Source: Burkholderia seminalis DSM 23518 (GTDB taxonomy: Bacteria > Pseudomonadota > Gammaproteobacteria > Burkholderiales > Burkholderiaceae). Taken from it: a stretch of 64,000 nt of DNA. Shown piece after piece: positions 1-64,000 of the stretch; within the stretch, counting starts at the first letter, position 1, and every line of letters starts with the position of its first letter. The notes under the pieces are model-generated. The model searched no databases. It was not told the origin of the DNA and saw only the letters and a list, made by a program, of their open reading frames with translations. The translations under genes were made by a program, and so were the position numbers. The stretch covers positions 1 to 64,000 of the forward strand of contig NZ_CADFDK010000010.1 of assembly GCF_902832885.1 (NCBI RefSeq), given 5' to 3'.

Positions 1-2
1 AG

Positions 3-1304
3 ACGTCCCAGCCGCCGCGCCTCGGTGAGGAAATCCTGCGCGTCGATCACGTTTGCCGCGGCTTCAACAAGACGCAGGGCGAATTGCTCGTGCTCGACGA
101 TGCGAACCTGTCGCTGCGCGAAGGCGAGATCGTCGGGCTGCTCGGCCGTTCCGGCTCGGGCAAGTCGACGCTGCTGCGCATCATCGCCGGCCTGATCGAA
201 CCGACCGGCGGCGAGGTGACCTACCTCGGCAAGCCGCTGACCGGCCCGGCCGAAGGCGTCGCGATGGTGTTCCAGACCTTCGCGCTGTTCCCGTGGCTCA
301 CCGTGCTGCAGAACGTGGAAGCCGGCCTCGAGGCGCTCGGCGTCGGCGCGCGCGAGCGGCGCGAGCGCGCGCTGGCCGCGATCGACCTGATCGGTCTGGA
401 CGGCTTCGAGAACGCGTACCCGCGCGAGCTGTCGGGCGGCATGCGCCAGCGCGTCGGTTTTGCGCGCGCGCTCGTGGTCGACCCGACGATCCTGCTGATG
501 GACGAGCCGTTCTCGGCGCTCGACGTGCTGACGGCCGAAACGCTGCGTACCGACCTGCTCGATCTGTGGACGCAGGGCCGCATGCCGATCAAGTCGGTGC
601 TGATCGTCACGCACAACATCGAGGAAGCCGTGTTCATGTGCGACCGAATCCTCGTGCTGTCGTCGAACCCGGGCCGCGTGATCGCCGAGATCAAGGTGCC
701 GTTCAAGCATCCGCGCAACCGGCTCGACCCGGCGTTCCGCAAGCTCGTCGACGACATCTACGCGAAGATGACGGCGCGCCAGACCGGCGAGGCGACGAAG
801 AAGGGACTCGAACTCGGCAGCTGGCTGCCGCAGGTGTCGACCAACCTGATGGCCGGCCTGATCGAGACGCTCGCGATGGCGCCGTACCACGGCCGCGCGG
901 ACATGCCGGAAATCGCGCGTACGCTGCATCTGGAAGTCGACGACCTGTTCCCGATCGCCGAAGTGCTGCAGTACCTCGGTTTCGCGGACGTGCGCGAAGG
1001 CGATGTGTTCCTGACGCCGCCGGGGCGCGTGTTCGCGGAATTCGGCACGCAGGAGCGCAAGCTGATGTTTGCCGATCACCTGCTGAAGCACGTGCCGCTG
1101 GCGGCCCGGATCAAGAAGGTGCTGAACGAGCGCCCGGGCCATCGCGCGCCGCGCGTGCGCTTCGAGCAGGAGCTGGAGGATTCGCTGTCGGACGGCGCGG
1201 CCGAGGAAACGCTCGACGCGGTGATCGACTGGGGCCGTTACGGCGAGATCTTCTCGTACAACGACCAGACCGAGATCTTCAGTCTCGAGGACGTCGAGTC
1301 CTGA
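3..1304 (+). CDS. ABC transporter ATPase, nitrate/sulfonate/taurine type with AAA-associated C-terminal domain (5' partial)
   Basis: This is the ATP-binding subunit of an inner-membrane importer. The reading frame is open from the first bases of the window, with coherent ABC sequence before the first possible internal start, so the true start lies upstream. Walker A (GRSGSGKST) is at about residues 48-56 of the visible part, the signature LSGGMRQR follows, and Walker B is ILLMDEP. After the roughly 250-residue ATPase core there is a further 150 residues typical of the AAA-associated C-terminal domain found on nitrate/sulfonate-family ATPases. The substrate cannot be told from the ATPase alone. 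The permease is presumably upstream, outside the window. A GC-rich hairpin follows the stop. Confidence 0.9.
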   Translation, partial: TSQPPRLGEEILRVDHVCRGFNKTQGELLVLDDANLSLREGEIVGLLGRSGSGKSTLLRIIAGLIEPTGGEVTYLGKPLTGPAEGVAMVFQTFALFPWLTVLQNVEAGLEALGVGARERRERALAAIDLIGLDGFENAYPRELSGGMRQRVGFARALVVDPTILLMDEPFSALDVLTAETLRTDLLDLWTQGRMPIKSVLIVTHNIEEAVFMCDRILVLSSNPGRVIAEIKVPFKHPRNRLDPAFRKLVDDIYAKMTARQTGEATKKGLELGSWLPQVSTNLMAGLIETLAMAPYHGRADMPEIARTLHLEVDDLFPIAEVLQYLGFADVREGDVFLTPPGRVFAEFGTQERKLMFADHLLKHVPLAARIKKVLNERPGHRAPRVRFEQELEDSLSDGAAEETLDAVIDWGRYGEIFSYNDQTEIFSLEDVES

Positions 1305-1310
1305 TCGACG

Positions 1311-1335
1311 ATGCCGGGCCGTCGGCCCGGCATTC
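1311..1335. terminator. GC-rich hairpin between convergent genes
   Basis: Perfect 10-bp arms ATGCCGGGCC (1311-1320) and GGCCCGGCAT (1324-1333) with a 3-nt loop, seven bases after the ABC ATPase stop. There is no T-run, so it may be a weak or bidirectional terminator between the ATPase and the leftward lipoprotein genes. Confidence 0.55.
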
Positions 1336-1370
1336 GCAGGCGCCGCGCGTGACGCGGCGCGCATCGTCCG

Positions 1371-1865
1371 TTACTGCAGGTTCCCCCACCGGTCGACCGC
1401 CGGCTCCGCCGACGCCCACTTCCAGTGCGTGCCTTGCTGGCATGCATTCGCGAAATACCAGTCGGCCTTGTCGCCGTCCTTCACCGAGAACGCGAATTCC
1501 TTGCAGATCGCGAGCGCCGACGCGTACGCGCGCGTGACGCGCACTTCGCCTTCGCCGTTTTCCAGCGGCAGCGTGTTCTTCACCTTCCACGGCTTCACTT
1601 CGCCGACGGCCAGGCCGCCGGCCGTCTTCGCGATCGCGTCCTGCTGGTTCTGATGGAGTTGCTTCATCGTGCGGTTGACGGCCTCGTCGGTCGCGGCCTG
1701 CACGGCGATCCCGACGCCGACGCCGACCGCCGGATTCGCGGTGACGAGGCCCGTCGCCGCGCCGGCCAGCGCGCCGCTTGCCGCGCCGACCGAGCCGCAG
1801 CCGGACAGCGCGGCGGTTGCCGCGCACAGCGCGCCGATCGCCGCGAGACGGAGGGCGACGCTCAT
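1371..1865 (-). CDS. small lipoprotein, paralogue of the upstream gene
   Basis: The protein has 164 residues. The N-terminus is a lipoprotein signal ending in a lipobox (ALSGC, Cys at about residue 23). A Gly/Ala-rich hydrophobic stretch resembling a glycine-zipper segment follows, then a soluble domain ending in WKWASAEPAVDRWGNLQ. The start was chosen because its ATG overlaps the stop of the upstream gene in an ATGA junction. That gene encodes a protein with nearly the same C-terminal motif (WKWASAEPATERWGALQ), so the two look like tandem duplicates that are translationally coupled. The function is unknown; an envelope location is inferred from the lipobox. Confidence 0.8.
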   Translation of the reverse strand: MSVALRLAAIGALCAATAALSGCGSVGAASGALAGAATGLVTANPAVGVGVGIAVQAATDEAVNRTMKQLHQNQQDAIAKTAGGLAVGEVKPWKVKNTLPLENGEGEVRVTRAYASALAICKEFAFSVKDGDKADWYFANACQQGTHWKWASAEPAVDRWGNLQ

Positions 1866-2413
1866 TGCAGCGCGCCCCAGCGCTCGGTCGCCGGCTCGGC
1901 GGACGCCCATTTCCATGCGGGGCCGTCGCGGCAGATGGTGGCGACGTAGAACGCCGATTGCGCGGCCTTGTCGGCCTTCGCCGGCGTGTCGACCGCGAAC
2001 ACGATTTCCTTGCAGTCGAGCGGGCCGACGCTGATCATCCGGCTGACCGTCACGCGGCCCTGTTCGTCGTCCTCGATCGGGAACGAGTGGTGCGTCGACC
2101 ACGGCGCGACGCCGCCCACATCGAGCGGGCCGGCCGCCTTCGCGATCTGTTCCTGGGTGTAACGGTGGGCGACGCGCTGCGAGTACTGGACCCCGGCCCG
2201 CGCGCCGGCCACGGCGCCGAGGCCGATACCCGTCGCGACGGCGGCGTTGTTCGTGACCTTGGACGCGATCGCGGCGCCCGCGATACCGGCGCCGGCCGTC
2301 GCGCCTTCGCTGTACAGCGAGTTGCAGCCTGACAGCAGTGCGGCCGTGGCGATGACGGCCAGCACGATGCGCGCCGGCATGGCCCGACGCGGCGATTCGA
2401 AGCGAATGTTCAT
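1862..2413 (-). CDS. lipoprotein with glycine-zipper-like segment
   Basis: The protein has 183 residues from the preferred ATG at 2413; an alternative ATG at 2380 lies just before the hydrophobic core. Lipobox LLSGC follows the signal core VLAVIATAA. A Gly/Ala-rich region (about residues 40-75) resembles a glycine zipper, and a C-terminal domain is shared with the downstream gene, to which it is joined by a 4-bp overlap. Probably an outer-membrane or periplasm-facing lipoprotein of unknown function. A longer same-frame extension upstream has no recognisable coding character. Confidence 0.8.
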   Translation of the reverse strand: MNIRFESPRRAMPARIVLAVIATAALLSGCNSLYSEGATAGAGIAGAAIASKVTNNAAVATGIGLGAVAGARAGVQYSQRVAHRYTQEQIAKAAGPLDVGGVAPWSTHHSFPIEDDEQGRVTVSRMISVGPLDCKEIVFAVDTPAKADKAAQSAFYVATICRDGPAWKWASAEPATERWGALQ

Positions 2414-2684
2414 CCCTGAGTGCAAGTCCTGTCTGGGTGAGCGGCGGCGCATGCACGCCCTGATGCCGCATCATTGTTTCGCAATTGTCATAGGAAAATT
2501 GCAAAGCTTTGACAAATCGCCGGCCGGCATGCCGCGCGCACGCGCGGCGCTATTGTCGGATAGATGATTGGCGAGGGGTCGAAACGTTACAAATTGAAGG
2601 TAATTGTTACCTTGGCGTGCCGCGAACCGACCTAGACTGTTTTGCTATGGAATGTTTCTCCGACGGCCTCGAGCCGCGCCGCAC
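2414..2684. promoter_or_regulatory. intergenic region between divergent transcripts, with a 17-bp palindrome
   Basis: No convincing gene is visible. The stretch separates the leftward lipoprotein operon from rightward genes and is AT-richer than its surroundings. A perfect 7-bp-arm inverted repeat (AAGGTAA-ttg-TTACCTT) lies at 2597-2613 and could be a regulator site. No promoter is assigned with confidence. Confidence 0.35.
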
Positions 2685-2897
2685 ATGAGACACCCAGCCA
2701 TGCGCCGTTCAAAACGGTTGTCACACCGGCCGCCCGACGCGGGAGCAGACCGCCCGCGTCCGCGGACCGACGCGCCACCGGCGCCGCCCGCCGGCGCGCC
2801 CGACGAGACGCCGTCCGACGGCGATCACAACCAGGGCGGCGCTCGCCCGGAAGGGCTCGACTATCAACGCGACCTCGGTCAGGAGCAGGACGCTTGA
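2685..2897 (+). CDS. small hypothetical protein upstream of otsA
   Basis: A 70-residue frame starting with ATG at 2685 (a second ATG lies at 2700). It is rich in Pro, Arg and Asp and contains no recognisable domain, signal or membrane segment. It lies in the same direction as otsA, about 140 bases ahead. A reverse frame covers nearly the same bases, so coding status is uncertain. No strong ribosome-binding site is visible. Confidence 0.3.
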   Translation: MRHPAMRRSKRLSHRPPDAGADRPRPRTDAPPAPPAGAPDETPSDGDHNQGGARPEGLDYQRDLGQEQDA

Positions 2898-3034
2898 TGT
2901 CGTCGGCGTTGCATTCCACCGCCGTATTTCATTGCATTTCTCGGAACTGAATCGCCGCGCGGCCGCCTTCGGGCCGCCGCGCCCGCTTCGGCGCGCGCCG
3001 CGCGCGAGCTTATCGAATCGAGGAGGGAAACCGC

Positions 3035-4456
3035 ATGAGCAGATTGATCGTGGTATCGAACCGTGTCGCCGCCGGCGAGGACACGCGCCCGAGCGCGGGC
3101 GGCCTGGCCGTCGGCGTGATGGACGCGCTGAAGGAAAGCGGGGGCGTCTGGTTCGGCTGGAACGGCGAGATCGTCGGCGCGCCCGACGCCGAACCCGCGA
3201 TCCAGCGGGACGGCAACGTCACGTACGCGACGGTCGGCCTGACCCGGCGCGACTACGACCAGTACTACCGCGGTTTCTCGAACGCGACGCTGTGGCCGGT
3301 GTTCCACTACCGCGGCGATCTCGCGCGCTTCGATCGTCAGGAGTACGCCGGTTATCTGCGCGTGAACGCGATGCTCGCGAAGCAGCTCGCCGCGCTGCTG
3401 CGGCCCGACGACCTGATCTGGGTGCACGACTACCATCTGCTGCCGTTCGCGCATTATCTGCGCGAGCTCGGCGTGAAGAACCCGATCGGCTTCTTCCTGC
3501 ACATCCCGTTTCCGTCGCCCGACATGCTGCGCCTCGTGCCGCCGCACGAGGAACTCGTGAAGTTCATGTGCGCGTACGACGTCGCGGGCTTCCAGACCGA
3601 CGCCGACAAGCAGGCGTTCACCGACTATATCGAACGGCGCGGAATCGGCGCGGCCAGCGACGACGGGATGCTGCATGCGCACGGCCGTGTCGTGAAGGTC
3701 GCCGCCTATCCGATCGGCGTGCATCCCGACGCGATCGCGCAGGCGGCCGTCCAGTACGGCACGCGCAAGCCGGTGAAGATGCTGCGCGAGGCGCTCGACG
3801 GCCGCAAGCTCGTGATGAGCGTCGACCGTCTCGACTACTCGAAGGGGCTCGTGGAACGTTTCCAGTCGTTCGAGCGGATGCTCGCGAACGCGCCGGGCTG
3901 GCAGGGGCGCGTGTCGCTGTTGCAGATCGCGCCGCCGACGCGTTCGGACGTGCAGACCTACCAGGACATTCGCGAAACGCTCGAAGGCGAAGCCGGCCGC
4001 ATCAACGGCCGCTTCTCGCAACTCGACTGGACGCCGATCCAGTACCTGAACCGCAAGTACGAACGCAACCTGTTGATGGCGTTTTTCCGGATGTCGCAGG
4101 TCGGCTACGTGACGCCGCTGCGCGACGGGATGAACCTCGTCGCGAAGGAGTACGTCGCAGCCCAGGATCCGGCCGATCCCGGCGTGCTGGTGCTGTCGGA
4201 GTTTGCCGGTGCGGCGGCCGAGCTGACCGGTGCGCTGCTCGTCAATCCGTACGACCTGTCGCAGATGGCGGAAGCGCTCGAACGTGCGCTGTCGATGCCG
4301 CTCGCGGAACGGCAGGCGCGTCACGAGGAAAACCTCGCGCGGCTCCGTGAAAACGACCTGTCGGTCTGGCGCGACACGTTCGTCGCCGACTTGCGCAGTG
4401 TCGCGGCGGCCGCGTCGGTCACGCGGCGCGCGGGCCGGCGCGTCGCGCATGCGTGA
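3035..4456 (+). CDS. otsA: alpha,alpha-trehalose-phosphate synthase (UDP-forming)
   Basis: This is a GT20 family glycosyltransferase. It joins glucose from UDP-glucose to glucose-6-phosphate to give trehalose-6-phosphate, in the cytosol, as part of osmoprotection. The length of 473 residues is normal for OtsA. Visible family motifs are VVSNRVA at the N-terminus, the GGLAVG loop, VHDYHLL, the phosphate-binding VDRLDYSKGL, and the C-terminal DGMNLVAKEY. The start is fixed by GAGGAGGG eight bases before the ATG. The gene overlaps the downstream P-loop ATPase by 8 bp, implying coupling. The phosphatase otsB is not in the window. Confidence 0.95.
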   Translation: MSRLIVVSNRVAAGEDTRPSAGGLAVGVMDALKESGGVWFGWNGEIVGAPDAEPAIQRDGNVTYATVGLTRRDYDQYYRGFSNATLWPVFHYRGDLARFDRQEYAGYLRVNAMLAKQLAALLRPDDLIWVHDYHLLPFAHYLRELGVKNPIGFFLHIPFPSPDMLRLVPPHEELVKFMCAYDVAGFQTDADKQAFTDYIERRGIGAASDDGMLHAHGRVVKVAAYPIGVHPDAIAQAAVQYGTRKPVKMLREALDGRKLVMSVDRLDYSKGLVERFQSFERMLANAPGWQGRVSLLQIAPPTRSDVQTYQDIRETLEGEAGRINGRFSQLDWTPIQYLNRKYERNLLMAFFRMSQVGYVTPLRDGMNLVAKEYVAAQDPADPGVLVLSEFAGAAAELTGALLVNPYDLSQMAEALERALSMPLAERQARHEENLARLRENDLSVWRDTFVADLRSVAAAASVTRRAGRRVAHA

Positions 4457-5039
4457 GTTCGCCCCGGGCGCGGGTGCCGAGGACGAAGAGACGGACGCCG
4501 CCGGCCGTTTCTTCGTCGTGACGGGCGGCCCGGGTTCGGGCAAGAGCACGCTGCTCGATGCGCTGGAGCGCGCCGGCTTTGCGCGCTCGCAGGAAGCCGG
4601 GCGCGGCGTGATCCGCGACCAGATGGCGATCGACGGCCTCGCGCTGCCGTGGCGCGACCCGGCGGCGTTCGCCGAGCTGATGCTGAGCTGGGAGATGCGT
4701 TCGTACCACCTCGCGCGGCAGGCGCGCGGGCCCGTGTTCTTCGATCGCGGCGTGCCGGACGTGGTCGGCTACCTGCGGCTGACGGGCCTGCCGGTCCCCG
4801 CGCACGCGGAAGCGGCGGCCCGCCGTTTTCGCTATCACCGGCGTGTGTTCATCGCGCCGCCGTGGCCCGACATCTATATGCAGGACACCGAGCGCCGGCA
4901 GGATTTCGCGGAAGCCGAGCGGACCTACGACGCGATGGTCGAGTGCTACACGTCGTACGGCTACCGGCTGATCGAGTTGCCGCGCGTCGGCGTCAAGGCG
5001 CGCGTGCGCTTCGTGATGGACGCGCTCGACGGCGCGTGA
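4449..5039 (+). CDS. AAA family ATPase, P-loop kinase-like
   Basis: The protein has 196 residues with a Walker A loop TGGPGSGKST at about 25-34 and the overall pattern of the small single-domain AAA family found in many proteobacteria (phosphotransferase-like, substrate unknown). Other visible motifs are EAGRGVIRDQ and FFDRGVPDVVGYLR, the latter fitting a Walker-B/lid position. The ATG overlaps the end of otsA by 8 bp, so its translation is probably coupled to trehalose synthesis. A direct role there is only an inference. Confidence 0.8.
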   Translation: MREFAPGAGAEDEETDAAGRFFVVTGGPGSGKSTLLDALERAGFARSQEAGRGVIRDQMAIDGLALPWRDPAAFAELMLSWEMRSYHLARQARGPVFFDRGVPDVVGYLRLTGLPVPAHAEAAARRFRYHRRVFIAPPWPDIYMQDTERRQDFAEAERTYDAMVECYTSYGYRLIELPRVGVKARVRFVMDALDGA

Positions 5040-5058
5040 CGCCCGTCGCGCGGTAGTC

Positions 5059-6426
5059 TCAGGTCGCCGTGTCCGGCCTTGGCGACGTGATGCGCAGCAT
5101 GCTCACGACGGCCGCCACCGCCGCGAATGCCGTGGCGACATAGAGCGCGATCGTCGGCCCGCGATCGGGCGACAGCCCGAAAATCAGCGCGACCAGCGCG
5201 GCGCCGAGCGTCTGGCCGGTCAGGCGCGCGGTGCTCAGCATGCCGCCCGCGCCGCCGCTGCGCTCGCGTGGCGCGGACGACAGCATCGCGCGGTTGTTCG
5301 GCGACTGGAACAGCCCGAAGCCCGCGCCGCACAGCGCCATCCGCCACACGATGTCGACGGTGCCCGGATGCGCGCCGATCGTCGCGAGCGACAGCAGCCC
5401 GGCCGCGAACAGCGCGAGCCCGATCCCGCCGAGGATGCCGGCCGAATAGCGGTCCGACAGCACGCCCGCGAGCGGCGCGGCGAACACGATCACGAGCGGC
5501 CACGGCGTCATGTACAGGCCCGTCTCGACCTGCGAGAAGCCGAGCGAGTTCTGCAGCCAGAACGGCAGCGCGACGAACGCAAGCATCTGCGACGTGAACG
5601 ATGCCATCGACGTGTAGATCGACAGCGCGAACATCGGGATGCGCATCAGGTCGACGGGCAGCAGCGGCGCCGGCTGCGACAGCTGGCGCTTCACGAAGAA
5701 GTAGCCGACGACGAACGCCACCGCCAGCTCGGCCGCGACGTACGCATGGCGTTCGCCGTGGCCGAGCCCGTCGACGGCCGTGATCAGCAGGCCGAACACG
5801 CACGCGTTCATCAGCGCGCTCGGGAAATCGTAAGGCGCGTCGTGCAGCGGGTTGGCCGGCAGCGCGCGCAGGCTGCCGAGGACCGCGGCGATGCCGATCG
5901 GCACGTTGACCGCGAACAGCCACGGCCACGATGCGAACGACAGGATCGCGGAGGCGACCGTCGGCCCGATCGCCGACGACAGCGCGACGACCATCGCATT
6001 GATCGACAGCCCGCGCCCGAGCATCGACGACGGGTAGATCATCCGCACGAGCGCCGCGTTGACGCTCATGATGCCGGCCGCGCCGAACCCCTGGATCACG
6101 CGCATCACGGCCAGCATCGGCAGCGAGCCGGCCAGCGCGCAGCCGAGCGAGGCCGCGGTGAACAGCGCGAGCCCGGCGATGTAGATGCGGCGATAGCCGA
6201 TGCGCTCGCCGAGCGACGCGAGCGGCAGCAGCGTGATCGTGACCGCGAGCTGGTACGCGTTGACGATCCAGATCGATGCGGCGTCGGACGCGTGGAGGTC
6301 GCGCGCGATCGTCGGCAGCGCGACGTTCGCGATGGCGCCGTCGAGCACGGCGAGCGTGATGCCCAGGGCGACGCAGACGATCGCCCAGTAGCGTTGCGGA
6401 AGCGGCAGGCCGGTATCGGCGTTCAT
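5059..6426 (-). CDS. MFS transporter, DHA2-like drug exporter
   Basis: The protein has 455 residues and many hydrophobic segments with short loops, giving the profile of a major-facilitator proton antiporter in the inner membrane. Diagnostic stretches are the first helix AIVCVALGITLAVLDGAIANVALP (motif D2 of the DHA family), GERIGYRR (motif A) and RVIQGFGAA (motif B). The start was placed at the ATG at 6426, directly before the cytoplasmic leader; an upstream in-frame start would add 18 unlikely residues. Substrate unknown. It is convergent with the otsA operon, with only 19 bases between stops. Confidence 0.85.
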   Translation of the reverse strand: MNADTGLPLPQRYWAIVCVALGITLAVLDGAIANVALPTIARDLHASDAASIWIVNAYQLAVTITLLPLASLGERIGYRRIYIAGLALFTAASLGCALAGSLPMLAVMRVIQGFGAAGIMSVNAALVRMIYPSSMLGRGLSINAMVVALSSAIGPTVASAILSFASWPWLFAVNVPIGIAAVLGSLRALPANPLHDAPYDFPSALMNACVFGLLITAVDGLGHGERHAYVAAELAVAFVVGYFFVKRQLSQPAPLLPVDLMRIPMFALSIYTSMASFTSQMLAFVALPFWLQNSLGFSQVETGLYMTPWPLVIVFAAPLAGVLSDRYSAGILGGIGLALFAAGLLSLATIGAHPGTVDIVWRMALCGAGFGLFQSPNNRAMLSSAPRERSGGAGGMLSTARLTGQTLGAALVALIFGLSPDRGPTIALYVATAFAAVAAVVSMLRITSPRPDTAT

Positions 6427-6608
6427 GACGGGAGCGAGAGCTTGGTTGTCCGCGCACCCGGTTGCCGGTTGCGTGCGCAACCATGCGCGAGGGTGGCGGC
6501 GATGAACGGCCCGCTCGGTGCGGCGGCACCGGAACGGGGCCGGTCGAGTGTATCACCGGGCCGCATGACGCGACGCCGGCATGCTCGGCCGCGGGCCGGC
6601 GCGGGCAC

Positions 6609-6989
6609 TCAGCCTTCGAAGTCGAGGCCGCCGAGCCGCACGAGCGGATCGGCCTGCGTGCGCGACGCGAGATCGATGTCGCGCGCGCCCTGCCACGCGC
6701 CCAGCTTTCTCGGCAGCGCGGCCAGGTAGTGCTCGAAGCGCTGCGGGCCGTCCGGCTCCATCAGCCGCTCGATTTCGTCGGTGTCCCAGGTCAGCTCGAG
6801 ATTCAGCGGATGCTCGAAGCCGCTCACATGCTCGTGCGGCGCGCTGCGGATCTGCACGCGCGTCGGATGCCCGTGGCCACCGTACGGGACGACGTCGGTC
6901 AGTACGTGCTCGGCGAAGAAGGCGGCGATTGCCTGCGCGATGCGCGGCGCGAATTCGGTATCGAAACGGCGGGCGGTTTCGGGCTGCAT
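6609..6989 (-). CDS. hypothetical protein (126 aa)
   Basis: A soluble protein with no signal or membrane segment. It starts with MQPETARRFD and ends in a conserved-looking RLGGLDFEG. The start at 6989 is supported by a good AGGAGA site; the longer same-frame extension is not preceded by one. The function is not recognised. Codon usage is typical of the chromosome. Confidence 0.7.
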   Translation of the reverse strand: MQPETARRFDTEFAPRIAQAIAAFFAEHVLTDVVPYGGHGHPTRVQIRSAPHEHVSGFEHPLNLELTWDTDEIERLMEPDGPQRFEHYLAALPRKLGAWQGARDIDLASRTQADPLVRLGGLDFEG

Positions 6990-7145
6990 GAAGGCGTCTC
7001 CTGTGTGCCGAAAATCGTAGCACGGCGGCGCGGCGTTCCGGTGGGCCCGATGCCGGTAATCGCGCGTTACCACTTGCTGCATCTATTACGGCCGCGTGCC
7101 GCCACAATGCATCGCATCCAGTACCACTTCGCGTGGGAGTCCATC

Positions 7146-7508
7146 ATGAAAAAGATTGCCGCAGTGTGTGTCCTCGCCGGTTCGCTCGCCATCGCGGGCC
7201 CGGCGTCCGCGCATGGCCGCGACGGCGGCGCCGTCATCGGCGCATTGATCGGCGGCGCGGTGCTGGGCGCGATCGTGACGTCCGCGATGAATCCGCCCGT
7301 CGCGTATCAGGCGCCCGCCTACCAGGCACCGGCCTATCAGCCGCCGACGTACTACCAGGCGCCGGCATACCAGCAGCCGGCGTATCCGACCTATCAGCAG
7401 GCGCAGTACCAGGACGACGGCCCGAACTATTGCTACGACCGTTACCAGCGCGCGTATGTGTGCGGTGCGCCGGTGCGGGGCGGCTACGCGCAGCCGGCCG
7501 GCTGGTAA
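7146..7508 (+). CDS. secreted Tyr/Pro/Ala-rich protein with glycine-zipper-like segment
   Basis: The protein has 120 residues with a clear Sec signal peptide (MKKIAAVCVLAGSLAIAGPASA, cleavage after ASA). A hydrophobic Gly-rich segment (AVIGALIGGAVLGAIV) of glycine-zipper type is followed by a low-complexity region repeating YQAPAYQ/P, then a two-cysteine C-terminus (NYCYDRYQRAYVCG). Probably periplasmic or cell-surface; function unknown. A strong hairpin terminator follows 84 bases downstream. Confidence 0.75.
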   Translation: MKKIAAVCVLAGSLAIAGPASAHGRDGGAVIGALIGGAVLGAIVTSAMNPPVAYQAPAYQAPAYQPPTYYQAPAYQQPAYPTYQQAQYQDDGPNYCYDRYQRAYVCGAPVRGGYAQPAGW

Positions 7509-7591
7509 GCGGGCGCACGCGACGCGTGAACGGACAGGGCGCCGGCAGGCCGGCACCCGCCGGGGTTCATTCGCGGGACCGGACGACAAAA

Positions 7592-7625
7592 GGCCCTCGC
7601 TTCATGCGAGGGCCGGTGCTTTTGT
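7592..7625 (+). terminator. rho-independent terminator
   Basis: GGCCCTCGC (7592-7600), loop TTCAT, GCGAGGGCC (7606-7614), followed by a T-rich tract (CTTTTGT). It ends the secreted-protein gene and lies between convergent genes. Confidence 0.8.
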
Positions 7626-7704
7626 GCGACCGTCCGTTTGCCTGCGTGACGCGCGACCGGCCACCGGCGGGCCGTGCGCGGATACAAACGGTTGCAATTG
7701 CGCG

Positions 7705-8019
7705 TCAGTGACGATGGCCGCCACCGCCGTCACCGCGCCCGCCGCCGTCGTTCCAGTCGCCGCGGCGTCCGCCGCGTCCCCAGCCGTTGCCGCGGTTGCC
7801 GCGATCGCCGTCCCAGCGGTGGTAGTCGCGCCGGCCGCGATCCCAGTCGCGCCCGCCGCCACCGCCCCAGATGTTGACCGTGCCGTACACGGGCGACGGC
7901 GCGTACGCGTAGCCGGGATCGGAATAATAGGGCTGTCCGTAGCCGTATCCGGCGTCCGGGGCGACGACGCAGCCGGCCAGCAAGGTGGCGACGCCGGCGG
8001 CAGCAATGAGCTTCAGCAT
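7705..8019 (-). CDS. small lipoprotein with Gly/Arg/Asp-rich tail
   Basis: The protein has 104 residues. Lipobox LLAGC is at about residue 17, then a Tyr/Pro-rich stretch and a C-terminal half made almost entirely of Gly, Arg, Asp and Trp ending in HRH. The start is supported by a GGAGA site seven bases upstream. The low-complexity tail may bind metal or nucleic acid non-specifically, but that is speculation. Convergent with the preceding secreted-protein gene. Confidence 0.7.
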   Translation of the reverse strand: MLKLIAAAGVATLLAGCVVAPDAGYGYGQPYYSDPGYAYAPSPVYGTVNIWGGGGGRDWDRGRRDYHRWDGDRGNRGNGWGRGGRRGDWNDGGGRGDGGGGHRH

Positions 8020-8162
8020 GATGTTCTCCGTTGGTTGCCGTATAAGTACCGCGCACGGGAACCGACAGCTGTTTGCAATTGTGTCCGCAAATTACAGCTC
8101 AGTAAGGTCTTGATGCGAAAGTGTTAGGATCCGGGGCTCTTTTGTTTTTCAGGAGCACATCG

Positions 8163-8663
8163 ATGAAATTCGCGATCCGGGCCGCCCTGGCCGCTATCTG
8201 CGTAACGACTGCCGCCGCGTGCGTGGCGAGCCCCGCATCGGCGCCCGCCGTGCCGGCCGAGTCGATCAAGATGTTTCCGCAGGCGGCGGCCGGCCAGCAG
8301 CGCGTCGTGATCGGGCTGCCCGCGCTCGAGAACGAAGGCGATGCGCGTGTCGAGCTGATGATCGGCAAGACGCTGCAGACCGACTGCAACCAGCAATGGT
8401 TCGGCGGCGAGCTGACCGCCGAGGACGTGAAGGGCTGGGGCTATACGTACTACCAGCTCACCGACGTGAAGGGGCCGGCATCGACGCTGATGGCATGCCC
8501 GGGCCAGGCGCCGCAGCAACGGTTCGTGCAGATGCGCGGCGACGGACAGCTGCTGCGCTACAACAGCCGCCTGCCGCTCGTCGTCTACGTGCCGGACGGC
8601 TTCGAGGTGCGCTATCGCGTGTGGCATGCGTCGAAGGACGTGCAGCAGGCCACGAAGCAGTAA
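8163..8663 (+). CDS. eco: ecotin, periplasmic serine protease inhibitor
   Basis: The protein has 166 residues. A signal peptide precedes the mature protein, which begins near AESIKMFPQA as in ecotins. The substrate-like loop STLMACPG places Met110 at P1, the residue that lets ecotin inhibit trypsin-, chymotrypsin- and elastase-like proteases. Cys75 and Cys112 are placed to form the conserved disulfide. The motif YYQLTDVKGPASTLMACP and the C-terminal VYVPDGFEVRYRVW strand match the family. AGGAG lies 9 bases before the ATG. It probably protects the cell from external proteases. Confidence 0.93.
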   Translation: MKFAIRAALAAICVTTAAACVASPASAPAVPAESIKMFPQAAAGQQRVVIGLPALENEGDARVELMIGKTLQTDCNQQWFGGELTAEDVKGWGYTYYQLTDVKGPASTLMACPGQAPQQRFVQMRGDGQLLRYNSRLPLVVYVPDGFEVRYRVWHASKDVQQATKQ

Positions 8664-8703
8664 GCCACCCGCCGGCGCGGTTGCGTGCGGCAGTGTCCAG
8701 ACG

Positions 8704-9327
8704 CTACGCGCCGCCCGTGCTGCCCGCACCGACGAGCGCGGGCCATGCGCCCAGCGCGGCCTGCGCGATGGCCTCCAGATCGCGGCGGCTCGCGCCGTCG
8801 CGCGCCTGGATCGACATGCCCTGTTGAACCGTCACGTAGTAACGGGCGATTGCATCGAGGTTCGCGTGCGCCGAGATCTCGCCGGTCGCGACGCCTTGCC
8901 GGAGACGATCCCGCAGCGCCTCGACCGTGCCCTCGCGCATCCCGATCAGCGTTTGCCGGACCGTGTCGGAACGTTCGGCCGGATGCAGCGCCGACAGCAC
9001 GATCAGGCAGCCGGGCGGCTTCGAGCGCCGGGTGAACACGCGCGCCGTATCCATCAGGTAGTTCCGCACGGCGTCGTGTGCGCTGTCCGCCCGTTCGACG
9101 CCACCCCAGATTTCCCGTCCCTCCGTCGCGACGTAGTGCTCGAGCGCCTGCCGGAACAACGCTTCCTTGCTGCCGAACGCCGCATACAGGCTCGGCGACG
9201 CGATGCCCATCGCGGCCGTCAGGTCCGTCATCGACGCACCTTCGTAGCCGAGGCGCCAGAACACCTCCATCGCGCGATCCAGCGCCGCTTCCTTGTCGAA
9301 GCTTCTCGGTCGGCCCCGTTCAGCCAT
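8704..9327 (-). CDS. TetR family transcriptional regulator
   Basis: The protein has 207 residues. The N-terminal helix-turn-helix (about residues 20-50, including GASMTDLTAAMGIASPSLYAAFGSKEALF) is of the TetR type, and the remainder is the alpha-helical ligand domain. The ATG at 9327 is favoured over the in-frame ATG at 9336 because AGGG then lies 9 bases away. It is divergent from the SDR gene, and a perfect 12-bp palindrome lies in the shared promoter region. It probably represses itself and the reductase. Confidence 0.88.
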   Translation of the reverse strand: MAERGRPRSFDKEAALDRAMEVFWRLGYEGASMTDLTAAMGIASPSLYAAFGSKEALFRQALEHYVATEGREIWGGVERADSAHDAVRNYLMDTARVFTRRSKPPGCLIVLSALHPAERSDTVRQTLIGMREGTVEALRDRLRQGVATGEISAHANLDAIARYYVTVQQGMSIQARDGASRRDLEAIAQAALGAWPALVGAGSTGGA

Positions 9328-9353
9328 TGCGTCCATCCCTGCGTCGATTTCTG

Positions 9354-9365
9354 TATCGATCGATA
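9354..9365. promoter_or_regulatory. palindromic operator candidate between tetR-type gene and SDR gene
   Basis: The 12-bp perfect palindrome TATCGATCGATA sits 26 bases before the regulator start and about 80 before the reductase start. Its position and symmetry fit a TetR-family operator. Binding is inferred. Confidence 0.5.
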
Positions 9366-9442
9366 AAATAAATCAATTGACTGTGCGACGCAACTCGCTA
9401 CATTCTGTGTCGGTCGTTACATAAATAAGGAAAGGAACCGAC

Positions 9443-10183
9443 ATGAACCGACTTCAGGGCAAGCGTGCACTCATCACCGGCGGCAGCCGCGGCATCGGCG
9501 CGGCAATCGCGAAACGGCTGGCGGACGAGGGCGCGGACGTCGCGATCACGTACGAGAAATCGGCCGAGCGGGCGCAGGCCGTCGTCGCGGGCATCGAGGC
9601 GCAGGGCCGCCGCGCCGTCGCGATCCAGGCCGACAGCGCCGATCCGGTTGCCGTGCGCGACGCGGTCGACCGTGCCGCGGAGGCGCTCGGCGGCCTCGAC
9701 ATCCTCGTCAACAACGCGGGGATTTTCCGGGCCGGCGCGCTGGACGACCTCACGCTCGACGACATCGACGCGACGCTGAACGTGAACGTGCGCGCGGTGA
9801 TCGTCGCGTCGCAGGCGGCGGCGCGCCATCTCGGGGAGGGCGGGCGCATCGTGTCGACCGGCAGTTGCCTCGCGACGCGCGTGCCCGATGCGGGAATGAG
9901 TCTCTATGCGGCGAGCAAGGCCGCGCTGATCGGCTGGACGCAGGGGCTCGCACGCGACCTCGGCTCGCGCGGCATCACGGTCAATATCGTGCATCCGGGT
10001 TCGACGGATACCGACATGAATCCGGCCGACGGCGAACACGCCAGTGCCCAGCGTTCGCGCATGGCGATTCCGCAGTACGGCAAGGCCGATGACGTCGCCG
10101 CGCTCGTGGCCTTCGTCGTCGGGCCGGAAGGGCGGTCGATCAACGGCACGGGCCTGACGATCGACGGCGGTGCGAACGCGTAA
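9443..10183 (+). CDS. SDR family NAD(P)-dependent oxidoreductase
   Basis: The protein has 246 residues, normal for a classical short-chain dehydrogenase. The cofactor loop TGGSRGIG is at 12-19, the structural motif is NNAG, and the catalytic Ser (STGSCL) and YAASK follow in the usual spacing. It resembles 3-oxoacyl-ACP reductase-like members, but the substrate cannot be assigned. An Arg two positions after the glycine motif's Ser suggests NADPH use. Divergent from and probably controlled by the TetR-type regulator. AAGGAAAGG precedes the ATG. Confidence 0.9.
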   Translation: MNRLQGKRALITGGSRGIGAAIAKRLADEGADVAITYEKSAERAQAVVAGIEAQGRRAVAIQADSADPVAVRDAVDRAAEALGGLDILVNNAGIFRAGALDDLTLDDIDATLNVNVRAVIVASQAAARHLGEGGRIVSTGSCLATRVPDAGMSLYAASKAALIGWTQGLARDLGSRGITVNIVHPGSTDTDMNPADGEHASAQRSRMAIPQYGKADDVAALVAFVVGPEGRSINGTGLTIDGGANA

Positions 10184-10225
10184 GGGCCGCGCCCGGCGGG
10201 ATCCGGCCGGGCGGCGCGACGTTCG

Positions 10226-10564
10226 TTATCGGCAGCCGAGCCGTTGATGCTCGGTTTCGAGGTCGGCCCGTTTGTCGTAGGCGTGCAGTTCGTTGCGCGG
10301 CTTGCCGTCCGGGCCGACGCGGCGCACGACCTTGTGGCCGCGGTCGGGGGCGTGCGTGACCGCGTCGATGCGCGCGGCCAGTTCGCGGCAGCGTGCGTCG
10401 GGCGATGTGCTGTCCCGAAGTGGTGCTGCCGCCGTCGTGACGTTGGCGATGCCCGGGCTGACATAGCGCGGCGTGGCGCGAGCCGTGCCGATATCGGTGT
10501 CGGTGGCGTTCGCCGTGCAGGTCAGCGCCGAAAGGGCGGCCAGTGCCGCGATGGTTCGAATCAT
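10226..10564 (-). CDS. secreted hypothetical protein (112 aa)
   Basis: It has an N-terminal signal peptide (MIRTIAALAALSALTCTANA) followed by about 90 mostly polar residues with two further cysteines (DARCREL and the C-terminal GCR), which could form a disulfide in the periplasm. No family was recognised. Convergent with the SDR gene. Confidence 0.65.
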   Translation of the reverse strand: MIRTIAALAALSALTCTANATDTDIGTARATPRYVSPGIANVTTAAAPLRDSTSPDARCRELAARIDAVTHAPDRGHKVVRRVGPDGKPRNELHAYDKRADLETEHQRLGCR

Positions 10565-10793
10565 GATCGGGTCCGGTGCGAGCGAAGGTTCGGGATTCTA
10601 CGCAATGCGCGGTGCCTCACCGTGGTGCACGGACAAAGTGCGATCACATGTCGCATGACACGGCGATGAATCGGAGGGGCGCGCCAACGGTTCGTGCGTC
10701 GGACATACAGTGCGCCGGGGCGGACGAAGGCCTCATTTACAAAGGCGCGACGCATCCTTAGGATGACGCCACCTCCGGTCCGTCAGAAATCCT

Positions 10794-12185
10794 ATGCATA
10801 TAGTCGATCGCGCGATGCTCGCCGCGCTTTGCCTTGGCGTTGCCGCGTGCGGCGGTGGCGGCGACAGTGCGGCGCCGCCCGCGCAGACCGTTGCGGGCAC
10901 ACCCGTTCCGCCGGCATCGCCTGCCGAGCCTGCCAGCGCGGCGTCCGGCGGCTCGCCGTCGTCGGCGAATCCCGCCAGCCCCGTGCCCGCGTCCACCGCG
11001 GCCGGTACGACGCCCGGCGCGGCGCGCGCGCCCACGCAGGGTGCCAATTCCGGGCTCGTCGCGGATGTGACCGTCTATCCGGCAGCCAACGGCGGCGATC
11101 AGGCCGACGCGCTGCAAAAGGCATTCGACAGCCTGAAAGCCGGCCAGCGCCTCGTCATCTCGCCGGGGCGTTACGTCGTCGGGCATTCGCTCACGGTCAG
11201 CGTGCCGCAGGCGGTGATTTCCGGATACGGCGCGACGCTGGCCGCCACGAATCCCGCGGACCAGACGATCGTGATGAGTGGCACAGGTTCGACGCTCGTG
11301 GGCGTGACGCTGGTCGGTACCGGCACGACGCGGCTCACGACGCCGGCCTCAACCAAGGTCGACGTGACCGGTGCGGGCGTCCAGGTGCTGCGCGTGACGA
11401 TCCAGGGCGGCGCCAGCGCCGGGATCTTCGTGTTCGGCGGCAGCGACGTCGCGATTGTCGGCAATACGGTGAGCGCCACACTGGCGGACGGGATCCATAC
11501 GACCAACGGATCGATCAACGTGCTCGTGCAGAACAATACGGTGACGGCCACCGGCGACGACATGATCGCGGTCGTCAGCTATCGGGGGGACGGCCGCGTC
11601 AGCAGCAATGTGCTGATCGACCATAACGCGGTGTCCGGCAACGTGTGGGGGCGCGGCATGGCGGTGGTCGGCGGCCAGGCCGTGACGATCTCGAACAATA
11701 CGGTCGACGGCGTGCAGAAGGCGGCGGGCATCCTGGTGGCGCAGGAGGACAGTTGGAACTCGTTCGGTGCGTCGAACGTGATGATTAGCGGCAACGTCGT
11801 GACCAACATCCAGAACTCGAACGCGAACAACGGGCTGCAGCCGACGCAGCAGGCGGCGCTCGAACTGGACACGTCGACGGGCACGGTGACGAATGTCGCG
11901 GTGACGGGCAACAGCGTGTCCGGCTCCGGTTATGCGGGTTTCCGGGCGTATGGGAACGTGTGCTCGTTCAGCGTGACGGGGAACACGTTCTCGTCGATCG
12001 CCGGTTCGCCCGTGTCGCTGCTGGCGAGCGGGTGTGCGGCGAGCCAGATGGTCGTCGATGCGAATCGGTTGGGCGATGGCAGCTTGCTGGCGCAGCCGGC
12101 GGGGGTGTCGGCTGCGAAAGGGGCGTTTTCCGTGACGGGGGCGGATGCGAGTTTGATGCCGCAGGTGAGGACGGGGTTGATGTGA
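10794..12185 (+). CDS. lipoprotein with right-handed parallel beta-helix
   Basis: The protein has 463 residues. The lipoprotein signal ends at VAAC (Cys19), then an Ala/Pro/Ser-rich linker of about 60 residues. The rest is repeats of the beta-helix type, with runs such as NNTVTATGDD, NNTVDGV and GNSVSGSG recurring at about 20-25 residue spacing, as in pectate-lyase-like/NosD repeat proteins. Probably anchored to the outer membrane with a carbohydrate-related role, though no catalytic site was recognised. It is the last chromosomal gene before the left edge of element A. Confidence 0.8.
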   Translation: MHIVDRAMLAALCLGVAACGGGGDSAAPPAQTVAGTPVPPASPAEPASAASGGSPSSANPASPVPASTAAGTTPGAARAPTQGANSGLVADVTVYPAANGGDQADALQKAFDSLKAGQRLVISPGRYVVGHSLTVSVPQAVISGYGATLAATNPADQTIVMSGTGSTLVGVTLVGTGTTRLTTPASTKVDVTGAGVQVLRVTIQGGASAGIFVFGGSDVAIVGNTVSATLADGIHTTNGSINVLVQNNTVTATGDDMIAVVSYRGDGRVSSNVLIDHNAVSGNVWGRGMAVVGGQAVTISNNTVDGVQKAAGILVAQEDSWNSFGASNVMISGNVVTNIQNSNANNGLQPTQQAALELDTSTGTVTNVAVTGNSVSGSGYAGFRAYGNVCSFSVTGNTFSSIAGSPVSLLASGCAASQMVVDANRLGDGSLLAQPAGVSAAKGAFSVTGADASLMPQVRTGLM

Positions 12186-12223
12186 GAGCGGACTGGGCAG
12201 GGTGAGGCTGGCGGGGGGAATGT

Positions 12224-12240
12224 TGGTCCCCCGACAGAAT
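12224..12240 (+). repeat. candidate attL of element A: degenerate copy of the tRNA-Arg 3' end
   Basis: TGGTCCCCCGACAG-AAT here corresponds to TGGTCCCCCCGACAGGAAT at 32823-32841, the 3' end of the tRNA-Arg gene (plus strand), with one C and one G fewer. It lies 38 bases after the last chromosomal gene. A TGCCCCCAA motif at about 12286-12294 recurs in the integrase upstream region at the other end. The copy not needed for tRNA function would be free to decay. Confidence 0.6.
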
Positions 12241-12430
12241 TCATGTCTGTACGATGGGATTTGGCTTGAGAGATATTTTTTGTAATTGTGCCCCCAAAAA
12301 TGCCCCGAACGATTCGGCGCTCACTCAGAGCACGATGCGCGAATCGCCCGATACAATCATTTGGCGGCACGTAAGCGCCGCCCTCAGCAGGCCGAAGTCC
12401 AAAAAACGCAACATTGAGAGAGACCACTTT

Positions 12431-12589
12431 ATGAAACGGATCATCGCAGCCCTGCTTTGTGCCGCCTTGGTGGCGCCCACCATCGTCCTCGCGCGCGGTG
12501 GCCACTATGCCGGCGGCCACGGATCTTCTCACAAGGGCGGCAAATACAAGAACGCTCGCACCGGAGATCGTTACGAGCATCGCAAGTAG
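12431..12589 (+). CDS. small secreted His/Gly/Lys-rich protein (52 aa)
   Basis: The frame starts MKRIIAALLCAALVAPTIVLA, a clear signal peptide, followed by a short basic tail rich in His, Gly and Lys (RGGHYAGGHGSSHKGGKY). A purine-rich GAGAGAG lies ahead of the ATG. The function is unknown. It lies just inside the inferred left edge of element A. Confidence 0.55.
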   Translation: MKRIIAALLCAALVAPTIVLARGGHYAGGHGSSHKGGKYKNARTGDRYEHRK

Positions 12590-12870
12590 CCCCCTGGGAT
12601 AGAGCCGCCTGTAGGGGCTCGTTCGATAGAGGAGTGCTCGCCATCTTGGTGATCACGCCACTCGAAAATGGGGAACAATCCGGGCTGTCCCAAGCGAGCA
12701 GGAAAGGGGGGAAAGTAGGGGAAATTCCTTGAAAACTTGGGCAGGCAACCGCATAATAGTCCCGTAGCGGTATCACGGTTTAAATACGCCTGGACCAGCC
12801 CTGCGACAAATCGATACCGTCAATCGTAAGCGTACTGTAAGTACGTCAGGCCCGGGTACCACCTCTTCTC

Positions 12871-12895
12871 AATAGCCTCCCTTGCGGAGGCTATT
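12871..12895 (+). promoter_or_regulatory. 10-bp hairpin enclosing the ribosome-binding site of the DUF3800 gene
   Basis: AATAGCCTCC (12871-12880), loop CTTGC, GGAGGCTATT (12886-12895). The right arm contains GGAGG, the only Shine-Dalgarno candidate for the ATG at 12901. If the RNA folds, the site is fully paired. The same hairpin followed by TTTTC could also act as a terminator for incoming transcription. Confidence 0.6.
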
Positions 12896-12900
12896 TTCAT

Positions 12901-13620
12901 ATGGCGAAAACAATATACTTGGACGAGAGCGGGTGTCTGGGCTGGAGCCTCGACCAGCCATACGGCCGCGGGGGATCGAGTCGCTATTTCACGTTAGCCG
13001 CCGCCGTAATCCCTGACGACCATGAAAAGGCGCTGAATCGAGTCATACGTGGCCTGTACAAGAAGAGGAGGCGGTCCACGGACAATGAATTAAAGTCCGT
13101 ATCGCTATCGTCCGGTGAACGTGACCATTTCGCTACGCAACTTTCTGGGATCAAGCAAAACTATCCTGGCATCACGTTTGCGACAATCACCGTTCGAAAA
13201 GAGCATGTCCAAGATGGCTTCCGGCGCCATCCAAATGGCCTGTATAACTACATGGTGAAATTGCTCCTCCTCAAGCTTATGGCTCAGGAGGAGGCGGTGC
13301 ATTTCATTCCTGATGCGCGCACAATTAAGGTAGAGCTCAAGCACTCGATGCACGACTACCTACGGACCGAACTGGCCGCATGTGGGTCGGGAGCGTTCTT
13401 ACAAACTACACCGTGGGAAAGCAAGGACTGCCTTCCGCTGCAATTTGTCGACATTCTGGCTGGCGTTGTATGGGGGCACCATGAGTTCAAGAGTAGCCAG
13501 GCGTACAAGACGCTCAGTCCACACGTGATGCAGAAGAGTTTGTTTTTCAACCCACCTCAACCAGAGCCATTGTGGGTCGACTATGCGCCATATCGCTGGT
13601 GGATCAACAACCAAGGCTGA
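12901..13620 (+). CDS. DUF3800 domain-containing protein
   Basis: The protein has 239 residues. It opens with IYLDESG, the acidic first strand of the RNase-H-like DUF3800 fold, and later shows LQFVDILAGVVW, the conserved acidic position at its end. DUF3800 proteins are often carried by mobile elements and defence islands, and nuclease activity is suspected but not established here. The GC content is well below that of the chromosome. Translation may be limited by the hairpin over its ribosome-binding site. A terminator follows. Confidence 0.75.
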   Translation: MAKTIYLDESGCLGWSLDQPYGRGGSSRYFTLAAAVIPDDHEKALNRVIRGLYKKRRRSTDNELKSVSLSSGERDHFATQLSGIKQNYPGITFATITVRKEHVQDGFRRHPNGLYNYMVKLLLLKLMAQEEAVHFIPDARTIKVELKHSMHDYLRTELAACGSGAFLQTTPWESKDCLPLQFVDILAGVVWGHHEFKSSQAYKTLSPHVMQKSLFFNPPQPEPLWVDYAPYRWWINNQG

Positions 13621-13643
13621 CGACGCCCCTGCCTGTTCGCACT

Positions 13644-13666
13644 CCCCGCCTCGAGCGGGGCTTTTC
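13644..13666 (+). terminator. rho-independent terminator
   Basis: CCCCGC (13644-13649), loop CTCGA, GCGGGG (13655-13660), then CTTTTC. It ends the DUF3800 gene. Confidence 0.65.
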
Positions 13667-13694
13667 ATATCTGCCTCCGTTTGATCGGCCTGCT

Positions 13695-13904
13695 ATGCTG
13701 AACTCCTTTGCCCTCCAACTCGGCTCGTTCGTCATCTATCTCGGCGTGCTCGCGGGCGCGATATGGGCTGGTGTGCGTGCACGCCGACTGAGCGGGCGTT
13801 TTTGGGTCGGCGTGCTGACGTTCGTCGTTCTGTTCTTCGGAGTTAGTGCCCTTCTCGCGCTCGGCGGGTTGCCGGCACCTGGCGGCTATGCGAATGACGA
13901 TTGA
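13695..13904 (+). CDS. small membrane protein (69 aa)
   Basis: Two hydrophobic segments (about residues 6-25, FALQLGSFVIYLGVLAGAIW, and 38-58, VGVLTFVVLFFGVSALLALG) joined by a short basic loop (RARRLSGR) suggest a two-helix inner-membrane protein. The start is the ATG at 13695; no strong ribosome-binding site is visible. The function is unknown. Confidence 0.5.
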   Translation: MLNSFALQLGSFVIYLGVLAGAIWAGVRARRLSGRFWVGVLTFVVLFFGVSALLALGGLPAPGGYANDD

Positions 13905-14161
13905 TGTGATTTGCCGAGTCTAAGGAGGCGTTACCGCAGCGCCGAAGTCGCTCGCATGCGTCGAGCATGGCGCGGAGCGAATGCCATCACTGCTGTGCGC
14001 GTTTGAGCTTCGGCATGAGAGTTGATTCGACGACAAGCATCGTACGTCGACGCTCGCGCGTGGCGGGGTGCGCGGTTCACGTGCATGTCGTGCACCAATT
14101 GCTACCGTGACGTCGCGCAGCGCTATGTTGGACCGACGAGACATCTGGATGCGACCATTGC

Positions 14162-14545
14162 ATGATGGACTATATCGATTCGTGCGTTTTGTCAGAGGCG
14201 CGGGCCCTAATTGCCGACGCTGGTATGGCCGATTTCCTCCCGGCAAGTGCGGCGCCGGCGAGTACTGGCGGTGAACTGGTTGCGATCGATTTGATCGATT
14301 CGCCTCGGAGGAATGCTGGCACTCCAAACTTCAACAAACCCGATCCTGACAGGCCTGGCGTGATTCGAAGCACGAGCATCCTAGACGCAGTGAGGGATGG
14401 TGTTCCATTGCCGCCATTGATGCTGTACCAACGGTCAGGGGAACCACGCTACGAATTGCTCGCAGGGTTTCATAGGTATCACTTGTTTGCAGCACTCGGC
14501 TATACGCATGTGTACGCCGAGGTGACAAACTGGAAGCTCGAATAG
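14162..14545 (+). CDS. ParB/Srx-fold hypothetical protein
   Basis: The protein has 127 residues. The C-terminal part (PPLMLYQRSGEPRYELLAGFHRYHLFAALGYTHVYAEV) resembles the ParB N-terminal/sulfiredoxin fold, with GFHRYHLFAALG standing for the GxHRxxAxxxxG phosphate-binding box. It is too short to be a partition protein. Stand-alone proteins of this kind are common in phages and islands. The translation signal is weak, so the start is uncertain. Confidence 0.55.
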   Translation: MMDYIDSCVLSEARALIADAGMADFLPASAAPASTGGELVAIDLIDSPRRNAGTPNFNKPDPDRPGVIRSTSILDAVRDGVPLPPLMLYQRSGEPRYELLAGFHRYHLFAALGYTHVYAEVTNWKLE

Positions 14546-14701
14546 TGATTTCGCCGCGGCGAGGTTGCTACTGAGCAATCTATTTCCTTCCATGAACTGA
14601 GTAGTACTCCTAGAAAATTGAAGTGTGGCGACGGACGAGCCTCGATGTCGGTGGCGGCTCATGACCTTTCATAACTGCTTGTCTCGGGGCTGTGATATTT
14701 C

Positions 14702-14729
14702 TTGACATTAGACCCTAGGGGTCTAATAT
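14702..14729 (+). promoter_or_regulatory. sigma-70 promoter with palindromic operator filling the spacer
   Basis: TTGACA (14702-14707), 16-bp spacer, TAATAT (14724-14729). The spacer and the first bases of the -10 box form TTAGACCC-tag-GGGTCTAA (14708-14726), a perfect 8-bp-arm palindrome. A protein bound there would block RNA polymerase. It drives the 14783-15813 gene group. Confidence 0.75.
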
Positions 14730-14782
14730 TGTGTTCGTGTGGTAGTGCACTTTGCGCAGCCCTCATCCCGAAAGGAAAGACC

Positions 14783-14893
14783 ATGAAGTTCCTGTTTCAC
14801 GCTCGCCCATTCGAGGCACACCGCAATGCTGTACATCCCCCCGACGACGAAGAACCTTGCCGATCTCAAGCACGAGCTGGGATATACCGGTAA
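14783..14893 (+). CDS. possible 36-residue leader peptide
   Basis: The ATG at 14783 follows a good AAAGGAAAG site, the best in this region, and opens a 36-residue frame that overlaps the start of the next gene in another frame. It could be a coupling leader for the 14826 gene. No function is recognisable in the peptide. It may also be chance. Confidence 0.35.
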   Translation: MKFLFHARPFEAHRNAVHPPDDEEPCRSQARAGIYR

Positions 14894-15113
14894 GCAGCTT
14901 GCCGAGCTATTCGGCCTAGCTGGCGATCACCAGTGGCGCAAATATACGGGCGGAAACACACCGCGCCCAATGGGGCCGCAGATGCTGTTCTTTGCGGCGG
15001 CTCGGCTTGAATTGGATGAAAAGACGCTCAATCGCGTACTTAAACGTATGCAGGACATCGGCGCGACCATCGATCTCAACGCCGAAGTGCTGGACTCCAC
15101 CCACGAGGAATAA
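14826..15113 (+). CDS. small HTH-type phage protein (95 aa)
   Basis: Residues about 10-45 (NLADLKHELGYTGKQLAELFGLAGDHQWRKYTGG) fit a helix-turn-helix of the XRE kind, followed by a helical tail. It is the first substantial gene after the promoter-operator at 14702-14729, so self-control is plausible. The ribosome-binding site (CGAGG) is modest. It may be a regulator of element A; no target is proven. Confidence 0.55.
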   Translation: MLYIPPTTKNLADLKHELGYTGKQLAELFGLAGDHQWRKYTGGNTPRPMGPQMLFFAAARLELDEKTLNRVLKRMQDIGATIDLNAEVLDSTHEE

Positions 15114-15302
15114 CTGCGATAGCGGCAGCTTCGCAGCGTCGCCGTTGTCGCGAGGAGTGCCTTGCTGTGGGGCGCCGAATACGATATCCGGCGTCATCGT
15201 GCAGAGTCATTTCGACGTATCTAGCAACGAAGAGCGGCGGCCAAGGTGTTGGCGCACCAAGACCGCCTGACCGCAACACGACCTGTAATGGAGGTTCGTA
15301 TC

Positions 15303-15581
15303 ATGGCTAACGCAGATTCTACCGAACGCGTTCTCATAGACGGATTTGAACCTGTGTCCGTCGATGACATCGAATACACCGCAAACATCACCTACGAGCA
15401 GGCCGAGGCGATGAGTGCAATCTTTCGCAGCATTTCCCGGCTGACGAGCGACCGCGAAATCAAGGTTCTTTGTGAGCACGGTGCTCTGCAAGCAGACCTA
15501 CAGGCGAACGATATCGATGGAATTCGCGAAAGAGCGGCGAAGGCGGGTTTCGACGCGCGCGGGGTTCGTCATGGCAAGTAG
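15303..15581 (+). CDS. hypothetical protein (92 aa)
   Basis: A soluble acidic protein starting MANADSTERVLIDGFEPVSVDDIEYTANITYEQAEAM. GGAGG lies a few bases upstream of the ATG. It overlaps the next gene by 11 bp, so the two are probably coupled. No domain recognised. Confidence 0.6.
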   Translation: MANADSTERVLIDGFEPVSVDDIEYTANITYEQAEAMSAIFRSISRLTSDREIKVLCEHGALQADLQANDIDGIRERAAKAGFDARGVRHGK

Positions 15582-15813
15582 CAACTCTACCGAAGCACAG
15601 TCTGGCACGCCGCCTTTACCGCGCATGGCCGACCATGGGCGAATGAACGAAATCGAGAACAACGCGCTTAAGTTACGTGCACTGCTGTGGAACATGCATC
15701 GCGATGCCGCGGCAGCAGCCGGCAGAGAAGAGGACGCCACGCTCTTGTGGCTGGCGAGTGACCTTGTCGGCGATATTTTGCGCGTCGCCGGTGAGGCGGA
15801 TTGCATGCAGTAA
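15571..15813 (+). CDS. hypothetical protein (80 aa), coupled to the preceding gene
   Basis: A mostly helical protein (KLRALLWNMHRDAAAAAGREEDATLLWLASDLVGDILRVAG). It starts at the ATG at 15571 inside the end of the preceding gene. It is the last gene before a terminator, hence the end of the transcript starting near 14730. Function unknown. Confidence 0.55.
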   Translation: MASSNSTEAQSGTPPLPRMADHGRMNEIENNALKLRALLWNMHRDAAAAAGREEDATLLWLASDLVGDILRVAGEADCMQ

Positions 15814-15915
15814 TTTGGAGATATGGATCTCTATGGTCCGGCGCTGCCAAGGGAGCTTCGGATCGAAAGCGTGAATGAAGGCCCATCACTGATCCACCTC
15901 CCACGAGCACCATGA

Positions 15916-15940
15916 AGCCCCGCCTGCGCGGGGCTCTTTA
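15916..15940. terminator. bidirectional rho-independent terminator
   Basis: AGCCCCGC (15916-15923), loop, GCGGGGCT (15928-15935), then CTTTAG. It stands between the rightward small-gene group and the leftward Arc gene, serving both. Confidence 0.65.
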
Positions 15941-15948
15941 GTAGCGCA

Positions 15949-16215
15949 TCAATCTCGTGTCCGTGGCTGACGCTTCGGCTTCTCTCGATTGTCTAGCGCC
16001 CCAACGACCTTTTCCGCGATGTGCTCAGCGAACAAATCAAGTGTTCGATCGTCGATATGAAGGCCCCCATCTTCGCCGCCAGTCGAAAAGCTCGCTTCCA
16101 ATCGGGCAACCACTTCCGCGGTCAAGGACCGTCTCTTTTGGGTTGACGCGGCATCCAACCGCTCTTTCAATTCGAGCGGGATGCGAAGGTTGATTTGCGG
16201 ATCGTCTCGGGCCAT
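15949..16215 (-). CDS. Arc-type ribbon-helix-helix repressor
   Basis: The protein has 88 residues. The N-terminus MARDDPQINLRIPLELKERLDAASTQKRRSLTAEVVARLE is a classic Arc/MetJ ribbon-helix-helix: a beta strand (QINLRI) that contacts DNA, then two helices. The tail is charged. The start at 16215 places the strand at the N-terminus, as in Arc. Two identical 11-bp palindromes lie just upstream, between it and the divergent gene at 16317. Most likely a regulator of element A's divergent operon. Confidence 0.8.
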   Translation of the reverse strand: MARDDPQINLRIPLELKERLDAASTQKRRSLTAEVVARLEASFSTGGEDGGLHIDDRTLDLFAEHIAEKVVGALDNREKPKRQPRTRD

Positions 16216-16231
16216 GCGGGCATTGTAATGT

Positions 16232-16265
16232 AGCACCGTGCTTGAAATCAATAAAGCACCGTGCT
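16232..16265. promoter_or_regulatory. twin AGCACCGTGCT operators
   Basis: AGCACCGTGCT occurs at 16232-16242 and again at 16255-16265. Each is an inverted repeat (AGCAC-c-GTGCT), and their centres are 23 bp apart, about two helical turns. They lie between the arc-type gene and the divergent gene, where a ribbon-helix-helix repressor would bind as a tetramer. Confidence 0.7.
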
Positions 16266-16316
16266 ACATTTCGATCAAGGCGATTCAACAGAGGCGGTTC
16301 GGCGCTTCAGACGACC

Positions 16317-16784
16317 ATGCAAGAAGAACAATTCCTCATCCGCGATCGAGCCTACGGCGTGTGGCATCGGACGCGTTCGATCAGCCGGTTCATCGGCACA
16401 CGTGAGGCCAAGGCATTGACGATGGCTGATCTGGACAGTGTGCTTTTTGTCGAGTTCGGTTGCTCGAACAAGCTGCCTCTGGCACTGGTAGAGGTCGCAC
16501 GAGACATCGGACAAGACAAGGCAACCGGTGTGATCCACCAGCTTGCACGTATGGCTGGGCTTCCGGCATTCGTGGCTCTATACAGTCCAGCGTCGAAGGC
16601 AAATCCGGCCAGCCCCGCTTGGCACGATATTGAAGAATTTCGGGTGCGGCGCGTATGGCCGAAACCCGAAAAACGTTGGCGCCGGCTGTCACCAGCCGAA
16701 TGGGCCGCTGCGCTCGTTCAGATTCGGGATTGGCAGCTCAAGCGCTTCTCGTCACAACACGCCGCCAATGACTCGGCGTACTAG
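16317..16784 (+). CDS. hypothetical phage protein (155 aa)
   Basis: A soluble basic protein starting MQEEQFLIRDRAYGVWHRTRSISRFIG. Residues about 28-95 show alternating hydrophobic strands and helices. No domain recognised. Divergent from the Arc-type repressor, so it is probably the first gene of a repressed operon. Translation signals are weak. Confidence 0.6.
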   Translation: MQEEQFLIRDRAYGVWHRTRSISRFIGTREAKALTMADLDSVLFVEFGCSNKLPLALVEVARDIGQDKATGVIHQLARMAGLPAFVALYSPASKANPASPAWHDIEEFRVRRVWPKPEKRWRRLSPAEWAAALVQIRDWQLKRFSSQHAANDSAY

Positions 16785-16793
16785 GGGAACAAC

Positions 16794-17111
16794 ATGCGAA
16801 TCAATCAAGAATCGTCTCCGGCATCTTCCGGCGCAACGGTATCTGACGACAACGATGCTGTCCGAGTGCGGCAGTGGAGAGCGGGGGACAACGCCGCGGT
16901 GAAGCATGTTAGAGAGCTGTTGATGACCAAATCAGCGGAAGCATGGAAGATCTATAACGTACTCTCCTTCATGGTAGAAGCGCTTCCCGAAGACAACCCG
17001 GGCGAACTCCCAGTGCATTGCACTCTTGTCGACCTTCGTGAAGAGATCGAGAAGCTGGCAAGCGGATTGATGGAAATCACTGACAATGGGACGGTGGCTA
17101 CCGCGAGTTGA
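16794..17111 (+). CDS. hypothetical protein (105 aa)
   Basis: A soluble acidic protein ending in helices (CTLVDLREEIEKLASGLMEI). AGGGGAAC lies just before its ATG, ten bases after the preceding stop. No family recognised. Confidence 0.55.
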   Translation: MRINQESSPASSGATVSDDNDAVRVRQWRAGDNAAVKHVRELLMTKSAEAWKIYNVLSFMVEALPEDNPGELPVHCTLVDLREEIEKLASGLMEITDNGTVATAS

Positions 17112-17343
17112 TCTAACGGCAGTTGGAGTTGGCTCCAGCGGCACCGTCAGATCGACCGCAAACTGAGCTATCGCGCCACGCTTGTCACACCGGAGTCGAT
17201 ACGTTCACGAACATCTTGTGGCGGCTCATTTTCCGATAGGCGAGCCACGAACAGACACCCTTGATTAGCCCGACGGGGCGAAAACCGGTTCCCTCGCCGG
17301 CCGTCAGGGGTGCCCGACCTCTGAGGGGATTGCGCGAGGGCGC

Positions 17344-17988
17344 ATGATGGGTTTGAACTCCGGACCGCCTATTGCCGCCGACGATCTCCAAGCGTTGATG
17401 GCTTTCCCCACCGATGAAGCCGCGCGTAGAGCGTTCGGCCTCTACCTTCGTCACGATCGCGCGGCACTGAAGGGGGAGCGTATCGGGTTATCCGCGGAGG
17501 ATTACCTGTTTCTGACTTCCTGCTCACAGGTGTCCCGTCCAGAGATATTGGAGCGAGTTAAGAAGGCGACAAGGCGAGGCATGGCGGCCGCTTGGCCGTT
17601 TGTCGATATGTTCCAGTCCCCCGCCGATTCCAAGCCGTCGCTTGCGAAGGCTTATCGCAAAGCGCAAGAGTTCAAGCAGGCGAACTACGCGGACACGAAG
17701 AAGCGTCTTACGGACGTGTACCCGGACCTGGATTCGGACCAGATGGAGCGGAAGTACTTCGAGGAAGTGAAACGCGAGTTTGCTACCGTCCTGCATTTCT
17801 GGATGGCGCATCTGATCATAAACTCGGCGACCGACCGTGGGCCGGATGCCAGTGATCCACAACAATTCCTCAAATTCTTGCTGGGCGCGGAGCGGTGCGC
17901 GGAGTACCTTGCGTCCATCCGGTATTCAAACCGGCATCCGGCTATCGACGTTACCAAACTTCATCGAATCCCCATCATCGCCCGCTGA
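17344..17988 (+). CDS. hypothetical protein (214 aa)
   Basis: A largely helical soluble protein (MMGLNSGPPIAADDLQALMAFPTDEAARRAFGLYLRHDRAALKG at the N-terminus) with no recognised domain. Two ATG codons lie in tandem (17344, 17347). A 232-bp gap before it contains no convincing gene. Function not assigned. Confidence 0.55.
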   Translation: MMGLNSGPPIAADDLQALMAFPTDEAARRAFGLYLRHDRAALKGERIGLSAEDYLFLTSCSQVSRPEILERVKKATRRGMAAAWPFVDMFQSPADSKPSLAKAYRKAQEFKQANYADTKKRLTDVYPDLDSDQMERKYFEEVKREFATVLHFWMAHLIINSATDRGPDASDPQQFLKFLLGAERCAEYLASIRYSNRHPAIDVTKLHRIPIIAR

Positions 17989-18098
17989 GCCTTATCGGGC
18001 GGGGCTTCGATAGGGAAAGTGAAGTTCCCTCACTTCATCGCCTGTTTAGGTTCTGACATCTTGTCACGCATGCAAACGACGCCAAGGAGCGACAAAGC

Positions 18099-18344
18099 AT
18101 GCGTGCAAATGCCGAAACCAACAAGGCCCTCGCGACGCTTCCCGCGGTCGGCTTCTCACGCTGGAATCAGCTTCAGCTGTTCATTCCGGTGAGCCGTGAA
18201 ACGTGGCGCAAGTTAGTGAAAGAAGGTCGCGCCCCGCAGCCGCAGCGCTGGACTGAACGGTGCACGGTTTACAGCAATGAGGAAGTGCACCGCTGGATGA
18301 AGAACCCAGCCGCCTACCAAGCGCAAGCGATGGCTGCTGCGTAA
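18099..18344 (+). CDS. AlpA-like helix-turn-helix regulator, copy 1
   Basis: The protein has 81 residues. The core FSRWNQLQLFIPVSRETWRKLVKEGRAPQPQRW is a winged-helix AlpA/excisionase motif: the VSRETWRKL helix-turn-helix and then the PQP wing. AAGGAG lies 9 bases ahead of the ATG. A close relative occurs in the same element at 28965-29177. It probably controls excision or early transcription. Confidence 0.75.
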   Translation: MRANAETNKALATLPAVGFSRWNQLQLFIPVSRETWRKLVKEGRAPQPQRWTERCTVYSNEEVHRWMKNPAAYQAQAMAAA

Positions 18345-18354
18345 GGGGGCGTCG

Positions 18355-18657
18355 ATGACAAACAATAAAAAAGCCGCGACCCTCGAAGGTGCGGCTCAAA
18401 ACAAAGCTCAAGCCCACTATAGCAGCAACGATGCCGCAGCTCAACGGCATCGAATTCTTGATTTCCTGCATCAATACGGCTCGCTATCGACGTTAGATGC
18501 GCGGCACAAAATTGACGTCATGCATCCGGCGGCGCGGATCATGGAACTGCGGCGCATCGGGGTCGAGATCTCGACTGTTTGGACCCAGGAAGCTACGCCC
18601 GAAGGTAGTTGGCATCGCGTTGCACGCTACCACCTGATGCGGGAGGTAGCGGCATGA
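18355..18657 (+). CDS. winged-helix DNA-binding protein (HTH_39-like)
   Basis: The protein has 100 residues. Residues about 30-70 (RHRILDFLHQYGSLSTLDARHKIDVMHPAARIMELRRIGVEI) form a winged helix of the kind found next to phage replication initiators. It overlaps the next gene by 4 bp (ATGA), so it is part of the replication operon 18099-20940. Confidence 0.7.
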   Translation: MTNNKKAATLEGAAQNKAQAHYSSNDAAAQRHRILDFLHQYGSLSTLDARHKIDVMHPAARIMELRRIGVEISTVWTQEATPEGSWHRVARYHLMREVAA

Positions 18658-19460
18658 CGCGGCCGTCATTCCAGTTCTATCCAGGCGACTGGCAGGCGAA
18701 CAGCAACCTCCGACGCTGTACTCATGCTGAGAAGGGCGTCTGGATCGACGTGATGTGCCTCCTGCACGATTCCGAAGAGTACGGCGTTCTCCGCTGGCCG
18801 CTCAAAGAAATTGCGCAGGCGATCGGTGCTCCGCTCGCGATGCTCAGATCGATCATCACCAAGGGCGTGCTGAAGGGAGCCGACAAAGGGCAGACGTGTG
18901 CTGCGTTCATCTACGTTCCGAGATCCGGTCGACGTGACGGTGATCCCGTAACGCTCATCGCGGAGCAGGAAGGGCCGATCTGGTACTCCTCGAGGATGGT
19001 CAAGGACGAGCATGTGCGCTCGGTCCGTGGTGAGTCGTCTCGCTTCCCAATCGATGGCGATGATGCACTGAAGGCAGCACCAAAGGTGGCCTTGGGCGAT
19101 AGCACCAAAGCTTCACCAAAGCCCCCCTTAGGTGACGGCTCTTCATCTTCATCTTCATCTTCGTCTTCAAACAAACAAAAACAACGCGCTCCGCGCTTCG
19201 ATGCGCAGGCGCATCTCGAGTCTTTCGGCGTTCCGCCTGAGATCGCGAAGGACTGGCTTGCAGTTCGCAAAACCAAGCGTCTGGCGCCGACTGTGACGGC
19301 TTTCGATGATGCAAAAGCCGAGGCAGACAAGGCGGGGATCTCGATGGCGGACGCAGTGCGCACCTGCGTCATTCGTGGATGGGGAGGCTTCAACGCATCG
19401 TGGTTGAGCGAGCCGTCCGGACGCGTTAATGGCCATCAGGCCGAAGGGATCTTCGGATGA
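18654..19460 (+). CDS. YdaU/DUF1376-like replication initiator protein
   Basis: The protein has 268 residues. The N-terminal part (FQFYPGDWQANSNLRRCTHAEKGVWIDVMCLLHDSEEYGVLRWPLKEIAQAIG) matches the YdaU/DUF1376 type of phage replication protein. A linker with ten consecutive Ser codons leads to a helical C-terminal domain (HLESFGVPPEIAKDWLAVRKTKR) like those that recruit the helicase. It is coupled by overlaps to both neighbours and lies upstream of the DnaB-like helicase. The likely role is origin recognition or helicase loading. Confidence 0.7.
   Translation: MTRPSFQFYPGDWQANSNLRRCTHAEKGVWIDVMCLLHDSEEYGVLRWPLKEIAQAIGAPLAMLRSIITKGVLKGADKGQTCAAFIYVPRSGRRDGDPVTLIAEQEGPIWYSSRMVKDEHVRSVRGESSRFPIDGDDALKAAPKVALGDSTKASPKPPLGDGSSSSSSSSSSNKQKQRAPRFDAQAHLESFGVPPEIAKDWLAVRKTKRLAPTVTAFDDAKAEADKAGISMADAVRTCVIRGWGGFNASWLSEPSGRVNGHQAEGIFG
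19140..19169 (+). repeat. five TCTTCR hexamers encoding a ten-serine run
   Basis: TCTTCA three times, TCTTCG once, TCTTCA once, in frame within the replication initiator gene. Slippage would change linker length without breaking the frame. Confidence 0.8.
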
Positions 19461-19975
19461 TAGCCATGAAGCCGCGCTTCCCCCGTAACTCGGCCGAGCT
19501 GATAGCTATGCGCAAGAGCGGCAACGTGCCGGAACTACCGGTGTTGGTCACGCTTGTCGGCCCGTTGTCATGGGCGAATGTGACGCTCAGCGCGACGCCA
19601 AGCGAGCGTTACGACTGGCGACCGGTTACAGCATTGGACGTCGAGGTGTTCGCGTCCATACACGTGCCGTGGAGTGACCTTCTGAGCACGCTGTCGGATA
19701 TCGCCGCTGCAGTACCTGACACGCTGGTGCTGACCTTCCGCGAAGGTCCGCGTGTGCATTGCGGCGAGGCGCATGTTGTCCCTGGACAGGATTTCGCGCT
19801 GTTTGACTGGTTCCCGATGGCGATCGCACCGATCTGTTGGCCCGCGTCGCACGTACTTGCTCGACGCCTGTTCGACGTATTGGGCGACACGATTCCGAAT
19901 CCGTACGACGACGCCTGCGACCTCGCAATGCAGGTGGTCGCCGAAGCTCATGAGAATGCCAAGGAGGTGGCCTGA
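19457..19975 (+). CDS. hypothetical protein of the replication operon (172 aa)
   Basis: It starts in the ATGA overlap with the previous stop (a second ATG lies at 19466) and ends in a TGATG overlap with the helicase gene, so it is tightly coupled on both sides. It is a soluble protein with no recognised motif. By position it may help replication. Function unknown. Confidence 0.6.
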   Translation: MIAMKPRFPRNSAELIAMRKSGNVPELPVLVTLVGPLSWANVTLSATPSERYDWRPVTALDVEVFASIHVPWSDLLSTLSDIAAAVPDTLVLTFREGPRVHCGEAHVVPGQDFALFDWFPMAIAPICWPASHVLARRLFDVLGDTIPNPYDDACDLAMQVVAEAHENAKEVA

Positions 19976-20940
19976 TGGCCCGAACGATTCCCGATTCGAT
20001 CGACTGGAACGCCTATCTCAACGATACAGACGACGGCCGAGCGGACGTGCGCCGCGCGAGCGAGTTTATCGAGGACCTGGTCGAGCACCTGCACAGCCCG
20101 AAGGAAGTCGCGCCCGGTACCGAGTCGCCTTGGGCCACCGTTGGCGATTCGCTCCGCTTCCGCGAGGGCGAGGTGACGCTGTGGGGCGGCGTGAACGGCC
20201 ACGGCAAGTCCGCCGTCCTCGGCGAGGTGATGCTTCATGCCATGTCGGCCGGCGACCGGGTATGCATCGCGTCGATGGAAATGCGCCCGATCGCGACGAT
20301 GGAGCGCCTCGCGCGCCAGGCGGCGGCCACTGATAAGCCGGCTCCTGAATTCATCCGCGGCTTCGGTCGCTGGACGGACGAGCGGCTTTGGCTGTACGCC
20401 CACGTTGGTACCGTGGAACGAACCCGCATGCTCGCCGTAGCCCGGTACTGCCGCAAGGAGCTTGGCGTGCACCACGTCGTGATCGACAGCCTGCTCAAGT
20501 GCGGCATCGCTCCGGACGACTATGGCGGCCAGAAAGCGTTTGTCGATTCGCTGTGTTCGCTGGCGCGCGACACCGGCGTGCACATCCACCTCGTGCATCA
20601 CGCGCGCAAGGGCGAGAAGGAAGCCGTCGTGCCGGACAAGTTCGATATGAAGGGCGCCGGCGAGATCACGGATTTGGTGGACAACGTTCTGATCGTCCAT
20701 CGCAACAAGTCCAAGGAGGCGCTGCTCCGCAAGGAGATGCTTTCTGACGAGAAGCGCGAAGAAGCCGAGCAGCAGGCCGATACAGCGTTGATCTGCGCGA
20801 AGCAGCGCCACCACACGTGGGAAGGCACCGTGCGCCTCTGGTTCGACATGGCCAGCCTGCAGTTTCGTGACGTACGTGCTGGCGGCGCGCGGTATCTGGA
20901 TCTGCATTCCGGTACGTGGATGCAGGGCTGGCAGCGGTGA
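19975..20940 (+). CDS. DnaB/Twinkle-like replicative helicase (RecA-fold ATPase)
   Basis: The protein has 321 residues. Walker A is GGVNGHGKSAV (about 71-81), Walker B-like VVIDSLLKCG, and a His-rich VHIHLVHHARKG fits helicase motif H3. The C-terminal TALICAKQRHHTWEG contains the arginine-finger-like KQR seen in DnaB/gp4-type helicases. It is shorter than DnaB because the N-terminal primase-binding domain is missing. It is probably the replication fork helicase of element A, loaded by the 18654 product. Confidence 0.85.
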   Translation: MARTIPDSIDWNAYLNDTDDGRADVRRASEFIEDLVEHLHSPKEVAPGTESPWATVGDSLRFREGEVTLWGGVNGHGKSAVLGEVMLHAMSAGDRVCIASMEMRPIATMERLARQAAATDKPAPEFIRGFGRWTDERLWLYAHVGTVERTRMLAVARYCRKELGVHHVVIDSLLKCGIAPDDYGGQKAFVDSLCSLARDTGVHIHLVHHARKGEKEAVVPDKFDMKGAGEITDLVDNVLIVHRNKSKEALLRKEMLSDEKREEAEQQADTALICAKQRHHTWEGTVRLWFDMASLQFRDVRAGGARYLDLHSGTWMQGWQR

Positions 20941-20983
20941 TTTGGGTCGCTGAGACTGAATTTAGCAGGAGAAAATCAGGGCA

Positions 20984-21400
20984 ATGACCCAGTTCAGGAA
21001 AGGGCAGAGCGGCAATCCCGCGGGGAAACCGAAGGGTGCGCGTGACAAGCGCACGGCGCTGCGCGAGTTGCTCCAGCCGCATGCCGCCGATTTGGTGAAG
21101 AAGGCCGTGGAGCTGGCGCTGGCCGGCGACACGACGGCGCTGCGGATTTGCATCGACCGGTGCATCCCGACGATCAAGGCGAAGGATCAGCCAATCAGCC
21201 TCAAGAGCTTGGGTGGCTCGCCAGCACAGATGGGCGAAACAGTTTTACGGGCGATGGCGGCGGGAGAAATCACGCCCGATGAGGCAGCCGCAGTGATGCA
21301 GGTCGTTACCGCGCAGATGAGGATTGTCGAGGTCGATGATCTTGTGAAACGCATCGAGGCTTTGGAGGGCAACGGCGATGGCGAGCAACAACAATCTTAA
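20984..21400 (+). CDS. DUF5681-type protein, small-terminase-position
   Basis: The protein has 138 residues. The N-terminus FRKGQSGNPAGKPKGARDKRTALRELL is the hallmark of DUF5681, found at the small-terminase position of many phages. CAGGAG lies upstream. No large terminase follows, which is notable. The C-terminus is helical. It could be DNA-binding packaging machinery left over from a prophage, or serve a satellite. Confidence 0.75.
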   Translation: MTQFRKGQSGNPAGKPKGARDKRTALRELLQPHAADLVKKAVELALAGDTTALRICIDRCIPTIKAKDQPISLKSLGGSPAQMGETVLRAMAAGEITPDEAAAVMQVVTAQMRIVEVDDLVKRIEALEGNGDGEQQQS

Positions 21401-21668
21401 GGCGCGCGTTGCGTGCTTGGAACAACGACGGGACACGAGTGATCCGCCGATCATCATTCGCCGAATCATCGCTTCGGAAGACGAAAGCTATTTCGACGGC
21501 GTTACGGTGAATGGAGCCTATGTGCCGTGTGCACCCGGTCAGTCTGCATCCGAGTTGGAGCAGCAGTTGATCGCGGAAATCAAGCGTCAACGTGTAGCAG
21601 GCAGGTTTCTCGTTCGCAAGGAGAGGGCCGGCGCCGTAACCAACGCGGGACGACATGCCGAGTCGTGA
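21378..21668 (+). CDS. small coiled-coil phage protein (96 aa), copy 1
   Basis: It starts inside the end of the preceding gene. The N-terminus MASNNNLKARVACLEQR resembles that of the next gene (MANINLRTRVERLEQR), suggesting tandem duplication. The rest (IIIRRIIASEDESYFDGVTVNG) looks like beta strands. Function unknown. Confidence 0.55.
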   Translation: MASNNNLKARVACLEQRRDTSDPPIIIRRIIASEDESYFDGVTVNGAYVPCAPGQSASELEQQLIAEIKRQRVAGRFLVRKERAGAVTNAGRHAES

Positions 21669-21686
21669 TCATTGGAGAGCAATGCA

Positions 21687-21899
21687 ATGGCAAACATCAA
21701 CCTCAGAACGCGTGTTGAGCGCCTCGAGCAACGGCAGCCTGAGTCGTACGCCGTAGACACGATTGTGATTACTGACCTCGAGGATAAGGAGTGCCTCCCG
21801 CACCTCATTTGGACGCTTGGACGTAGCGGCTTTGAGGAAGTCCCCGAAGGGACGACGTGGGCGGACGTTCAATGTGGGGCGATTGGAGGTGGCAAATGA
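21687..21899 (+). CDS. small coiled-coil phage protein (70 aa), copy 2
   Basis: The N-terminal heptad-like segment is close to the previous gene. GGAGAG precedes the start; an ATG fifteen bases upstream is possible. The stop overlaps the next start (ATGA). Function unknown. Confidence 0.55.
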   Translation: MANINLRTRVERLEQRQPESYAVDTIVITDLEDKECLPHLIWTLGRSGFEEVPEGTTWADVQCGAIGGGK

Positions 21900-22255
21900 A
21901 AGATGCAGACGAACAAATCCAGCTTGCGAATATGGAGCTTGTGTTGAACGTCGCGCTGGCTCAATTGAGGGTCATCCATGCGCACATACAACCGGTGGCA
22001 GACCAATTTGATGAATCGAGCGAGGAGCGCCGGTATCTGATGGCTGGTGTCGTTGAAATGGTGAACCTCCACGGCTACCTGACGAATCGCCTTAACGAAT
22101 TGACGACGGGAATCGCAGATCCAGTCGAGGCGGCGAAGGTCATTGTCGATGGAGCAAAGCGATGCGCACAGCAGATGCAAACCGATGCTGATGCCGACAA
22201 GGCATTGCTTCAGCGGGACGCTGACGGCGAGCGTTCGGACATCTTGATTCATTAA
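21896..22255 (+). CDS. hypothetical helical phage protein (119 aa)
   Basis: An acidic helical protein (MKDADEQIQLANMELVLNVALAQLRVIHAHIQPVADQFDESSEERRYLMAGVV). It is coupled to the preceding gene and followed 12 bases later by the large ejection-type gene. No domain recognised. Confidence 0.55.
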   Translation: MKDADEQIQLANMELVLNVALAQLRVIHAHIQPVADQFDESSEERRYLMAGVVEMVNLHGYLTNRLNELTTGIADPVEAAKVIVDGAKRCAQQMQTDADADKALLQRDADGERSDILIH

Positions 22256-22267
22256 CAGGGGAATCTC

Positions 22268-24280
22268 ATGGGACTGTTGGACGCTCTTTCTACAAGCAGC
22301 GAATCGGATCAGGTGCCTGCGTTCGGAGGAGGCCTGATGGGAATGATGGCGAATCCGAACACCGCCGGCCTGATGGGCATGGCTGGCGCGCTGCTGCAAG
22401 CGTCGGGTGCATCCCGATTGCCCGTGACGAACGGCGCGGCACTGGGCATGGGTTTGCAGGGGGGCATGCAGGGAGCCCAGGATGCCTTCGCAATGCAACG
22501 GCAACTGATGGGGTTGCGGATGGTGCAGGGACTGATGGCCGGGAACACAAACGCGGCTGCTGCGCCGACCGCCACGCAAGAATCCGTCGCTCCCGCACCG
22601 GCCCTTGTCGGTTCGGCAAACGTGCCCGGTTTGTCCGGGATATCGGCCGGAATGGGGGCATACGCGTCCTCTCCGCAAGTAGCAGCGGACTCCGCGGCTT
22701 CCCTCTATCCGACGCAAGCGCAGGCGAAGGATTCGAATGTCAGACGCATCCTGAACCAGGGATTGGGACTCAGCATGATGGGTGTGCCCGGCGGGATGGA
22801 TTACGCAAAGGAGCAGCTTCAGTATGATCCGTCGGTACAGATGGCATTGCCGACGGACGTCCAGCGCAATGCAGCCGCCGCGTATGGCAATGGGACGCCC
22901 GAATATCAGAATGCACTGCGCGGCATCCTGACGAAGGACGGAATCGTCTCGCTGCGCCCTGGCGCGCCATTCGTTATGAATGGCAAGCTCGTGACTACGC
23001 CTGGTGCGGCACCCGCCGGGTACATGAACAGCTACGACAATGCGACCGGCCAATGGTCGGTCACGCCAGTTGCGGGCGGCGCGGAGGCCGTTCGCGGTAG
23101 TTCGGCCGCGCAGGCTGGCGGCAAGGCGCAGTACAACCTGCAACAGGTCTGGGACCCGTCGGCGAATGGCGGTCAGGGCGGCTTCGTTTTCCAGTCCACT
23201 GCAAATGTCGCAGACGCGTCGAATGGTGGCGCTTCCACCGGCGCGGGAGCGGTGCCCGGTTTAACGCCGTTCCAGAACGCCATCCGCCAGGTCGAGAGCG
23301 GTGGCAATCCGATGGCTGTTAATCCGGCGTCCGGCGCATCGGGAAGCATGCAGACAATGGGCTCGACTCTGACGAACCCGGGCTTTGGCGTGACACCTGC
23401 GCGTGACAATTCTCCGGCCGAGAAGCAGCGAGTCGGTGCTGATTATGCGACCGCCATGCAGCAGCGCTACGGCAACTATACGGATGCGGCCGTCGCCTAT
23501 AACTGGGGGCCGCAGAACGCCGACAAATGGATCGCCGCTGGTCGGCCGTGGAAGATGCTGCCCACCGAGACGCAGGGCTTCGTCGGTCAGGTGCACGCGC
23601 AAATGCAGAACTACAACGGCGCACCGGCGCAAGGTTCGCCAGCGATGCCCCAGTCCGCCCATCCGATGGCAGCGCAACCTCCCCTTGGCGCCCAGGCCGA
23701 CGCCACCGCACAGGCGAAAGGCCAGGTCGACACTATGAACGCCTCGTACAAGGAGGCGCGACAAGCCCGGTCCACCGGTCAGTACGCGCTGACGATGCTC
23801 GACGACATGTCGAACTTCGCCCAGACGAAGAGCCCGGCACTCGCGAACAAGCTATACAACGTGCAGGGCATCTTTTCGTCGGACGCCCAGTTGTTCGACA
23901 AAGCGCGCGACAACCTCATTACGCAGGTATCGAACTCGAGCGGCATGAGCACTGACGCTGCCCGGGCGATCGTCGACGGCGCCATCCCATCGTACGGCAT
24001 GAATCCGCAGGCGATCCAGACCGGCCTGGGCCAGATCAAGGCGCAGGTACAGATGCGGATGGTCAAGGGTGACTATCTTTCCGATGCGTACGCCAACGGA
24101 AATGCGCAGGCCTACAACCAGCGCGAAAACCAGTTCGACCAGGTGATGACGCCCACCGCCGCCGCAATTATCAAGATGCCGTCCGGCCCAGCCCGCAATC
24201 AGGCAATCGCTGCGGCCAAAAACAATCCGCAGGACGCACAGGCCCTCCGCTGGGGCTTGAACGTCGGCCTGCTGCGCTAA
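22268..24280 (+). CDS. phage internal virion protein with lytic transglycosylase (SLT-like) domain
   Basis: The protein has 670 residues. The N-terminal part is Met/Ala/Gly-rich and hydrophobic. At about 330-440 there is an SLT-type lysozyme domain: FQNAIRQVESGGNPMAVNP with the catalytic Glu, then GASGSMQTM and AVAYNWGPQN. The remainder is Gln/Ala-rich and helical. Podoviruses carry such proteins inside the capsid and eject them to open peptidoglycan. AGGGGA precedes the start. No capsid gene lies nearby. Confidence 0.75.
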   Translation: MGLLDALSTSSESDQVPAFGGGLMGMMANPNTAGLMGMAGALLQASGASRLPVTNGAALGMGLQGGMQGAQDAFAMQRQLMGLRMVQGLMAGNTNAAAAPTATQESVAPAPALVGSANVPGLSGISAGMGAYASSPQVAADSAASLYPTQAQAKDSNVRRILNQGLGLSMMGVPGGMDYAKEQLQYDPSVQMALPTDVQRNAAAAYGNGTPEYQNALRGILTKDGIVSLRPGAPFVMNGKLVTTPGAAPAGYMNSYDNATGQWSVTPVAGGAEAVRGSSAAQAGGKAQYNLQQVWDPSANGGQGGFVFQSTANVADASNGGASTGAGAVPGLTPFQNAIRQVESGGNPMAVNPASGASGSMQTMGSTLTNPGFGVTPARDNSPAEKQRVGADYATAMQQRYGNYTDAAVAYNWGPQNADKWIAAGRPWKMLPTETQGFVGQVHAQMQNYNGAPAQGSPAMPQSAHPMAAQPPLGAQADATAQAKGQVDTMNASYKEARQARSTGQYALTMLDDMSNFAQTKSPALANKLYNVQGIFSSDAQLFDKARDNLITQVSNSSGMSTDAARAIVDGAIPSYGMNPQAIQTGLGQIKAQVQMRMVKGDYLSDAYANGNAQAYNQRENQFDQVMTPTAAAIIKMPSGPARNQAIAAAKNNPQDAQALRWGLNVGLLR

Positions 24281-24290
24281 GGAGGTCGCC

Positions 24291-26417
24291 ATGCCCTACC
24301 AATACGGCTTCATCACTCCCGGCGCTGGCGCAGGAGCGCAACCGCCGCAAATGCCCGCGAGCGGCGCTGATCCGCTCGATGCATTCATCTCGTCCCAGGG
24401 CGGCCTGGCGGGCGGCAGATCCTCCAGGAATACCGCGGCAACGCCGCCAGCCAACGCTGCGGACCCGCTTGACACCTTCATCGCGTCGCAGGGTGGTTTG
24501 CCAAAGGCCACTGCGCCAGCGGCGCGCGCAGCGTCGCCGGTGCTCGCGCAGGACCTCGCGGCAGGCGGTGCGTCGCCTGACACATGGAGCAATCTGCAGC
24601 AGATCGGCTCCGGCGCTTGGCACGGCATTTCGAGTCTCGCGAGCAACGCCGCCAACCTCGTCGAGAAAGGTATCTCCGCCGGGGTGAACGCGATTCCCGG
24701 CGTGCGCGGCTCGGCAGCGGGCAACTGGCTGGCCAACACCGCGAACAACGATGTTTCGGCCCAATCAGCAGCGGACCAACAGTTCAGGCAAACGGCCTCG
24801 CCCGGCGCGCAGGCATCGGCCATCGTGGCGCCGATGCTCTTGCCGATGGGCGGCGCGCTGCGCGTGGGAAATGCGATTCGGGATGGCATCACGGCGCTTC
24901 CGGCAATGGGCGGCACAGTCGGCCGTATGGTTGGCACTGGGATCGGAAACGCTGCGACGGGTGCCGCGCTTTCGGCAGGCACGGCGATCGATCCCAATCA
25001 ACCGTATTGGCCTCAGGTCGGGCGTAATGCCCTAGTGGGCGCAGGTATGGGTGTCGCCGCGCCGGCTGTCGTCGGGGGCCTGCTTGGAGCAGGCCGCGCT
25101 GCTTATAACGCAGCGGTGCCGCTGCTGAATCCACGCGGCTACGTTGGGCAGCAATTCGCCAATGCAATCGGAAATGACGCTGCACAGGTGGCGACCAATA
25201 TCCGCACCGCACCGGTATATGTGCCTGGTTCGATGCCGACGACTGCTCAGGTCGGGGCGACACCCTTCTTGGCCCAGACAGAGACGGCGATGGCGAACAG
25301 CAATCCGGCATTCAAGACAGCGCTCGAGCAGCGCGCGATCGACAACAACGATGCTCGATGGCAAGCGCTGATGAATGTCGCGCAGACGCCGGAAGCATTA
25401 CAGGCCGCTCGTACGGCTCGAGAAGATGCAACGTTCCCACTCTATTCGACTGCTGGCGACCAGACGGCGAACGCAGGGAAGGCACTTATTAATCTGTTCC
25501 AGCGTCCTGCAATGCGACAGGCCGCTCAACAGGCGGACCAACTCGCGGCGAATCGCGGCGAAACCCTTGTCTGGCCGCAGCAGGGCGGCGATATGTCGAT
25601 CAATGGTCGTGCACTCGACTACACGAATCGTGCGCTCGGGGACATGATCGGAAGTGCCAAAGCATCAGGCAACAAGGAACTCGCGTCCGGGCTTGCTGAC
25701 GCCCAATCTCAGCTCCAAGCATGGACGAGTCGCTACATTCCGGCGCAGCGTCAAGCAACGCAGATGTATGCACAGATGAGCGTGCCGGTGAACACGATGG
25801 AAGTGGGGCAGCAAATTGCCAATGGACTGGGCACGCGCGCAATGAATGCCGGTCAGGTTCCCCAGATCCAACTAATGCCGTACCGCAGTGCTTTGCGGCA
25901 AGCGATGAATGGTGCTCCTTATGGGATTGACGCGAACGCCATGAACGCCTTGCAAGGGATCGGCCAAGATCTCCAGCGTGCGACGGTATCAAACTCGATC
26001 CGGGCGCCCGGCAGCGATACAGCGTACAACCTTACCGCAAACGGCTGGCTCGCGCGGCAACTGTACGGACGCGATTTCCAGGGCGGCATGGTCGGTAGTG
26101 TTCTCGGAAATGCTGCGCAGGCGGCGGGCGCAGCTGGCGGCGCGGCGATGTTCGGGCCGGCTGGCGCCGGCGTCGGGGCGGCGCTCGGTAGCGGCGTTGG
26201 TGGCTTGCTGAACGGCTCTCGAGTTGGCACACGGTTGAACGAGCACTTGGCTGGACTGCTGCTCAATCCGCATGAGTTCCTGCCGTACCTCGATGCTCGC
26301 GCTGTGGGCGCACCCGCCCCAGTCGCTGGAGGACTTATGCAAGGTTTGTCGGGCCGTTTGCAGTACATCCCGGCACTTGCCGTCCCGCAACTCGCTGGTC
26401 CTCGAGGGAATCCGTAA
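24291..26417 (+). CDS. large podovirus-type DNA ejection protein
   Basis: The protein has 708 residues, preceded by a strong AAGGAGGT. The N-terminus carries the segment ADPLDxFIxSQGGL twice (residues 26-39 and 57-70). Several Gly/Ala-rich amphipathic stretches, such as MVGTGIGNAATGAALSAG and the block AAQAAGAAGGAAMFGPAGAG near the end, fit a membrane-inserting ejection protein. Its position after the transglycosylase protein is as in podoviruses. No catalytic motif seen. Confidence 0.6.
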   Translation: MPYQYGFITPGAGAGAQPPQMPASGADPLDAFISSQGGLAGGRSSRNTAATPPANAADPLDTFIASQGGLPKATAPAARAASPVLAQDLAAGGASPDTWSNLQQIGSGAWHGISSLASNAANLVEKGISAGVNAIPGVRGSAAGNWLANTANNDVSAQSAADQQFRQTASPGAQASAIVAPMLLPMGGALRVGNAIRDGITALPAMGGTVGRMVGTGIGNAATGAALSAGTAIDPNQPYWPQVGRNALVGAGMGVAAPAVVGGLLGAGRAAYNAAVPLLNPRGYVGQQFANAIGNDAAQVATNIRTAPVYVPGSMPTTAQVGATPFLAQTETAMANSNPAFKTALEQRAIDNNDARWQALMNVAQTPEALQAARTAREDATFPLYSTAGDQTANAGKALINLFQRPAMRQAAQQADQLAANRGETLVWPQQGGDMSINGRALDYTNRALGDMIGSAKASGNKELASGLADAQSQLQAWTSRYIPAQRQATQMYAQMSVPVNTMEVGQQIANGLGTRAMNAGQVPQIQLMPYRSALRQAMNGAPYGIDANAMNALQGIGQDLQRATVSNSIRAPGSDTAYNLTANGWLARQLYGRDFQGGMVGSVLGNAAQAAGAAGGAAMFGPAGAGVGAALGSGVGGLLNGSRVGTRLNEHLAGLLLNPHEFLPYLDARAVGAPAPVAGGLMQGLSGRLQYIPALAVPQLAGPRGNP

Positions 26418-26434
26418 CCACCAGATTGATCGGC

Positions 26435-26743
26435 CTATCGTCCCCAGCGGGAACCACGGCCGGTCAACTTTGGTACTTCCCGCACTTCCGTCACCTCGCC
26501 GTCGATTGTCATTGGATGCTCAGTGACGAGGGGGGCCGAATTCTTGGATTCCCCGTCCATCACATCCCAGTCCGGTGGCGCGGGCTTTAGCTCGGGCTCC
26601 GGCTTCCCGGCCAACAGCGGGACCAGACCGATCAACCCGAAGAGAATTGCCGCGCCGATGTAGATGAACACGCGGTCGGTAAGTGTGAAGCCGGCTGCAC
26701 TCGTCGCGGCAGCGGTTCCGGCAATGGCAGGGGCGAGGCTCAT
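26435..26743 (-). CDS. small membrane protein (102 aa)
   Basis: One or two hydrophobic segments (AIAGTAAATSAAGFTLTDRVFIYIGAAILFGLIGLVPLLAG) are followed by a Pro/Glu-rich cytoplasmic or periplasmic tail. It lies leftward, tail to tail with the ejection protein. A longer start at 26767 is possible. A holin-like role can be imagined from size and layout but is not supported. Confidence 0.5.
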   Translation of the reverse strand: MSLAPAIAGTAAATSAAGFTLTDRVFIYIGAAILFGLIGLVPLLAGKPEPELKPAPPDWDVMDGESKNSAPLVTEHPMTIDGEVTEVREVPKLTGRGSRWGR

Positions 26744-26843
26744 GAGGTATATCCCAGACGATCCCACTGAGGATAGGCGACGGAGAAACGAGCCGCAACG
26801 CGGATCGAGATCCGCCGAGCGTCCATGACCGGCGCCCCGTCGT

Positions 26844-27107
26844 CTACCGTCCTACCTGAGGTAACGACAATACGAACTGACCGGCAACCTCCTCTGCAAT
26901 GGCAAAGGCCAGATCGTGTCGCCGGTAACCTTCCTCTGGTTCGCACGTTTTCCGCCACGCTTCGAGTGAGTTTTCCGGCAACCCCGTCGGAACAGCCGCG
27001 ATCCGAAAGCCGAAGATCTCCGGCCGGCCATTTATGCCGGCGAACCCGTGGTTCTTTACTTCGACGTAGAGATAGACGTCGTAACCGTTGATGTTCCGAT
27101 AGAACAT
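26844..27107 (-). CDS. hypothetical protein (87 aa)
   Basis: A soluble protein starting MFYRNINGYDVYLYVEVKNHGFAGINGRPEIFGFRI, with a strand-rich N-terminal half and a helical C-terminal half. The start has a GGAG eight bases upstream. It reads better than the two competing frames. Function unknown. Confidence 0.55.
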   Translation of the reverse strand: MFYRNINGYDVYLYVEVKNHGFAGINGRPEIFGFRIAAVPTGLPENSLEAWRKTCEPEEGYRRHDLAFAIAEEVAGQFVLSLPQVGR

Positions 27108-28057
27108 GGTCGTGCTCCAAGCAAAGGGCTCCTTGAGAATACATGCTCTCCCTGGTGCCCACTGGGATGAAGAGATTGGGCGAGCGCGGGCCGGGGGAAG
27201 TAGCGGTCACCGCGAGCCACACTGTGTCGAAACTGCAACGTGTAATTTCGGCGTCGACTGCGGCGTCACTTTGCGAATCGGCCAGCAAAGCGATGCGCAT
27301 CAGGAAATGTATCGTGCGTCACTCTGTAGGCGTGACCACCATTCTTCTGCGCTGGCCAGGGACCGCTGAAAAACTGTTGCCAAGCCGTATTTGCCTCGCT
27401 AATCTTGCTTCACACCTAGCCCGGGTTAAAGGGCATCGACTGCAAGACCTAGCTGTTGAACAGCCATATGTAAGCCCGCTCTGCGGGCACGGTGACTCGA
27501 TCACCGAATGAACTGAGTAGGGCCCACGCCCAAAATCCGTCCATCGTTTCCTGATGGGCTCGTGACTGCTTCGCCGCTTGGCGAGACCTTCCATCGCCTT
27601 TTGCTTCCTGCGAAAGGCGCGATGTGCAATCCCCGTATGCCGCTCCCGCGGCAATCAATCCGTGACGTGCGCTCCCCAGCGCTAACGCCGTGCCTTGCTG
27701 CGCCCGTCTCAATCGTCCTCGTGACGATCGACGGCGTGCTCGGCCTCGGCGTCTGAAATTTCGCACCGACTCGCTCGGTACGCATCAACTCGCGCGGTCG
27801 GGGCATTGGCGCCCCCCGATCGGTCGCAAAGCCAAAACACGGATCAAACGGGGGAAGCGTCTTCCCGCCACGCGTCGAACCTCATCGGGTTCATGCGTGC
27901 CGGGCTGCGCCGGCTTGCTGGCGTAGAACGCTCCCAATCTCACCAGGCCGAGGCTCGTGCCCCCGTTTGTTGTCTCCCGGCTGCATTTTCGCGGCCCCGT
28001 CCAGCGGACAGGGAGACAACTGGGGGTCGAGCCTCACGTCATGGATTCGGGGTACGC
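27108..28057. other. gene-poor stretch upstream of the internal integrase
   Basis: About 950 bases without a frame I can support on either strand. The candidate frames are Arg/Ser-rich and lack ribosome-binding sites. Visible structures are a GCCCGC-tct-GCGGGC hairpin (27474-27488), a small palindrome GCTGTTGAACAGC (27452-27464), and a perfect 10-bp inverted repeat GTTGTCTCCC/GGGAGACAAC (27969-27978 and 28011-28020) close to the integrase start. It may be decayed phage sequence. Confidence 0.5.
27969..28020. repeat. 10-bp inverted repeat upstream of the internal integrase
   Basis: GTTGTCTCCC at 27969-27978 and GGGAGACAAC at 28011-28020 are exact inverse complements separated by 32 bases, 38 bases before the integrase ATG. 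Outside them lie CCCCC (left) and GGGGG (right). Could be integrase-binding sites or a regulatory hairpin. Confidence 0.55.
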
Positions 28058-28972
28058 ATGTCGCACAAATCTCTCACGGCCGACCTGTGCCGTGCTGCGC
28101 GCGGGGCGCGTGGCAAACAGGCAAACTCGACCTCCAACGGTCGAGAGAAGTCGCTCGCCCGTTTCGCTCGGTTTCTGTGGGACACGGGCTTCCAGGTTCA
28201 CACGACCGGTCAGCTCAAAGAGAAGCATCTGATCGCCTGGTCGAATGACATGACGGGCCGAGGGCGCTCGAAGCGGACGGCCATCAACAACATGACGCAC
28301 ATCCGAACGGCACTCGAAGGGATCGGTCGCCGGCCATTTGCCGACAAGATGAGCAATGCGGCGCTCGGTCTGTCGGGCGCGAGCAGGGCCGGAACGAAGC
28401 GGCCGATGATGCGCGACGAGCTGGAGCCATACCGCGCTGCCGCTGCTGCGATCGACCCGGGTATTGCGGTTGTGCTTGAGCTGCAGCTCGAACTTGGGCT
28501 GCGAGCGAGGGAGGCGGTTCAAAGCATCAAATCGCTGGCTGATTGGCGGCGCGCGCTTTCGAGCCCGATCGGGGATGGCTTCGTGACCATCATCCACGGG
28601 ACGAAGGGTGGCAAGACGCGACGGAGTCCGCCATTGGATCGGCAGCGCGCTGCCGAGTTGGTGGGGCGTGCGATTGAACTGTCGAACGAGTACGGCGGCA
28701 AGCTGGTGCGCAAGCCGGATCTGAGGCGGGCGATGGAACGTTACCACTACGTGGTGCGCAAGGTTGGCATGACCGATGAGCGCGCGCCGCATAGCCTCCG
28801 CTACGCATACGCAACCGAGCATCTGGAGCGACAGAAGGCTGCCGGCGTATCGCGCCGGGAGGCGGCCGCAGGCGTGTCGACATGGCTCGGCCACGGGGAC
28901 GGACGCGGGACATGGGTGGAGCGGGTCTACGGGCGCGAGGTGCTTGCTGGGGTGGAGGTGCGCCATGCATAA
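28058..28972 (+). CDS. tyrosine recombinase, Integrase_1-type
   Basis: The protein has 304 residues. The N-terminal SAM-like core-binding domain (FARFLWDTGFQVHTTGQLKEKHLIAW) is followed by the catalytic domain. Visible catalytic residues are Arg in ELGLRAREAV, His and Arg in HSLRYAYA, His in WLGHGDGRG and the Tyr in RVYGREV. A longer upstream extension of the frame lacks family likeness, so the ATG at 28058 is chosen. It overlaps the AlpA-like gene by 8 bp, an integrase-plus-directionality-factor layout. It is distinct from the P4-type integrase at the element's end. Confidence 0.85.
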   Translation: MSHKSLTADLCRAARGARGKQANSTSNGREKSLARFARFLWDTGFQVHTTGQLKEKHLIAWSNDMTGRGRSKRTAINNMTHIRTALEGIGRRPFADKMSNAALGLSGASRAGTKRPMMRDELEPYRAAAAAIDPGIAVVLELQLELGLRAREAVQSIKSLADWRRALSSPIGDGFVTIIHGTKGGKTRRSPPLDRQRAAELVGRAIELSNEYGGKLVRKPDLRRAMERYHYVVRKVGMTDERAPHSLRYAYATEHLERQKAAGVSRREAAAGVSTWLGHGDGRGTWVERVYGREVLAGVEVRHA

Positions 28973-29177
28973 GCACGTCGACACGCTGCCCGAGGTGGGT
29001 CACTCGCGCTGGAGGCAAATCGCTCCGTTTGTGGGCGTGTGCCGAGAGACATGGCGAAAGCTGTGTTTGGCTGGACGCGCACCGCAACCGATTCAATTGT
29101 CACCGCGGTGCACGGTTTGGCGAAATGACCAGGTACACCAGTATCTGGCGGACCCACTGCAATATAAGGCGGAGTAA
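28965..29177 (+). CDS. AlpA-like helix-turn-helix regulator, copy 2
   Basis: The protein has 70 residues. The core HSRWRQIAPFVGVCRETWRKLCLAGRAPQPIQL is closely similar to that of the 18099 gene, pointing to duplication or acquisition of two related modules. It overlaps the integrase by 8 bp. Probably the directionality factor or regulator for that integrase. Confidence 0.75.
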   Translation: MHKHVDTLPEVGHSRWRQIAPFVGVCRETWRKLCLAGRAPQPIQLSPRCTVWRNDQVHQYLADPLQYKAE

Positions 29178-29271
29178 AAATGCGCTAGCTTTATGGCCCG
29201 AGGAGATCAAGATTCATACTCGAAGGCCGATATCGGAACTATACGTTTCTTTACCTTGGGAGTTGCGTGAC

Positions 29272-30084
29272 ATGAAGTGCCATCGCTTCAATATCGGGAA
29301 TCTCGAAAATGGTGGAGATGTCAACGAATGGTGGGCCGAGAATGTCCGGCGCGGCGTAATCACGGCAGGTTTTGATGGCGAGCCCGGTGATGAGGGCGAG
29401 AAACACTTGCGAGCGATGGACGAGGGGGACCGAGTTCTCGCTTATGCAAGTGGCTATGGCTATGTTGGAGCCGGATGCGTACTTAGAGATAGTACGTACC
29501 GCTTGCATGCCAATGTGCCGCTCGGATCGGTATCGACACATCAGCACGAGCGAGGTGTCCGGTGGGAATTCGTGATCTGCGATGTCCGGGACGCCATCAG
29601 CGAAGAGGAGGCTCGCCTCTACCATCCGATGAAAACCCGCTTACCGGTTGCGAATGCGTTCGAGGCGGACCATCTCATGGCCTTGCTGAAGGAGAGAGGA
29701 ATTCGGCAGGAAATCGACCTAGCCACTCTTCAGGCTGATTTTGGTGAGGCGGTAAGGCGGTCCAGTTTCGATTCGCGAACTGCACGACAGGCACGGCTAA
29801 AAGCCGCACCCAAGCTACCTGAAAGGATCACTGTTTCCACAGACGTCTATCTTCGGAATCCGGACGTGGTTGCGGAGGTGTTGGATCTAGCGCAAGGACA
29901 ATGTCAAGAATGCGGGAAGTCCGCACCATTCGCGAGGAAAAGTGATGGCAGTCCATACTTGGAGGTGCATCATCGTGTGCGACTGGCAGATGGTGGTGAG
30001 GACACGATCGAAAATGCCGTTGCGCTGTGCCCGAATTGTCATCGGGAGCTGCATTTCGGGAGACGCCTAGAGGCGGGCAAGTAG
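29272..30084 (+). CDS. EVE/PUA-like domain plus HNH endonuclease, probable modification-dependent restriction enzyme
   Basis: The protein has 270 residues. The N-terminal half (NEWWAENVRRGVITAGF ... GDRVLAYASGYGYVGAGCV) has the pattern of the EVE/PUA superfamily, a base-flipping reader of modified nucleotides. The C-terminal domain is an HNH nuclease with CQECG, LEVHHRVRLADGGEDTIENAVALCPNCHRELH, including the zinc cysteines and catalytic His. EVE-HNH fusions are known type IV restriction enzymes. The GC content is low, as for acquired defence genes. The start at 29272 follows GGGAG; an upstream extension overlaps the AlpA-like gene and is not credible. Confidence 0.75.
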   Translation: MKCHRFNIGNLENGGDVNEWWAENVRRGVITAGFDGEPGDEGEKHLRAMDEGDRVLAYASGYGYVGAGCVLRDSTYRLHANVPLGSVSTHQHERGVRWEFVICDVRDAISEEEARLYHPMKTRLPVANAFEADHLMALLKERGIRQEIDLATLQADFGEAVRRSSFDSRTARQARLKAAPKLPERITVSTDVYLRNPDVVAEVLDLAQGQCQECGKSAPFARKSDGSPYLEVHHRVRLADGGEDTIENAVALCPNCHRELHFGRRLEAGK

Positions 30085-30312
30085 CCTGAATGCTGAAGGG
30101 CCTCGGGTCGTCGTACGTATTGCTGTTGTGGCGATTGACGAAGGCAGTCCGGCGTCGTTGCGAGAGCTTGATCGCCGGAGCCGCATCGATAGGGAAATCC
30201 CTAATTCGACTGAGGGTGTGGAAATGGTGTCGAATCAGGTGTTCCCGTGTGTTTTCCCTATGTAACATCCCTTGTAGTTCATGGGGAGTAGCCCATAATA
30301 ACTAGGAAGGCT

Positions 30313-30624
30313 ATGTGCTCGTACAACCTCAAATGGCATCCTGCAGCTAAGGCCGAGATTATCCAGCTGGCCAATGCAGATCCTGATGACGCGACGGACA
30401 TCTTTGTGTTGGTGAAGCGAATGGCGACACGTCAAATTGACGAGAGTGCGTGGTACCACCATGATCGTGGATTCAAGTTCTACAAGCGACGCCCTGCTAC
30501 GAGCTACGTCGTTTTTGTCCTCAGAAGGCCTCCGACCGGGGCAAATGCTGGAGGGGATCTCGAGGTACTGGCAATCGCGGATGATGTGGCTGCTGTGACG
30601 GCCGCTGCTGTCCAACGCGCGTAG
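30313..30624 (+). CDS. probable HigB/RelE-like toxin
   Basis: The protein has 103 residues. The pattern WHPAAKAEIIQLA...DIFVLVKRMA...FKFYKRR...SYVVFVLRR is that of a RelE/HigB-fold mRNA interferase (N-terminal helices, then a strand-rich core with basic residues). A catalytic set could not be confirmed by eye. AGGAAGG lies ahead of the ATG. It precedes its HTH antitoxin by 9 bases, the toxin-first order typical of higBA. Confidence 0.6.
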   Translation: MCSYNLKWHPAAKAEIIQLANADPDDATDIFVLVKRMATRQIDESAWYHHDRGFKFYKRRPATSYVVFVLRRPPTGANAGGDLEVLAIADDVAAVTAAAVQRA

Positions 30625-30633
30625 GAGGCAACT

Positions 30634-31017
30634 ATGGTTATGAAAATATCAAGCGTTGACGATCTTGAGGCGGCCATTCTCAATGACCCGCGTCTTAGTG
30701 CTCGGGCCGCATTGCGAAACAGCTTGGTTGATTTGGGCGATGCGCTGAGAAGAGTCCGGGTAGAGCAGGGCCTGAGTCAGTCGACGGTGGCGGAGCTGGC
30801 GCACATCGATCAAGGTGATATTAGCCGGCTGGAAAACGGCGAAGGAAAGCACGGACCGACCCTTGAGACGCTCGTCAGATATGCTCACGCGGTTGGCGCG
30901 GGATTGGTTGTTGGCCTCGTGCCACCGAAAAGCGCTGATTCAGGAGCCGCAGTTCAGAAGAAGCGGTCTTCGGCTCATGTTCCACCAGTTACGGAAAAAA
31001 CATGGGTGCAAATGTGA
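30634..31017 (+). CDS. XRE-family antitoxin/regulator
   Basis: The protein has 127 residues. The helix-turn-helix is at about 40-95 (LGDALRRVRVEQGLSQSTVAELAHIDQGDISRLENGEGKHGPTLETLVRYAHAVG). GGAGG precedes the start. It is placed immediately after the RelE/HigB-like gene, so most likely the antitoxin and operon repressor. The C-terminus overlaps the next gene by 16 bp. Confidence 0.75.
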   Translation: MVMKISSVDDLEAAILNDPRLSARAALRNSLVDLGDALRRVRVEQGLSQSTVAELAHIDQGDISRLENGEGKHGPTLETLVRYAHAVGAGLVVGLVPPKSADSGAAVQKKRSSAHVPPVTEKTWVQM

Positions 31018-31322
31018 CCGCTCGACTTATTGAGTATGTCGCCGAGTCGATGTCGCTTGCTAGCGCAGTTGCTGTTGTCATTCCGGCAATTCGATTCTCT
31101 CGTTTGCAAGGGCACAGCAAGCAAATGGCCGACATCAAGGAGGGCGCAGTTCAGCAAGGAGATTTACCTACTAGCGAAATTGCGGATGCGATCGGAAACG
31201 CCAAGCGTAGGAAGTCGGACGGGTTGTATTGGTGGGACCTCCTTTGTCTTTGGATGGGGATCGCACTTGCGATTGGCGCCTCGAGTATCAAACTGCTTTG
31301 GGTACTCCCCAATGCGGGGTGA
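31002..31322 (+). CDS. small membrane protein overlapping the antitoxin (106 aa)
   Basis: One hydrophobic segment near the N-terminus (SLASAVAVVIPAIRF) and one near the C-terminus (LLCLWMGIALAIGASSIKLLW) flank a polar middle. The 16-bp overlap suggests it is a third gene of the toxin-antitoxin operon. Its function is unknown. Confidence 0.45.
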   Translation: MGANVTARLIEYVAESMSLASAVAVVIPAIRFSRLQGHSKQMADIKEGAVQQGDLPTSEIADAIGNAKRRKSDGLYWWDLLCLWMGIALAIGASSIKLLWVLPNAG

Positions 31323-31425
31323 GGGTGTCAAACGGTGTGCATCCCAGTACAAGGAGCTTTGCTGCCTTGGCGGAATCTCGCAAAATCTACGACAGGATTC
31401 GCTGGATGCGGAGTCCAGCGAACTC

Positions 31426-32655
31426 CTATCGTGCGACGTCGAGGGGGATGATCGCGGCCCCCGCCTCAAGTGCATCTAAATAGTCGGCCCAGTGCTGCAT
31501 CATTTTTCGACGTTCAGGCAGAAACTCAGCATGCACGTATGCCGCGGTGACTTGATTGCGCTCTGCGTGGGCAAGCTGACGATCGACAACATCGCGGCTA
31601 TAACCGAGTTCGCGAAGCACGGTAGCGGCCAGACCGCGGAATCCGTGTCCGGTCATTCGCGACTTGTAGCCCATGCGGTAGAGCGCATAGAGCATCGTGT
31701 TGTTCGAGATGTGGCTTCGGCCCTGGATGCTATAGAACACATGCCGGTGGGCGCCGTTTAGTTCGCGCAACGCGGCCAGTGTGTCGAGCGCTTGGCGCGA
31801 AAGCGGGACGATGTGTGGATCGCGCATCTTCATGCGCTCGGGCGGAATCCGCCATTCGGCCGCGCGCTCGTCGAACTCGTCCCACTCCGCGTTGATCATC
31901 TCGGTTGTCCGAGTGAACGTCAGAGCCATGAAGCGGAGCGCCAGCCGCGTGACGAGATCGCCTTGGTACGCTGCGATGTCTCTCATGAGCTGCGGGATTT
32001 CGATGGGCTTGACCCGTGCCATGTGTTTGACGCCGGTGCCTTTCTTGAGAACGGTCTCGGCGTCAATGTCTGCAGCCGGATTGCGAGGGCATCGCCCGGT
32101 CATGATTCCGTACTGGAACACCGCCCGTGAGCGCTGGAGGATGCGTTTAGCCGTCTCGCGTACACCGCGGGATTCGACGGCCCTCAGGATCTCTAGCATG
32201 TCAGGCGCCTCGATGTCTCGGATCGGGCGATGGCCGACTTTAGGAAAGACATCGACTTCAAGCGAACTGATCACCTTGGCCGCGTACACCTCGGTCCATC
32301 CGTCTTTCTGAGCAGCAAACCACTCGCGCGCGACAGCCTCAAACGTCGACGCTGCTTCGATCGCCCGAGCGCGTTTGACTTCCCGCTTCTGTTCGGTCGG
32401 ATCGGTGCCGGCGGCGAGTTGCTTCCGTGCATTGAGGCAGGCCTGTCGAGCCTCGGCCAGTGTCACCTCTGGATAGACGCCAAAGGCGGCGCGCTTCTCT
32501 TTGCCGTCGAAGCGGTACTTCATCCGCCAGTAGCGTGACCCGTTCGGCATGACCTCCAGATACAACCCTTTGCCGTCAGCCAGGCGATACGGCTTCTCGG
32601 CCGGCTTGGCCTTGCGGATCTGCATCTCGGTCAGCGGGGTAGCGCGCTTCGGCAT
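31426..32655 (-). CDS. P4-type tyrosine integrase (DUF4102 N-terminus) of element A
   Basis: The protein has 409 residues, standard for the P4/prophage CP4 integrase family. The N-terminal arm-binding domain (TEMQIRKAKPAEKPYRLADGKGLYLEVMPNGSRYWRMKYRFDGKEKRAAFGVYPEVTLAEAR) is DUF4102. Catalytic residues are Arg in FTRTTEMINAEW, HGFRGLA (His and Arg), His in LAHAERNQV and Tyr in AAYVHAE. It reads away from the tRNA, with its start 168 bases from the tRNA 3' end, the usual P4-like arrangement. The start at 32655 is taken; an upstream in-frame ATG would add 12 unlikely residues. Confidence 0.92.
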   Translation of the reverse strand: MPKRATPLTEMQIRKAKPAEKPYRLADGKGLYLEVMPNGSRYWRMKYRFDGKEKRAAFGVYPEVTLAEARQACLNARKQLAAGTDPTEQKREVKRARAIEAASTFEAVAREWFAAQKDGWTEVYAAKVISSLEVDVFPKVGHRPIRDIEAPDMLEILRAVESRGVRETAKRILQRSRAVFQYGIMTGRCPRNPAADIDAETVLKKGTGVKHMARVKPIEIPQLMRDIAAYQGDLVTRLALRFMALTFTRTTEMINAEWDEFDERAAEWRIPPERMKMRDPHIVPLSRQALDTLAALRELNGAHRHVFYSIQGRSHISNNTMLYALYRMGYKSRMTGHGFRGLAATVLRELGYSRDVVDRQLAHAERNQVTAAYVHAEFLPERRKMMQHWADYLDALEAGAAIIPLDVAR

Positions 32656-32822
32656 GGCATGGGGGCATCGAGTTTGGGGGCATGGAGGCATGTCCCAAAA
32701 GATGCCCCCAAGTTAGGTTGCTTGTACTGGGCAACCTTGGGCAATGATGGCAGCAAAAGTCCAGGCGACACAAGGCTGTGCGCGACTTTTTGGGCAAACT
32801 TGGGAAGTGTTGGGAACTTAGA

Positions 32823-32897
32823 TGGTCCCCCCGACAGGAATCGAACCTGTATCTAGCGCTTAGGAGGCGCTTGTTCTATCCATTGAACTACGGGGAG
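32823..32897 (-). tRNA. tRNA-Arg (CCT)
   Basis: On the minus strand, a 7-bp acceptor stem CTCCCCG pairs with CGGGGGG (one G-T pair), then a D stem GTTC/GAAC, an anticodon arm AGCGC-CTCCTAA-GCGCT with anticodon CCT, and a T arm ACAGG-TTCGATT-CCTGT. The discriminator is A and CCA is encoded. It serves as the attachment target of element A, which abuts the 3' end. Without CCA it ends at 32826. Confidence 0.95.
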
Positions 32898-33033
32898 CGG
32901 ATAGTTTGAGCGGGATGGACTGAACCCGTGTGAATCAGGCTCTTAGCCTTGTCCCGTGTGCCTTTCCGGGATTTTCGTCTTTCCGCACATGACGCGAAAT
33001 GACGGGTTGTGAAGCATAGTTTAACGCCCCGCC

Positions 33034-33093
33034 TGCTACAATTCTGCTACAAATCGACCCTGTAGCAGCGTATGTGGATGACGCATTGCTACA
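33034..33093. repeat. TGCTACA repeats upstream of the element B integrase
   Basis: TGCTACA at 33034-33040, 33045-33051 and 33087-33093, and the inverse TGTAGCA at 33061-33067. Four copies within 60 bases, ending 21 bases before the integrase start, fit arm-type binding sites of the integrase. Confidence 0.6.
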
Positions 33094-33113
33094 GTCCACA
33101 AACGGGGTGTTTC

Positions 33114-34208
33114 ATGGCTTCGATCCTCAAGATCGGCGACCGCTGGCGTGCTCAAGTCCGCCGGCGGGGACAGAGTATATCAAAGACGTTTCGAACCAAG
33201 GGCGCGGCAGAAGCATGGGCGCGAGAGATCGAGGGCGGTATCGACAAGGGGCAAGCCGCCGTCGACGAGCACACGATCACGGTCGGCGAGTTGGTGCGCT
33301 TGTATCGAAACGCTCGCAACGATTCCGGCCGGCCGGTCGCCGAGAAGTCGAACGAAGACTACATGCTCAAGCGGCTGGAAAGTCACTTTGATGATGAGGT
33401 GGCGGCGAAGTTGTCGACCAAGCGGCTGGTCAAGTTTGCCCAGGAGCGCAAGAAAGAGGGGGCGGGGCAGTACACGATCGACATGGACATATCCAAACTC
33501 GGGACGGTGTACAAACACATGGCCTCGTTACTGGATCTCCGGTTGCCGCATGCTCCGAGCATCGCGCGGCCGACCCTCGATCACCTGCAGCTCATCGGGC
33601 CGGGGAAGCATCGCGACCGGCGGCCGACACGTGAAGAGATCGTGAAGATCTTCGAGTGGTTTTCTGAACATCCAGAGCGCGAACAGGCGGTGCCGGATGT
33701 TATCCGCGTTGCGATGAAGAGCGCATTCCGGCGTGGCGAGCTATTTCGGTTGACGTGGTCGGATCTCGACGTCGAGCGCCGGCTCGCGCTCGTCCGCGAT
33801 CGCAAACATCCGCGACAGAAGAAGGGCAACGACGAGTGGGTGCCGCTGATCGGCGACTCGCTCGAAGTGCTGCTGCGTCAGGCGCGATATCCGGTGCCGC
33901 CTGCATACGAGGCGAAGCGCAGGGCGGACCCGAAGATCGAGCCGCATCCGAACGAGTACATCTTTCGGTTCGACAAGAGCACGGCGAGCAAGTACTTCAA
34001 GCTGGCCTGCGTCGACAAGGGCATCGTCGACCTTCGATTGCACGATCTGCGGCACGAAGCGACGAGTGCGCTCTTCGAGGACGGGTGGGATATTCCGGAG
34101 GTCGCGGCCGTGACAGGCCACAAGGATTGGCGCAACCTGAAGCGCTACACGAATCTGCGGCCGGATCAGGTTGCGAAGAAGGGGCAATTGAAGTTGGTGA
34201 ATGAGTAG
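33114..34208 (+). CDS. int: tyrosine recombinase, integrase of element B
   Basis: The protein has 364 residues. The N-terminus (ILKIGDRWRAQVRRRGQSISKTFRTKGAAEAWAREIE) is an arm-binding AP2-like domain, followed by a SAM-like domain and the catalytic core. Catalytic residues are Arg in SAFRRGELFRL, HDLRHEA, His in TGHKDWRN and Tyr in RYTNLRP. The start at 33114 is preferred; upstream in-frame codons run through the TGCTACA repeat region. It reads inward from the left edge. Confidence 0.9.
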   Translation: MASILKIGDRWRAQVRRRGQSISKTFRTKGAAEAWAREIEGGIDKGQAAVDEHTITVGELVRLYRNARNDSGRPVAEKSNEDYMLKRLESHFDDEVAAKLSTKRLVKFAQERKKEGAGQYTIDMDISKLGTVYKHMASLLDLRLPHAPSIARPTLDHLQLIGPGKHRDRRPTREEIVKIFEWFSEHPEREQAVPDVIRVAMKSAFRRGELFRLTWSDLDVERRLALVRDRKHPRQKKGNDEWVPLIGDSLEVLLRQARYPVPPAYEAKRRADPKIEPHPNEYIFRFDKSTASKYFKLACVDKGIVDLRLHDLRHEATSALFEDGWDIPEVAAVTGHKDWRNLKRYTNLRPDQVAKKGQLKLVNE

Positions 34209-34214
34209 ACTGAG

Positions 34215-35126
34215 TTACGCTTCTACGTCAACGTCCAGCAATTCGGGCACGCCGTCATAAACTGGAACCGGAATCATCAGGTTCGAAATGGCAAGTTCGC
34301 GAGCGGTGCGACTTGATTTGACGTTGTAGTCGAGATAGATCGGCTGAACCGTATTTGCGGCGTACAGTTCGCGAATACGAGGGTGGTCATCATAGCTCAA
34401 CAGCCACGGATAGCCTTGAGTTTGTAGAAACTGAGCAAGGGCAATGTGGTCTGCGTCTGTATAGTGGTGTCGATAAAGCTTCGGGCCTTGTTGATAATAT
34501 GGCGGATCGACGTATACAAACGAAAAACCCGTTGCGATTTCCTCTGCATTAGTGCGCATGAAGGAAATTGCGTCATCGCAATAAATTCTAACTCGGTCGG
34601 CAAAGCGAGCCACTGAGCGAATCTGTCGGATTATTTTTTCTTTGTTGAAGCGACAGTCAATCTTGTAGCGAGAAGCTTGGGCTTCTCCGCCGATTGGCCC
34701 TGCTCCGAGAATACCGGAAAAATTTGTTCGATTGTAGAATAGGCCAGCTACACCGAGCTGCAAGATCGTAAACTGCCCGTCTGCCGGATAGGCTACCTCT
34801 CTTGTGGGTTGTAGCTGGGCCCATGTCTCCATGGTGACCGGGCATGCATTGACGGCTGCGCAGAGGTCTTCAGTGATATTGAAGACACACCACCAGAACG
34901 CGTATACCAATGGATCGCGCTCGATCAGTACTGCACTAGAGATAAAGCCTAGACGAAGCAGTTCCAGCGAAACCGAGGCGCCGCCCGCAAATGGCTCATA
35001 AAAGGTGCAACCATTCAGATAATTTTCTTCGATGACACCACTGATATAGGCGGCTAGCCGTGCCTTCCCGCCTGGATATCGCAGTGGACTAAGAGGTTCC
35101 TTGCGAGGGAGGAGTTTCTTGGGCAT
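34215..35126 (-). CDS. DNA adenine N6-methyltransferase (Dam, D12 class)
   Basis: The protein has 303 residues. The SAM-binding motifs LRYPGGKARL and FYEPFAGGASVSL and the catalytic VDPPYYQQG (DPPY) are intact in the order of D12-class enzymes. It should methylate adenine, but the target sequence cannot be read off. The start lies two bases after the stop of the ParB-like gene, with a GGAAGGA site inside that gene, so the two are one transcript. The pair is AT-richer than its neighbours and sits just behind the integrase, a usual cargo position. Confidence 0.88.
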   Translation of the reverse strand: MPKKLLPRKEPLSPLRYPGGKARLAAYISGVIEENYLNGCTFYEPFAGGASVSLELLRLGFISSAVLIERDPLVYAFWWCVFNITEDLCAAVNACPVTMETWAQLQPTREVAYPADGQFTILQLGVAGLFYNRTNFSGILGAGPIGGEAQASRYKIDCRFNKEKIIRQIRSVARFADRVRIYCDDAISFMRTNAEEIATGFSFVYVDPPYYQQGPKLYRHHYTDADHIALAQFLQTQGYPWLLSYDDHPRIRELYAANTVQPIYLDYNVKSSRTARELAISNLMIPVPVYDGVPELLDVDVEA

Positions 35127-35128
35127 GT

Positions 35129-36550
35129 TCAGTTTCCTTCCAAAATATACTGAATGACGCCACGAATGTTGTTTGCAATTGTTTCCAGTGTCGGTGCGTC
35201 GGCCTGTTGATACTTGAGGTGCGTCATCGAGTCGAGATAGTCTTTGGCTTGCTTCGTGGTGCCGGCGGAGAGAACTCGACAAATCTTATTCTCCAAGAAC
35301 ACCCCGTTATGGAAGTTCGAACAAAAGCTGATCATGCTTGCGAGCGCGGGGTCGCGGCCCGGTTGCTTTTCGAGCTTCATGAGTTCGCCCCATTTTTTGG
35401 CCTTTTTAATTTGATAAACCAATGCGCATTCGAATAGCGCCCGAAGAATTAAAGACGCCGAAATTGGTGTGGTCTTGTGGTTGATCCCACGAATTTCCCG
35501 AGTTAATGCAATCAAATTGTCATCGGTTACGTGACACTCAAGCTTCTCGAAGAAAATAGATATCTTTTGCGTTTTTGGACGCGGTGCGCCGCCACCGGGG
35601 CCGCCTGCAGGTTGATCCGGTGCTTTGGGGTCTTTGCCGTCGCCTTTGGGTTGCTGACGTGGCTCTGCAGGTTTGACGTGCTTCTTGCCTTCGGGCGATT
35701 CGAGAAACCGTTCAAAATACTTCATCGGTTCCGTACGGGTATCGCAACGTGGCTTGCCTTTCTCGGGGTCTGGGAGCAGAAAGTCGCGTGCTATTGCGAT
35801 CATCTGCTCTTTGAAGACTTTCGGAGGCAGGGCGCTGACAGGGTTCTGATCGGCGTCGAACGATAACTGCAAGATACGCTGGGTGTCTGCCAACGTGAAG
35901 AAGCGCGTATAGGGGTTCGTGACAAGTTTTTCGTTCTCGAGCACTGCGCGTTCGTCGTCAGTCCATGTGTCGAGATCGAGCGCGAACTTGAGAAGTCTGT
36001 ACGGCTTCACAAGTTTTCGAATTTGGCCCGGCGTTGTGCCGAGCGCTTCAGCAACTTTGTCTATTGGGGCGTGCTCGAGCATGCGCACGGCTCGGCGCAT
36101 CTTCGCTACCGGCGACCAAGGTTTTGCGCTGCGCTCCGTATGGCGCTTCGTCAACACCGGATCGGCTGCTTCTCGGTTCGGCGCTACGTCGGCGCTCAGT
36201 TTGCGCAGTGTAGCTTTGACAGCGGGTGGGGCGGCAGGGAATCGGCCGACAAACTCCTCAGGAATGAGCGATGGGTCTAGCAGCATTTGGCAAGCGGCGA
36301 CGCGGCGATTCCCTTCGAGGACGACGTGCTTCCCTCCCTCAACAACGGTGATGATGCGCTCGCCATGAAAGAGACCTTCGTTCCGAATGATTCCTCGTGC
36401 CAGGTCAAGCACGTCTTCGAATCTCAGAAGTTTCGCGCGAATCTCGGCCGGCTTGGCGTTCGGTTCAATTTCGATACGTGGATTGCGTAGGTCCAGTTGA
36501 ATCTTCTTGGGATCGAGTTCTGCGGTCGACCACTGCTCGCTAACTGCCAT
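35129..36550 (-). CDS. ParB-like nuclease-fold protein with helical C-terminal domain, partner of Dam
   Basis: The protein has 473 residues. Residues about 55-95 (GLFHGERIITVVEGGKHVVLEGNRRVAACQMLL) are the ParB/Srx core with EGNRR in place of the GxRR/GERR box. A helix-turn-helix-like part (KVAEALGTTPGQIRKLVKPYRLL) follows. A Pro/Gly/Lys-rich linker (about residues 275-315) leads to a C-terminal helical domain (SASLILRALFECALVYQIKKAKKWGEL) that I do not recognise. It is co-transcribed with a Dam-type methylase and visibly AT-rich. Not a partition gene by context; a defence or DNA-modification role is inferred. Confidence 0.65.
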   Translation of the reverse strand: MAVSEQWSTAELDPKKIQLDLRNPRIEIEPNAKPAEIRAKLLRFEDVLDLARGIIRNEGLFHGERIITVVEGGKHVVLEGNRRVAACQMLLDPSLIPEEFVGRFPAAPPAVKATLRKLSADVAPNREAADPVLTKRHTERSAKPWSPVAKMRRAVRMLEHAPIDKVAEALGTTPGQIRKLVKPYRLLKFALDLDTWTDDERAVLENEKLVTNPYTRFFTLADTQRILQLSFDADQNPVSALPPKVFKEQMIAIARDFLLPDPEKGKPRCDTRTEPMKYFERFLESPEGKKHVKPAEPRQQPKGDGKDPKAPDQPAGGPGGGAPRPKTQKISIFFEKLECHVTDDNLIALTREIRGINHKTTPISASLILRALFECALVYQIKKAKKWGELMKLEKQPGRDPALASMISFCSNFHNGVFLENKICRVLSAGTTKQAKDYLDSMTHLKYQQADAPTLETIANNIRGVIQYILEGN

Positions 36551-36630
36551 CTTTCGCCCCGGATATTATTAAGTTGGTGAGGATATACATGATTTTAACG
36601 CGGCGCGCCACCAGTCGCGCCCGACGTGGA

Positions 36631-36861
36631 CTATGCGGCTTCTGCGCGGGCGCGACGGGACATATCATCGAGGTAGTCCGCGACTGCATCGTATGCGGCA
36701 AATCGGCCGCCACCTTCCTTGTAAGTGGGTATCGGGAACGTCTCGGCACTGATTTGATTGCGGATGGTCCCCTCCGACATCAGCAGCAGCTGTGCGAGCT
36801 GCGCCAGTGTCATGCGCGGGCCGTACTTCTCAAGTATGTATGCGCGGGTCAGCAGGCTCAC
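36631..36861 (-). CDS. excisionase-like helix-turn-helix protein
   Basis: The protein has 76 residues. MTLAQLAQLLLMSEGTIRNQISAETFPIPTYKEGGGRFAAYDAVADYLD is a helix-turn-helix and wing of the excisionase/pyocin-activator type. It starts with GTG, overlapping the previous stop as GTGA, so it is coupled to the 36858 gene. It is the last gene of the leftward early operon that starts near 39936. Confidence 0.7.
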   Translation of the reverse strand: MSLLTRAYILEKYGPRMTLAQLAQLLLMSEGTIRNQISAETFPIPTYKEGGGRFAAYDAVADYLDDMSRRARAEAA

Positions 36862-37235
36862 AGCGCCCTCCCGTTCAGATTGTTGGTTGCAGGGTGAAGT
36901 CGCGCTTCGGCGCGCATGTTGATTAGGCGGTTGATAGCTTCAGCCAGCGCCTCGTCGGGGGTGTGCGACGGGATCATCGGTGACAGCAACGCGAAAAGCG
37001 CGCTGCCCACGTTCGCGAGACCTGCGATGGTCCGCTCATCATTCGGCTCGAATGCTAGGTCAGCATCGTAGACAGCGTGGAAATGGTCGATTGCCCGTGT
37101 TGCATGAAGGTATCGCTCCGCCTGCTCCATCAGATCGATGCAGTCGATGTGAGCGGCACGCAGGCGCTTCACGGCCGCGACCACGATCTCACGAGCTTTG
37201 GAGATGTGTGCGGCATAGAGAGCTTGATCAGTCAT
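36858..37235 (-). CDS. hypothetical helical phage protein (125 aa)
   Basis: A helical soluble protein (ALYAAHISKAREIVVAAVKRLRAAHIDCIDLMEQAERYLHATRAIDHFHAVYDADLAF). It overlaps both neighbours, so is part of the leftward operon. No domain recognised. Confidence 0.6.
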   Translation of the reverse strand: MTDQALYAAHISKAREIVVAAVKRLRAAHIDCIDLMEQAERYLHATRAIDHFHAVYDADLAFEPNDERTIAGLANVGSALFALLSPMIPSHTPDEALAEAINRLINMRAEARLHPATNNLNGRAL

Positions 37236-37719
37236 GTTGAGTTGCCTGTGTGATGGGGTTGGGGAACGCGCGTGCGAGTTGCATGAGGCCGGTTTCGAGC
37301 GTGATGCCGGCGGTTGCTGCCCAGGTGCGCGCGTCCTGCGCCGCCTTGTGGCGGGCGAACGAGCCGCTCTCGTCGGCCATTAGGTCCAGCAACTCGACGT
37401 CGGCCGCGTGCGAGATCTCGGTGATCAACGCGCGGATCTCGGTGCGAAGGGCGTCGAACCGCGCGAGCCTGCCTTGGCGGGTGTCCGCCAAGGCTTCGTT
37501 CGCCTGGATAGGTTTGCGCCGCGCGAGCGGCGCTTCGTCCTTCTGGATCGCTTTTGCGGGCGTCAGCCCGTCGTTGTCCGACTGCATTGAAGTGCCGTTG
37601 ACGCTCGCCAGTGCGATAGCCGGGCGCTTCTTCGCGTGTTCCCGCTTTCGCGGCAGCGGACGTGGGGTAGAAAGGGCCGGGCGCGGGGTCAATTTGCGGC
37701 TCCAGTCGGGAATGGCCAT
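37228..37719 (-). CDS. hypothetical phage protein (163 aa)
   Basis: A basic, Pro-rich N-terminal half is followed by a helical acidic C-terminal half (RLARFDALRTEIRALITEISHAADVELLDLMADESGSFARHKAAQDARTWAA). It overlaps the ParB-like gene upstream by 31 bp and the next gene by 8 bp. Function unknown. Confidence 0.55.
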   Translation of the reverse strand: MAIPDWSRKLTPRPALSTPRPLPRKREHAKKRPAIALASVNGTSMQSDNDGLTPAKAIQKDEAPLARRKPIQANEALADTRQGRLARFDALRTEIRALITEISHAADVELLDLMADESGSFARHKAAQDARTWAATAGITLETGLMQLARAFPNPITQATQHD

Positions 37720-39305
37720 GCGGACGCGGGATCGAGAGCGGGCTTTGCTTTCCGTGCAGGGAATGCGGCATCGAGCAGTGCCTTGTTCGACGAGATCCGC
37801 TGCTTGTGCCCAATGGCAGTCAACACATCGGACAGATCGGGGCGTTCCCCCTTGGCGGTGGCGGCGGAGAATTCGGCGGTCATGTCGGGGTCAGGCATGC
37901 CGATGATCTCGTTCGCCCATTCGAGAATGCGCTTAAACGATGCTTGCTCTGCCTTCGATCGCCCGTGGACCGGCGATTTGATAGTCTCGATGAGCCGCGC
38001 TGCGCCGGAGCGAATCGCTTGGGCGCGCGTCCATACCGCGCGCGTCTGGTGCGATACCTTCAGCGGTTCACTCGCAAAGCTGGTGCCGGTGTTGTATTCG
38101 ATCGCGTAGATCCATGCGCCGGGTGCGGGCTGTGCGACGCGAATGTATGCGAGCGGCCCCTTAATTCTTCCGGTTCGCTCAGGTCCGCATACCGTATCGA
38201 CAGGCTCGCAGCAGCCGTTTGCATCCGGCTCGGACACCGGCCAAACCTTTGGGGTTGAGGGGCGGCCGAGTAGATCGGCGAGCGGCATCAGCGCGGTATG
38301 AACTGCTTCGATCGTCGGCTTTGCCAGTCGGCCGAAGTTCTTGTCATGGAGTACAGCCTGCAGTGCCTGCAAAAGTTGCTTTGACTGCTTCTCGCTGATC
38401 TTGGTGGGGGCGCTTTGCCGCGATGCTGCCTGCATCGGTGCCTGCGTCTCGATCGTGGCATCCGCGGCCGTCGACGCGACGAGCGGTGCGGCGTGAGCGT
38501 CGGTGTCGATGCCGCTGTTGACGGCTGCAGGGACTGCGCGCTCGGGCGACGGTTCCTGGTCCGAATGCGTATCGAGCAGGGGCACCGCTTCGAGGTACTT
38601 CTTCGTTACCTTCGTCTTGCCGGCTTCAGCGGCTTTGGAGATCCCGACGACGATGCGTTCGAGCGCTTTGTCGCCGCCGTGCAGGCGGATCTGCTCGATG
38701 GCCAGTGTGCCGGTACATTGACCGATCCGAATGAGCTGATGCAGTTCGGCCGGTGCCCGTTCGAGCAGGCCGACGTCGCGGATCGTTTGATCGGTGACGT
38801 TCAAGCGCTTGCAGATGGCGGCAAGCGTCATGCCATGAATGTCGCGCAGCTCCGCGACGGCAGCGGCCAGATCAAGCGGCGACGACTGCTTGCCGTTGTT
38901 GCTGAGATAGCCGTCGATCACCATTTCAGCGCGGTTGACCGTCTTGGCGTCGCGGACGACGACCGGGATCTTGCCGATGTCCTTGCCGGCTTCGATTGCC
39001 TTTCCGGCCGCAAGGTAGCGGTGCTGCCCCTTGTACACGAACAGCAGATCCTTGCCCGCGACCTTTCGCGCGTAGCAATGGAGAGGTGAACCCTTGTCGT
39101 ACCCGTTTTCCATCATCAGTGCAGTGAGGTGTTTCACCCACTCCGGGTCAACCGGTCGGATGTTGTCGGACGGGTCGTAGTGAAGCTGTCCGTAGGGGAC
39201 CATCCATAGGTCCGCTGATGTTGCGCCGGCTGCAGCGGCTGCCGCCTTGATGTTGCCGGTCGGGATCGGCGCGGTGAGGTCGAGCTGTTGCGTGCGGTCG
39301 TCCAT
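37689..39305 (-). CDS. ParB N-terminal domain protein of element B
   Basis: The protein has 538 residues. Residues about 35-110 (WMVPYGQLHYDPSDNIRPVDPEWVKHL...LLFVYKGQHRYLAAGKAIEAGKDIGKIPVVVRD) form a ParB/Srx fold with GQHRYLAAGKA as the nucleotide-binding box. The following part (IHGMTLAAICKRLNVTDQTIRDVGLLERAP) is the ParB-type helix-turn-helix. The C-terminal half is unusual and Ala/Pro-rich. No parA is nearby, so chromosome-style partition is unlikely; a DNA-processing or transcription role in the early operon is more likely. Confidence 0.75.
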   Translation of the reverse strand: MDDRTQQLDLTAPIPTGNIKAAAAAAGATSADLWMVPYGQLHYDPSDNIRPVDPEWVKHLTALMMENGYDKGSPLHCYARKVAGKDLLFVYKGQHRYLAAGKAIEAGKDIGKIPVVVRDAKTVNRAEMVIDGYLSNNGKQSSPLDLAAAVAELRDIHGMTLAAICKRLNVTDQTIRDVGLLERAPAELHQLIRIGQCTGTLAIEQIRLHGGDKALERIVVGISKAAEAGKTKVTKKYLEAVPLLDTHSDQEPSPERAVPAAVNSGIDTDAHAAPLVASTAADATIETQAPMQAASRQSAPTKISEKQSKQLLQALQAVLHDKNFGRLAKPTIEAVHTALMPLADLLGRPSTPKVWPVSEPDANGCCEPVDTVCGPERTGRIKGPLAYIRVAQPAPGAWIYAIEYNTGTSFASEPLKVSHQTRAVWTRAQAIRSGAARLIETIKSPVHGRSKAEQASFKRILEWANEIIGMPDPDMTAEFSAATAKGERPDLSDVLTAIGHKQRISSNKALLDAAFPARKAKPALDPASAWPFPTGAAN

Positions 39306-39667
39306 TACGCGACCTCCCGTGCCGCAGGGGTGCGCGCCTTGCCTGCCTTCTTCGCTTTATCGATCGCATTCGATGCCGCCACGCCAGCCGCACGCTTTGC
39401 GTCGCGCAGGCGCTTGATCGCGGTTGCGCAGTCGCCCTCGCTCGGGATCGAGATCTGTTTGTGGGCGATTTCGATGCCGTCAAGGATCAGGTACTCCGTA
39501 TGCACGCTATCGGCCAAGGGGCGGCGACCGACGATGTACTTGCCGACGAGGATCTGAGTCGACGGACGGCGTGCGTTCCGGTCGTAACGCGTGATGGTGC
39601 GAAGTGAGAGGGTGTCGCGACGCTCGACGTCGACGAGGGGGAGGGTTCGGGCTTTGATTCGCGGCAT
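39305..39667 (-). CDS. hypothetical basic phage protein (120 aa)
   Basis: It starts MPRIKARTLPLVDVERRD with GGAG eight bases upstream; a longer in-frame start at 39679 lacks a ribosome-binding site. The C-terminal part is Lys/Ala-rich (DKAKKAGKARTPAAREVA), which could bind nucleic acid. It touches the start of the ParB-like gene. Function unknown. Confidence 0.6.
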   Translation of the reverse strand: MPRIKARTLPLVDVERRDTLSLRTITRYDRNARRPSTQILVGKYIVGRRPLADSVHTEYLILDGIEIAHKQISIPSEGDCATAIKRLRDAKRAAGVAASNAIDKAKKAGKARTPAAREVA

Positions 39668-39717
39668 GGTGGTCTCCATGACGCCGGGGGCGCACGCCCC
39701 GGCAAGGTCGGGGCGGC

Positions 39718-39936
39718 TTAAACGCTGACGTGATAAGCGGTAGTCGGAGCGACTACCGGATCGTCCTGGAACACATTCACGACGACAAACAGCAGGGCGG
39801 CGATGACCGTCCAGCGGAAGATCTTCGATTTTTCAAAGTTGCTTTGGCGAGCGGGTTCGGACGGCGTGATGCGGGGCGTGCTTTCCTCACGAAGCCATTC
39901 GTGGCGGTCTGTGGACTGATGGTCGAGCATTTTCAT
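39718..39936 (-). CDS. small single-pass membrane protein, first gene of the leftward operon
   Basis: The protein has 72 residues: a charged N-terminal 40 residues, then one hydrophobic segment (FRWTVIAALLFVVVNVF) and a short tail. GGAGA is well placed before the ATG. It lies about 40 bases downstream of a repressor-covered promoter. Phage genes at this spot often act on host envelope or superinfection, but that is not shown here. Confidence 0.65.
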   Translation of the reverse strand: MKMLDHQSTDRHEWLREESTPRITPSEPARQSNFEKSKIFRWTVIAALLFVVVNVFQDDPVVAPTTAYHVSV

Positions 39937-39978
39937 GGGCTTCTCCGAAGGCTGCGCAAGCGGCAGCGATGAAGCCGA

Positions 39979-40021
39979 ATGTTAGGCATTCCTTCTTCAT
40001 TGCGCAATAGGAGTGCCTAAC
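39979..40021 (-). promoter_or_regulatory. leftward early promoter with two repressor operators (S1, S2)
   Basis: On the minus strand TTGCGC (40007-40002), 17-bp spacer, TAACAT (39984-39979). Operator S1 (39981-39995, read as GAAGGAATGCCTAAC on the minus strand) covers the -10 region, and S2 (40007-40021, ATAGGAGTGCCTAAC) lies at and upstream of -35. The same 15-bp operator occurs three times in the repressor-cro region. Confidence 0.75.
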
Positions 40022-40093
40022 TATTTTTTCCGTAACATTGCCCTTTGCTCACGAGGCGGCCCGGGAGAATGCGGTGAACCTTGCTGAAAGGTG

Positions 40094-40132
40094 TTGTATT
40101 CTTCCGACCAAATACTGTATGTTTATACAGTG
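40094..40132 (+). promoter_or_regulatory. LexA (SOS) box over a rightward promoter
   Basis: TACTGTATGTTTATACAGTG at 40113-40132 matches the CTGT-N8-ACAG LexA box, nearly the full consensus. A promoter TTGTAT (40094-40099), 18-bp spacer, TATGTT (40118-40123) runs through it, so LexA would block it. It faces the gene at 40174. Confidence 0.8.
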
Positions 40133-40173
40133 GTTAAGCGAAAATATTGCCGAGGGGAGGTTGTTGCGGGGAT

Positions 40174-40473
40174 ATGTCAACAGGGGAATTGCGCTGCAAA
40201 CCGGGCGATGTGGCGATCGTCAGTCGATGCCGAAACCGGTCGCGTATCGGCATGCTGGTACGGATCATCGGCCCGCATGGCAGCGATGACTTCGATTGGG
40301 ATGTTGAGATTCTGGGTGGCCTGATCAGAGGGCGCGGGATACGTTCAGGGTGCGTCGGAACGCACCGCAGAGCCGCTGTATTCGACTGGAACCTTACCCC
40401 TCTTCCGGGTCAGGTGCATTCAGATCGAGAAGGTCATCGGACTGCTGTCCGCGTAGATCTTCAAACACCTTGA
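40174..40473 (+). CDS. small SOS-controlled phage protein, possible antirepressor
   Basis: The protein has 99 residues. The first 75 (CKPGDVAIVSRCRNRSRIGMLVRIIGPHG...WDVEILGGLIRG...AVFDWNLTPLP) resemble a short strand-rich domain found in many phages. The gene lies just downstream of a LexA box and runs into the 3' end of the repressor gene on the opposite strand (80-bp overlap). By analogy with phage 186 Tum it could inactivate the repressor after DNA damage. This is inference from layout, not sequence likeness. Confidence 0.55.
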   Translation: MSTGELRCKPGDVAIVSRCRNRSRIGMLVRIIGPHGSDDFDWDVEILGGLIRGRGIRSGCVGTHRRAAVFDWNLTPLPGQVHSDREGHRTAVRVDLQTP

Positions 40474-40822
40474 GGGTTTCGAGCAGCGCGATAAATGCTG
40501 TCGATGGCAATCCAACCTTGTCTGCTTTGGCGAGTGCGTCGACCAGCGTCTGAGCGTGCGCGCCGAGCATCTCCTGTCTTTGTGGGGCGGGCGCATTGGC
40601 TCGGCGCACCATCTGACCTTCGCCAGTGGCGAGCCACCACGGGTCAACGTTCAGGAATTCGGCCGCGAGCAGCAAGTTCGCGCCCTCCATCTTTTTGGTT
40701 TTCCCGCTTAACCAATCGCTGACCGAGGGCGCTCGCACTCGGCACGCTCGCGCCAGATCTGCTGCCTTTTTCTCAGGCGGCAACTTCATTGCCTGTTCCA
40801 GGCGTTCGGCTAGTGTCGTCAT
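40394..40822 (-). CDS. XRE-family phage repressor without peptidase domain
   Basis: The protein has 142 residues. The helix-turn-helix is at about 18-60 (EKKAADLARACRVRAPSVSDWLSGKTKKMEGANLLLAAEFLNVDPWWLATG), a CI-type N-terminal domain. The C-terminal 80 residues show no S24 peptidase signature, so it should not cut itself with RecA. It faces the Cro-like gene across three copies of its presumed operator. The first operator overlaps its own start codon. Confidence 0.8.
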   Translation of the reverse strand: MTTLAERLEQAMKLPPEKKAADLARACRVRAPSVSDWLSGKTKKMEGANLLLAAEFLNVDPWWLATGEGQMVRRANAPAPQRQEMLGAHAQTLVDALAKADKVGLPSTAFIALLETLKVFEDLRGQQSDDLLDLNAPDPEEG

Positions 40823-40886
40823 TAGGAAAGCCTAACTGAATGGGCGTAAGGAATGCCTTGCTTTTAGTGTAAGGAACGCCTAACAT
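40822..40886 (+). promoter_or_regulatory. repressor-cro control region: three operators and the rightward promoter
   Basis: Operators S3 TTAGGAAAGCCTAAC (40822-40836), S4 TAAGGAATGCCTTGC (40847-40861) and S5 TAAGGAACGCCTAAC (40870-40884), spaced 25 and 23 bp. Rightward promoter TTGCTT (40858-40863), 17 bp, TAACAT (40881-40886). The ATG of the Cro-like gene begins seven bases after the -10 box, so its mRNA may be leaderless. Confidence 0.8.
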
Positions 40887-40892
40887 GGCGGC

Positions 40893-41120
40893 ATGAATAC
40901 GCTCCTGAATCGAGACCCGTACGCGTGCGCCGTGATCGATGCATTCGGTGGAACGGCCGCGACTGCCCAACTGTGCGAAGTCCGGATGCCGTCCGTATCC
41001 GAATGGCGTCGGAACGGCATTCCGCGAGCGCGTCTGTTGTTCTTGAAGCTCGCGCGTCCTGACCTGTTTGCCTCTCTAGACGCACACGACGATTCGTTGT
41101 CACCGCCCATCGACGCGTGA
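40893..41120 (+). CDS. cro: Cro/YdaS-like DNA-binding protein
   Basis: The protein has 75 residues. DAFGGTAATAQLCEVRMPSVSEWRRNGIPRARLLFLKLARPDLF is a helix-turn-helix of the Cro/YdaS type. It is the first gene to the right of the repressor operators. No ribosome-binding site can be used if transcription starts at the predicted position, as for leaderless mRNAs. Confidence 0.75.
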   Translation: MNTLLNRDPYACAVIDAFGGTAATAQLCEVRMPSVSEWRRNGIPRARLLFLKLARPDLFASLDAHDDSLSPPIDA

Positions 41121-41180
41121 CAGGCGTAGTTACGCACCTCATGAGCTGGATCTTAGTTGCGACCCCGTGCGCGCGACAGG

Positions 41181-41753
41181 ATGAAAGCCACTCTCTACCA
41201 ATCTCCCGCTATGACCTGCCGATACGACAGTACCGAATGGCTGGACGTGCTTTATACGTCCGTTCGCAACACGCCCGGCGGTGTCGCCGACGCGGCGAAC
41301 CACCTCACGATCAGGCGCGGTAAGAACATCACGCCGGAATCCCTTCGCCTTCGCTTGCGTGGTGTTGGCGACAGTCGCTTGTCGATGGAAATGTTCGAGC
41401 TGCTGATCGAGTGGATGCAGGAAAAGGCAGAGGGCGAGGCGTACGCGCTCGACGCGCTGCATGCATTGAACGCACGCTTCGGGCTGGTTGCCGAACACGT
41501 CGACGACCATGCCGCTGACGACGTCAGCGAACCCGGCACGCTGCGCCTTGTTTCGACGGCGCTGCACCTGCAGGCGCATGTTGGCCTCGTCGCCGACGAC
41601 GTGACGCGTGCGCTGGCTGATCAGCGGATCGACGACCAACACGCCGAGAAGATCATCGCGACCGGCCGCAAGGGCCAGCGTCTGTTCCAGCGTTTGATTC
41701 ACGCTGCTCGCAACCTCGCCGCGCGTCGACGTCGTCGTCATGGAGCGGTTTAA
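41181..41753 (+). CDS. phage CII-type regulator
   Basis: The protein has 190 residues. It contains PGGVADAANHLTIRRGKNITPESLRLRLRGVGDSRLSMEMFELLIEWMQEK, the pattern of the P2/186-type regulatory CII family, and sits in the same place (after the Cro-like gene, before replication). The ATG at 41181 is used (an alternative lies at 41211). It may activate repressor synthesis or set lysogeny. Confidence 0.6.
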   Translation: MKATLYQSPAMTCRYDSTEWLDVLYTSVRNTPGGVADAANHLTIRRGKNITPESLRLRLRGVGDSRLSMEMFELLIEWMQEKAEGEAYALDALHALNARFGLVAEHVDDHAADDVSEPGTLRLVSTALHLQAHVGLVADDVTRALADQRIDDQHAEKIIATGRKGQRLFQRLIHAARNLAARRRRRHGAV

Positions 41754-42123
41754 GCCCGGTATGGGGTGCTGTCGTCCCGACCGTGAGCATATCGGCCTTT
41801 GCTGCTCGCCCGAGCAGCAATTGGCATGCGCTGTCACGACACTCGCATCCCGATTCGAGTATGCCCCCGCCGAAGCGGGGCGCTTGCTGTCCGAATTGCT
41901 CGCCACGTTCCCCGATCGCCTTGCTCCGATTCTTGCGGAAGCGAACGCAACGGGGCGCGTGCGCTTGTTCATCGAGCGAGCTGCGCGCGCATGCGCCACG
42001 CTCGCGACCAAGGCGGAACGTCACGCGTTCCGCGACCAGCTTACCGATCGTTTCTGCGCGCTGGACCTTGCCGCGTTCGACGATCTCATGTCGGCGGAAT
42101 GGCGTCGACTGCGCGGCAAATAA
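41740..42123 (+). CDS. hypothetical Cys-containing phage protein (127 aa)
   Basis: The N-terminus has a Cys/His cluster (GMGCCRPDREHIGLCC), possibly metal-binding. The rest is helical (FEYAPAEAGRLLSELLATFPDRLAPILAEANATGRVRLFIERAARACATLA). It overlaps the CII-like gene by 14 bp. Function unknown. Confidence 0.6.
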   Translation: MERFKPGMGCCRPDREHIGLCCSPEQQLACAVTTLASRFEYAPAEAGRLLSELLATFPDRLAPILAEANATGRVRLFIERAARACATLATKAERHAFRDQLTDRFCALDLAAFDDLMSAEWRRLRGK

Positions 42124-42135
42124 CCGGAGACCCAT

Positions 42136-42309
42136 GTGAACGTGAACGGAATCAGTAGCGCGTTGCGACGCGGTGCATCGCAGTACAGCCGCTCGCCGAG
42201 CGGACGACAGTGCTACGCGGCAGGGCGAGCCGCATGGCGAAGCTTATCTCACAAGGTCGAGCGCGACCGTCGTCTCGTCGAGCTGGAGGCGGCTCGTCGT
42301 GCGAGCTAA
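42136..42309 (+). CDS. small basic phage protein (57 aa)
   Basis: It starts at GTG 42136 with GGAG seven bases ahead and reads MNVNGISSALRRGASQYSRS and on to ELEAARRAS. It fills the gap between two genes with no other candidate, and is Arg/Ser-rich. Small arginine-rich proteins at this position occur in related phages. Function unknown. Confidence 0.55.
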   Translation: MNVNGISSALRRGASQYSRSPSGRQCYAAGRAAWRSLSHKVERDRRLVELEAARRAS

Positions 42310-42383
42310 CAGCGCATAGCGCAACCAATTGTGATCTGGCCGCGACATGCGGCCAAAGTAACTTTGATCGAGGGAATTCTTGT

Positions 42384-44891
42384 ATGGCGACACTGGACCA
42401 GATTATTCAGCAATTGCGTGCTGCGGGGCATCCCGACCTGCCCGCCGGCCATCCGATCGCGGACGGCAAACATCATCGGTATGGGCCGCGCAAGAAATAC
42501 TGGTATCAGCTTCGCGAGGTCATCAGCAAGGGCGCGGTAATCGGCTATGGCGGCACGTTCGGACATTTCTCGGGCGACGATCCCGGCACGGAGCGCTTCG
42601 AATGGAGCGGCGCACCGATGAGCGAGGAAGTGCTCGCGGAGACGCGTCGCCGGCAGGAAGCGGCCGACCGTGAGCAGGCCGAGCGCGATGCGCGTCAGGC
42701 AAAGCTCGCCGCGAACCGCGCGCGCGATCAGTGGAACCGTGCAGCAGAGCATGGCGAGTCTGCCTATCTCGAACGCAAGCGCATCACGGCCGAAGGCGTG
42801 CGTTTCGACGCGGACGGCACGATCTTCGTGCCGATGTATCAGTACGGCGACGACGCTCGGCTCGTCGGTCTGCAGAAGATCACGCCGGACGGCGCGAAGC
42901 GCTTCAACAAAGGCATGGAGAAGAAGGGCGCGACGTATCTGCTCGGCGAGGTCGGCGCAGACGATCAGATCGTGCTGGTCGCCGAAGGCTACGCGACCGC
43001 GCGATCGATCCGCATGGCGATCGACGAGGCGTTCGCAGTCGATGTCTGCTTCGACGCTGGCGGCATCCTCCCGGCCGTGCGCTACCTGCGTGCGACGTAT
43101 CCGGATGTGCATGTGCTGGTCTGCGCCGACGACGACTGGAAGATCGTGCAGCGCATGCGCGACTGGCTCGCCGACGAGTTCGCCTTCAGTGGTGAGCTGG
43201 TATTCGGTGCTGATCCGGTACGGATCGAGGCGAAGAACACGTGGTACATGGTCGCCGCGTCACGCCGTCGTGACGACAATGGCGTGCCGTATGTTGAGGT
43301 GAGCTACGGAAACGATGTGATGCCGTTGCGACGTAAGCGCTTCGATAACACGGGCCTGAAGCGCGCGTACGAGGCGGCAGCCACGGTCGCCGACGTAAGC
43401 GTCGTCTATCCGGCATTCGCCAATCGCGGCGAGCGCAAGCTGACCGATTTCAACGACCTGCACGTCGAAGAGGGCATCGACCCCGTCCAGGCGCAGGTGC
43501 AGGCGGCAATCCTGCGCGTCATCGCGCCAGCGAACGAAGAGATCCGGCCGGCGACGGTTACAGTGGCGACCGCGGACGCTACGGCGACGAAACCTGTCGC
43601 GACGTCCGCTGCCGCGAAACAGCCGGAATGGGATGGCCGCGAGGCAGAGAACGGCGCACACACCTGGGAGCAGGATCTCGCGCGGTCGGACAAGGGCACG
43701 CTGCTGCCGACGCTCGGCAACGTGCACATGATCCTGTCCAATCACAAGGCGTGGCAGGGCGTCATCGAGCAGGACGACTTCGGTGGCCGCGTGATGAAGC
43801 GCAAAGCGCCGCCGTTCCCGCAAGGCGTGAAGGGCGAGTGGACCGACATGGACGATCAGCGCTGCGCGCTCTGGTTGTCGCAGCGCTACGGTCTCTCGGT
43901 GCGCACCGATATCGTGATGAACGCGGTTCTGTTGGTGGCGGATGCGACGCACTTTCATGAAGTGCGCGAATACCTCGAAGGGCTGGAATGGGACGGCGTG
44001 CCGCGTGTGCGCACGATGCCGTCGACATACCTGCGTGTCGCCGACAGCGAGTATGTGCAGCTCGCGTTCATGAAGTGGATGATCGCGGCCGTCGCGCGCG
44101 TGATGGAGCCCGGCTGCAAAGTCGACAACGTCCTGATCCTCGAAGGCAAGCAGGGGCATCGCAAATCGACGGCGCTGAAGGTGCTGGCCGGCGCACCGTG
44201 GTTCACCGATACGCCGATCCAGATCGGCAACAAAGACACGTACGCGGTGCTGGCCGGGAAGTGGGTGATCGAGCTGGCCGAGCTGGATTCGCTGAACAAG
44301 GCCGACTCGTCGGCGGTGAAGAGCTTCTTCGCGACGGCCGTCGACCGGTTCCGCAACTTCTACGGCAAGCGGGCGACGGACGTCCCGCGTCAATGCGTGT
44401 TCGCTGGCTCGGTCAACTTCGACACGTACCTGAAAGACGAATCGGGCAACCGGCGTTACTGGCCGCTGCGTGTCGGCGGTCTGGTCGACATCGACGGCAT
44501 TCTCGCCGTTCGGGAACAACTATGGGCGGAAGCCGTACACCTGTATCGCTCGGGCGTCGTGTGGCACGTCGAAGAGCATGAGCGCCCGCTGTTCGAGATC
44601 GAGCAGGCGGAGCGCTACGAAGGCGACGTGTACGAGGACAAGATCGCCAAGGCCCTGGAATTCGTGTCGCGCACGACGATGGAAGAGATCCTCGCGGACA
44701 TTCTGAAGCTCGACACGTCTAAGTGGACGCTGGCCGAGCAGCGCCGCATCGGCAAGGCGTTGAAGTCGCTCGGGTGGGTGCGCAAGCGCGAGTCGACCGG
44801 ATCGCGCGGTTGGTACTACGTGAAGGAAGAGCAAGAGCCGGAAGCGGAGCGCGAACTGGTCGCGGCGGGTGATGACGACAGTCCGTTGTGA
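42384..44891 (+). CDS. TOPRIM primase-VapE-family helicase (replication protein)
   Basis: The protein has 835 residues. The N-terminal half holds a primase TOPRIM domain (VLVAEGYATARSI; later VLVCADDDW). After a low-complexity linker (about residues 390-420) the C-terminal half is a VapE/virulence-associated-E ATPase: LILEGKQGHRKSTALKVLAG is Walker A, VIELAELDSL Walker B, FAGSVNFDTYLKDESGNRRYWPLRV the sensor/arginine finger. Together these start and drive phage DNA replication. The start is set by GAGGGA eight bases before the ATG. An upstream extension in the same frame is not coding. Confidence 0.88.
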   Translation: MATLDQIIQQLRAAGHPDLPAGHPIADGKHHRYGPRKKYWYQLREVISKGAVIGYGGTFGHFSGDDPGTERFEWSGAPMSEEVLAETRRRQEAADREQAERDARQAKLAANRARDQWNRAAEHGESAYLERKRITAEGVRFDADGTIFVPMYQYGDDARLVGLQKITPDGAKRFNKGMEKKGATYLLGEVGADDQIVLVAEGYATARSIRMAIDEAFAVDVCFDAGGILPAVRYLRATYPDVHVLVCADDDWKIVQRMRDWLADEFAFSGELVFGADPVRIEAKNTWYMVAASRRRDDNGVPYVEVSYGNDVMPLRRKRFDNTGLKRAYEAAATVADVSVVYPAFANRGERKLTDFNDLHVEEGIDPVQAQVQAAILRVIAPANEEIRPATVTVATADATATKPVATSAAAKQPEWDGREAENGAHTWEQDLARSDKGTLLPTLGNVHMILSNHKAWQGVIEQDDFGGRVMKRKAPPFPQGVKGEWTDMDDQRCALWLSQRYGLSVRTDIVMNAVLLVADATHFHEVREYLEGLEWDGVPRVRTMPSTYLRVADSEYVQLAFMKWMIAAVARVMEPGCKVDNVLILEGKQGHRKSTALKVLAGAPWFTDTPIQIGNKDTYAVLAGKWVIELAELDSLNKADSSAVKSFFATAVDRFRNFYGKRATDVPRQCVFAGSVNFDTYLKDESGNRRYWPLRVGGLVDIDGILAVREQLWAEAVHLYRSGVVWHVEEHERPLFEIEQAERYEGDVYEDKIAKALEFVSRTTMEEILADILKLDTSKWTLAEQRRIGKALKSLGWVRKRESTGSRGWYYVKEEQEPEAERELVAAGDDDSPL

Positions 44892-44960
44892 TTGCGTGGC
44901 GCGCTGTGCCTGCACGGCAAGCGCGCCACTTGGCCCGTCTTGGCGCGCTGCGGACGTCCC

Positions 44961-45092
44961 ATGTCCCAATGTCCCAAGGCGCGGCCTCGGGCGCGTGTGC
45001 GGGGGCGCGACATGCGCGACGTGAGCGGCGCATGTCGCGCATGTCGCAGGCGCGCACCCCCACAAGCCTTTTCCCTTGGGACATTGAGACAT
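44961..45092. repeat. nested inverted repeats between primase and zinc-finger gene
   Basis: Outer arms 44961-44979 (ATGTCCCAATGTCCCAAGG) and 45074-45092 match at 18 of 19 positions in inverse orientation. Inner arms 45007-45020 (GCGACATGCGCGAC) and 45034-45047 (GTCGCGCATGTCGC) match perfectly. Each outer arm is itself built of two ATGTCCCA-type units. A replication origin or a regulatory structure is possible. Confidence 0.7.
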
Positions 45093-45113
45093 TAGGACGA
45101 GTAGGAGAGAGTC

Positions 45114-45887
45114 ATGATCGATTTGAAAGAGCGGGTGGGCGTTGCGATGAGCGTTCGTGGTCAGTTCACCGACCCGATTGCCGATCCTAAAGTTACTTTG
45201 GGCGCGCTCGCCTTTGCGAACGATCTCGGGAGCTTGCTGGCCCGAATCAAAGCCGGGCCGCTGCCGACGCCTGCGATGGTTCGACGTGCAACGTTGCTGT
45301 TGGCGCAGATGATCCGGACGTCGGGCCGATTCAAGCGTGCGCGGTTCACTGGCCTGTCGCGCGACGAGCGCCGCGACCAACGTGCGGGGCACGCTGTCGA
45401 GCGTTCGAAGGTCGACATCGTTGAGCGGTTCGCGCTGCGGTTGCTGGATGAGTGGGTGAACGATCAGTGTTTCGAGTGCGAAGGGCGTGGCGTCGTGCGT
45501 CGCGCGCGTGCCGTCACGACATCAACGCACGCGTGTGATGCATGCGGGGGCAGCGGGAAGGTGTGTGTATCGGAGGAGCGTATCCCGTTCTTCGAAGGGC
45601 GTAACGGGCCGCTGGTCTTTCGGGAATACGAACCTTGCGACGACTGTGGTGGGATGGGGCGGATCGCGGCGTCGCCCGCTCCGGATGCGAAGGGCCGGCA
45701 CATTTGCCCCGACTGTTCCGGTACCGGCAAGCGGCAGGTCGACGACGCTGGCCGGGCGCACGCGCTCGGCGTATCGCTCGACGAGTATCGGAAGAACTGG
45801 TCGTGGCGCTTTCACGACATGCTTGCACTGCTGGATACGGTCGATGGATCGGTGTACGACACATTGCGTCGACAATTGCGAGGATGA
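45114..45887 (+). CDS. DnaJ-type zinc-finger protein, possible late antiterminator
   Basis: The protein has 257 residues. Four CxxCxGxG motifs (CFECEGRG, CDACGGSG, CDDCGGMG, CPDCSGTG) in order form a DnaJ-like double zinc centre, but no J domain is present. The N-terminal 100 residues are helical and basic, and the C-terminus helical. Phage Q-type antiterminators of several families carry such zinc centres, and the gene stands between replication and late genes with an intrinsic terminator 200 bases downstream. GGAGAGAG precedes the ATG. Confidence 0.6.
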   Translation: MIDLKERVGVAMSVRGQFTDPIADPKVTLGALAFANDLGSLLARIKAGPLPTPAMVRRATLLLAQMIRTSGRFKRARFTGLSRDERRDQRAGHAVERSKVDIVERFALRLLDEWVNDQCFECEGRGVVRRARAVTTSTHACDACGGSGKVCVSEERIPFFEGRNGPLVFREYEPCDDCGGMGRIAASPAPDAKGRHICPDCSGTGKRQVDDAGRAHALGVSLDEYRKNWSWRFHDMLALLDTVDGSVYDTLRRQLRG

Positions 45888-46086
45888 AACGTATTCCATT
45901 TCAAGAGCGGATCGCGTAAACTTTGCACATCCTTTACCGCGTCACTGGATAAATGCGCGACCGCATACTCGTGTCGCAACCTTCGCCCGACAGGCATACT
46001 GAATCGCGGGAGCGCCGCGACCAACAACGATAACTGTCTGCCGGGATCTGTTGGGAGGGCGTTCGCCCTTACGAAATGAATATCGA

Positions 46087-46118
46087 AGCCCTGAGTGCGC
46101 AAGCCCTCAGGGCTTTTT
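46087..46118 (+). terminator. rho-independent terminator at tR'-like position
   Basis: AGCCCTGAG (46087-46095), loop, CTCAGGGCT (46106-46114), then TTTT. It lies 200 bases after the zinc-finger gene and before the late genes, where a Q-type antiterminator would act. Confidence 0.8.
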
Positions 46119-46134
46119 GCATTGGGGCGCTGAA

Positions 46135-46329
46135 ATGCGAATCGAGTCGACGAGCGCCGGGCCGAGTGAGGTCTGGTCGACGTGGGATGAAGATCGGAGC
46201 ATGGGGCGCGTGACTGCGCGGTGCTTCGTGTTTGACGATGCGATGGACCGAATCGTGTGGGCGATGGACCGGGCCCGCGATCGCGCGATCGCGGATGTCA
46301 CGGTGGGCGCCGACACGTCCAATAGTTAG
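46135..46329 (+). CDS. small hypothetical protein (64 aa)
   Basis: An acidic short frame starting MRIESTSAGPSEVWSTWDED. The translation signal is weak (GGGG 10 bases upstream). It is the only plausible gene between the terminator and the receiver gene. Function unknown. Confidence 0.4.
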   Translation: MRIESTSAGPSEVWSTWDEDRSMGRVTARCFVFDDAMDRIVWAMDRARDRAIADVTVGADTSNS

Positions 46330-46461
46330 GTCCTTCGTGGATTTCCGCAGACGTCTCTTGCGGCCCCGGAGGAATAGATCACCTATGTGCGACGTGCGGC
46401 ATAGAACCGAGTTGAATTGATGGTGTGGTCCGACCGATGCATCGTTCGCGTCAATAGGAAT

Positions 46462-46833
46462 CTATGTGCGGGGCACGGTGACAAGAGACTGCACGGTTTG
46501 CGCGATCATCGTCCAGGAAACAGGTTTCTGGAGGAATGCGTGCCATAGCCCTTCGTCCGTGGGAGCCTGATTTGCAGACATCAACACGATCGGAAGCCGG
46601 GAAAACGTAGGATGTGTGCGGAGTGCCCGACAAAGCGTTACCCCATCCATGCCGGGCATTGACCAGTCGGTTATCACAAGGTCCACTGCAATTTCCAATA
46701 TCTTGGCGAGGGCTTCCTGACCGTTCCGAGCCAAAATAACTCGGTAGCCAGCATGTTCAAGTAGCAGTGAAAACGCATGCAGGGTTGCTTCGTCGTCTTC
46801 GACGAGAAGGATCGTCGCCATATCCGCATCCAT
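46462..46833 (-). CDS. stand-alone CheY-like response-regulator receiver in the prophage
   Basis: The protein has 123 residues from the ATG at 46833 (an alternative lies at 46821). It is a single receiver domain with acidic pair Asp13/Asp14, phosphoacceptor Asp56 in VITDWSMPGMDG, Ser in VLMSANQ and Lys in FLQKPV, all placed for phosphorylation. No output domain or kinase is present. It is leftward, opposite to the late genes around it, so it is probably a separately expressed cargo gene that may tap a host two-component pathway. Confidence 0.8.
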   Translation of the reverse strand: MDADMATILLVEDDEATLHAFSLLLEHAGYRVILARNGQEALAKILEIAVDLVITDWSMPGMDGVTLCRALRTHPTFSRLPIVLMSANQAPTDEGLWHAFLQKPVSWTMIAQTVQSLVTVPRT

Positions 46834-47060
46834 GGTTGCGAGAGTGCAAACGCGGCCCCTAGGCCCGCAGCCAGCCTCCAGTTTGCCTCGTACATTGCGC
46901 GCGTACCAGTTCTGGTTTTTACGCGTTCGATTAGTAGTGTGCACAAATTACCGAGGCGCAATATTTGGGCCCGGTTGCGTATGAACGTAGGCATCTCTCC
47001 CGACGTTCCCTCGGAAGTCCGGGATGAGCCATTGATAGGCAAGCGGGGGACCCTGTAAGA

Positions 47061-47096
47061 GGCCCCGCATGCGGGGGCTCGCACCCGCGTTTTTTC
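47061..47096 (+). terminator. possible terminator upstream of the packaging genes
   Basis: GCCCCGC-at-GCGGGGGC hairpin (47062-47078), with a T6 run 12 bases further on. Imperfect spacing makes it a weak call. It precedes the small terminase gene. Confidence 0.4.
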
Positions 47097-47129
47097 TCTA
47101 CTGGCGACTTCTCATAGGGGGTCATATTC

Positions 47130-47660
47130 ATGCCAACTCAGCAGCAGATCGCTGACCATCTCGACCTTGACCAGTCGGCCGTTTCGCGGTTCGTCGACAA
47201 GGTCCAGCTCGATTACCGCGTGGCGTCGATCGACGAGATCCGCGTCGCGTACATCCGGCATTTGCGCGAGGTCGCGGCCGGCCGGTCTAGCGGTACGGGA
47301 ATCGATCTCGTCGCCGAACGGGCGAAGACCGAGATCGTCGATCGGGAGATCAAGCTCCTGACGCTGGCCGAGAAGAAGGGGCAGCTCGTCAATGCGGCGC
47401 AGCTCGAACAGGCGTACGGCCTGATGGTCGGCGCATTTCAAACGGAGCTGCTGTCGCTGTCCGACAAGCTGGTGCAGGAGCTGCGCACGCTATACGGCGT
47501 CGAGGTGGACGTCGAATGGTTGAACGAGCATATATATGGATGCCTTGAGCAGCTTTCTGAATACGACCCAGACAGTCCACGCGGTGATTCGCCGGATCGC
47601 GACGATGCTGCGTCCGCCGGAGCGGATTGGGACGACGGATTGGGCGCGCAAACATCGTAG
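47130..47660 (+). CDS. terminase small subunit (Nu1/DUF1441-like)
   Basis: The protein has 176 residues. The N-terminal helix-turn-helix (QQQIADHLDLDQSAVSRFVDKVQLDYRVASIDEIRVAYIRHLREVAAGR) resembles the DNA-recognition domain of lambda Nu1-type subunits. The middle is a long helix used for oligomerisation, and the tail is acidic. AGGGGGT precedes the ATG. It overlaps the large subunit by 125 bp. Recognises the phage cos or pac DNA. Confidence 0.8.
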   Translation: MPTQQQIADHLDLDQSAVSRFVDKVQLDYRVASIDEIRVAYIRHLREVAAGRSSGTGIDLVAERAKTEIVDREIKLLTLAEKKGQLVNAAQLEQAYGLMVGAFQTELLSLSDKLVQELRTLYGVEVDVEWLNEHIYGCLEQLSEYDPDSPRGDSPDRDDAASAGADWDDGLGAQTS

Positions 47661-49647
47661 GTTGAGCGCGAAGGGTTCTGCTAGCCCCGGCCGGTATAAC
47701 CCGAACATCACGCCGTGGGTGTTCGGTATGCACGACGCGCTGGACGATCCGACCGTGCAGAAGATCGTGTGTATGAAGTCGGCGCAGGTCGCGTGGACAG
47801 ATGGCGTGCTGCTGAACTACATCGGCAAGCGGATCGACGTTGACCCGTGCCCGATGATCGTCATGTTCCCGAAAGAGAAGACGGCGAAGAAGTTCAACCT
47901 GGAGAAGTTCGAGCCGATGGTCGAGGTGACGCCTCGCCTCTCGGCGAAATTGCCGGTTCACGCGGCCCGCGACAAAAACAACTTGTGGGATCACAAGACG
48001 TTCGCACGTGGCTTCCTGAAGTTCATCACGTCGAACGCGCCGGACGAAGTGAAGTCGACGCCGGCCCCGGTCGTTGCGGTTGAGGAGCCGGACGACGCGA
48101 ATACGAACGTTCGCGAGCAGGGCGATTCGATCACGCTGCTGGAGGAGCGGAACAAGAGCTACTCGGCCCGGCGACGCAAGATGATCTTGGGCGGCACGCC
48201 GACCATCGACGGCCTGTCGCGCATCCAGCAGGCTTACGCGGCATCGGATCAGCGCGTGTATCTGGTGCCGTGCCCTGATTGTGACGAGGAGCATGAGCTG
48301 GCGTGGGAAAACGTCACGTGGAGCGAGGGCGCCGAAGTCGTACATGAGGTCTACGGCCGCGCACAACCGGAGACGGCCCGTTACACCTGCCCGCATTGCG
48401 GCTCTTTGTGGGACGACGCGACGCGTATTCGCGCTGTCCGTCGCGGGCGATGGGTTGCGACGGCACCGTTTCACGGCGTTGCCGGCTTCCGCATCAACGA
48501 ACTGGTGTCGCCGTTCCCTGGCTCGAACATGGCCGAGCTGGTCAAGAAGTGGCTGACGGCCGACAAGGCGCTGCGCGAGGGCGACGATACGAAGATGCGT
48601 TCGTTCGTGAACAACTCGCAGGGCCGGGCGTACAAGTACAAGACCGATCTGCCCGAGCTGGACGTGCTCGCGCAACGTGCGCTGCCGTACGCGGAGCTGA
48701 CCGTGCCACTCGGCGGTTTGGTGTTGACGCTTGGCGTCGACGTGCAGCACGACCGGCTCGCGATCGTCCTGCGTGCATGGGGGCGCGGCGAGGAAAGCTG
48801 GCTCGTCGCATGGGGCGAGATCTACGGCAACGTGACGGAGCAACAGCAAGACCCGATGACAGGCGGTGTATGGGGCGCATTGACGATGCTGTTGTCGCAC
48901 GCATACCGGCATGAGAACGGCTGGCTGCTGCGTGTACGAGCAGCGTCGATCGACTCGTCGGACGGCGCTACGTCGGACGCGGTATACAAGTATGTGCGCG
49001 CTGCGCAGCACGCCGGCTACAACGTCATGGCCGTCAAGGGCAGCAGTAATGTCGATGCGGAGATCTTCAGCGTACCGAAGGCGTCGATCGACTCGACGCG
49101 CAACAACAGCAAGGCTGCGAAGTACGGGCTGCGGCCGTATATGGTCGGCGTCAGCCGCGCGAAGGATCTGATCCTCGAAAACCGGCTGAAGCTCGAAGGC
49201 GATGGGCCGGGCCGCATGCACTGGTATAGCGGCGTACGCAGCGACTACCTGTCGCAGCTCACTGCAGAGGTCAAGGTGCCGGGGCCACGTGGCGGCAAGC
49301 GCGTGTGGAAGAAGATCAGCCCGCGCAACGAGGCACTGGATTGCGAAGGCTACGCGCTGCACGCGGCCCGCAGCGTGAAGGTGCACCTGATGACGGAGGC
49401 GCACTGGCAGGTCGAGCAGCATCGTGCGTCGCAGGTCTCGCTGTTCGATGCGGTGCCGGTGCTGGAGGCGTTGCCGTCAGCGCTGCCTGCCGAGGTGCTT
49501 CCCGATCCGCCGGTTGAAGAGACCGTTACAGAGACTCCGCGGCCGTCGCCGCAAGTAGCAAAACCCACCGAAACCCCGCCACCGAGCGGGGTTTCGCGCA
49601 TTCAGGGGCGTCGTGTTGGTCGCTCGACGTACCTGAAGCGGCGCTAA
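47536..49647 (+). CDS. terminase large subunit, GpA family
   Basis: The protein has 703 residues, normal for lambda-gpA-type terminases. The adenine/Walker-A-like KSAQVAWTDG (about 81-90) stands where lambda gpA has KSARVGYS. The Walker-B-like region is VVAVEEPDD, and a zinc site CPDCDEEH...CPHCG follows. The nuclease half includes LTLGVDVQHDRL and the downstream acidic residues. It packages DNA into the procapsid. The C-terminal 80 residues are Pro-rich and variable. Confidence 0.92.
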   Translation: MDALSSFLNTTQTVHAVIRRIATMLRPPERIGTTDWARKHRRLSAKGSASPGRYNPNITPWVFGMHDALDDPTVQKIVCMKSAQVAWTDGVLLNYIGKRIDVDPCPMIVMFPKEKTAKKFNLEKFEPMVEVTPRLSAKLPVHAARDKNNLWDHKTFARGFLKFITSNAPDEVKSTPAPVVAVEEPDDANTNVREQGDSITLLEERNKSYSARRRKMILGGTPTIDGLSRIQQAYAASDQRVYLVPCPDCDEEHELAWENVTWSEGAEVVHEVYGRAQPETARYTCPHCGSLWDDATRIRAVRRGRWVATAPFHGVAGFRINELVSPFPGSNMAELVKKWLTADKALREGDDTKMRSFVNNSQGRAYKYKTDLPELDVLAQRALPYAELTVPLGGLVLTLGVDVQHDRLAIVLRAWGRGEESWLVAWGEIYGNVTEQQQDPMTGGVWGALTMLLSHAYRHENGWLLRVRAASIDSSDGATSDAVYKYVRAAQHAGYNVMAVKGSSNVDAEIFSVPKASIDSTRNNSKAAKYGLRPYMVGVSRAKDLILENRLKLEGDGPGRMHWYSGVRSDYLSQLTAEVKVPGPRGGKRVWKKISPRNEALDCEGYALHAARSVKVHLMTEAHWQVEQHRASQVSLFDAVPVLEALPSALPAEVLPDPPVEETVTETPRPSPQVAKPTETPPPSGVSRIQGRRVGRSTYLKRR

Positions 49648-49660
49648 ACGAGGGAATGGC

Positions 49661-49867
49661 ATGGCATACACAAAACAGGATCTGCAGAACATCCAGTCTG
49701 CAATCGCGAAGGGCGAGCTGGAAGTCCAGTATGCCGACCGGCGCGTGAAATATCGCTCGATCGGCGAGCTGCGGGAGGCACGCACCGAGATCATTCGCGA
49801 TCTGAACGGCGCGGCCGGACGTTCGTCGATCGTCCGGATTCGCCACGCCGGCAAGGGGGTGCGATGA
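49661..49867 (+). CDS. gpW-like head completion protein
   Basis: The protein has 68 residues. MAYTKQDLQNIQSAIAKGELEVQYADRRVKYRSIGELREARTEIIRDL is the two-helix-and-hairpin gpW fold that joins portal and tail. It is the usual length and lies in the usual place between terminase and portal, overlapping the latter by 4 bp. Confidence 0.88.
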   Translation: MAYTKQDLQNIQSAIAKGELEVQYADRRVKYRSIGELREARTEIIRDLNGAAGRSSIVRIRHAGKGVR

Positions 49868-51357
49868 AGGGGGGCTTTCCGTCACTCGCGCGGCGCGGAT
49901 TCGTGGTGCCCACGCGGCTGAAGGCGGCGGCATATGAGTCGGCGAGCACGACGGGCGCACGGGCGAAGTCGTGGCGTGCGTCGAGCGCGGGGCCGAACGC
50001 GGCGGCGGCGCAAAACCTGCCGCTGCTGCGCTCGCGCGCTCGCGACGCGATTCGCAACGATCCGTGGGCGAAGACGGCGATCGCGCGACTCGTATCGAAC
50101 ACGATCGGCAACGGCATCCAAGCGCACCCAAAGCATCCGAACGCTGCGGTGCGAAAGATGCAAAAGCAACTTTGGGAGGATAGCTGCGAGGAGATCGACG
50201 CGGACGAGCTGTTCGACATGGCGGGCGTGCAGACGCTTGCCGCGCGGGCGTTTTTCAGTGACGGGGAGGTACTGGTTCGTCGCCAGTTCCGCAGCCCCAG
50301 CGAAGGGTTGGCGGTCCCGATGCAGATCCGGCTGCTCGAAGGCGATCTGCTGCCGATGGAGAAGAACGAGATCGTTCCCGGCGGAGGCGAGATCGTCAAC
50401 GGAGTCGAGTTCAATGCGGACGGTCGACGCGTTGCGTATCACCTGCTGCAGCGTCATCCCGGTGAGTACGGGCGCGCATCGACGTCCAACATGCAGACGG
50501 TTCGCGTGCCGGCCGACGAGATCGCGCACGTGTTTCTCGCGCTGCGGCCCGGCCAGGTGCGCGGCGTTCCCGAACTGTCGACCGTGCTGCTGCGGCTCAA
50601 GTCGCTGGACAACTTCGACGACGCCGTGTTGTTCCGGCAGGAGGTCAGCAACCTCTTTGCCGGATTCATCACGAAGCCGCCCGCCGAGCCGGGCTTTCCG
50701 GGAGACCCCGTCACGGGCGGGGAAATGCAGTACGACGTCGACGGCTTTTCGCCGGTCGTTTCGCTTGAACCGGGGAGCATGCAGGAGCTAGCCCCCGGCG
50801 AGGACGTCAAGTTTGCGGAGCCGCCGGGCGCGGGGACCGACTACGGCCCCTTCATGCGTCAGCAACTGATGGCTGCTGCGGCGTCGGTCGGCATGCCGTA
50901 CGAAGTCCTGACGGGCGATCTGCGCGACGTGAGCGATCGGGTGCTGCGGGTGATCTTGAACGAGTTCCGGCGGTCGATCGAGCAGTTCCAGTGGAACGTG
51001 TTCATTCACCAGTTTTGCCGGAAGGTGTGGCGTTGGTGGGTCGACGCCTGCGCGTTGTCGGGAGCGATGCCGATGGCGGACTACTACCGACGCCGTCGCG
51101 ACTATCTGCGGGTGCGGTGGGTGCCGCAGGGCTGGCCGTATATCCATCCGGTGCAGGACGTCACGGCCAAGCGGATGGAGATCCGGTCTGGGCTGGCAAG
51201 CCGGACAGGGGCAGTTCTCTCGCGTGGTGACGATCCGGAGCAGGTCGATCAGGAGAACGCGGACGATCTCGCGCGCGAGCGCCGGCTCGGGATTCGATAT
51301 GACACGCTCGATCCGGTCGACGGGGCGAGCGATCTTTCTAATGGGGATGGCGAATGA
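49864..51357 (+). CDS. portal protein, lambda gpB family
   Basis: The protein has 497 residues. Family-like stretches are RSRARDAIRNDPWAKTAIARLVSNTIGNGI near the start, VPADEIAHVFLALRPGQVRGVPELSTVLLRLKSLDNFDDAVLFRQEVSNLFAGFI and TDYGPFMRQQLMAAAASVGMPYEVLTGDLRDVSDRVLRV. It forms the dodecameric portal at one capsid vertex. Coupled at both ends. Confidence 0.92.
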   Translation: MKGGFPSLARRGFVVPTRLKAAAYESASTTGARAKSWRASSAGPNAAAAQNLPLLRSRARDAIRNDPWAKTAIARLVSNTIGNGIQAHPKHPNAAVRKMQKQLWEDSCEEIDADELFDMAGVQTLAARAFFSDGEVLVRRQFRSPSEGLAVPMQIRLLEGDLLPMEKNEIVPGGGEIVNGVEFNADGRRVAYHLLQRHPGEYGRASTSNMQTVRVPADEIAHVFLALRPGQVRGVPELSTVLLRLKSLDNFDDAVLFRQEVSNLFAGFITKPPAEPGFPGDPVTGGEMQYDVDGFSPVVSLEPGSMQELAPGEDVKFAEPPGAGTDYGPFMRQQLMAAAASVGMPYEVLTGDLRDVSDRVLRVILNEFRRSIEQFQWNVFIHQFCRKVWRWWVDACALSGAMPMADYYRRRRDYLRVRWVPQGWPYIHPVQDVTAKRMEIRSGLASRTGAVLSRGDDPEQVDQENADDLARERRLGIRYDTLDPVDGASDLSNGDGE

Positions 51358-52436
51358 AAGAGAAGAAGCGGTGGTGGGACATCCGTGCGCAGGCGAATGC
51401 GACGGGCGGCAGCGAGGTAGAGATCCGGATCTATGGCGAAATCGGATTCTGGGGCACCGACGCCGAGATGTTCGCCGCGAAGCTCGATGAGGTGGCGTCG
51501 ACAGCGACATCGATCGTCGTCGCGATCAACTCGCTGGGTGGCGACGTGTTCGACGCGTTCGCGATCTACAACGCTGTGCGGCGGTACGCCGGCAAGGTGA
51601 CGGGGCGCGTCGACGGTGTGGCTGCGTCGGCAGCGTCGCTGATCCTGATGGCATGCGACACGATCGAGATGCCTTCGAATGCGCGGCTGATGATTCACAA
51701 CCCGCATACGTTCGCGGCAGGCGAGGCCGGGGATCTGCGCAGGCTTGCGGATCTGCTGGACAGTACGTCCGACAGTATGTTGGCGGCATACGTCGAGCGC
51801 AGCGGCCGGACGGCGGAGGAGGTCCGCACGATCATGGATGCTGAGACCTGGCTCACGGCCGCGCAAGCGAAGGAGCAAGGGTTTTGCGACACGATTGTCG
51901 ATCCGGTCCGCATTGCCGCATACGCGGGCGCAGCGCGGCACGCGGCACGCTTCACGTCGGTGCCCGCCGAAATCATGGCCGCGCTGGAGAGTGACGGCGA
52001 GGTGCCTCCGGTCAATCCGCCGGCCGATCCTGCGCCGCAGCCGCAGCCGCAGCCGCAGCCGCCGGCAGCGCCGGACGTTGCGGCGCTGGCGTCACATGTG
52101 TACGCGGCATGCCGTGACGCGCGCATCGAGCACTGCGCCGAAGGCATCGTGCTGGCGACCGGCCTGCGGGATCGCGCGACAGTCGACGCGGCAATCCGCA
52201 ACGCACAGGACATCGCGGGCATCTGTCTGGCCGCGAGCCTGACCGAACTGACAGCCGGTTTTGTCTCGGATGGTCTGTCGCCCGATCAGGTGCGAGCGCG
52301 GCTGTTCGAGCGCGTGACGGCCTCGCAGAAGCCGATCAACCATCGTGCTGCCCCGGTTGCGTCGCAAGACGCCCCCGTGGTCGCGAATGCGCCGCGTGCG
52401 GCGTCCATCTACGCGGCTCGCAAGAGCGGCAAGTAA
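51354..52436 (+). CDS. head maturation protease, ClpP/S49-like
   Basis: The protein has 360 residues. INSLGGDVFDAFAIYNAVRRYAGKVTGRVDGVAASAASLILMACDTIEMPSNARLMIHNP contains the ClpP-type oxyanion loop, nucleophile Ser (VAASAAS, about residue 91) and catalytic His (MIHNP). A Pro-Gln repeat linker joins a C-terminal part that is probably the scaffold, as in lambda gpC/Nu3. It matures the procapsid. The ATG lies in a 4-bp overlap with the portal gene. Confidence 0.88.
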   Translation: MKEKKRWWDIRAQANATGGSEVEIRIYGEIGFWGTDAEMFAAKLDEVASTATSIVVAINSLGGDVFDAFAIYNAVRRYAGKVTGRVDGVAASAASLILMACDTIEMPSNARLMIHNPHTFAAGEAGDLRRLADLLDSTSDSMLAAYVERSGRTAEEVRTIMDAETWLTAAQAKEQGFCDTIVDPVRIAAYAGAARHAARFTSVPAEIMAALESDGEVPPVNPPADPAPQPQPQPQPPAAPDVAALASHVYAACRDARIEHCAEGIVLATGLRDRATVDAAIRNAQDIAGICLAASLTELTAGFVSDGLSPDQVRARLFERVTASQKPINHRAAPVASQDAPVVANAPRAASIYAARKSGK

Positions 52437-52466
52437 CTTTGACGTAACCCGAGGAGGGGAAAACTC

Positions 52467-52811
52467 ATGTCGAACTGGAAGGTACAGGCAAATCTCCCGG
52501 CCGAATTTCTCGTGTCGGAGGGTAACGGGCAGATCTCGCGCGAGCGGATCATCGTGAAGGCAGGTCCGGCGCTGCCGGCCGGGCAGGTGCTCGGCGTGAC
52601 CAGTACCGGCGAATACGCCCCGTACGACAACGCCGCGAACGACGGTTCTGAAGTCGCCGCAGCGGTGCTCTACGCGCCGCTGGCGGCGTCCGAAGCGCCG
52701 CGACCGGCGACGGGCGTCGTCCGGCTGGCTGAAGTCGCTGGCGGGCTGCTCACGGGGCTCGATGCAGCCGGTCGCGGGGATCTCGCCGAGCGACACGTGA
52801 TCGTCCGCTGA
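52467..52811 (+). CDS. head decoration protein (gpD-like)
   Basis: The protein has 114 residues. PAEFLVSEGNGQISRERIIVKAGPALPAGQVLGVTSTGEYAPYDNAANDGSEVAAAVLY is the gpD/HDPD pattern. It stabilises the expanded capsid. GAGGGGA precedes the ATG. A strong intrinsic terminator follows it, ahead of the major capsid gene. Confidence 0.85.
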   Translation: MSNWKVQANLPAEFLVSEGNGQISRERIIVKAGPALPAGQVLGVTSTGEYAPYDNAANDGSEVAAAVLYAPLAASEAPRPATGVVRLAEVAGGLLTGLDAAGRGDLAERHVIVR

Positions 52812-52830
52812 TCGCATCACACCCCATTCA

Positions 52831-52858
52831 AGGCCACGCCGACCGCGTGGCCTTTTTT
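52831..52858 (+). terminator. rho-independent terminator inside the head operon
   Basis: AGGCCACGC (52831-52839), loop, GCGTGGCCT (52845-52853), then T6. It stands between the decoration and major capsid genes, both read rightward. It would lower or set the level of distal transcription unless read through by an antiterminated polymerase. Confidence 0.85.
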
Positions 52859-52884
52859 GTATCCATTTTCATGTCGGAGGTTGT

Positions 52885-53880
52885 ATGGCGGATATCGCCC
52901 TGTTTCAAGACGACGCGTTTTCGCTGTCGTCCCTGAGTGCTGCGATCAACGAGCAGCCGTATGTTCCCGGCCGGATCGGCACGCTCGGGCTGTTCGAAGA
53001 GGACGGCATCACCACGACGACGATCCAGATCGAGCGCGACGGCGACACGCTGTCGCTCGTCGCGTCTGGCCAGCGCGGTGCCCCCGCCGCTGTTGTCGCG
53101 GGCAGCAAGCGCAACATGATCCCGTTCAACACGGTGCATCTGCCGCAGCGCGCGGTGATCATGGCCGACGAGATCGCGAATCTGCGTGCGTTCGGTTCCG
53201 AAACGGAGCTGGAGGCGCTGCAGACCGTCGTGAATCGCCGACTCGCGAAGATGCGTAAGCAGCTCGATGCGACGCACGAATTCCACCGCATCGGCGCAAT
53301 CAAGGGCGCAGTGCTCGACGCGGACGGCAAGACGGTGCTGATCGATCTGCTGAAGTACTTCGGTATCGACCAGACGGTCATTCCGTTCGAACTGTCGACC
53401 GCGACCACCGAGATTCGCCAGAAGTGCGTCGAGGTGCAGGACGCGATCGAAGATGCGCTCGGCGCGATGACGTACACGGGTGTGCGCGTGCTCTGCGGAC
53501 GCGAGTTCTGGAACAAGCTGATCGTCGCGAAATCGGTGAAGGAAACGTATCTCGCGTCCGTGATGGCTGCGCAGCTGCGTGGCGATGCACGCGACGCGTT
53601 CGACTTCGGCGGTTGCACGTTCGAACGTTATCGCGGTCGCGTCGGCGATGTCGGGTATGTCGCGGACGACGAAGCGCATGCAGTGCCGGAGGGCGTGTCC
53701 GATCTGTTCATCACGCGCTTCGCGCCGGCCGACTACGTCGAAGCGGTGAACACGACCGGGATTCCGTACTACGCGAAGCAGGAACTGATGCCCTTCGGCA
53801 AGGGCGTCGAGATCGAGGCGCAGTCGAACCCGATCCACCTGTGCACGCGCCCGAAGGCGCTGGTCAAGCTGAAGGCGTGA
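52885..53880 (+). CDS. major capsid protein (lambda gpE family)
   Basis: The protein has 331 residues, close to lambda gpE (341). Family-like parts are LSAAINEQPYVPGRIGTLGLFEEDGITTTTIQIERDGDTLSLV near the start and RYRGRVGDVGYVADDEAHAVPEGVSDLFITRFAPADYVEAVNTTGIPYYAKQEL at the end. It forms the icosahedral shell. GGAGG precedes the ATG. Confidence 0.92.
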   Translation: MADIALFQDDAFSLSSLSAAINEQPYVPGRIGTLGLFEEDGITTTTIQIERDGDTLSLVASGQRGAPAAVVAGSKRNMIPFNTVHLPQRAVIMADEIANLRAFGSETELEALQTVVNRRLAKMRKQLDATHEFHRIGAIKGAVLDADGKTVLIDLLKYFGIDQTVIPFELSTATTEIRQKCVEVQDAIEDALGAMTYTGVRVLCGREFWNKLIVAKSVKETYLASVMAAQLRGDARDAFDFGGCTFERYRGRVGDVGYVADDEAHAVPEGVSDLFITRFAPADYVEAVNTTGIPYYAKQELMPFGKGVEIEAQSNPIHLCTRPKALVKLKA

Positions 53881-53881
53881 G

Positions 53882-54169
53882 ATGGCGTTCCGGGATCTGA
53901 TGGCCGACGTCGATACGGCCGTGAAGCGAGACCTGTCGGATGACGTCAAGATCGACGGCAAACCGTTGCAGGGCATGTTCAAGGCGCCTTGGCTCGGCCC
54001 GGATCTCGGAACGCAACGCACGCAGCTCGTTGCACCGATCCTCGACATCACGGACGACGATGCGGCACGCGTGCGCGAAGGCAGCATCGTTGAAGCGGGT
54101 GGCGAGCGGTTCCGCGTTTTGGCGATCCGCCCGGCTGGCACGGGCTGGACGATCCTGATTCTGAGGTGA
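53882..54169 (+). CDS. head-tail joining protein
   Basis: The protein has 95 residues, starting right after the capsid stop. The N-terminus MAFRDLMADVDTAVKRDLSDDVKI and the strand-rich rest (VREGSIVEAGGERFRVLAIRPAGTGWTILILR) fit lambda FII/Gifsy-2-type head-tail connectors. The last bases form a GTGA overlap with the next gene. Confidence 0.7.
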   Translation: MAFRDLMADVDTAVKRDLSDDVKIDGKPLQGMFKAPWLGPDLGTQRTQLVAPILDITDDDAARVREGSIVEAGGERFRVLAIRPAGTGWTILILR

Positions 54170-54702
54170 CGATGGATCTGCTGAAGGTCGAGATCGACGT
54201 AAGGGGCGCGCTCGAAGCGCTCGCGGGCCTGCCGCCTGCATCAATGCAGGCGGCATGGCGTCGGACGCTACGCAAGACGGGCGCATGGATACGCAGCCAG
54301 ACAGCGAAAGAGGTCAGCGGCGCTACGGGCATCCAGCAGAAGCTGCTGCGGCAGCGGATGTACTTCTTCATGCGATCGCTCGATACGGGCAAGGTGTGGC
54401 TCGGGCTGAACCCGCTCGAGGCGCATCGGCTCGGCGGGGTCCGGCGCACGAAGAAGGGCATCCGGGCCGGCAAATCGCTGTTCGAGGGCGCGTGGCGCAA
54501 AACGACGAAACAGCCTGACGGGCCGATCTATCGCCGGACCGGGAAGGCACGAACGCCGTTCGAGGTCGTGACGGTCGAGTGGTCGCAGACCGGCGATCCG
54601 GCATTCCGGAGGGCTGCCCGTGCGTGCGAAGCGCGCCTGATGACGGTGCTGCGGCAAGAGGTCAACTATGAACTGCAAAAGGCGGTGAACCGTGCTCGCT
54701 AA
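54166..54702 (+). CDS. minor tail protein Z-like (tail completion)
   Basis: The protein has 178 residues (GTG start in the overlap; ATG at 54172 possible). VRGALEALAGLPPASMQAAWRRTLRKTGAWIRSQTAKEVSGATGIQQKLLRQRMYFF has the pattern of lambda gpZ/HK97 gp10-type proteins. The C-terminus is helical. It acts at the head-tail joint. Confidence 0.75.
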   Translation: MTMDLLKVEIDVRGALEALAGLPPASMQAAWRRTLRKTGAWIRSQTAKEVSGATGIQQKLLRQRMYFFMRSLDTGKVWLGLNPLEAHRLGGVRRTKKGIRAGKSLFEGAWRKTTKQPDGPIYRRTGKARTPFEVVTVEWSQTGDPAFRRAARACEARLMTVLRQEVNYELQKAVNRAR

Positions 54703-55216
54703 CCTGAAACAACTGCACGACGGCATCGAGGCGGGATTGCGCGAACGACTGCCGGATCTCGAACGCATCCATGCGTATCCGAAGGTCGGCAAGTCGATCG
54801 ACACCCCCTTCATTGCGATCGAACTGACGGAGCTGGAACCGGGGCACGACGACGGCACAGGCCGGGTGCCGCTGATCGCGCGCATGCAGGCCCGCGTGAT
54901 CGTCGACCCGCTGGTGGAGGGTGCCGAGGTTCAGGTGCGCGAGCTGTCCGCGCGCGTGCTGCAAACGGTGCACGGGGCGACCTGGGGATTACCCATGACG
55001 CCCGGCAAACAGGTCGGGTCGGCCGGTGAAGATCCGTTTCGGCCCGAGCTGGATACGTATCTCGTCTGGCTCGTCGAGTGGGTGCACGAATTCGACCTGG
55101 GCGATGCGTACGAGCCGCCGACGAAGGGGCGCACGGTGTTGTGGGGTGTCGATCCTGAGACGGGGCCGGGGTACGAAGGCCGTTACTGGAATCCGGCGGA
55201 ACAGGGAGCGGGGTGA
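54692..55216 (+). CDS. tail terminator/neck protein
   Basis: The protein has 174 residues, starting with GTG inside the preceding gene. A mixed helix-strand protein (MLANLKQLHDGIEAGLRERLPDLERIHAYPKVGKSIDTPFIAIELTELEPG). The order after gpZ-like and before baseplate genes, and its size, suggest a tail terminator (gpU-like). The sequence itself is not diagnostic. Confidence 0.6.
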   Translation: MLANLKQLHDGIEAGLRERLPDLERIHAYPKVGKSIDTPFIAIELTELEPGHDDGTGRVPLIARMQARVIVDPLVEGAEVQVRELSARVLQTVHGATWGLPMTPGKQVGSAGEDPFRPELDTYLVWLVEWVHEFDLGDAYEPPTKGRTVLWGVDPETGPGYEGRYWNPAEQGAG

Positions 55217-55219
55217 CGT

Positions 55220-55900
55220 GTGAGCGACTTCGAGCTTGGCGAGATGGATCGCCGTATGGCGTGCCTGACGCAATCCGCGGTCGTGGAGGCGATCACGTAC
55301 GATCCGCCGCGCGTGAAAGTCCGTGTCGGCGATTGGGTGAGCGACTGGCTCAAATGGCAGGCCGGTGCCGCCGGCAAGGTACGGCATTGGCGTCCGCCGT
55401 CCGTCGACGAAGAGGTCGCGCTGTGGGCACCGTCCGGTGATCTCGCGAGTGCGTTCGTCGCGCCCGGCTACTACACGGAGCAGCACGGCGGGTCCGGTCG
55501 GTCGAGTCCCGACGAGACCGCGACCGACTTCCCGGACGGCGCATTCGAGCAATACAACCATGCGAGCCATGAATACGTGCTGTCGGTGCCGGCCGGTGGT
55601 CGGATCGTGTTCCGCATCGGTGGCACGGAGTTCGAGCTGAAGGCGGACGGCGCAACACTGCGCAGCGCGAAGTTGCTGGCAGATGTACCGGACTCGACGT
55701 TCACGGGGAACACGACGACCGAACAACTGCTGACGTTCAACGGCGGCATGCAGGGCAAGCCGGGCGAGGGTGGCGGTGTCGCGATGAAGATCGCGGGCGG
55801 TGCCGAATACACCGACGACGTTGTTGCCGGCGGACGGTCGCTTACGAAGCACAGGCACCGCGAGCAAGGCGACGGCGAGCTGGTTGGCCCGCCAGTGTGA
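55220..55900 (+). CDS. phage baseplate assembly protein V
   Basis: The protein has 226 residues, GTG start. RMACLTQSAVVEAITYDPPRVKVRVGDWVSDWLKWQAGAAGKVRHWRPPSVDEEVALWAPSGDL is the OB-fold of P2 gpV, the central spike. The C-terminus is repetitive and beta-rich (MQGKPGEGGGVAMKIAGG), as in spike tips. The metal-binding HxH tip is not evident. Confidence 0.88.
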   Translation: MSDFELGEMDRRMACLTQSAVVEAITYDPPRVKVRVGDWVSDWLKWQAGAAGKVRHWRPPSVDEEVALWAPSGDLASAFVAPGYYTEQHGGSGRSSPDETATDFPDGAFEQYNHASHEYVLSVPAGGRIVFRIGGTEFELKADGATLRSAKLLADVPDSTFTGNTTTEQLLTFNGGMQGKPGEGGGVAMKIAGGAEYTDDVVAGGRSLTKHRHREQGDGELVGPPV

Positions 55901-55907
55901 GCGCAGC

Positions 55908-55918
55908 AAAGTAACTTT
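55908..55918. repeat. AAAGTAACTTT motif (one of a dispersed set)
   Basis: An 11-bp interrupted palindrome (AAAGT-A-ACTTT), also found exactly at 42355-42365, 56430-56440 and 60656-60666 and in inverse form at 45189-45199. Near copies occur at 50162 (AAAGCAACTTT) and 52430 (CAAGTAACTTT). All lie in element B. Confidence 0.7.
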
Positions 55919-55921
55919 CGA

Positions 55922-55942
55922 CCCCGCCCGCGCGGGGTTTTT
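55922..55942 (+). terminator. rho-independent terminator after gpV
   Basis: CCCCGC (55922-55927), loop, GCGGGG (55932-55937), then T5. It lies between the gpV gene and the next small gene. Confidence 0.8.
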
Positions 55943-55959
55943 CGTTTGTGGGGGTAGTT

Positions 55960-56160
55960 ATGGCGAAAGACGCACAGCAAGGCGGGGCGGCGGCTCCTGT
56001 GACATTCATCGATACCGAGTTTCGCAGCCGCGTGATCGTGTTTCCGGACGGCTCACACGTTGCCGTGCTGGCCGGCAAAACGGAGGTGACGGAGCCCGAG
56101 CACATCGCATATCTCGAATCGCGCGAGTGCTTCAAGCGCATTCCGACGAAGGCGCAGTAA
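55960..56160 (+). CDS. small phage protein (66 aa)
   Basis: MAKDAQQGGAAAPVTFIDTEFRSRVIVFPDGSHVAVLAGKTEVTEPEHIAYLES. A strand-rich short protein between gpV and gpW; many Mu/P2-like phages have a small unnamed gene here. GGGGGT precedes the ATG. The stop overlaps the next start by one base. Confidence 0.65.
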   Translation: MAKDAQQGGAAAPVTFIDTEFRSRVIVFPDGSHVAVLAGKTEVTEPEHIAYLESRECFKRIPTKAQ

Positions 56161-56495
56161 TGGTCGCGCTGGTCGGTATGTGTCGCCGCACGGGCCGACT
56201 GATCGGCGGAGTCGAGCATCTGGTGCAGAGCATCGCGGACATTCTGAGCACGCGCAAGGGAACCCGTCGCCAGCGGCCCGATTACGGCTCGGATCTCCCT
56301 GCGATGGTCGACCTGCCGGTCACGCGCGGATGGATATCGGCAGCACAGGCCGAAGCCGCGCGTGCAATCGGACGGTGGGAGCCGCGTATCGCGCTGGATA
56401 GCGTGAAGGCGCTGTCTGTTGTGGACGGCAAAGTAACTTTTCGGATCGCTGGGCAGTACGACGGCGATGACGTTGTGTTCGAGGTGACGATATGA
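56160..56495 (+). CDS. baseplate wedge protein W (gp25-like)
   Basis: The protein has 111 residues. VEHLVQSIADILSTRKGTRRQRPDYGSDLPAMVDLPVTRG is the P2 gpW/T4 gp25 motif, and the C-terminal FRIAGQYDGDDVVFEVTI its last strands. It initiates sheath assembly on the baseplate. Coupled by overlap to gpJ. Confidence 0.9.
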   Translation: MVALVGMCRRTGRLIGGVEHLVQSIADILSTRKGTRRQRPDYGSDLPAMVDLPVTRGWISAAQAEAARAIGRWEPRIALDSVKALSVVDGKVTFRIAGQYDGDDVVFEVTI

Positions 56496-57388
56496 CAGTG
56501 ATCGATCTGTCGGCGCTTGATCCGCCGGATCTCGTCGAAACGCTCGACTTCGAGGAGGTGTATCAGCGCAAGCTGGAGCACTTCAAGCGGATCTATCCGG
56601 ATTGGTCGGCAGCGCTCGAATCCGACCCGGTCGTGAAGCTGCTGGAGCTGGCCGCGTACGAGGAAATCCGGTTTCGGGCGCGTGTCAACGATGCCGGACG
56701 TGCCGTGCTGCTGGCCTATGCAACGGGGGCGGATCTCGAACACCTCGCGGCGCTCTGGAACCTGAAGAAGGAGATCGTCGATCCCGGAGATCCGGAGGCG
56801 CACCCGCCGATTCCGGTCACGTACGAGCGTGACGAGCGCTTGCGACTGCGTACCCAGATGGGGATCGAGCGGGCGTCGACGGCTGGGCCGTTCGGCTCGT
56901 ATCGATCGCTCGCGATGGACGCGTCAGCGGATGTCGCGGACGCGCGCGTCGACCGTCCCGAGCCGGGTGTTGTGCGCGTGGTCGTGAAGTCGTATTCGAA
57001 CGACGGGATCGCAAGTGCTGCGCTGCTCGACACGGTGCGCCGCGCGCTTACGCCAGAGGATCGTCGGCCGCTCAACGACACGCTGCTTGTCGTACGGGCA
57101 CGCCCGGTCAATTACTCGATCGTCGCTGACGTCTACATCGGCCGGGGGCCTGATCCGGGCGTTGTGCTAGCTGCGCGACGGCAGGATCTCGATATCGCTG
57201 TTGCGGCAGGTGGGGGATTGCGGGTCGGTATGCCGAGGTCGGCAATAGCCGGGGCGCTGCATCCGAAGGAATCGGGCGTCGTGCGGGTCGATCTGCAATT
57301 CCCTGCGGCCGATGTCGTGTGTGCGATCGACGAGTTCGCACGCTGCACGTCGATCGTGCTCAATCCAAAGGTGAACGATGACGACTGA
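56492..57388 (+). CDS. baseplate assembly protein J
   Basis: The protein has 298 residues, the length of P2 gpJ. PPDLVETLDFEEVYQRKLEHFKRIYPDWSAALESDPVVKLLELAAYEEIRFRARVNDAGRAVLLAYATGADLEHLAALWNLKKE is characteristic. It makes the outer wedge of the baseplate. Overlaps the neighbours on both sides. Confidence 0.93.
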   Translation: MTVIDLSALDPPDLVETLDFEEVYQRKLEHFKRIYPDWSAALESDPVVKLLELAAYEEIRFRARVNDAGRAVLLAYATGADLEHLAALWNLKKEIVDPGDPEAHPPIPVTYERDERLRLRTQMGIERASTAGPFGSYRSLAMDASADVADARVDRPEPGVVRVVVKSYSNDGIASAALLDTVRRALTPEDRRPLNDTLLVVRARPVNYSIVADVYIGRGPDPGVVLAARRQDLDIAVAAGGGLRVGMPRSAIAGALHPKESGVVRVDLQFPAADVVCAIDEFARCTSIVLNPKVNDDD

Positions 57389-57956
57389 AGCATTGCTGCC
57401 GACGAACCAGACGAGCCTTGAGGCAGCGCTCGCGGAGGTAATGCGCCCGAGCGTCGACCCTGACGTGATCCGCACGCTCTGGGATGCGGATCGGTGCCCG
57501 GTTGCATTTCTGCCGTGGCTCGCGTGGTCGCTCGCGGTCGACGGGTGGGAGCTGGCGGAGTCCGAAGACGCGCGACGCGCACTGATCAAGTCATCGCTGG
57601 CGATCTACCAGCGCAAGGGTACGCCGTGGGCGATTCGCGAGATCGTGCGGCGGCTCGGTTTCGGCGAGATCGATATTCAGGAGGGGCGTCAGATCAAGCG
57701 CCGCGACGGATCGTTCAAGCGGAACGGCCGGTACCGGTACGGCGGCTCGACTGCTTGGGCCGAGTACATCGTGACGCTGCGGCAACCGGTGACGCGGGAT
57801 CAGGGGGAAAACCTGAAGCGGGCTATCGAACGCTACGCGCCGGCCCGCAGTGCGCTGGCGTGGCTCGATTTTTCGGAGGTTGCGATCCGGCATAACGGAC
57901 GCGCGACGCGCAATGGTCAATATACGCGAGGGGTGATCGGAACATGGCCGATTTGA
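57378..57956 (+). CDS. phage tail protein I
   Basis: The protein has 192 residues. LWDADRCPVAFLPWLAWSLAVDGWELAESEDARRALIKSSLAIYQRKGTPWAIREIVRRLGFGEIDIQE is the P2 gpI signature. It links baseplate and fibre. It overlaps the fibre gene by 13 bp. Confidence 0.92.
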   Translation: MTTEALLPTNQTSLEAALAEVMRPSVDPDVIRTLWDADRCPVAFLPWLAWSLAVDGWELAESEDARRALIKSSLAIYQRKGTPWAIREIVRRLGFGEIDIQEGRQIKRRDGSFKRNGRYRYGGSTAWAEYIVTLRQPVTRDQGENLKRAIERYAPARSALAWLDFSEVAIRHNGRATRNGQYTRGVIGTWPI

Positions 57957-59143
57957 AGGAAGAGAGTAAGTGGGAGCCGGGGATTCGCCAGTTCGAGACG
58001 GAAGACCCGGTGCAGGGTGGCCCGGACGGCGTCGACAACATCGCACTCAAGCAACTTGGCAACCGGACGCGATACCTCAAAGATCGCGCGGACGCGGCCG
58101 ACAAGGTCGTCGCGGGTCTCGGGAGCGGGAAGCTGGACAAGTCGGGCGGTGCGGTGTCGGGGGCGCTGCTCGGGAAGCCCGGTGCGATCGCTGGCAACAA
58201 TCCGAAAAACGTCGGGTATGCGTTCGATGGCGATCCCGATACGGGCATGTTCTCGCCGGCAGATGGCCATCTGCAGCTCGGGGCGAACGGCGTGCCGTAC
58301 GTCGTCATGCTCGGCAACAATTTGACGCTCGGCTCGCCGGGTTTGATTGCGTTCTTAACCAACGGTGTCGAGCGTGGTCGATTCACGCCTGAGGGCCGAC
58401 TGTTGCTCGGATCGATGGCGGACAACGGGCGGGACGGGCTGCAGGTCGCTTATCGAGCATCGTTTGCGAACGGCCTCCAAATCACCGGGATGGAGGGGCC
58501 TGATGGCGGACACCTTCGTACGACCGATCCTAACTATGGGGTGCTGTTGCGTCACGACGGTATGTCGGCGTACTGGCTGCAGACGAAGAAGGGTGATCCG
58601 CTCGGCACGTGGAACACGTATCGGCCGTTTGCGTGGTCACTCGATACCGGGTACGTCACGATTGACGGTACCGGCTTGGGAACACGGATCGGAGGTCAGT
58701 TGTCGGTGGGGCCGGCGGCCGGCGAAGGTCAGATCAAGGTCGGGGCGGCAGACGGCTACTTCTACGGCAATGCCACTTCGGTGGGTTGGTGGGGCGGCAA
58801 TGCCGGGTCGTTCCAATACTGCGCGGCGGACGGATCGTTTCGTATCAACGGCAAACCGGCCTGGCATTCGGGAAACCTGACGCCGCTCGATCTCAATGTC
58901 GGCGGAACTATGAAGGGCACGCTCTCGTTTGCTCCGGGGGGCGCGCATCGTCCTGTCCGAAGGTACGCCGCAGAATCCGTCGCTGACGTTCGACAAGGAC
59001 GGTGCGCCGGATACCGGTCTGTACCACATCGCCGACGGCGAGTTTGGCGTGACCTGCAACGGTCTGGTCAACGTACGATTCACGGCCAACAAGGGCACGA
59101 TCTTCGACCGTGCGGTACAGGTTCCGACTCCTGCCGCCGGTGA
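57944..59143 (+). CDS. tail fibre protein, N-terminal part (frameshifted)
   Basis: In-frame sequence runs from MADLKEESKWEPGIRQFETEDPVQGGPDGVDNIALKQLGNRTRYLKDRAD, the usual baseplate-binding N-terminus of P2-type fibres, to LSFAPG at about 58938. After a G6 run the frame reads nonsense to 59143. Deleting one G joins it exactly to the next frame (LSFAPG-ARIVLSEGTPQNP). The intact product would run to 59894, about 650 residues. Genuine disruption, phase variation or a sequencing error are all possible. Confidence 0.8.
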   Translation: MADLKEESKWEPGIRQFETEDPVQGGPDGVDNIALKQLGNRTRYLKDRADAADKVVAGLGSGKLDKSGGAVSGALLGKPGAIAGNNPKNVGYAFDGDPDTGMFSPADGHLQLGANGVPYVVMLGNNLTLGSPGLIAFLTNGVERGRFTPEGRLLLGSMADNGRDGLQVAYRASFANGLQITGMEGPDGGHLRTTDPNYGVLLRHDGMSAYWLQTKKGDPLGTWNTYRPFAWSLDTGYVTIDGTGLGTRIGGQLSVGPAAGEGQIKVGAADGYFYGNATSVGWWGGNAGSFQYCAADGSFRINGKPAWHSGNLTPLDLNVGGTMKGTLSFAPGGAHRPVRRYAAESVADVRQGRCAGYRSVPHRRRRVWRDLQRSGQRTIHGQQGHDLRPCGTGSDSCRR

Positions 59144-59894
59144 CAGGTCGAACAACGCAGCGTCGACAGCGTACGTCGTCGACGCGATCGCATCGGCGTC
59201 GATCGGTCAGATCATTTTCGAATCCCGGACAGCGCCGCGTGCAGGATGCCTCACGTTGAACGGTACCTTGCTGAATCGCGCCGACTACCCGGCGTTATGG
59301 GCATATGCGCAAGGTAGCGGCACGCTGGTCGAAGACAAGGATTGGGGGAACGGAAACTTCGGCTCGTTCTCGACTGGCGACGGAGCTACCACGTTCCGGA
59401 TTCCGGAGTTTCGGGGTGAGGGCATTCGGTGTGCCGACGCGGGTCGAGGTGCCGATCCAGGCCGGCGAGTCGGGACGTGGCAGGACAGCCAGAATCGCTC
59501 GCACGCGCACGGTGCTTCTGCTGCTGCGGTCGGAGATCACGTGCACGGCGCTTGGACTGACTCGCAGGGCTTTCATGCACACCACGGCAACACGGTCGGC
59601 GCTGGTAGCCACGATCACCAGATCAATTATCCGCTTCCTCAATACGGCGGGGACACTGATCGAGGCGGTGTAGCTAGCGTCTTCTCGATTGATAACGAGG
59701 TCCGCAATGCGCGTACGTCTGCGGTCGGCGACCACGCACACGCGTTCGACACGGACGGTGCTGGGGCGCATGGGCACAACATCGGTATGAACGGAGCCGG
59801 GGCACACAGTCACGCCATCACGGTGGCGGCAGATGGTGGCGCAGAGGCGCGCATGCGCAACATCGCCGTGCTCGCCATGATCCGGGCATTCTAA
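58929..59894 (+). CDS. tail fibre protein, C-terminal part (tail collar and His-rich tip)
   Basis: In frame from the G6 run: ARIVLSEGTPQNPSLTFDKDGAPDTGLYHIADGEFGVTCNG repeats a motif also present upstream, then a tail-collar domain (RTAPRAGCLTLNGTLLNRADYPALWAYAQGSGTL). The distal part carries many HxH motifs (SHAHG, DHVHG, FHAHH, SHDHQ, DHAHAF, AHGHN, AHSHAI), as in iron-binding fibre tips. Translation alone would need the TTG at 58929 or another weak start, so it is most likely the end of the 57944 gene. Confidence 0.8.
   Translation: MLRGARIVLSEGTPQNPSLTFDKDGAPDTGLYHIADGEFGVTCNGLVNVRFTANKGTIFDRAVQVPTPAAGDRSNNAASTAYVVDAIASASIGQIIFESRTAPRAGCLTLNGTLLNRADYPALWAYAQGSGTLVEDKDWGNGNFGSFSTGDGATTFRIPEFRGEGIRCADAGRGADPGRRVGTWQDSQNRSHAHGASAAAVGDHVHGAWTDSQGFHAHHGNTVGAGSHDHQINYPLPQYGGDTDRGGVASVFSIDNEVRNARTSAVGDHAHAFDTDGAGAHGHNIGMNGAGAHSHAITVAADGGAEARMRNIAVLAMIRAF
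58936..58941 (+). other. G6 homopolymer at the tail-fibre frameshift
   Basis: CCGGGGGGCG; one G more than the in-frame form requires. Such runs can change length by slippage. Confidence 0.8.
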
Positions 59895-59909
59895 TTAGTG
59901 AGGTAGAGC

Positions 59910-60662
59910 ATGCTTTGCAATCAATACGACAGTCTGACGGGCCAGTACATCGTGAGTTTTCTGGCCGACGTCGATCCGATGAATTCCAGCCGCTATCTGG
60001 TGCCCGCGTTCTGCACGCTCGAACCGCTGCCCGAGCGTGCGCCACGTACGTGGCCGTTCTGGCGCAACGACAAATGGGAAATGCTGCCGGACTATCGCGG
60101 CGTGCGCCTCTATCGCACCGAGTCCGGCGCAGTGGCTGAAATCACGGTCGCCGGTGTGACGCCGGACGAGGTGGGACTGAGCGAAGTCTCGCGCCCGTCC
60201 GATGCGCATGTGTGGCGTGATGGTGCATGGGCGATCGACGAAGAGATCGTGGCGGGCAAGGTTCGTGAAGCCGCGATGAACGACTTCTTCGCGAGACTGG
60301 AGAAGGCACGGAAGCAGAATCTCGGCAAATCGGACGCACGCGTGACGGGTCGGCTGTCGGATCTCGAAGCGGCAACGTTCGATGCGTGGACTGACTATCA
60401 GGTCGCACTGGTGCGTGTTGTCGAGTCGCCGGATTTTCCGGCGCAGATCGCGTGGCCGAATGAACCCGATCCGGATGCCATTCTCGCGAAGGTGCAGGCA
60501 GAGCGGGCGGAGAAAGCGGCTCTCGAAGCCGACGAAGCTGCGAAGCGCGAAGCGGAAGCGAAGCAGGCCGAAGCAGATCGCGCGGCAGCAGAGGCAGCGA
60601 CGCCGACTCATGTCGACGACGCTGAACCGCTGCCCGAGTCGGGCGAGACCACCAAAAAGTAA
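59910..60662 (+). CDS. tail fibre assembly protein
   Basis: The protein has 250 residues. LVPAFCTLEPLPERAPRTWPFWRNDKWEMLPDYRGVRLY is the tail-fibre-assembly (Caudo_TAP/gpG-like) pattern. The C-terminal 60 residues are an Ala/Glu/Lys coiled coil ending TTKK. It folds or attaches the fibre. The stop codon lies within an AAAGTAACTTT motif. Two hairpins follow. Confidence 0.8.
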   Translation: MLCNQYDSLTGQYIVSFLADVDPMNSSRYLVPAFCTLEPLPERAPRTWPFWRNDKWEMLPDYRGVRLYRTESGAVAEITVAGVTPDEVGLSEVSRPSDAHVWRDGAWAIDEEIVAGKVREAAMNDFFARLEKARKQNLGKSDARVTGRLSDLEAATFDAWTDYQVALVRVVESPDFPAQIAWPNEPDPDAILAKVQAERAEKAALEADEAAKREAEAKQAEADRAAAEAATPTHVDDAEPLPESGETTKK

Positions 60663-60669
60663 CTTTGCC

Positions 60670-60729
60670 GACGCCACTCGTTCGGGTGGCGTCGTTTCGT
60701 TTCAAGCCGCTCCGATGAGCGGCTTTTTT
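60670..60729 (+). terminator. double hairpin terminator after the fibre genes
   Basis: GACGCCAC (60670-60677) pairs with GTGGCGTC (60686-60693). Then GCCGCTC (60706-60712), loop CGAT, GAGCGGC (60717-60723), followed by T6. The second is a standard intrinsic terminator. Confidence 0.85.
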
Positions 60730-60745
60730 ATTTCCGGAGATCCGC

Positions 60746-61915
60746 ATGGCAGCGACTTCCTTTTTCCACGGCATCACGACGACGATCGTCGACAGCGGCC
60801 CGCGCACGATCGCGGTGCCGTCGTCGTCGGTTGTTGGTATGGCCGACACGTACACGCCCGGTCCCGATCTGGCGCAGCCGAACGTCCCCGTCCAACTGAC
60901 CAGCTACGGCGAGGCGGTTCGTGCGTTTGGCGAAAACAGCGCGATCGCGCGGGCCGCCCGCGCGATCTACGCGCAGAGCAGCGCGGTTGTGATTGCGGTT
61001 GGCGTGCCGGCAGCGGCGGACGTGGCGCAGCTCACGTCGGCGATCATCGGCGGTGTCTCGGCCGGTGGCGCACGCACGGGCATGCAGGCGCTGCTCGACG
61101 CGAAGTCGCGTTTCAACGCACAACCGCGTCTGCTGATCGCACCTGGGCACACGTCCAAGCAGCCGGTCGCGACGGCGGCTGACTCGCTCGCCGGCAAGCT
61201 GCGTGCGATGGCCGTGATCGACGGTCCGAACGTCGACGACGAGGCTGCGATCGCGTACGCGAAGAATTTCGGCAGCAAGCGCCTGTACATGGTCGACCCC
61301 GGCGCGAAGGCGTGGGACAACGCGACGAACGGCGAGATCGCACTGCCGGCGTCGACATACGCAGCGGGGCTCTTCTGCCAGACCGACGCGAAGATCGGCT
61401 TCTGGGCGTCGCCGTCGAACAAGGAGATCGTCGAGATCACGGGCACGGGCCGGCCGATCGAATACCTCGACGGCGACGAGACGTGTCGCGCGAACCTGCT
61501 CAACAACGCGAACATCACGACGATCATTCGCGACGGCGGTTATCGCCTCTGGGGGAACCGCACGCTGTCGGCCGATCCGAAATGGAAGTTCGTCACGCGC
61601 GTGCGCACGCTCGACATCGTGATGGACGCCGTGCAGGCCGGCCACAAGTGGGCAGTCGATCGCGGCATCACGGCGACGTACGTCAGCGACGTGACCGAAG
61701 GGCTGCAGGCTTTCATGCGCGACCTGAAGCGCCAGGGCGCCGTGATCAACTTCGAGGTCTATCCGGACCCGCTGCTGAACACGGCCAGCCAGCTCGAAGA
61801 CGGCAAGGTGTACTGGAACATCCGATTCACGGACGTCCCGCCGGCCGAAAACCCGATTTTCCGCTTCGAGGTCACGAATCAGTGGCTGACCGAAGTGCTG
61901 GATAACCAGATCTAA
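60746..61915 (+). CDS. contractile tail sheath protein FI
   Basis: The protein has 389 residues, as in P2. GITTTIVDSGPRTIAVPSSSVVGMADTYTPGPDLAQPNVPVQLTSYGEAVRAFG and the C-terminal FRFEVTNQWLTEVLDNQI fit the sheath family. It shows that the tail is contractile. GGAGA lies before the ATG. Confidence 0.93.
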   Translation: MAATSFFHGITTTIVDSGPRTIAVPSSSVVGMADTYTPGPDLAQPNVPVQLTSYGEAVRAFGENSAIARAARAIYAQSSAVVIAVGVPAAADVAQLTSAIIGGVSAGGARTGMQALLDAKSRFNAQPRLLIAPGHTSKQPVATAADSLAGKLRAMAVIDGPNVDDEAAIAYAKNFGSKRLYMVDPGAKAWDNATNGEIALPASTYAAGLFCQTDAKIGFWASPSNKEIVEITGTGRPIEYLDGDETCRANLLNNANITTIIRDGGYRLWGNRTLSADPKWKFVTRVRTLDIVMDAVQAGHKWAVDRGITATYVSDVTEGLQAFMRDLKRQGAVINFEVYPDPLLNTASQLEDGKVYWNIRFTDVPPAENPIFRFEVTNQWLTEVLDNQI

Positions 61916-61925
61916 GGGAGGAACG

Positions 61926-62429
61926 ATGATTCCGGAAACTCTGTACAACTGTAACGCGCATGTCGACGGCCGCGGATATGCGGGGCGTGCGACGAGCATG
62001 ACGCCGCCGAAGCTGAAGATCAAGACGGACGACTTCCGCGCGGGCGGGATGGACGCGACGGTCAAGGTCGATCAGGGCATGGAAGCGCTCGATGCGTCGT
62101 TCTCTATGTCGACGATGGAATACGAAGTGCTGCGCTTCTTCGGTCTGGTGGATCAGGGGGCGTTCAACGCCGTTTTCCGCGCGGTCTTCATGGATCGCAG
62201 CGGGAAGACGAAGAACGTCGCCGTGTATCTGCGCGGCATGCTCCACGAAGTCGATCCGGGCGACTGGAAGCCGGGCGACAAGTACGAGGCGAAATTCTCG
62301 GTGTCGTGCGACTACTACAAGCTGGAGATCGCCGGAGCGATCGTGCACGAGATCGATGTCTTCGCGTCCAAGCGCGTGATCAACGGCGTCGATCAGCTCG
62401 CCGAAGTTCGCAAGGGTCTCGGCATGTAA
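61926..62429 (+). CDS. tail tube protein FII
   Basis: The protein has 167 residues. IPETLYNCNAHVDGRGYAGRATSMTPPKLKIKTDDFRAGGMDATVKVDQGMEALDASFSM is the P2 FII pattern. Forms the inner tube inside the sheath. AAGGGAGG precedes the ATG. A terminator follows. Confidence 0.92.
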   Translation: MIPETLYNCNAHVDGRGYAGRATSMTPPKLKIKTDDFRAGGMDATVKVDQGMEALDASFSMSTMEYEVLRFFGLVDQGAFNAVFRAVFMDRSGKTKNVAVYLRGMLHEVDPGDWKPGDKYEAKFSVSCDYYKLEIAGAIVHEIDVFASKRVINGVDQLAEVRKGLGM

Positions 62430-62482
62430 TTGCCACGTCGACGTCACTCGACGGACACGCGTCAATGCTACTTTGTTTAATC

Positions 62483-62511
62483 AATGGCGGGCCGACGGCT
62501 CGCCATTTTTT
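62483..62511 (+). terminator. rho-independent terminator after the tail tube gene
   Basis: AATGGCG (62483-62489) pairs with CGCCATT (62501-62507) with further pairing in the loop, then a T-run. It precedes the chaperone gene. Confidence 0.75.
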
Positions 62512-62527
62512 CATTTCAGGAATCGCA

Positions 62528-62830
62528 ATGGAAAAGGTCACGGTCCCGCTCGCTTATCCGATCAAACTCAATGGTGTCGAGTGCGACAAATTCACGATGC
62601 GCCGGCCGAAGGTGCGCGACATGCGTGGTGCGCAGAAGCTCGCGCCGAACGACGCCGAGCAACAGGAGCTGATCCTGTTCGCGAATCTCGCCGACGTCTC
62701 GCCCGACGACATCGAAGACATGGACATGGCTGATTACGAGCGCGTGCAGGACGCGTACTACTCCTTTCGATCCGTACGCGAAGCTGGACCGAAAGACGCT
62801 CAAGGCGCTGGCGAAGCGGCTGGTGCGTGA
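62528..62830 (+). CDS. tail assembly chaperone (Mu gp41-like), unshifted product
   Basis: The protein has 100 residues. VPLAYPIKLNGVECDKFTMRRPKVRDMRGAQKLAPNDAEQQELILFANLADVSPDDIEDMDMADYERVQDAYYSF is the tail-assembly-chaperone pattern of Mu gp41. The final 20 residues after YYSF look unlike protein of this family, because the useful reading continues in another frame. It keeps the tape-measure protein soluble during assembly. Confidence 0.88.
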   Translation: MEKVTVPLAYPIKLNGVECDKFTMRRPKVRDMRGAQKLAPNDAEQQELILFANLADVSPDDIEDMDMADYERVQDAYYSFRSVREAGPKDAQGAGEAAGA

Positions 62831-62900
62831 ATGCGGCATGTCGCCGACGTCGATCGACGAGATGACGGTCGACGACATGCTCTGGTGGTTGACGGATTGA
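62766..62900 (+). CDS. frameshift extension of the tail assembly chaperone
   Basis: In the +1 frame from the TTT at 62765-62767: YYSF-DPYAKLDRKTLKALAKRLVRECG and on to DDMLWWLTD, ending at 62900. This is typical of the second half of such chaperones (the gp42 part). It has no start or ribosome-binding site of its own and lies directly before the tape-measure gene, so it is most likely made by ribosomal frameshifting from the 62528 gene. Confidence 0.75.
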   Translation, partial: FDPYAKLDRKTLKALAKRLVRECGMSPTSIDEMTVDDMLWWLTD

Positions 62901-62910
62901 GGGGGCCGGG

Positions 62911-64000
62911 ATGGCGAAAGACTTAGCGCTTGGCATCGTGATCGGCGGGGCCGTCTCGGCAACGTTCGGGAAGGCGATCACCGACACTTCGTCGAAGATC
63001 GACGCGATGAAGAAGCGGGCGAACGACTCGCGGCTCTGGCAGCGCCAGATCGGCGAGACGATGCGCCTGCAGGACGAGTTCCGCCGGTTGCATTCGGCGG
63101 GCGACAGCGCGGCGGACGGCATTCGCCGCAAGCTCGACAGCAATCTGAAATCGCTGCGAGACGCTGGCATCGAGGTCGGCCGGCTCGATCGGGCGTATGC
63201 GCAGCTCGGGCGAACCGCTCGCGGGCTGGATCTGAAGGTGGCCGGCCGCGAGCGGTTGGCAGCCGGGCAAGAGGCCGGTCGCGGCGTGATCGGCGATGCG
63301 ATGAAGCTGACGGCGGCCGTCGCGGTGCCGGCGACGATCTCGGCGAACTATCAGGCGATCATCCGCGACATCGCGATCAAGGCCGGCATCGCGCGCACGC
63401 AGGAAGAAGCCGCGATGGGGGCGCGGATCAGGCGTGACGCCGGGGCGAACGGTATCGGCCGCAACGAGCTGGCCGACGCCGTCAACCAGATGGTCGCGGG
63501 CGGCATGGATCTGGATCGCGCGCTCAACTTCGCGCCGCTGGTTGCGAAGTTCTCGATCGGCCAAGGGGCGACAACTGTCGAGACCGCGAAGATGATCCAA
63601 GCGCTGCAGCAGAACGCGGAGATCGTCGACCCGAAGCAGATGTCGAAGGCGCTGGAATCGATCGCGTATCTCGGCAAGGAAGGGTCGTTCGAGTCCGTCG
63701 ACATGGCGCGGTGGTTCCCGGTGCTGCTCGCCGAAATGAAGAAGATCGGCATCACCGGGCAGGACTCGGTGACGCAGCTCGGGGCGATGCTCCAGGTGCA
63801 GATGAAGACGGCCGGCAGTTCGGACGAAGCCGCGAACAACCTGAAGAACTGGTTTTCGAAGATTGGCTCGGGCGAAACCGAGCGCAACTATGCGAAGGCC
63901 GGCGTCGACTATCAGGCAAAGATGCGCGAGGCGATCGGCAAGGGCTGGTCGACGCTGGAAGCGTCGTTCGTGCTCGCTCGCGCGTACATCGAGCGTGTCG
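62911..64000 (+). CDS. phage tail tape measure protein (3' partial)
   Basis: The frame is open from ATG 62911 (GGGGGCCGGG upstream) to the window edge, 363 codons. MAKDLALGIVIGGAVSATFGKAITDTSSKIDAMKKRANDSRLWQRQIGETMRLQDEFRRL and the later SANYQAIIRDIAIKAGIARTQEEAAMGARIRRDA fit the TP901-type tape-measure family. Long helices dominate. It sets tail length and passes through the tube at ejection. The C-terminal part is outside. Confidence 0.9.
   Translation, partial: MAKDLALGIVIGGAVSATFGKAITDTSSKIDAMKKRANDSRLWQRQIGETMRLQDEFRRLHSAGDSAADGIRRKLDSNLKSLRDAGIEVGRLDRAYAQLGRTARGLDLKVAGRERLAAGQEAGRGVIGDAMKLTAAVAVPATISANYQAIIRDIAIKAGIARTQEEAAMGARIRRDAGANGIGRNELADAVNQMVAGGMDLDRALNFAPLVAKFSIGQGATTVETAKMIQALQQNAEIVDPKQMSKALESIAYLGKEGSFESVDMARWFPVLLAEMKKIGITGQDSVTQLGAMLQVQMKTAGSSDEAANNLKNWFSKIGSGETERNYAKAGVDYQAKMREAIGKGWSTLEASFVLARAYIERV

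What the first reader, a model, noticed from the sequence alone, without database searches (positions are those of the whole stretch)
34215..36550. Two-gene Dam/ParB-like cassette behind the element B integrase: candidate undescribed system
A 473-residue protein with a ParB/Srx core (EGNRR box), a helix-turn-helix-like segment, a disordered linker and an unrecognised helical C-terminal domain is followed two bases later by an intact D12-class adenine methylase. The Shine-Dalgarno site for the methylase lies inside the ParB-like gene, so they are made together. The pair is AT-richer than its neighbours, reads against the integrase and sits where phages carry defence or anti-defence cargo. No parA and no restriction enzyme are present. 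ParB-fold proteins bind CTP and can be nucleases; a methylase could protect self DNA from such an effector or mark the phage genome. Two further ParB-fold proteins lie in the window.
Basis: partly seen in the sequence, partly recalled or inferred. Interest (0 to 1): 0.75.

Follow-up and report, generated by a model that had tools for sequence, protein, structure and literature searches.

The report
Prophage-carried PD-lambda-5-type phage defence pair
Two adjacent genes in a bacterial prophage, a DNA-marking enzyme and a partner with a ParB-like head and a HEPN-like tail, look like a distant member of PD-lambda-5, a phage-defence system already found in E. coli, and related loci seem to swap the killing part while keeping the same kind of marking enzyme.

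Summary
In detail: an intact 473-aa ParB-like gene (A, 35129-36550, minus) is followed two bases later by an intact D12-class adenine methylase (B, 34215-35126), convergent with an integrase, in the window's most AT-rich 2.3 kb. "Undescribed" is not right: the genes match PADLOC's PD-Lambda-5_A (2e-24) and PD-Lambda-5_B (2.6e-91). PD-lambda-5 came from a functional selection in E. coli in 2022 and was called a compacted prophage "RM+Abi" system (PMC9519451, passages). The linkage is real: in viral contigs 39 of 39 long A genes have B downstream. A's "unrecognised" C-terminal domain has a predicted HEPN-like fold, with R, E and H kept in nearly all of 37 relatives but no classical Rx4-6H motif. 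The slot between integrase and excisionase is variable cargo; one sibling carries IetAS. New here: relatives with a short A lack the HEPN tail and have a separate gene predicted to be a PD-(D/E)XK nuclease (34 loci, against 38 with the tail, none with both, 4 with neither), and the same methylase family also sits beside OLD-like ATPases. Function is inferred; nothing was tested at the bench.

The parts
35129..36550 (-). Gene A: ParB/Srx-HEPN-like protein, 473 aa, PD-Lambda-5_A-like (phrog_9592)
   Evidence: PADLOC PDLC04013 2e-24 over aa 11-394; phrog_9592 1.3e-113 over aa 6-469; AlphaFold mean pLDDT 89
36131..36529 (-). ParB/sulfiredoxin-like N-terminal domain of A (about aa 8-140), EGNRR box at aa 79-83
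35132..35533 (-). HEPN-like C-terminal domain of A (about aa 340-473); conserved E352, R370, E374, H444
34215..35126 (-). Gene B: D12-class N6-adenine DNA methyltransferase, 303 aa, PD-Lambda-5_B-like
   Evidence: PADLOC PDLC04018 2.6e-91 over aa 12-288; Pfam PF02086 57.5 bits, cut-off 22; EPFAGG and DPPY in the translation (meaning of these motifs recalled)
35127..35141 (-). Shine-Dalgarno-like GGAAGGA of B inside the end of A, A's stop codon and the 2-bp gap
   Evidence: read in the sequence
33072..34208 (+). Tyrosine integrase of the prophage, convergent with the pair
   Evidence: Pfam PF00589 3.3e-20; at 84-98% identity in 7 of 20 fetched sibling regions
36631..36861 (-). Excisionase-like small HTH gene that bounds the cargo slot on the other side
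   Evidence: phrog_1300 excisionase 4.4e-14

Best explanation
The pair is a divergent PD-lambda-5-type anti-phage defence operon, carried as cargo by a myovirus-like prophage between its integrase and excisionase. B methylates adenine in some DNA site and so marks host and prophage as self (inferred from family). A is sensor and effector in one chain: its ParB-like domain and HTH region engage DNA, and when A meets DNA without the mark, or when infection disturbs it, the HEPN-like C-terminal domain is unleashed and stops the infection, most likely by cutting RNA (inferred). Shown here: the genes, their tight linkage, predicted domain folds, the PD-lambda-5 profile matches, the cargo slot. Not shown: the methylated site, reading of the mark by A, nuclease activity, protection.
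For: PADLOC PD-Lambda-5_A and _B matches of the two genes. The same pair 2 bp apart in Pandoraea capi and beside a convergent integrase in Marinobacter phage AS1. Linkage: B downstream in 39 of 39 long A. HEPN-like fold of aa 340-473 with R370/E374/H444 conserved; hhalign to 12 DUF4145 proteins, probability 71.7, score 36.2 against at most 13.7 in 40 column shuffles. ParB fold of aa 8-140. Prophage structural genes downstream. Other cargo in the same slot of siblings, one with IetA/IetS. Purifying selection. PMC9519451: PD-lambda-5 protected against all but one of ten phages in EOP or plaque size, was called a compacted prophage version of an RM+Abi system, and was cloned in a host lacking the mrr region, which fits an active methylase.
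Confidence: 0.8

Rival explanations
1. A and B act as a toxin-antitoxin or addiction module: A is poisonous by its HEPN-like domain, B or its mark silences it, and the main benefit is keeping the prophage, with phage defence as a side effect.
For: HEPN domains are common toxins (PMC3710099 passages); long A always has B beside it (39 of 39); the cassette sits in a mobile element.
Against: Profile relatives were found by selection for phage resistance; the slot carries another defence system (IetAS) in a sibling.
Confidence: 0.15
2. The pair serves the phage itself: B marks phage DNA against host restriction and A controls phage genes or copy number as a ParB/KorB-like repressor; it is counter-defence or regulation.
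Against: A HEPN-like tail has no evident use in a repressor; the slot is variable cargo, not a core phage position; the family matches a defence system.
Confidence: 0.05

Closest known systems
PD-lambda-5 (PMC9519451, 2022; section 7 and passages of other sections read)
   Same: PD-Lambda-5_A- and PD-Lambda-5_B-type genes side by side, by PADLOC profiles; prophage setting.
   Different: A is a distant branch (best profile 84.7 bits, aligned over aa 11-394 of 473) with an HTH-like stretch and a long disordered linker; the host family is, by inference, Burkholderiaceae, not E. coli.
ParB-HEPN fusions and the MAE_28990 HEPN family in operons with ParB and methylase genes (PMC3710099, 2013; passages read)
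   Same: A ParB-like domain fused to HEPN (Saro_3948) and HEPN coupled to ParB and methylase genes.
   Different: Whether Saro_3948 belongs to this branch was not tested; it is listed as mostly active, while Rx4-6H is missing here.
Three-gene relatives: short ParB-like gene (phrog_3694), predicted PD-(D/E)XK gene (phrog_14650/3984), methylase
   Same: ParB-like domain and methylase of the same families.
   Different: No HEPN tail; a separate nuclease-like gene; methylase on the opposite strand in 19 of the 25 short-A loci that have it downstream.

Membership tests
PD-lambda-5 | A component matches PD-Lambda-5_A | tested here: met
   20 PD-Lambda-5_A models match at E 0.001 or better, best 2e-24; moderate score, partial cover, PADLOC cut-off not shown
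PD-lambda-5 | B component matches PD-Lambda-5_B | tested here: met
   2.6e-91, 303.9 bits over aa 12-288; not specific, since B beside ATPases in E. coli scores over 400 bits
PD-lambda-5 | The two genes side by side as one operon | tested here: met
   2-bp gap, same strand; B downstream in 39 of 39 long A
PD-lambda-5 | Protection against phages | not testable with these tools
   needs plating tests
HEPN superfamily (C-terminal domain of A) | HEPN helical-bundle fold | tested here: met
HEPN superfamily (C-terminal domain of A) | Rx4-6H catalytic motif | tested here: not met
   H444 in 37 of 37 but no R at the proper distance in the window's protein; R370 (36 of 37) lies in an earlier helix. PMC3710099 names families with H but no R
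HEPN superfamily (C-terminal domain of A) | Profile match to DUF4145 (PF13643) | tested here: inconclusive
   hhalign probability 71.7, P 3.5e-5 with 12 proteins, 3.8 with 4; no Pfam match for A at E 0.1
ParA/ParB partition system | ParB/Srx fold with GxRR box | tested here: met
   GNRR invariant in 37
ParA/ParB partition system | Adjacent parA ATPase | tested here: inconclusive
   none among the 8 neighbours scanned; the whole window was not scanned for ParA
Type II restriction-modification | Restriction endonuclease gene in the cassette | tested here: not met
   only A and B lie between integrase and excisionase; no endonuclease profile for A in Pfam or PADLOC

The most novel reading that the evidence does not exclude
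One methylase family serves as self-mark for several swappable killing modules. With the same B-type methylase, evolution pairs (1) ParB and HEPN in one chain, as in this window, (2) a short ParB protein plus a separate PD-(D/E)XK nuclease, absent from Pfam and PADLOC, and (3) an OLD-like AAA ATPase, seen in an E. coli P2-like prophage and an integrative element. In the first two, ParB would be the shared reader of the mark, with RNA cutting and DNA cutting exchanged behind it.
Probability: 0.4. Interest if true: 0.65.

Novelty: new member of a known kind. Interest (0 to 1): 0.45.

Why it matters
I saw no worked-out mechanism for PD-lambda-5: 11 papers in the library name it, of which I read passages of 4; some searches were seen as listings. 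The domain map (ParB reader, HEPN-like effector with R370/E374/H444, methylase) and the natural swap of HEPN for a PD-(D/E)XK-like gene give directly testable mutants and a reason for the authors' "RM+Abi" remark. It also warns that a methylase of this kind alone does not say which effector it serves.

Tried and rejected
Megablast of window 33000-57000 against phages: no match. A in phage records: 2, and 6 with the distant relative L010; in plasmids 2 and 4. Of these I opened AS1, Paracoccus phage Pkon1, Pseudomonas phage OQ658368, KM389401, Vibrio, Persicobacter and Kosakonia records; B lies beside A in AS1, Pkon1, Kosakonia and OQ658368 (there on the other strand), about 1 kb off in Vibrio, not found in the Persicobacter stretch, and the KM389401 record ends in A. 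Against linkage: the A profile search gave 12 genomes in 200; eight of their loci (L014-L021) show no B in the short flanks held; seven of these are weak matches (E 5e-7 or worse), and L014's genome has B about 1.7 kb away. Finding the E. coli PD-lambda-5 operon by distant DNA search gave B-type methylases beside ATPases in the 2 regions opened (of 3 and 99 genomes with a match), so the reference operon was not compared. tRNA-Arg as attachment site: no convincing second copy of its surroundings in the window; prophage ends not set. Sequence search of solved structures: ParB for A, no relevant match for the third gene, 7m6b for B. Foldseek on viral models: ParB-like proteins. Tree of the ParB domain: the long/short label changes 8 times against at least 24 in 500 shuffles, some of the 8 due to cut or extended ORFs; the window's clade falls on the side of the short-A clade (support 0.93), but inner supports are 0.33-0.44, so the order of swaps is open. 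The ParB domain as the nuclease: considered, no evidence found.

Full report
What is there. On the minus strand, gene A (35129-36550, 473 aa) is followed after two bases by gene B (ATG at 35126, end at 34215, 303 aa). A Shine-Dalgarno-like GGAAGGA lies in A's last codons, 8 bases before B's ATG. The integrase on the other strand ends at 34208; an excisionase-like gene lies upstream at 36631-36861. The pair has 52.8% GC, as low as the lowest of 617 sliding stretches of its length. Ten proteins scanned further right include primase, terminase, portal, head, sheath, baseplate and fibre proteins, so the element is a myovirus-like prophage. Against a 95-97% identical copy both genes show dN/dS of 0.06-0.07; most other comparisons were saturated.

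What it is. PADLOC names B as PD-Lambda-5_B (2.6e-91) and A as PD-Lambda-5_A (20 models at E 0.001 or better, best 2e-24). PHROGs places A full length in phrog_9592, unknown function (1.3e-113). Pfam gives D12 methylase for B and nothing for A. PD-lambda-5 was found by selecting E. coli genome libraries for phage resistance; [quoted passage not shown] it was cloned in a host lacking the mrr region (PMC9519451: section 7 and passages). The pair is therefore not an undescribed system. The text that I read does not say that the partner gene is ParB-like; that comes from PADLOC's model names.

Linkage. A scan of viral contigs with an alignment of nine A proteins found 184 pattern matches, of which 76 encode relatives; they form 61 clusters at 90% identity. 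I split them at 420 aa. Long A: 39 loci, B downstream in 39, upstream in 1; 35 of 35 clusters. Short A: 37 loci, B downstream in 25, upstream in 2; 19 of 26 clusters. In the 37 long loci with the HEPN-like tail B begins within 78 bp of A's end. In cellular genomes tblastn found A and B side by side in L001-L008, L012 and L013, some of which are one place seen twice; in Pandoraea capi they are 2 bp apart. A is rare: 5 of 150 genomes, own included. From the other side, 54 of 200 genomes of the family have a B-profile match; of the seven with at least 100 bits, own included, five have A next door, one (L172) has a protein with a P-loop-like motif instead, and one (L177) shows no A in the stretch held. 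So long A goes with B, but B is not confined to A.

Cargo slot. A backbone gene of this prophage (37228-37719) is found in 21 of 65 genomes of the genus, own included. Of 20 sibling regions fetched, 7 have both the integrase (84-98%) and the excisionase (87-97%); two (L143, L145) carry A+B between them and five carry other genes: IetA/IetS (L142, 1.2e-81 and 5.7e-39), an NA37 nucleoid-associated protein plus an unknown gene (L138), genes without a clear match (L147), and a weakly phosphoribosyltransferase-like gene (L148, L153). Only ORFs of at least 200 aa were looked at.

Verdict. A real, intact, co-inherited defence-type pair; a divergent new member of a described system with an open mechanism. 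The most interesting product is the apparent exchange of HEPN, PD-(D/E)XK and OLD-like effectors around one methylase family; searches, seen as listings apart from the papers cited, showed no account of the three-gene form.

Noticed in passing
L053 3983-7143 and 33 further viral loci: Three-gene relative: short ParB-like gene, about 340-aa gene with a predicted PD-(D/E)XK-like fold, and usually a D12 methylase, mostly on the opposite strand; the third genes scanned are not in Pfam or PADLOC.
   Followed up: partly
L028, L030, L032, L033; L201 3632-6192; L202 1930-4579: The same methylase family sits beside a P-loop ATPase, in E. coli once in a P2-like cargo position and once in an integrative element; the B profile alone would half-call such loci as PD-Lambda-5.
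   Followed up: partly
window 34209-36630 and L138, L142, L143, L145, L147, L148, L153: Cargo slot between integrase and excisionase of a prophage family of this genus; one sibling carries IetA/IetS.
   Followed up: partly
L007: B is 92% identical to the window's B but A only 65%, while in L008 they are 80% and 64%: the two genes seem to have been reshuffled or to diverge at very different rates.
   Followed up: no
window 37689-39305: ParB-like partition protein (phrog_1033), 538 aa; not matched by the A-family HMM.
   Followed up: no
window 28882-30084: 400-aa protein whose C-terminal part matches type IV methyl-directed restriction profiles.
   Followed up: no
window 31426-34208: Two different integrases lie on either side of one tRNA-Arg(cct) gene at 32823-32897.
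   Followed up: no
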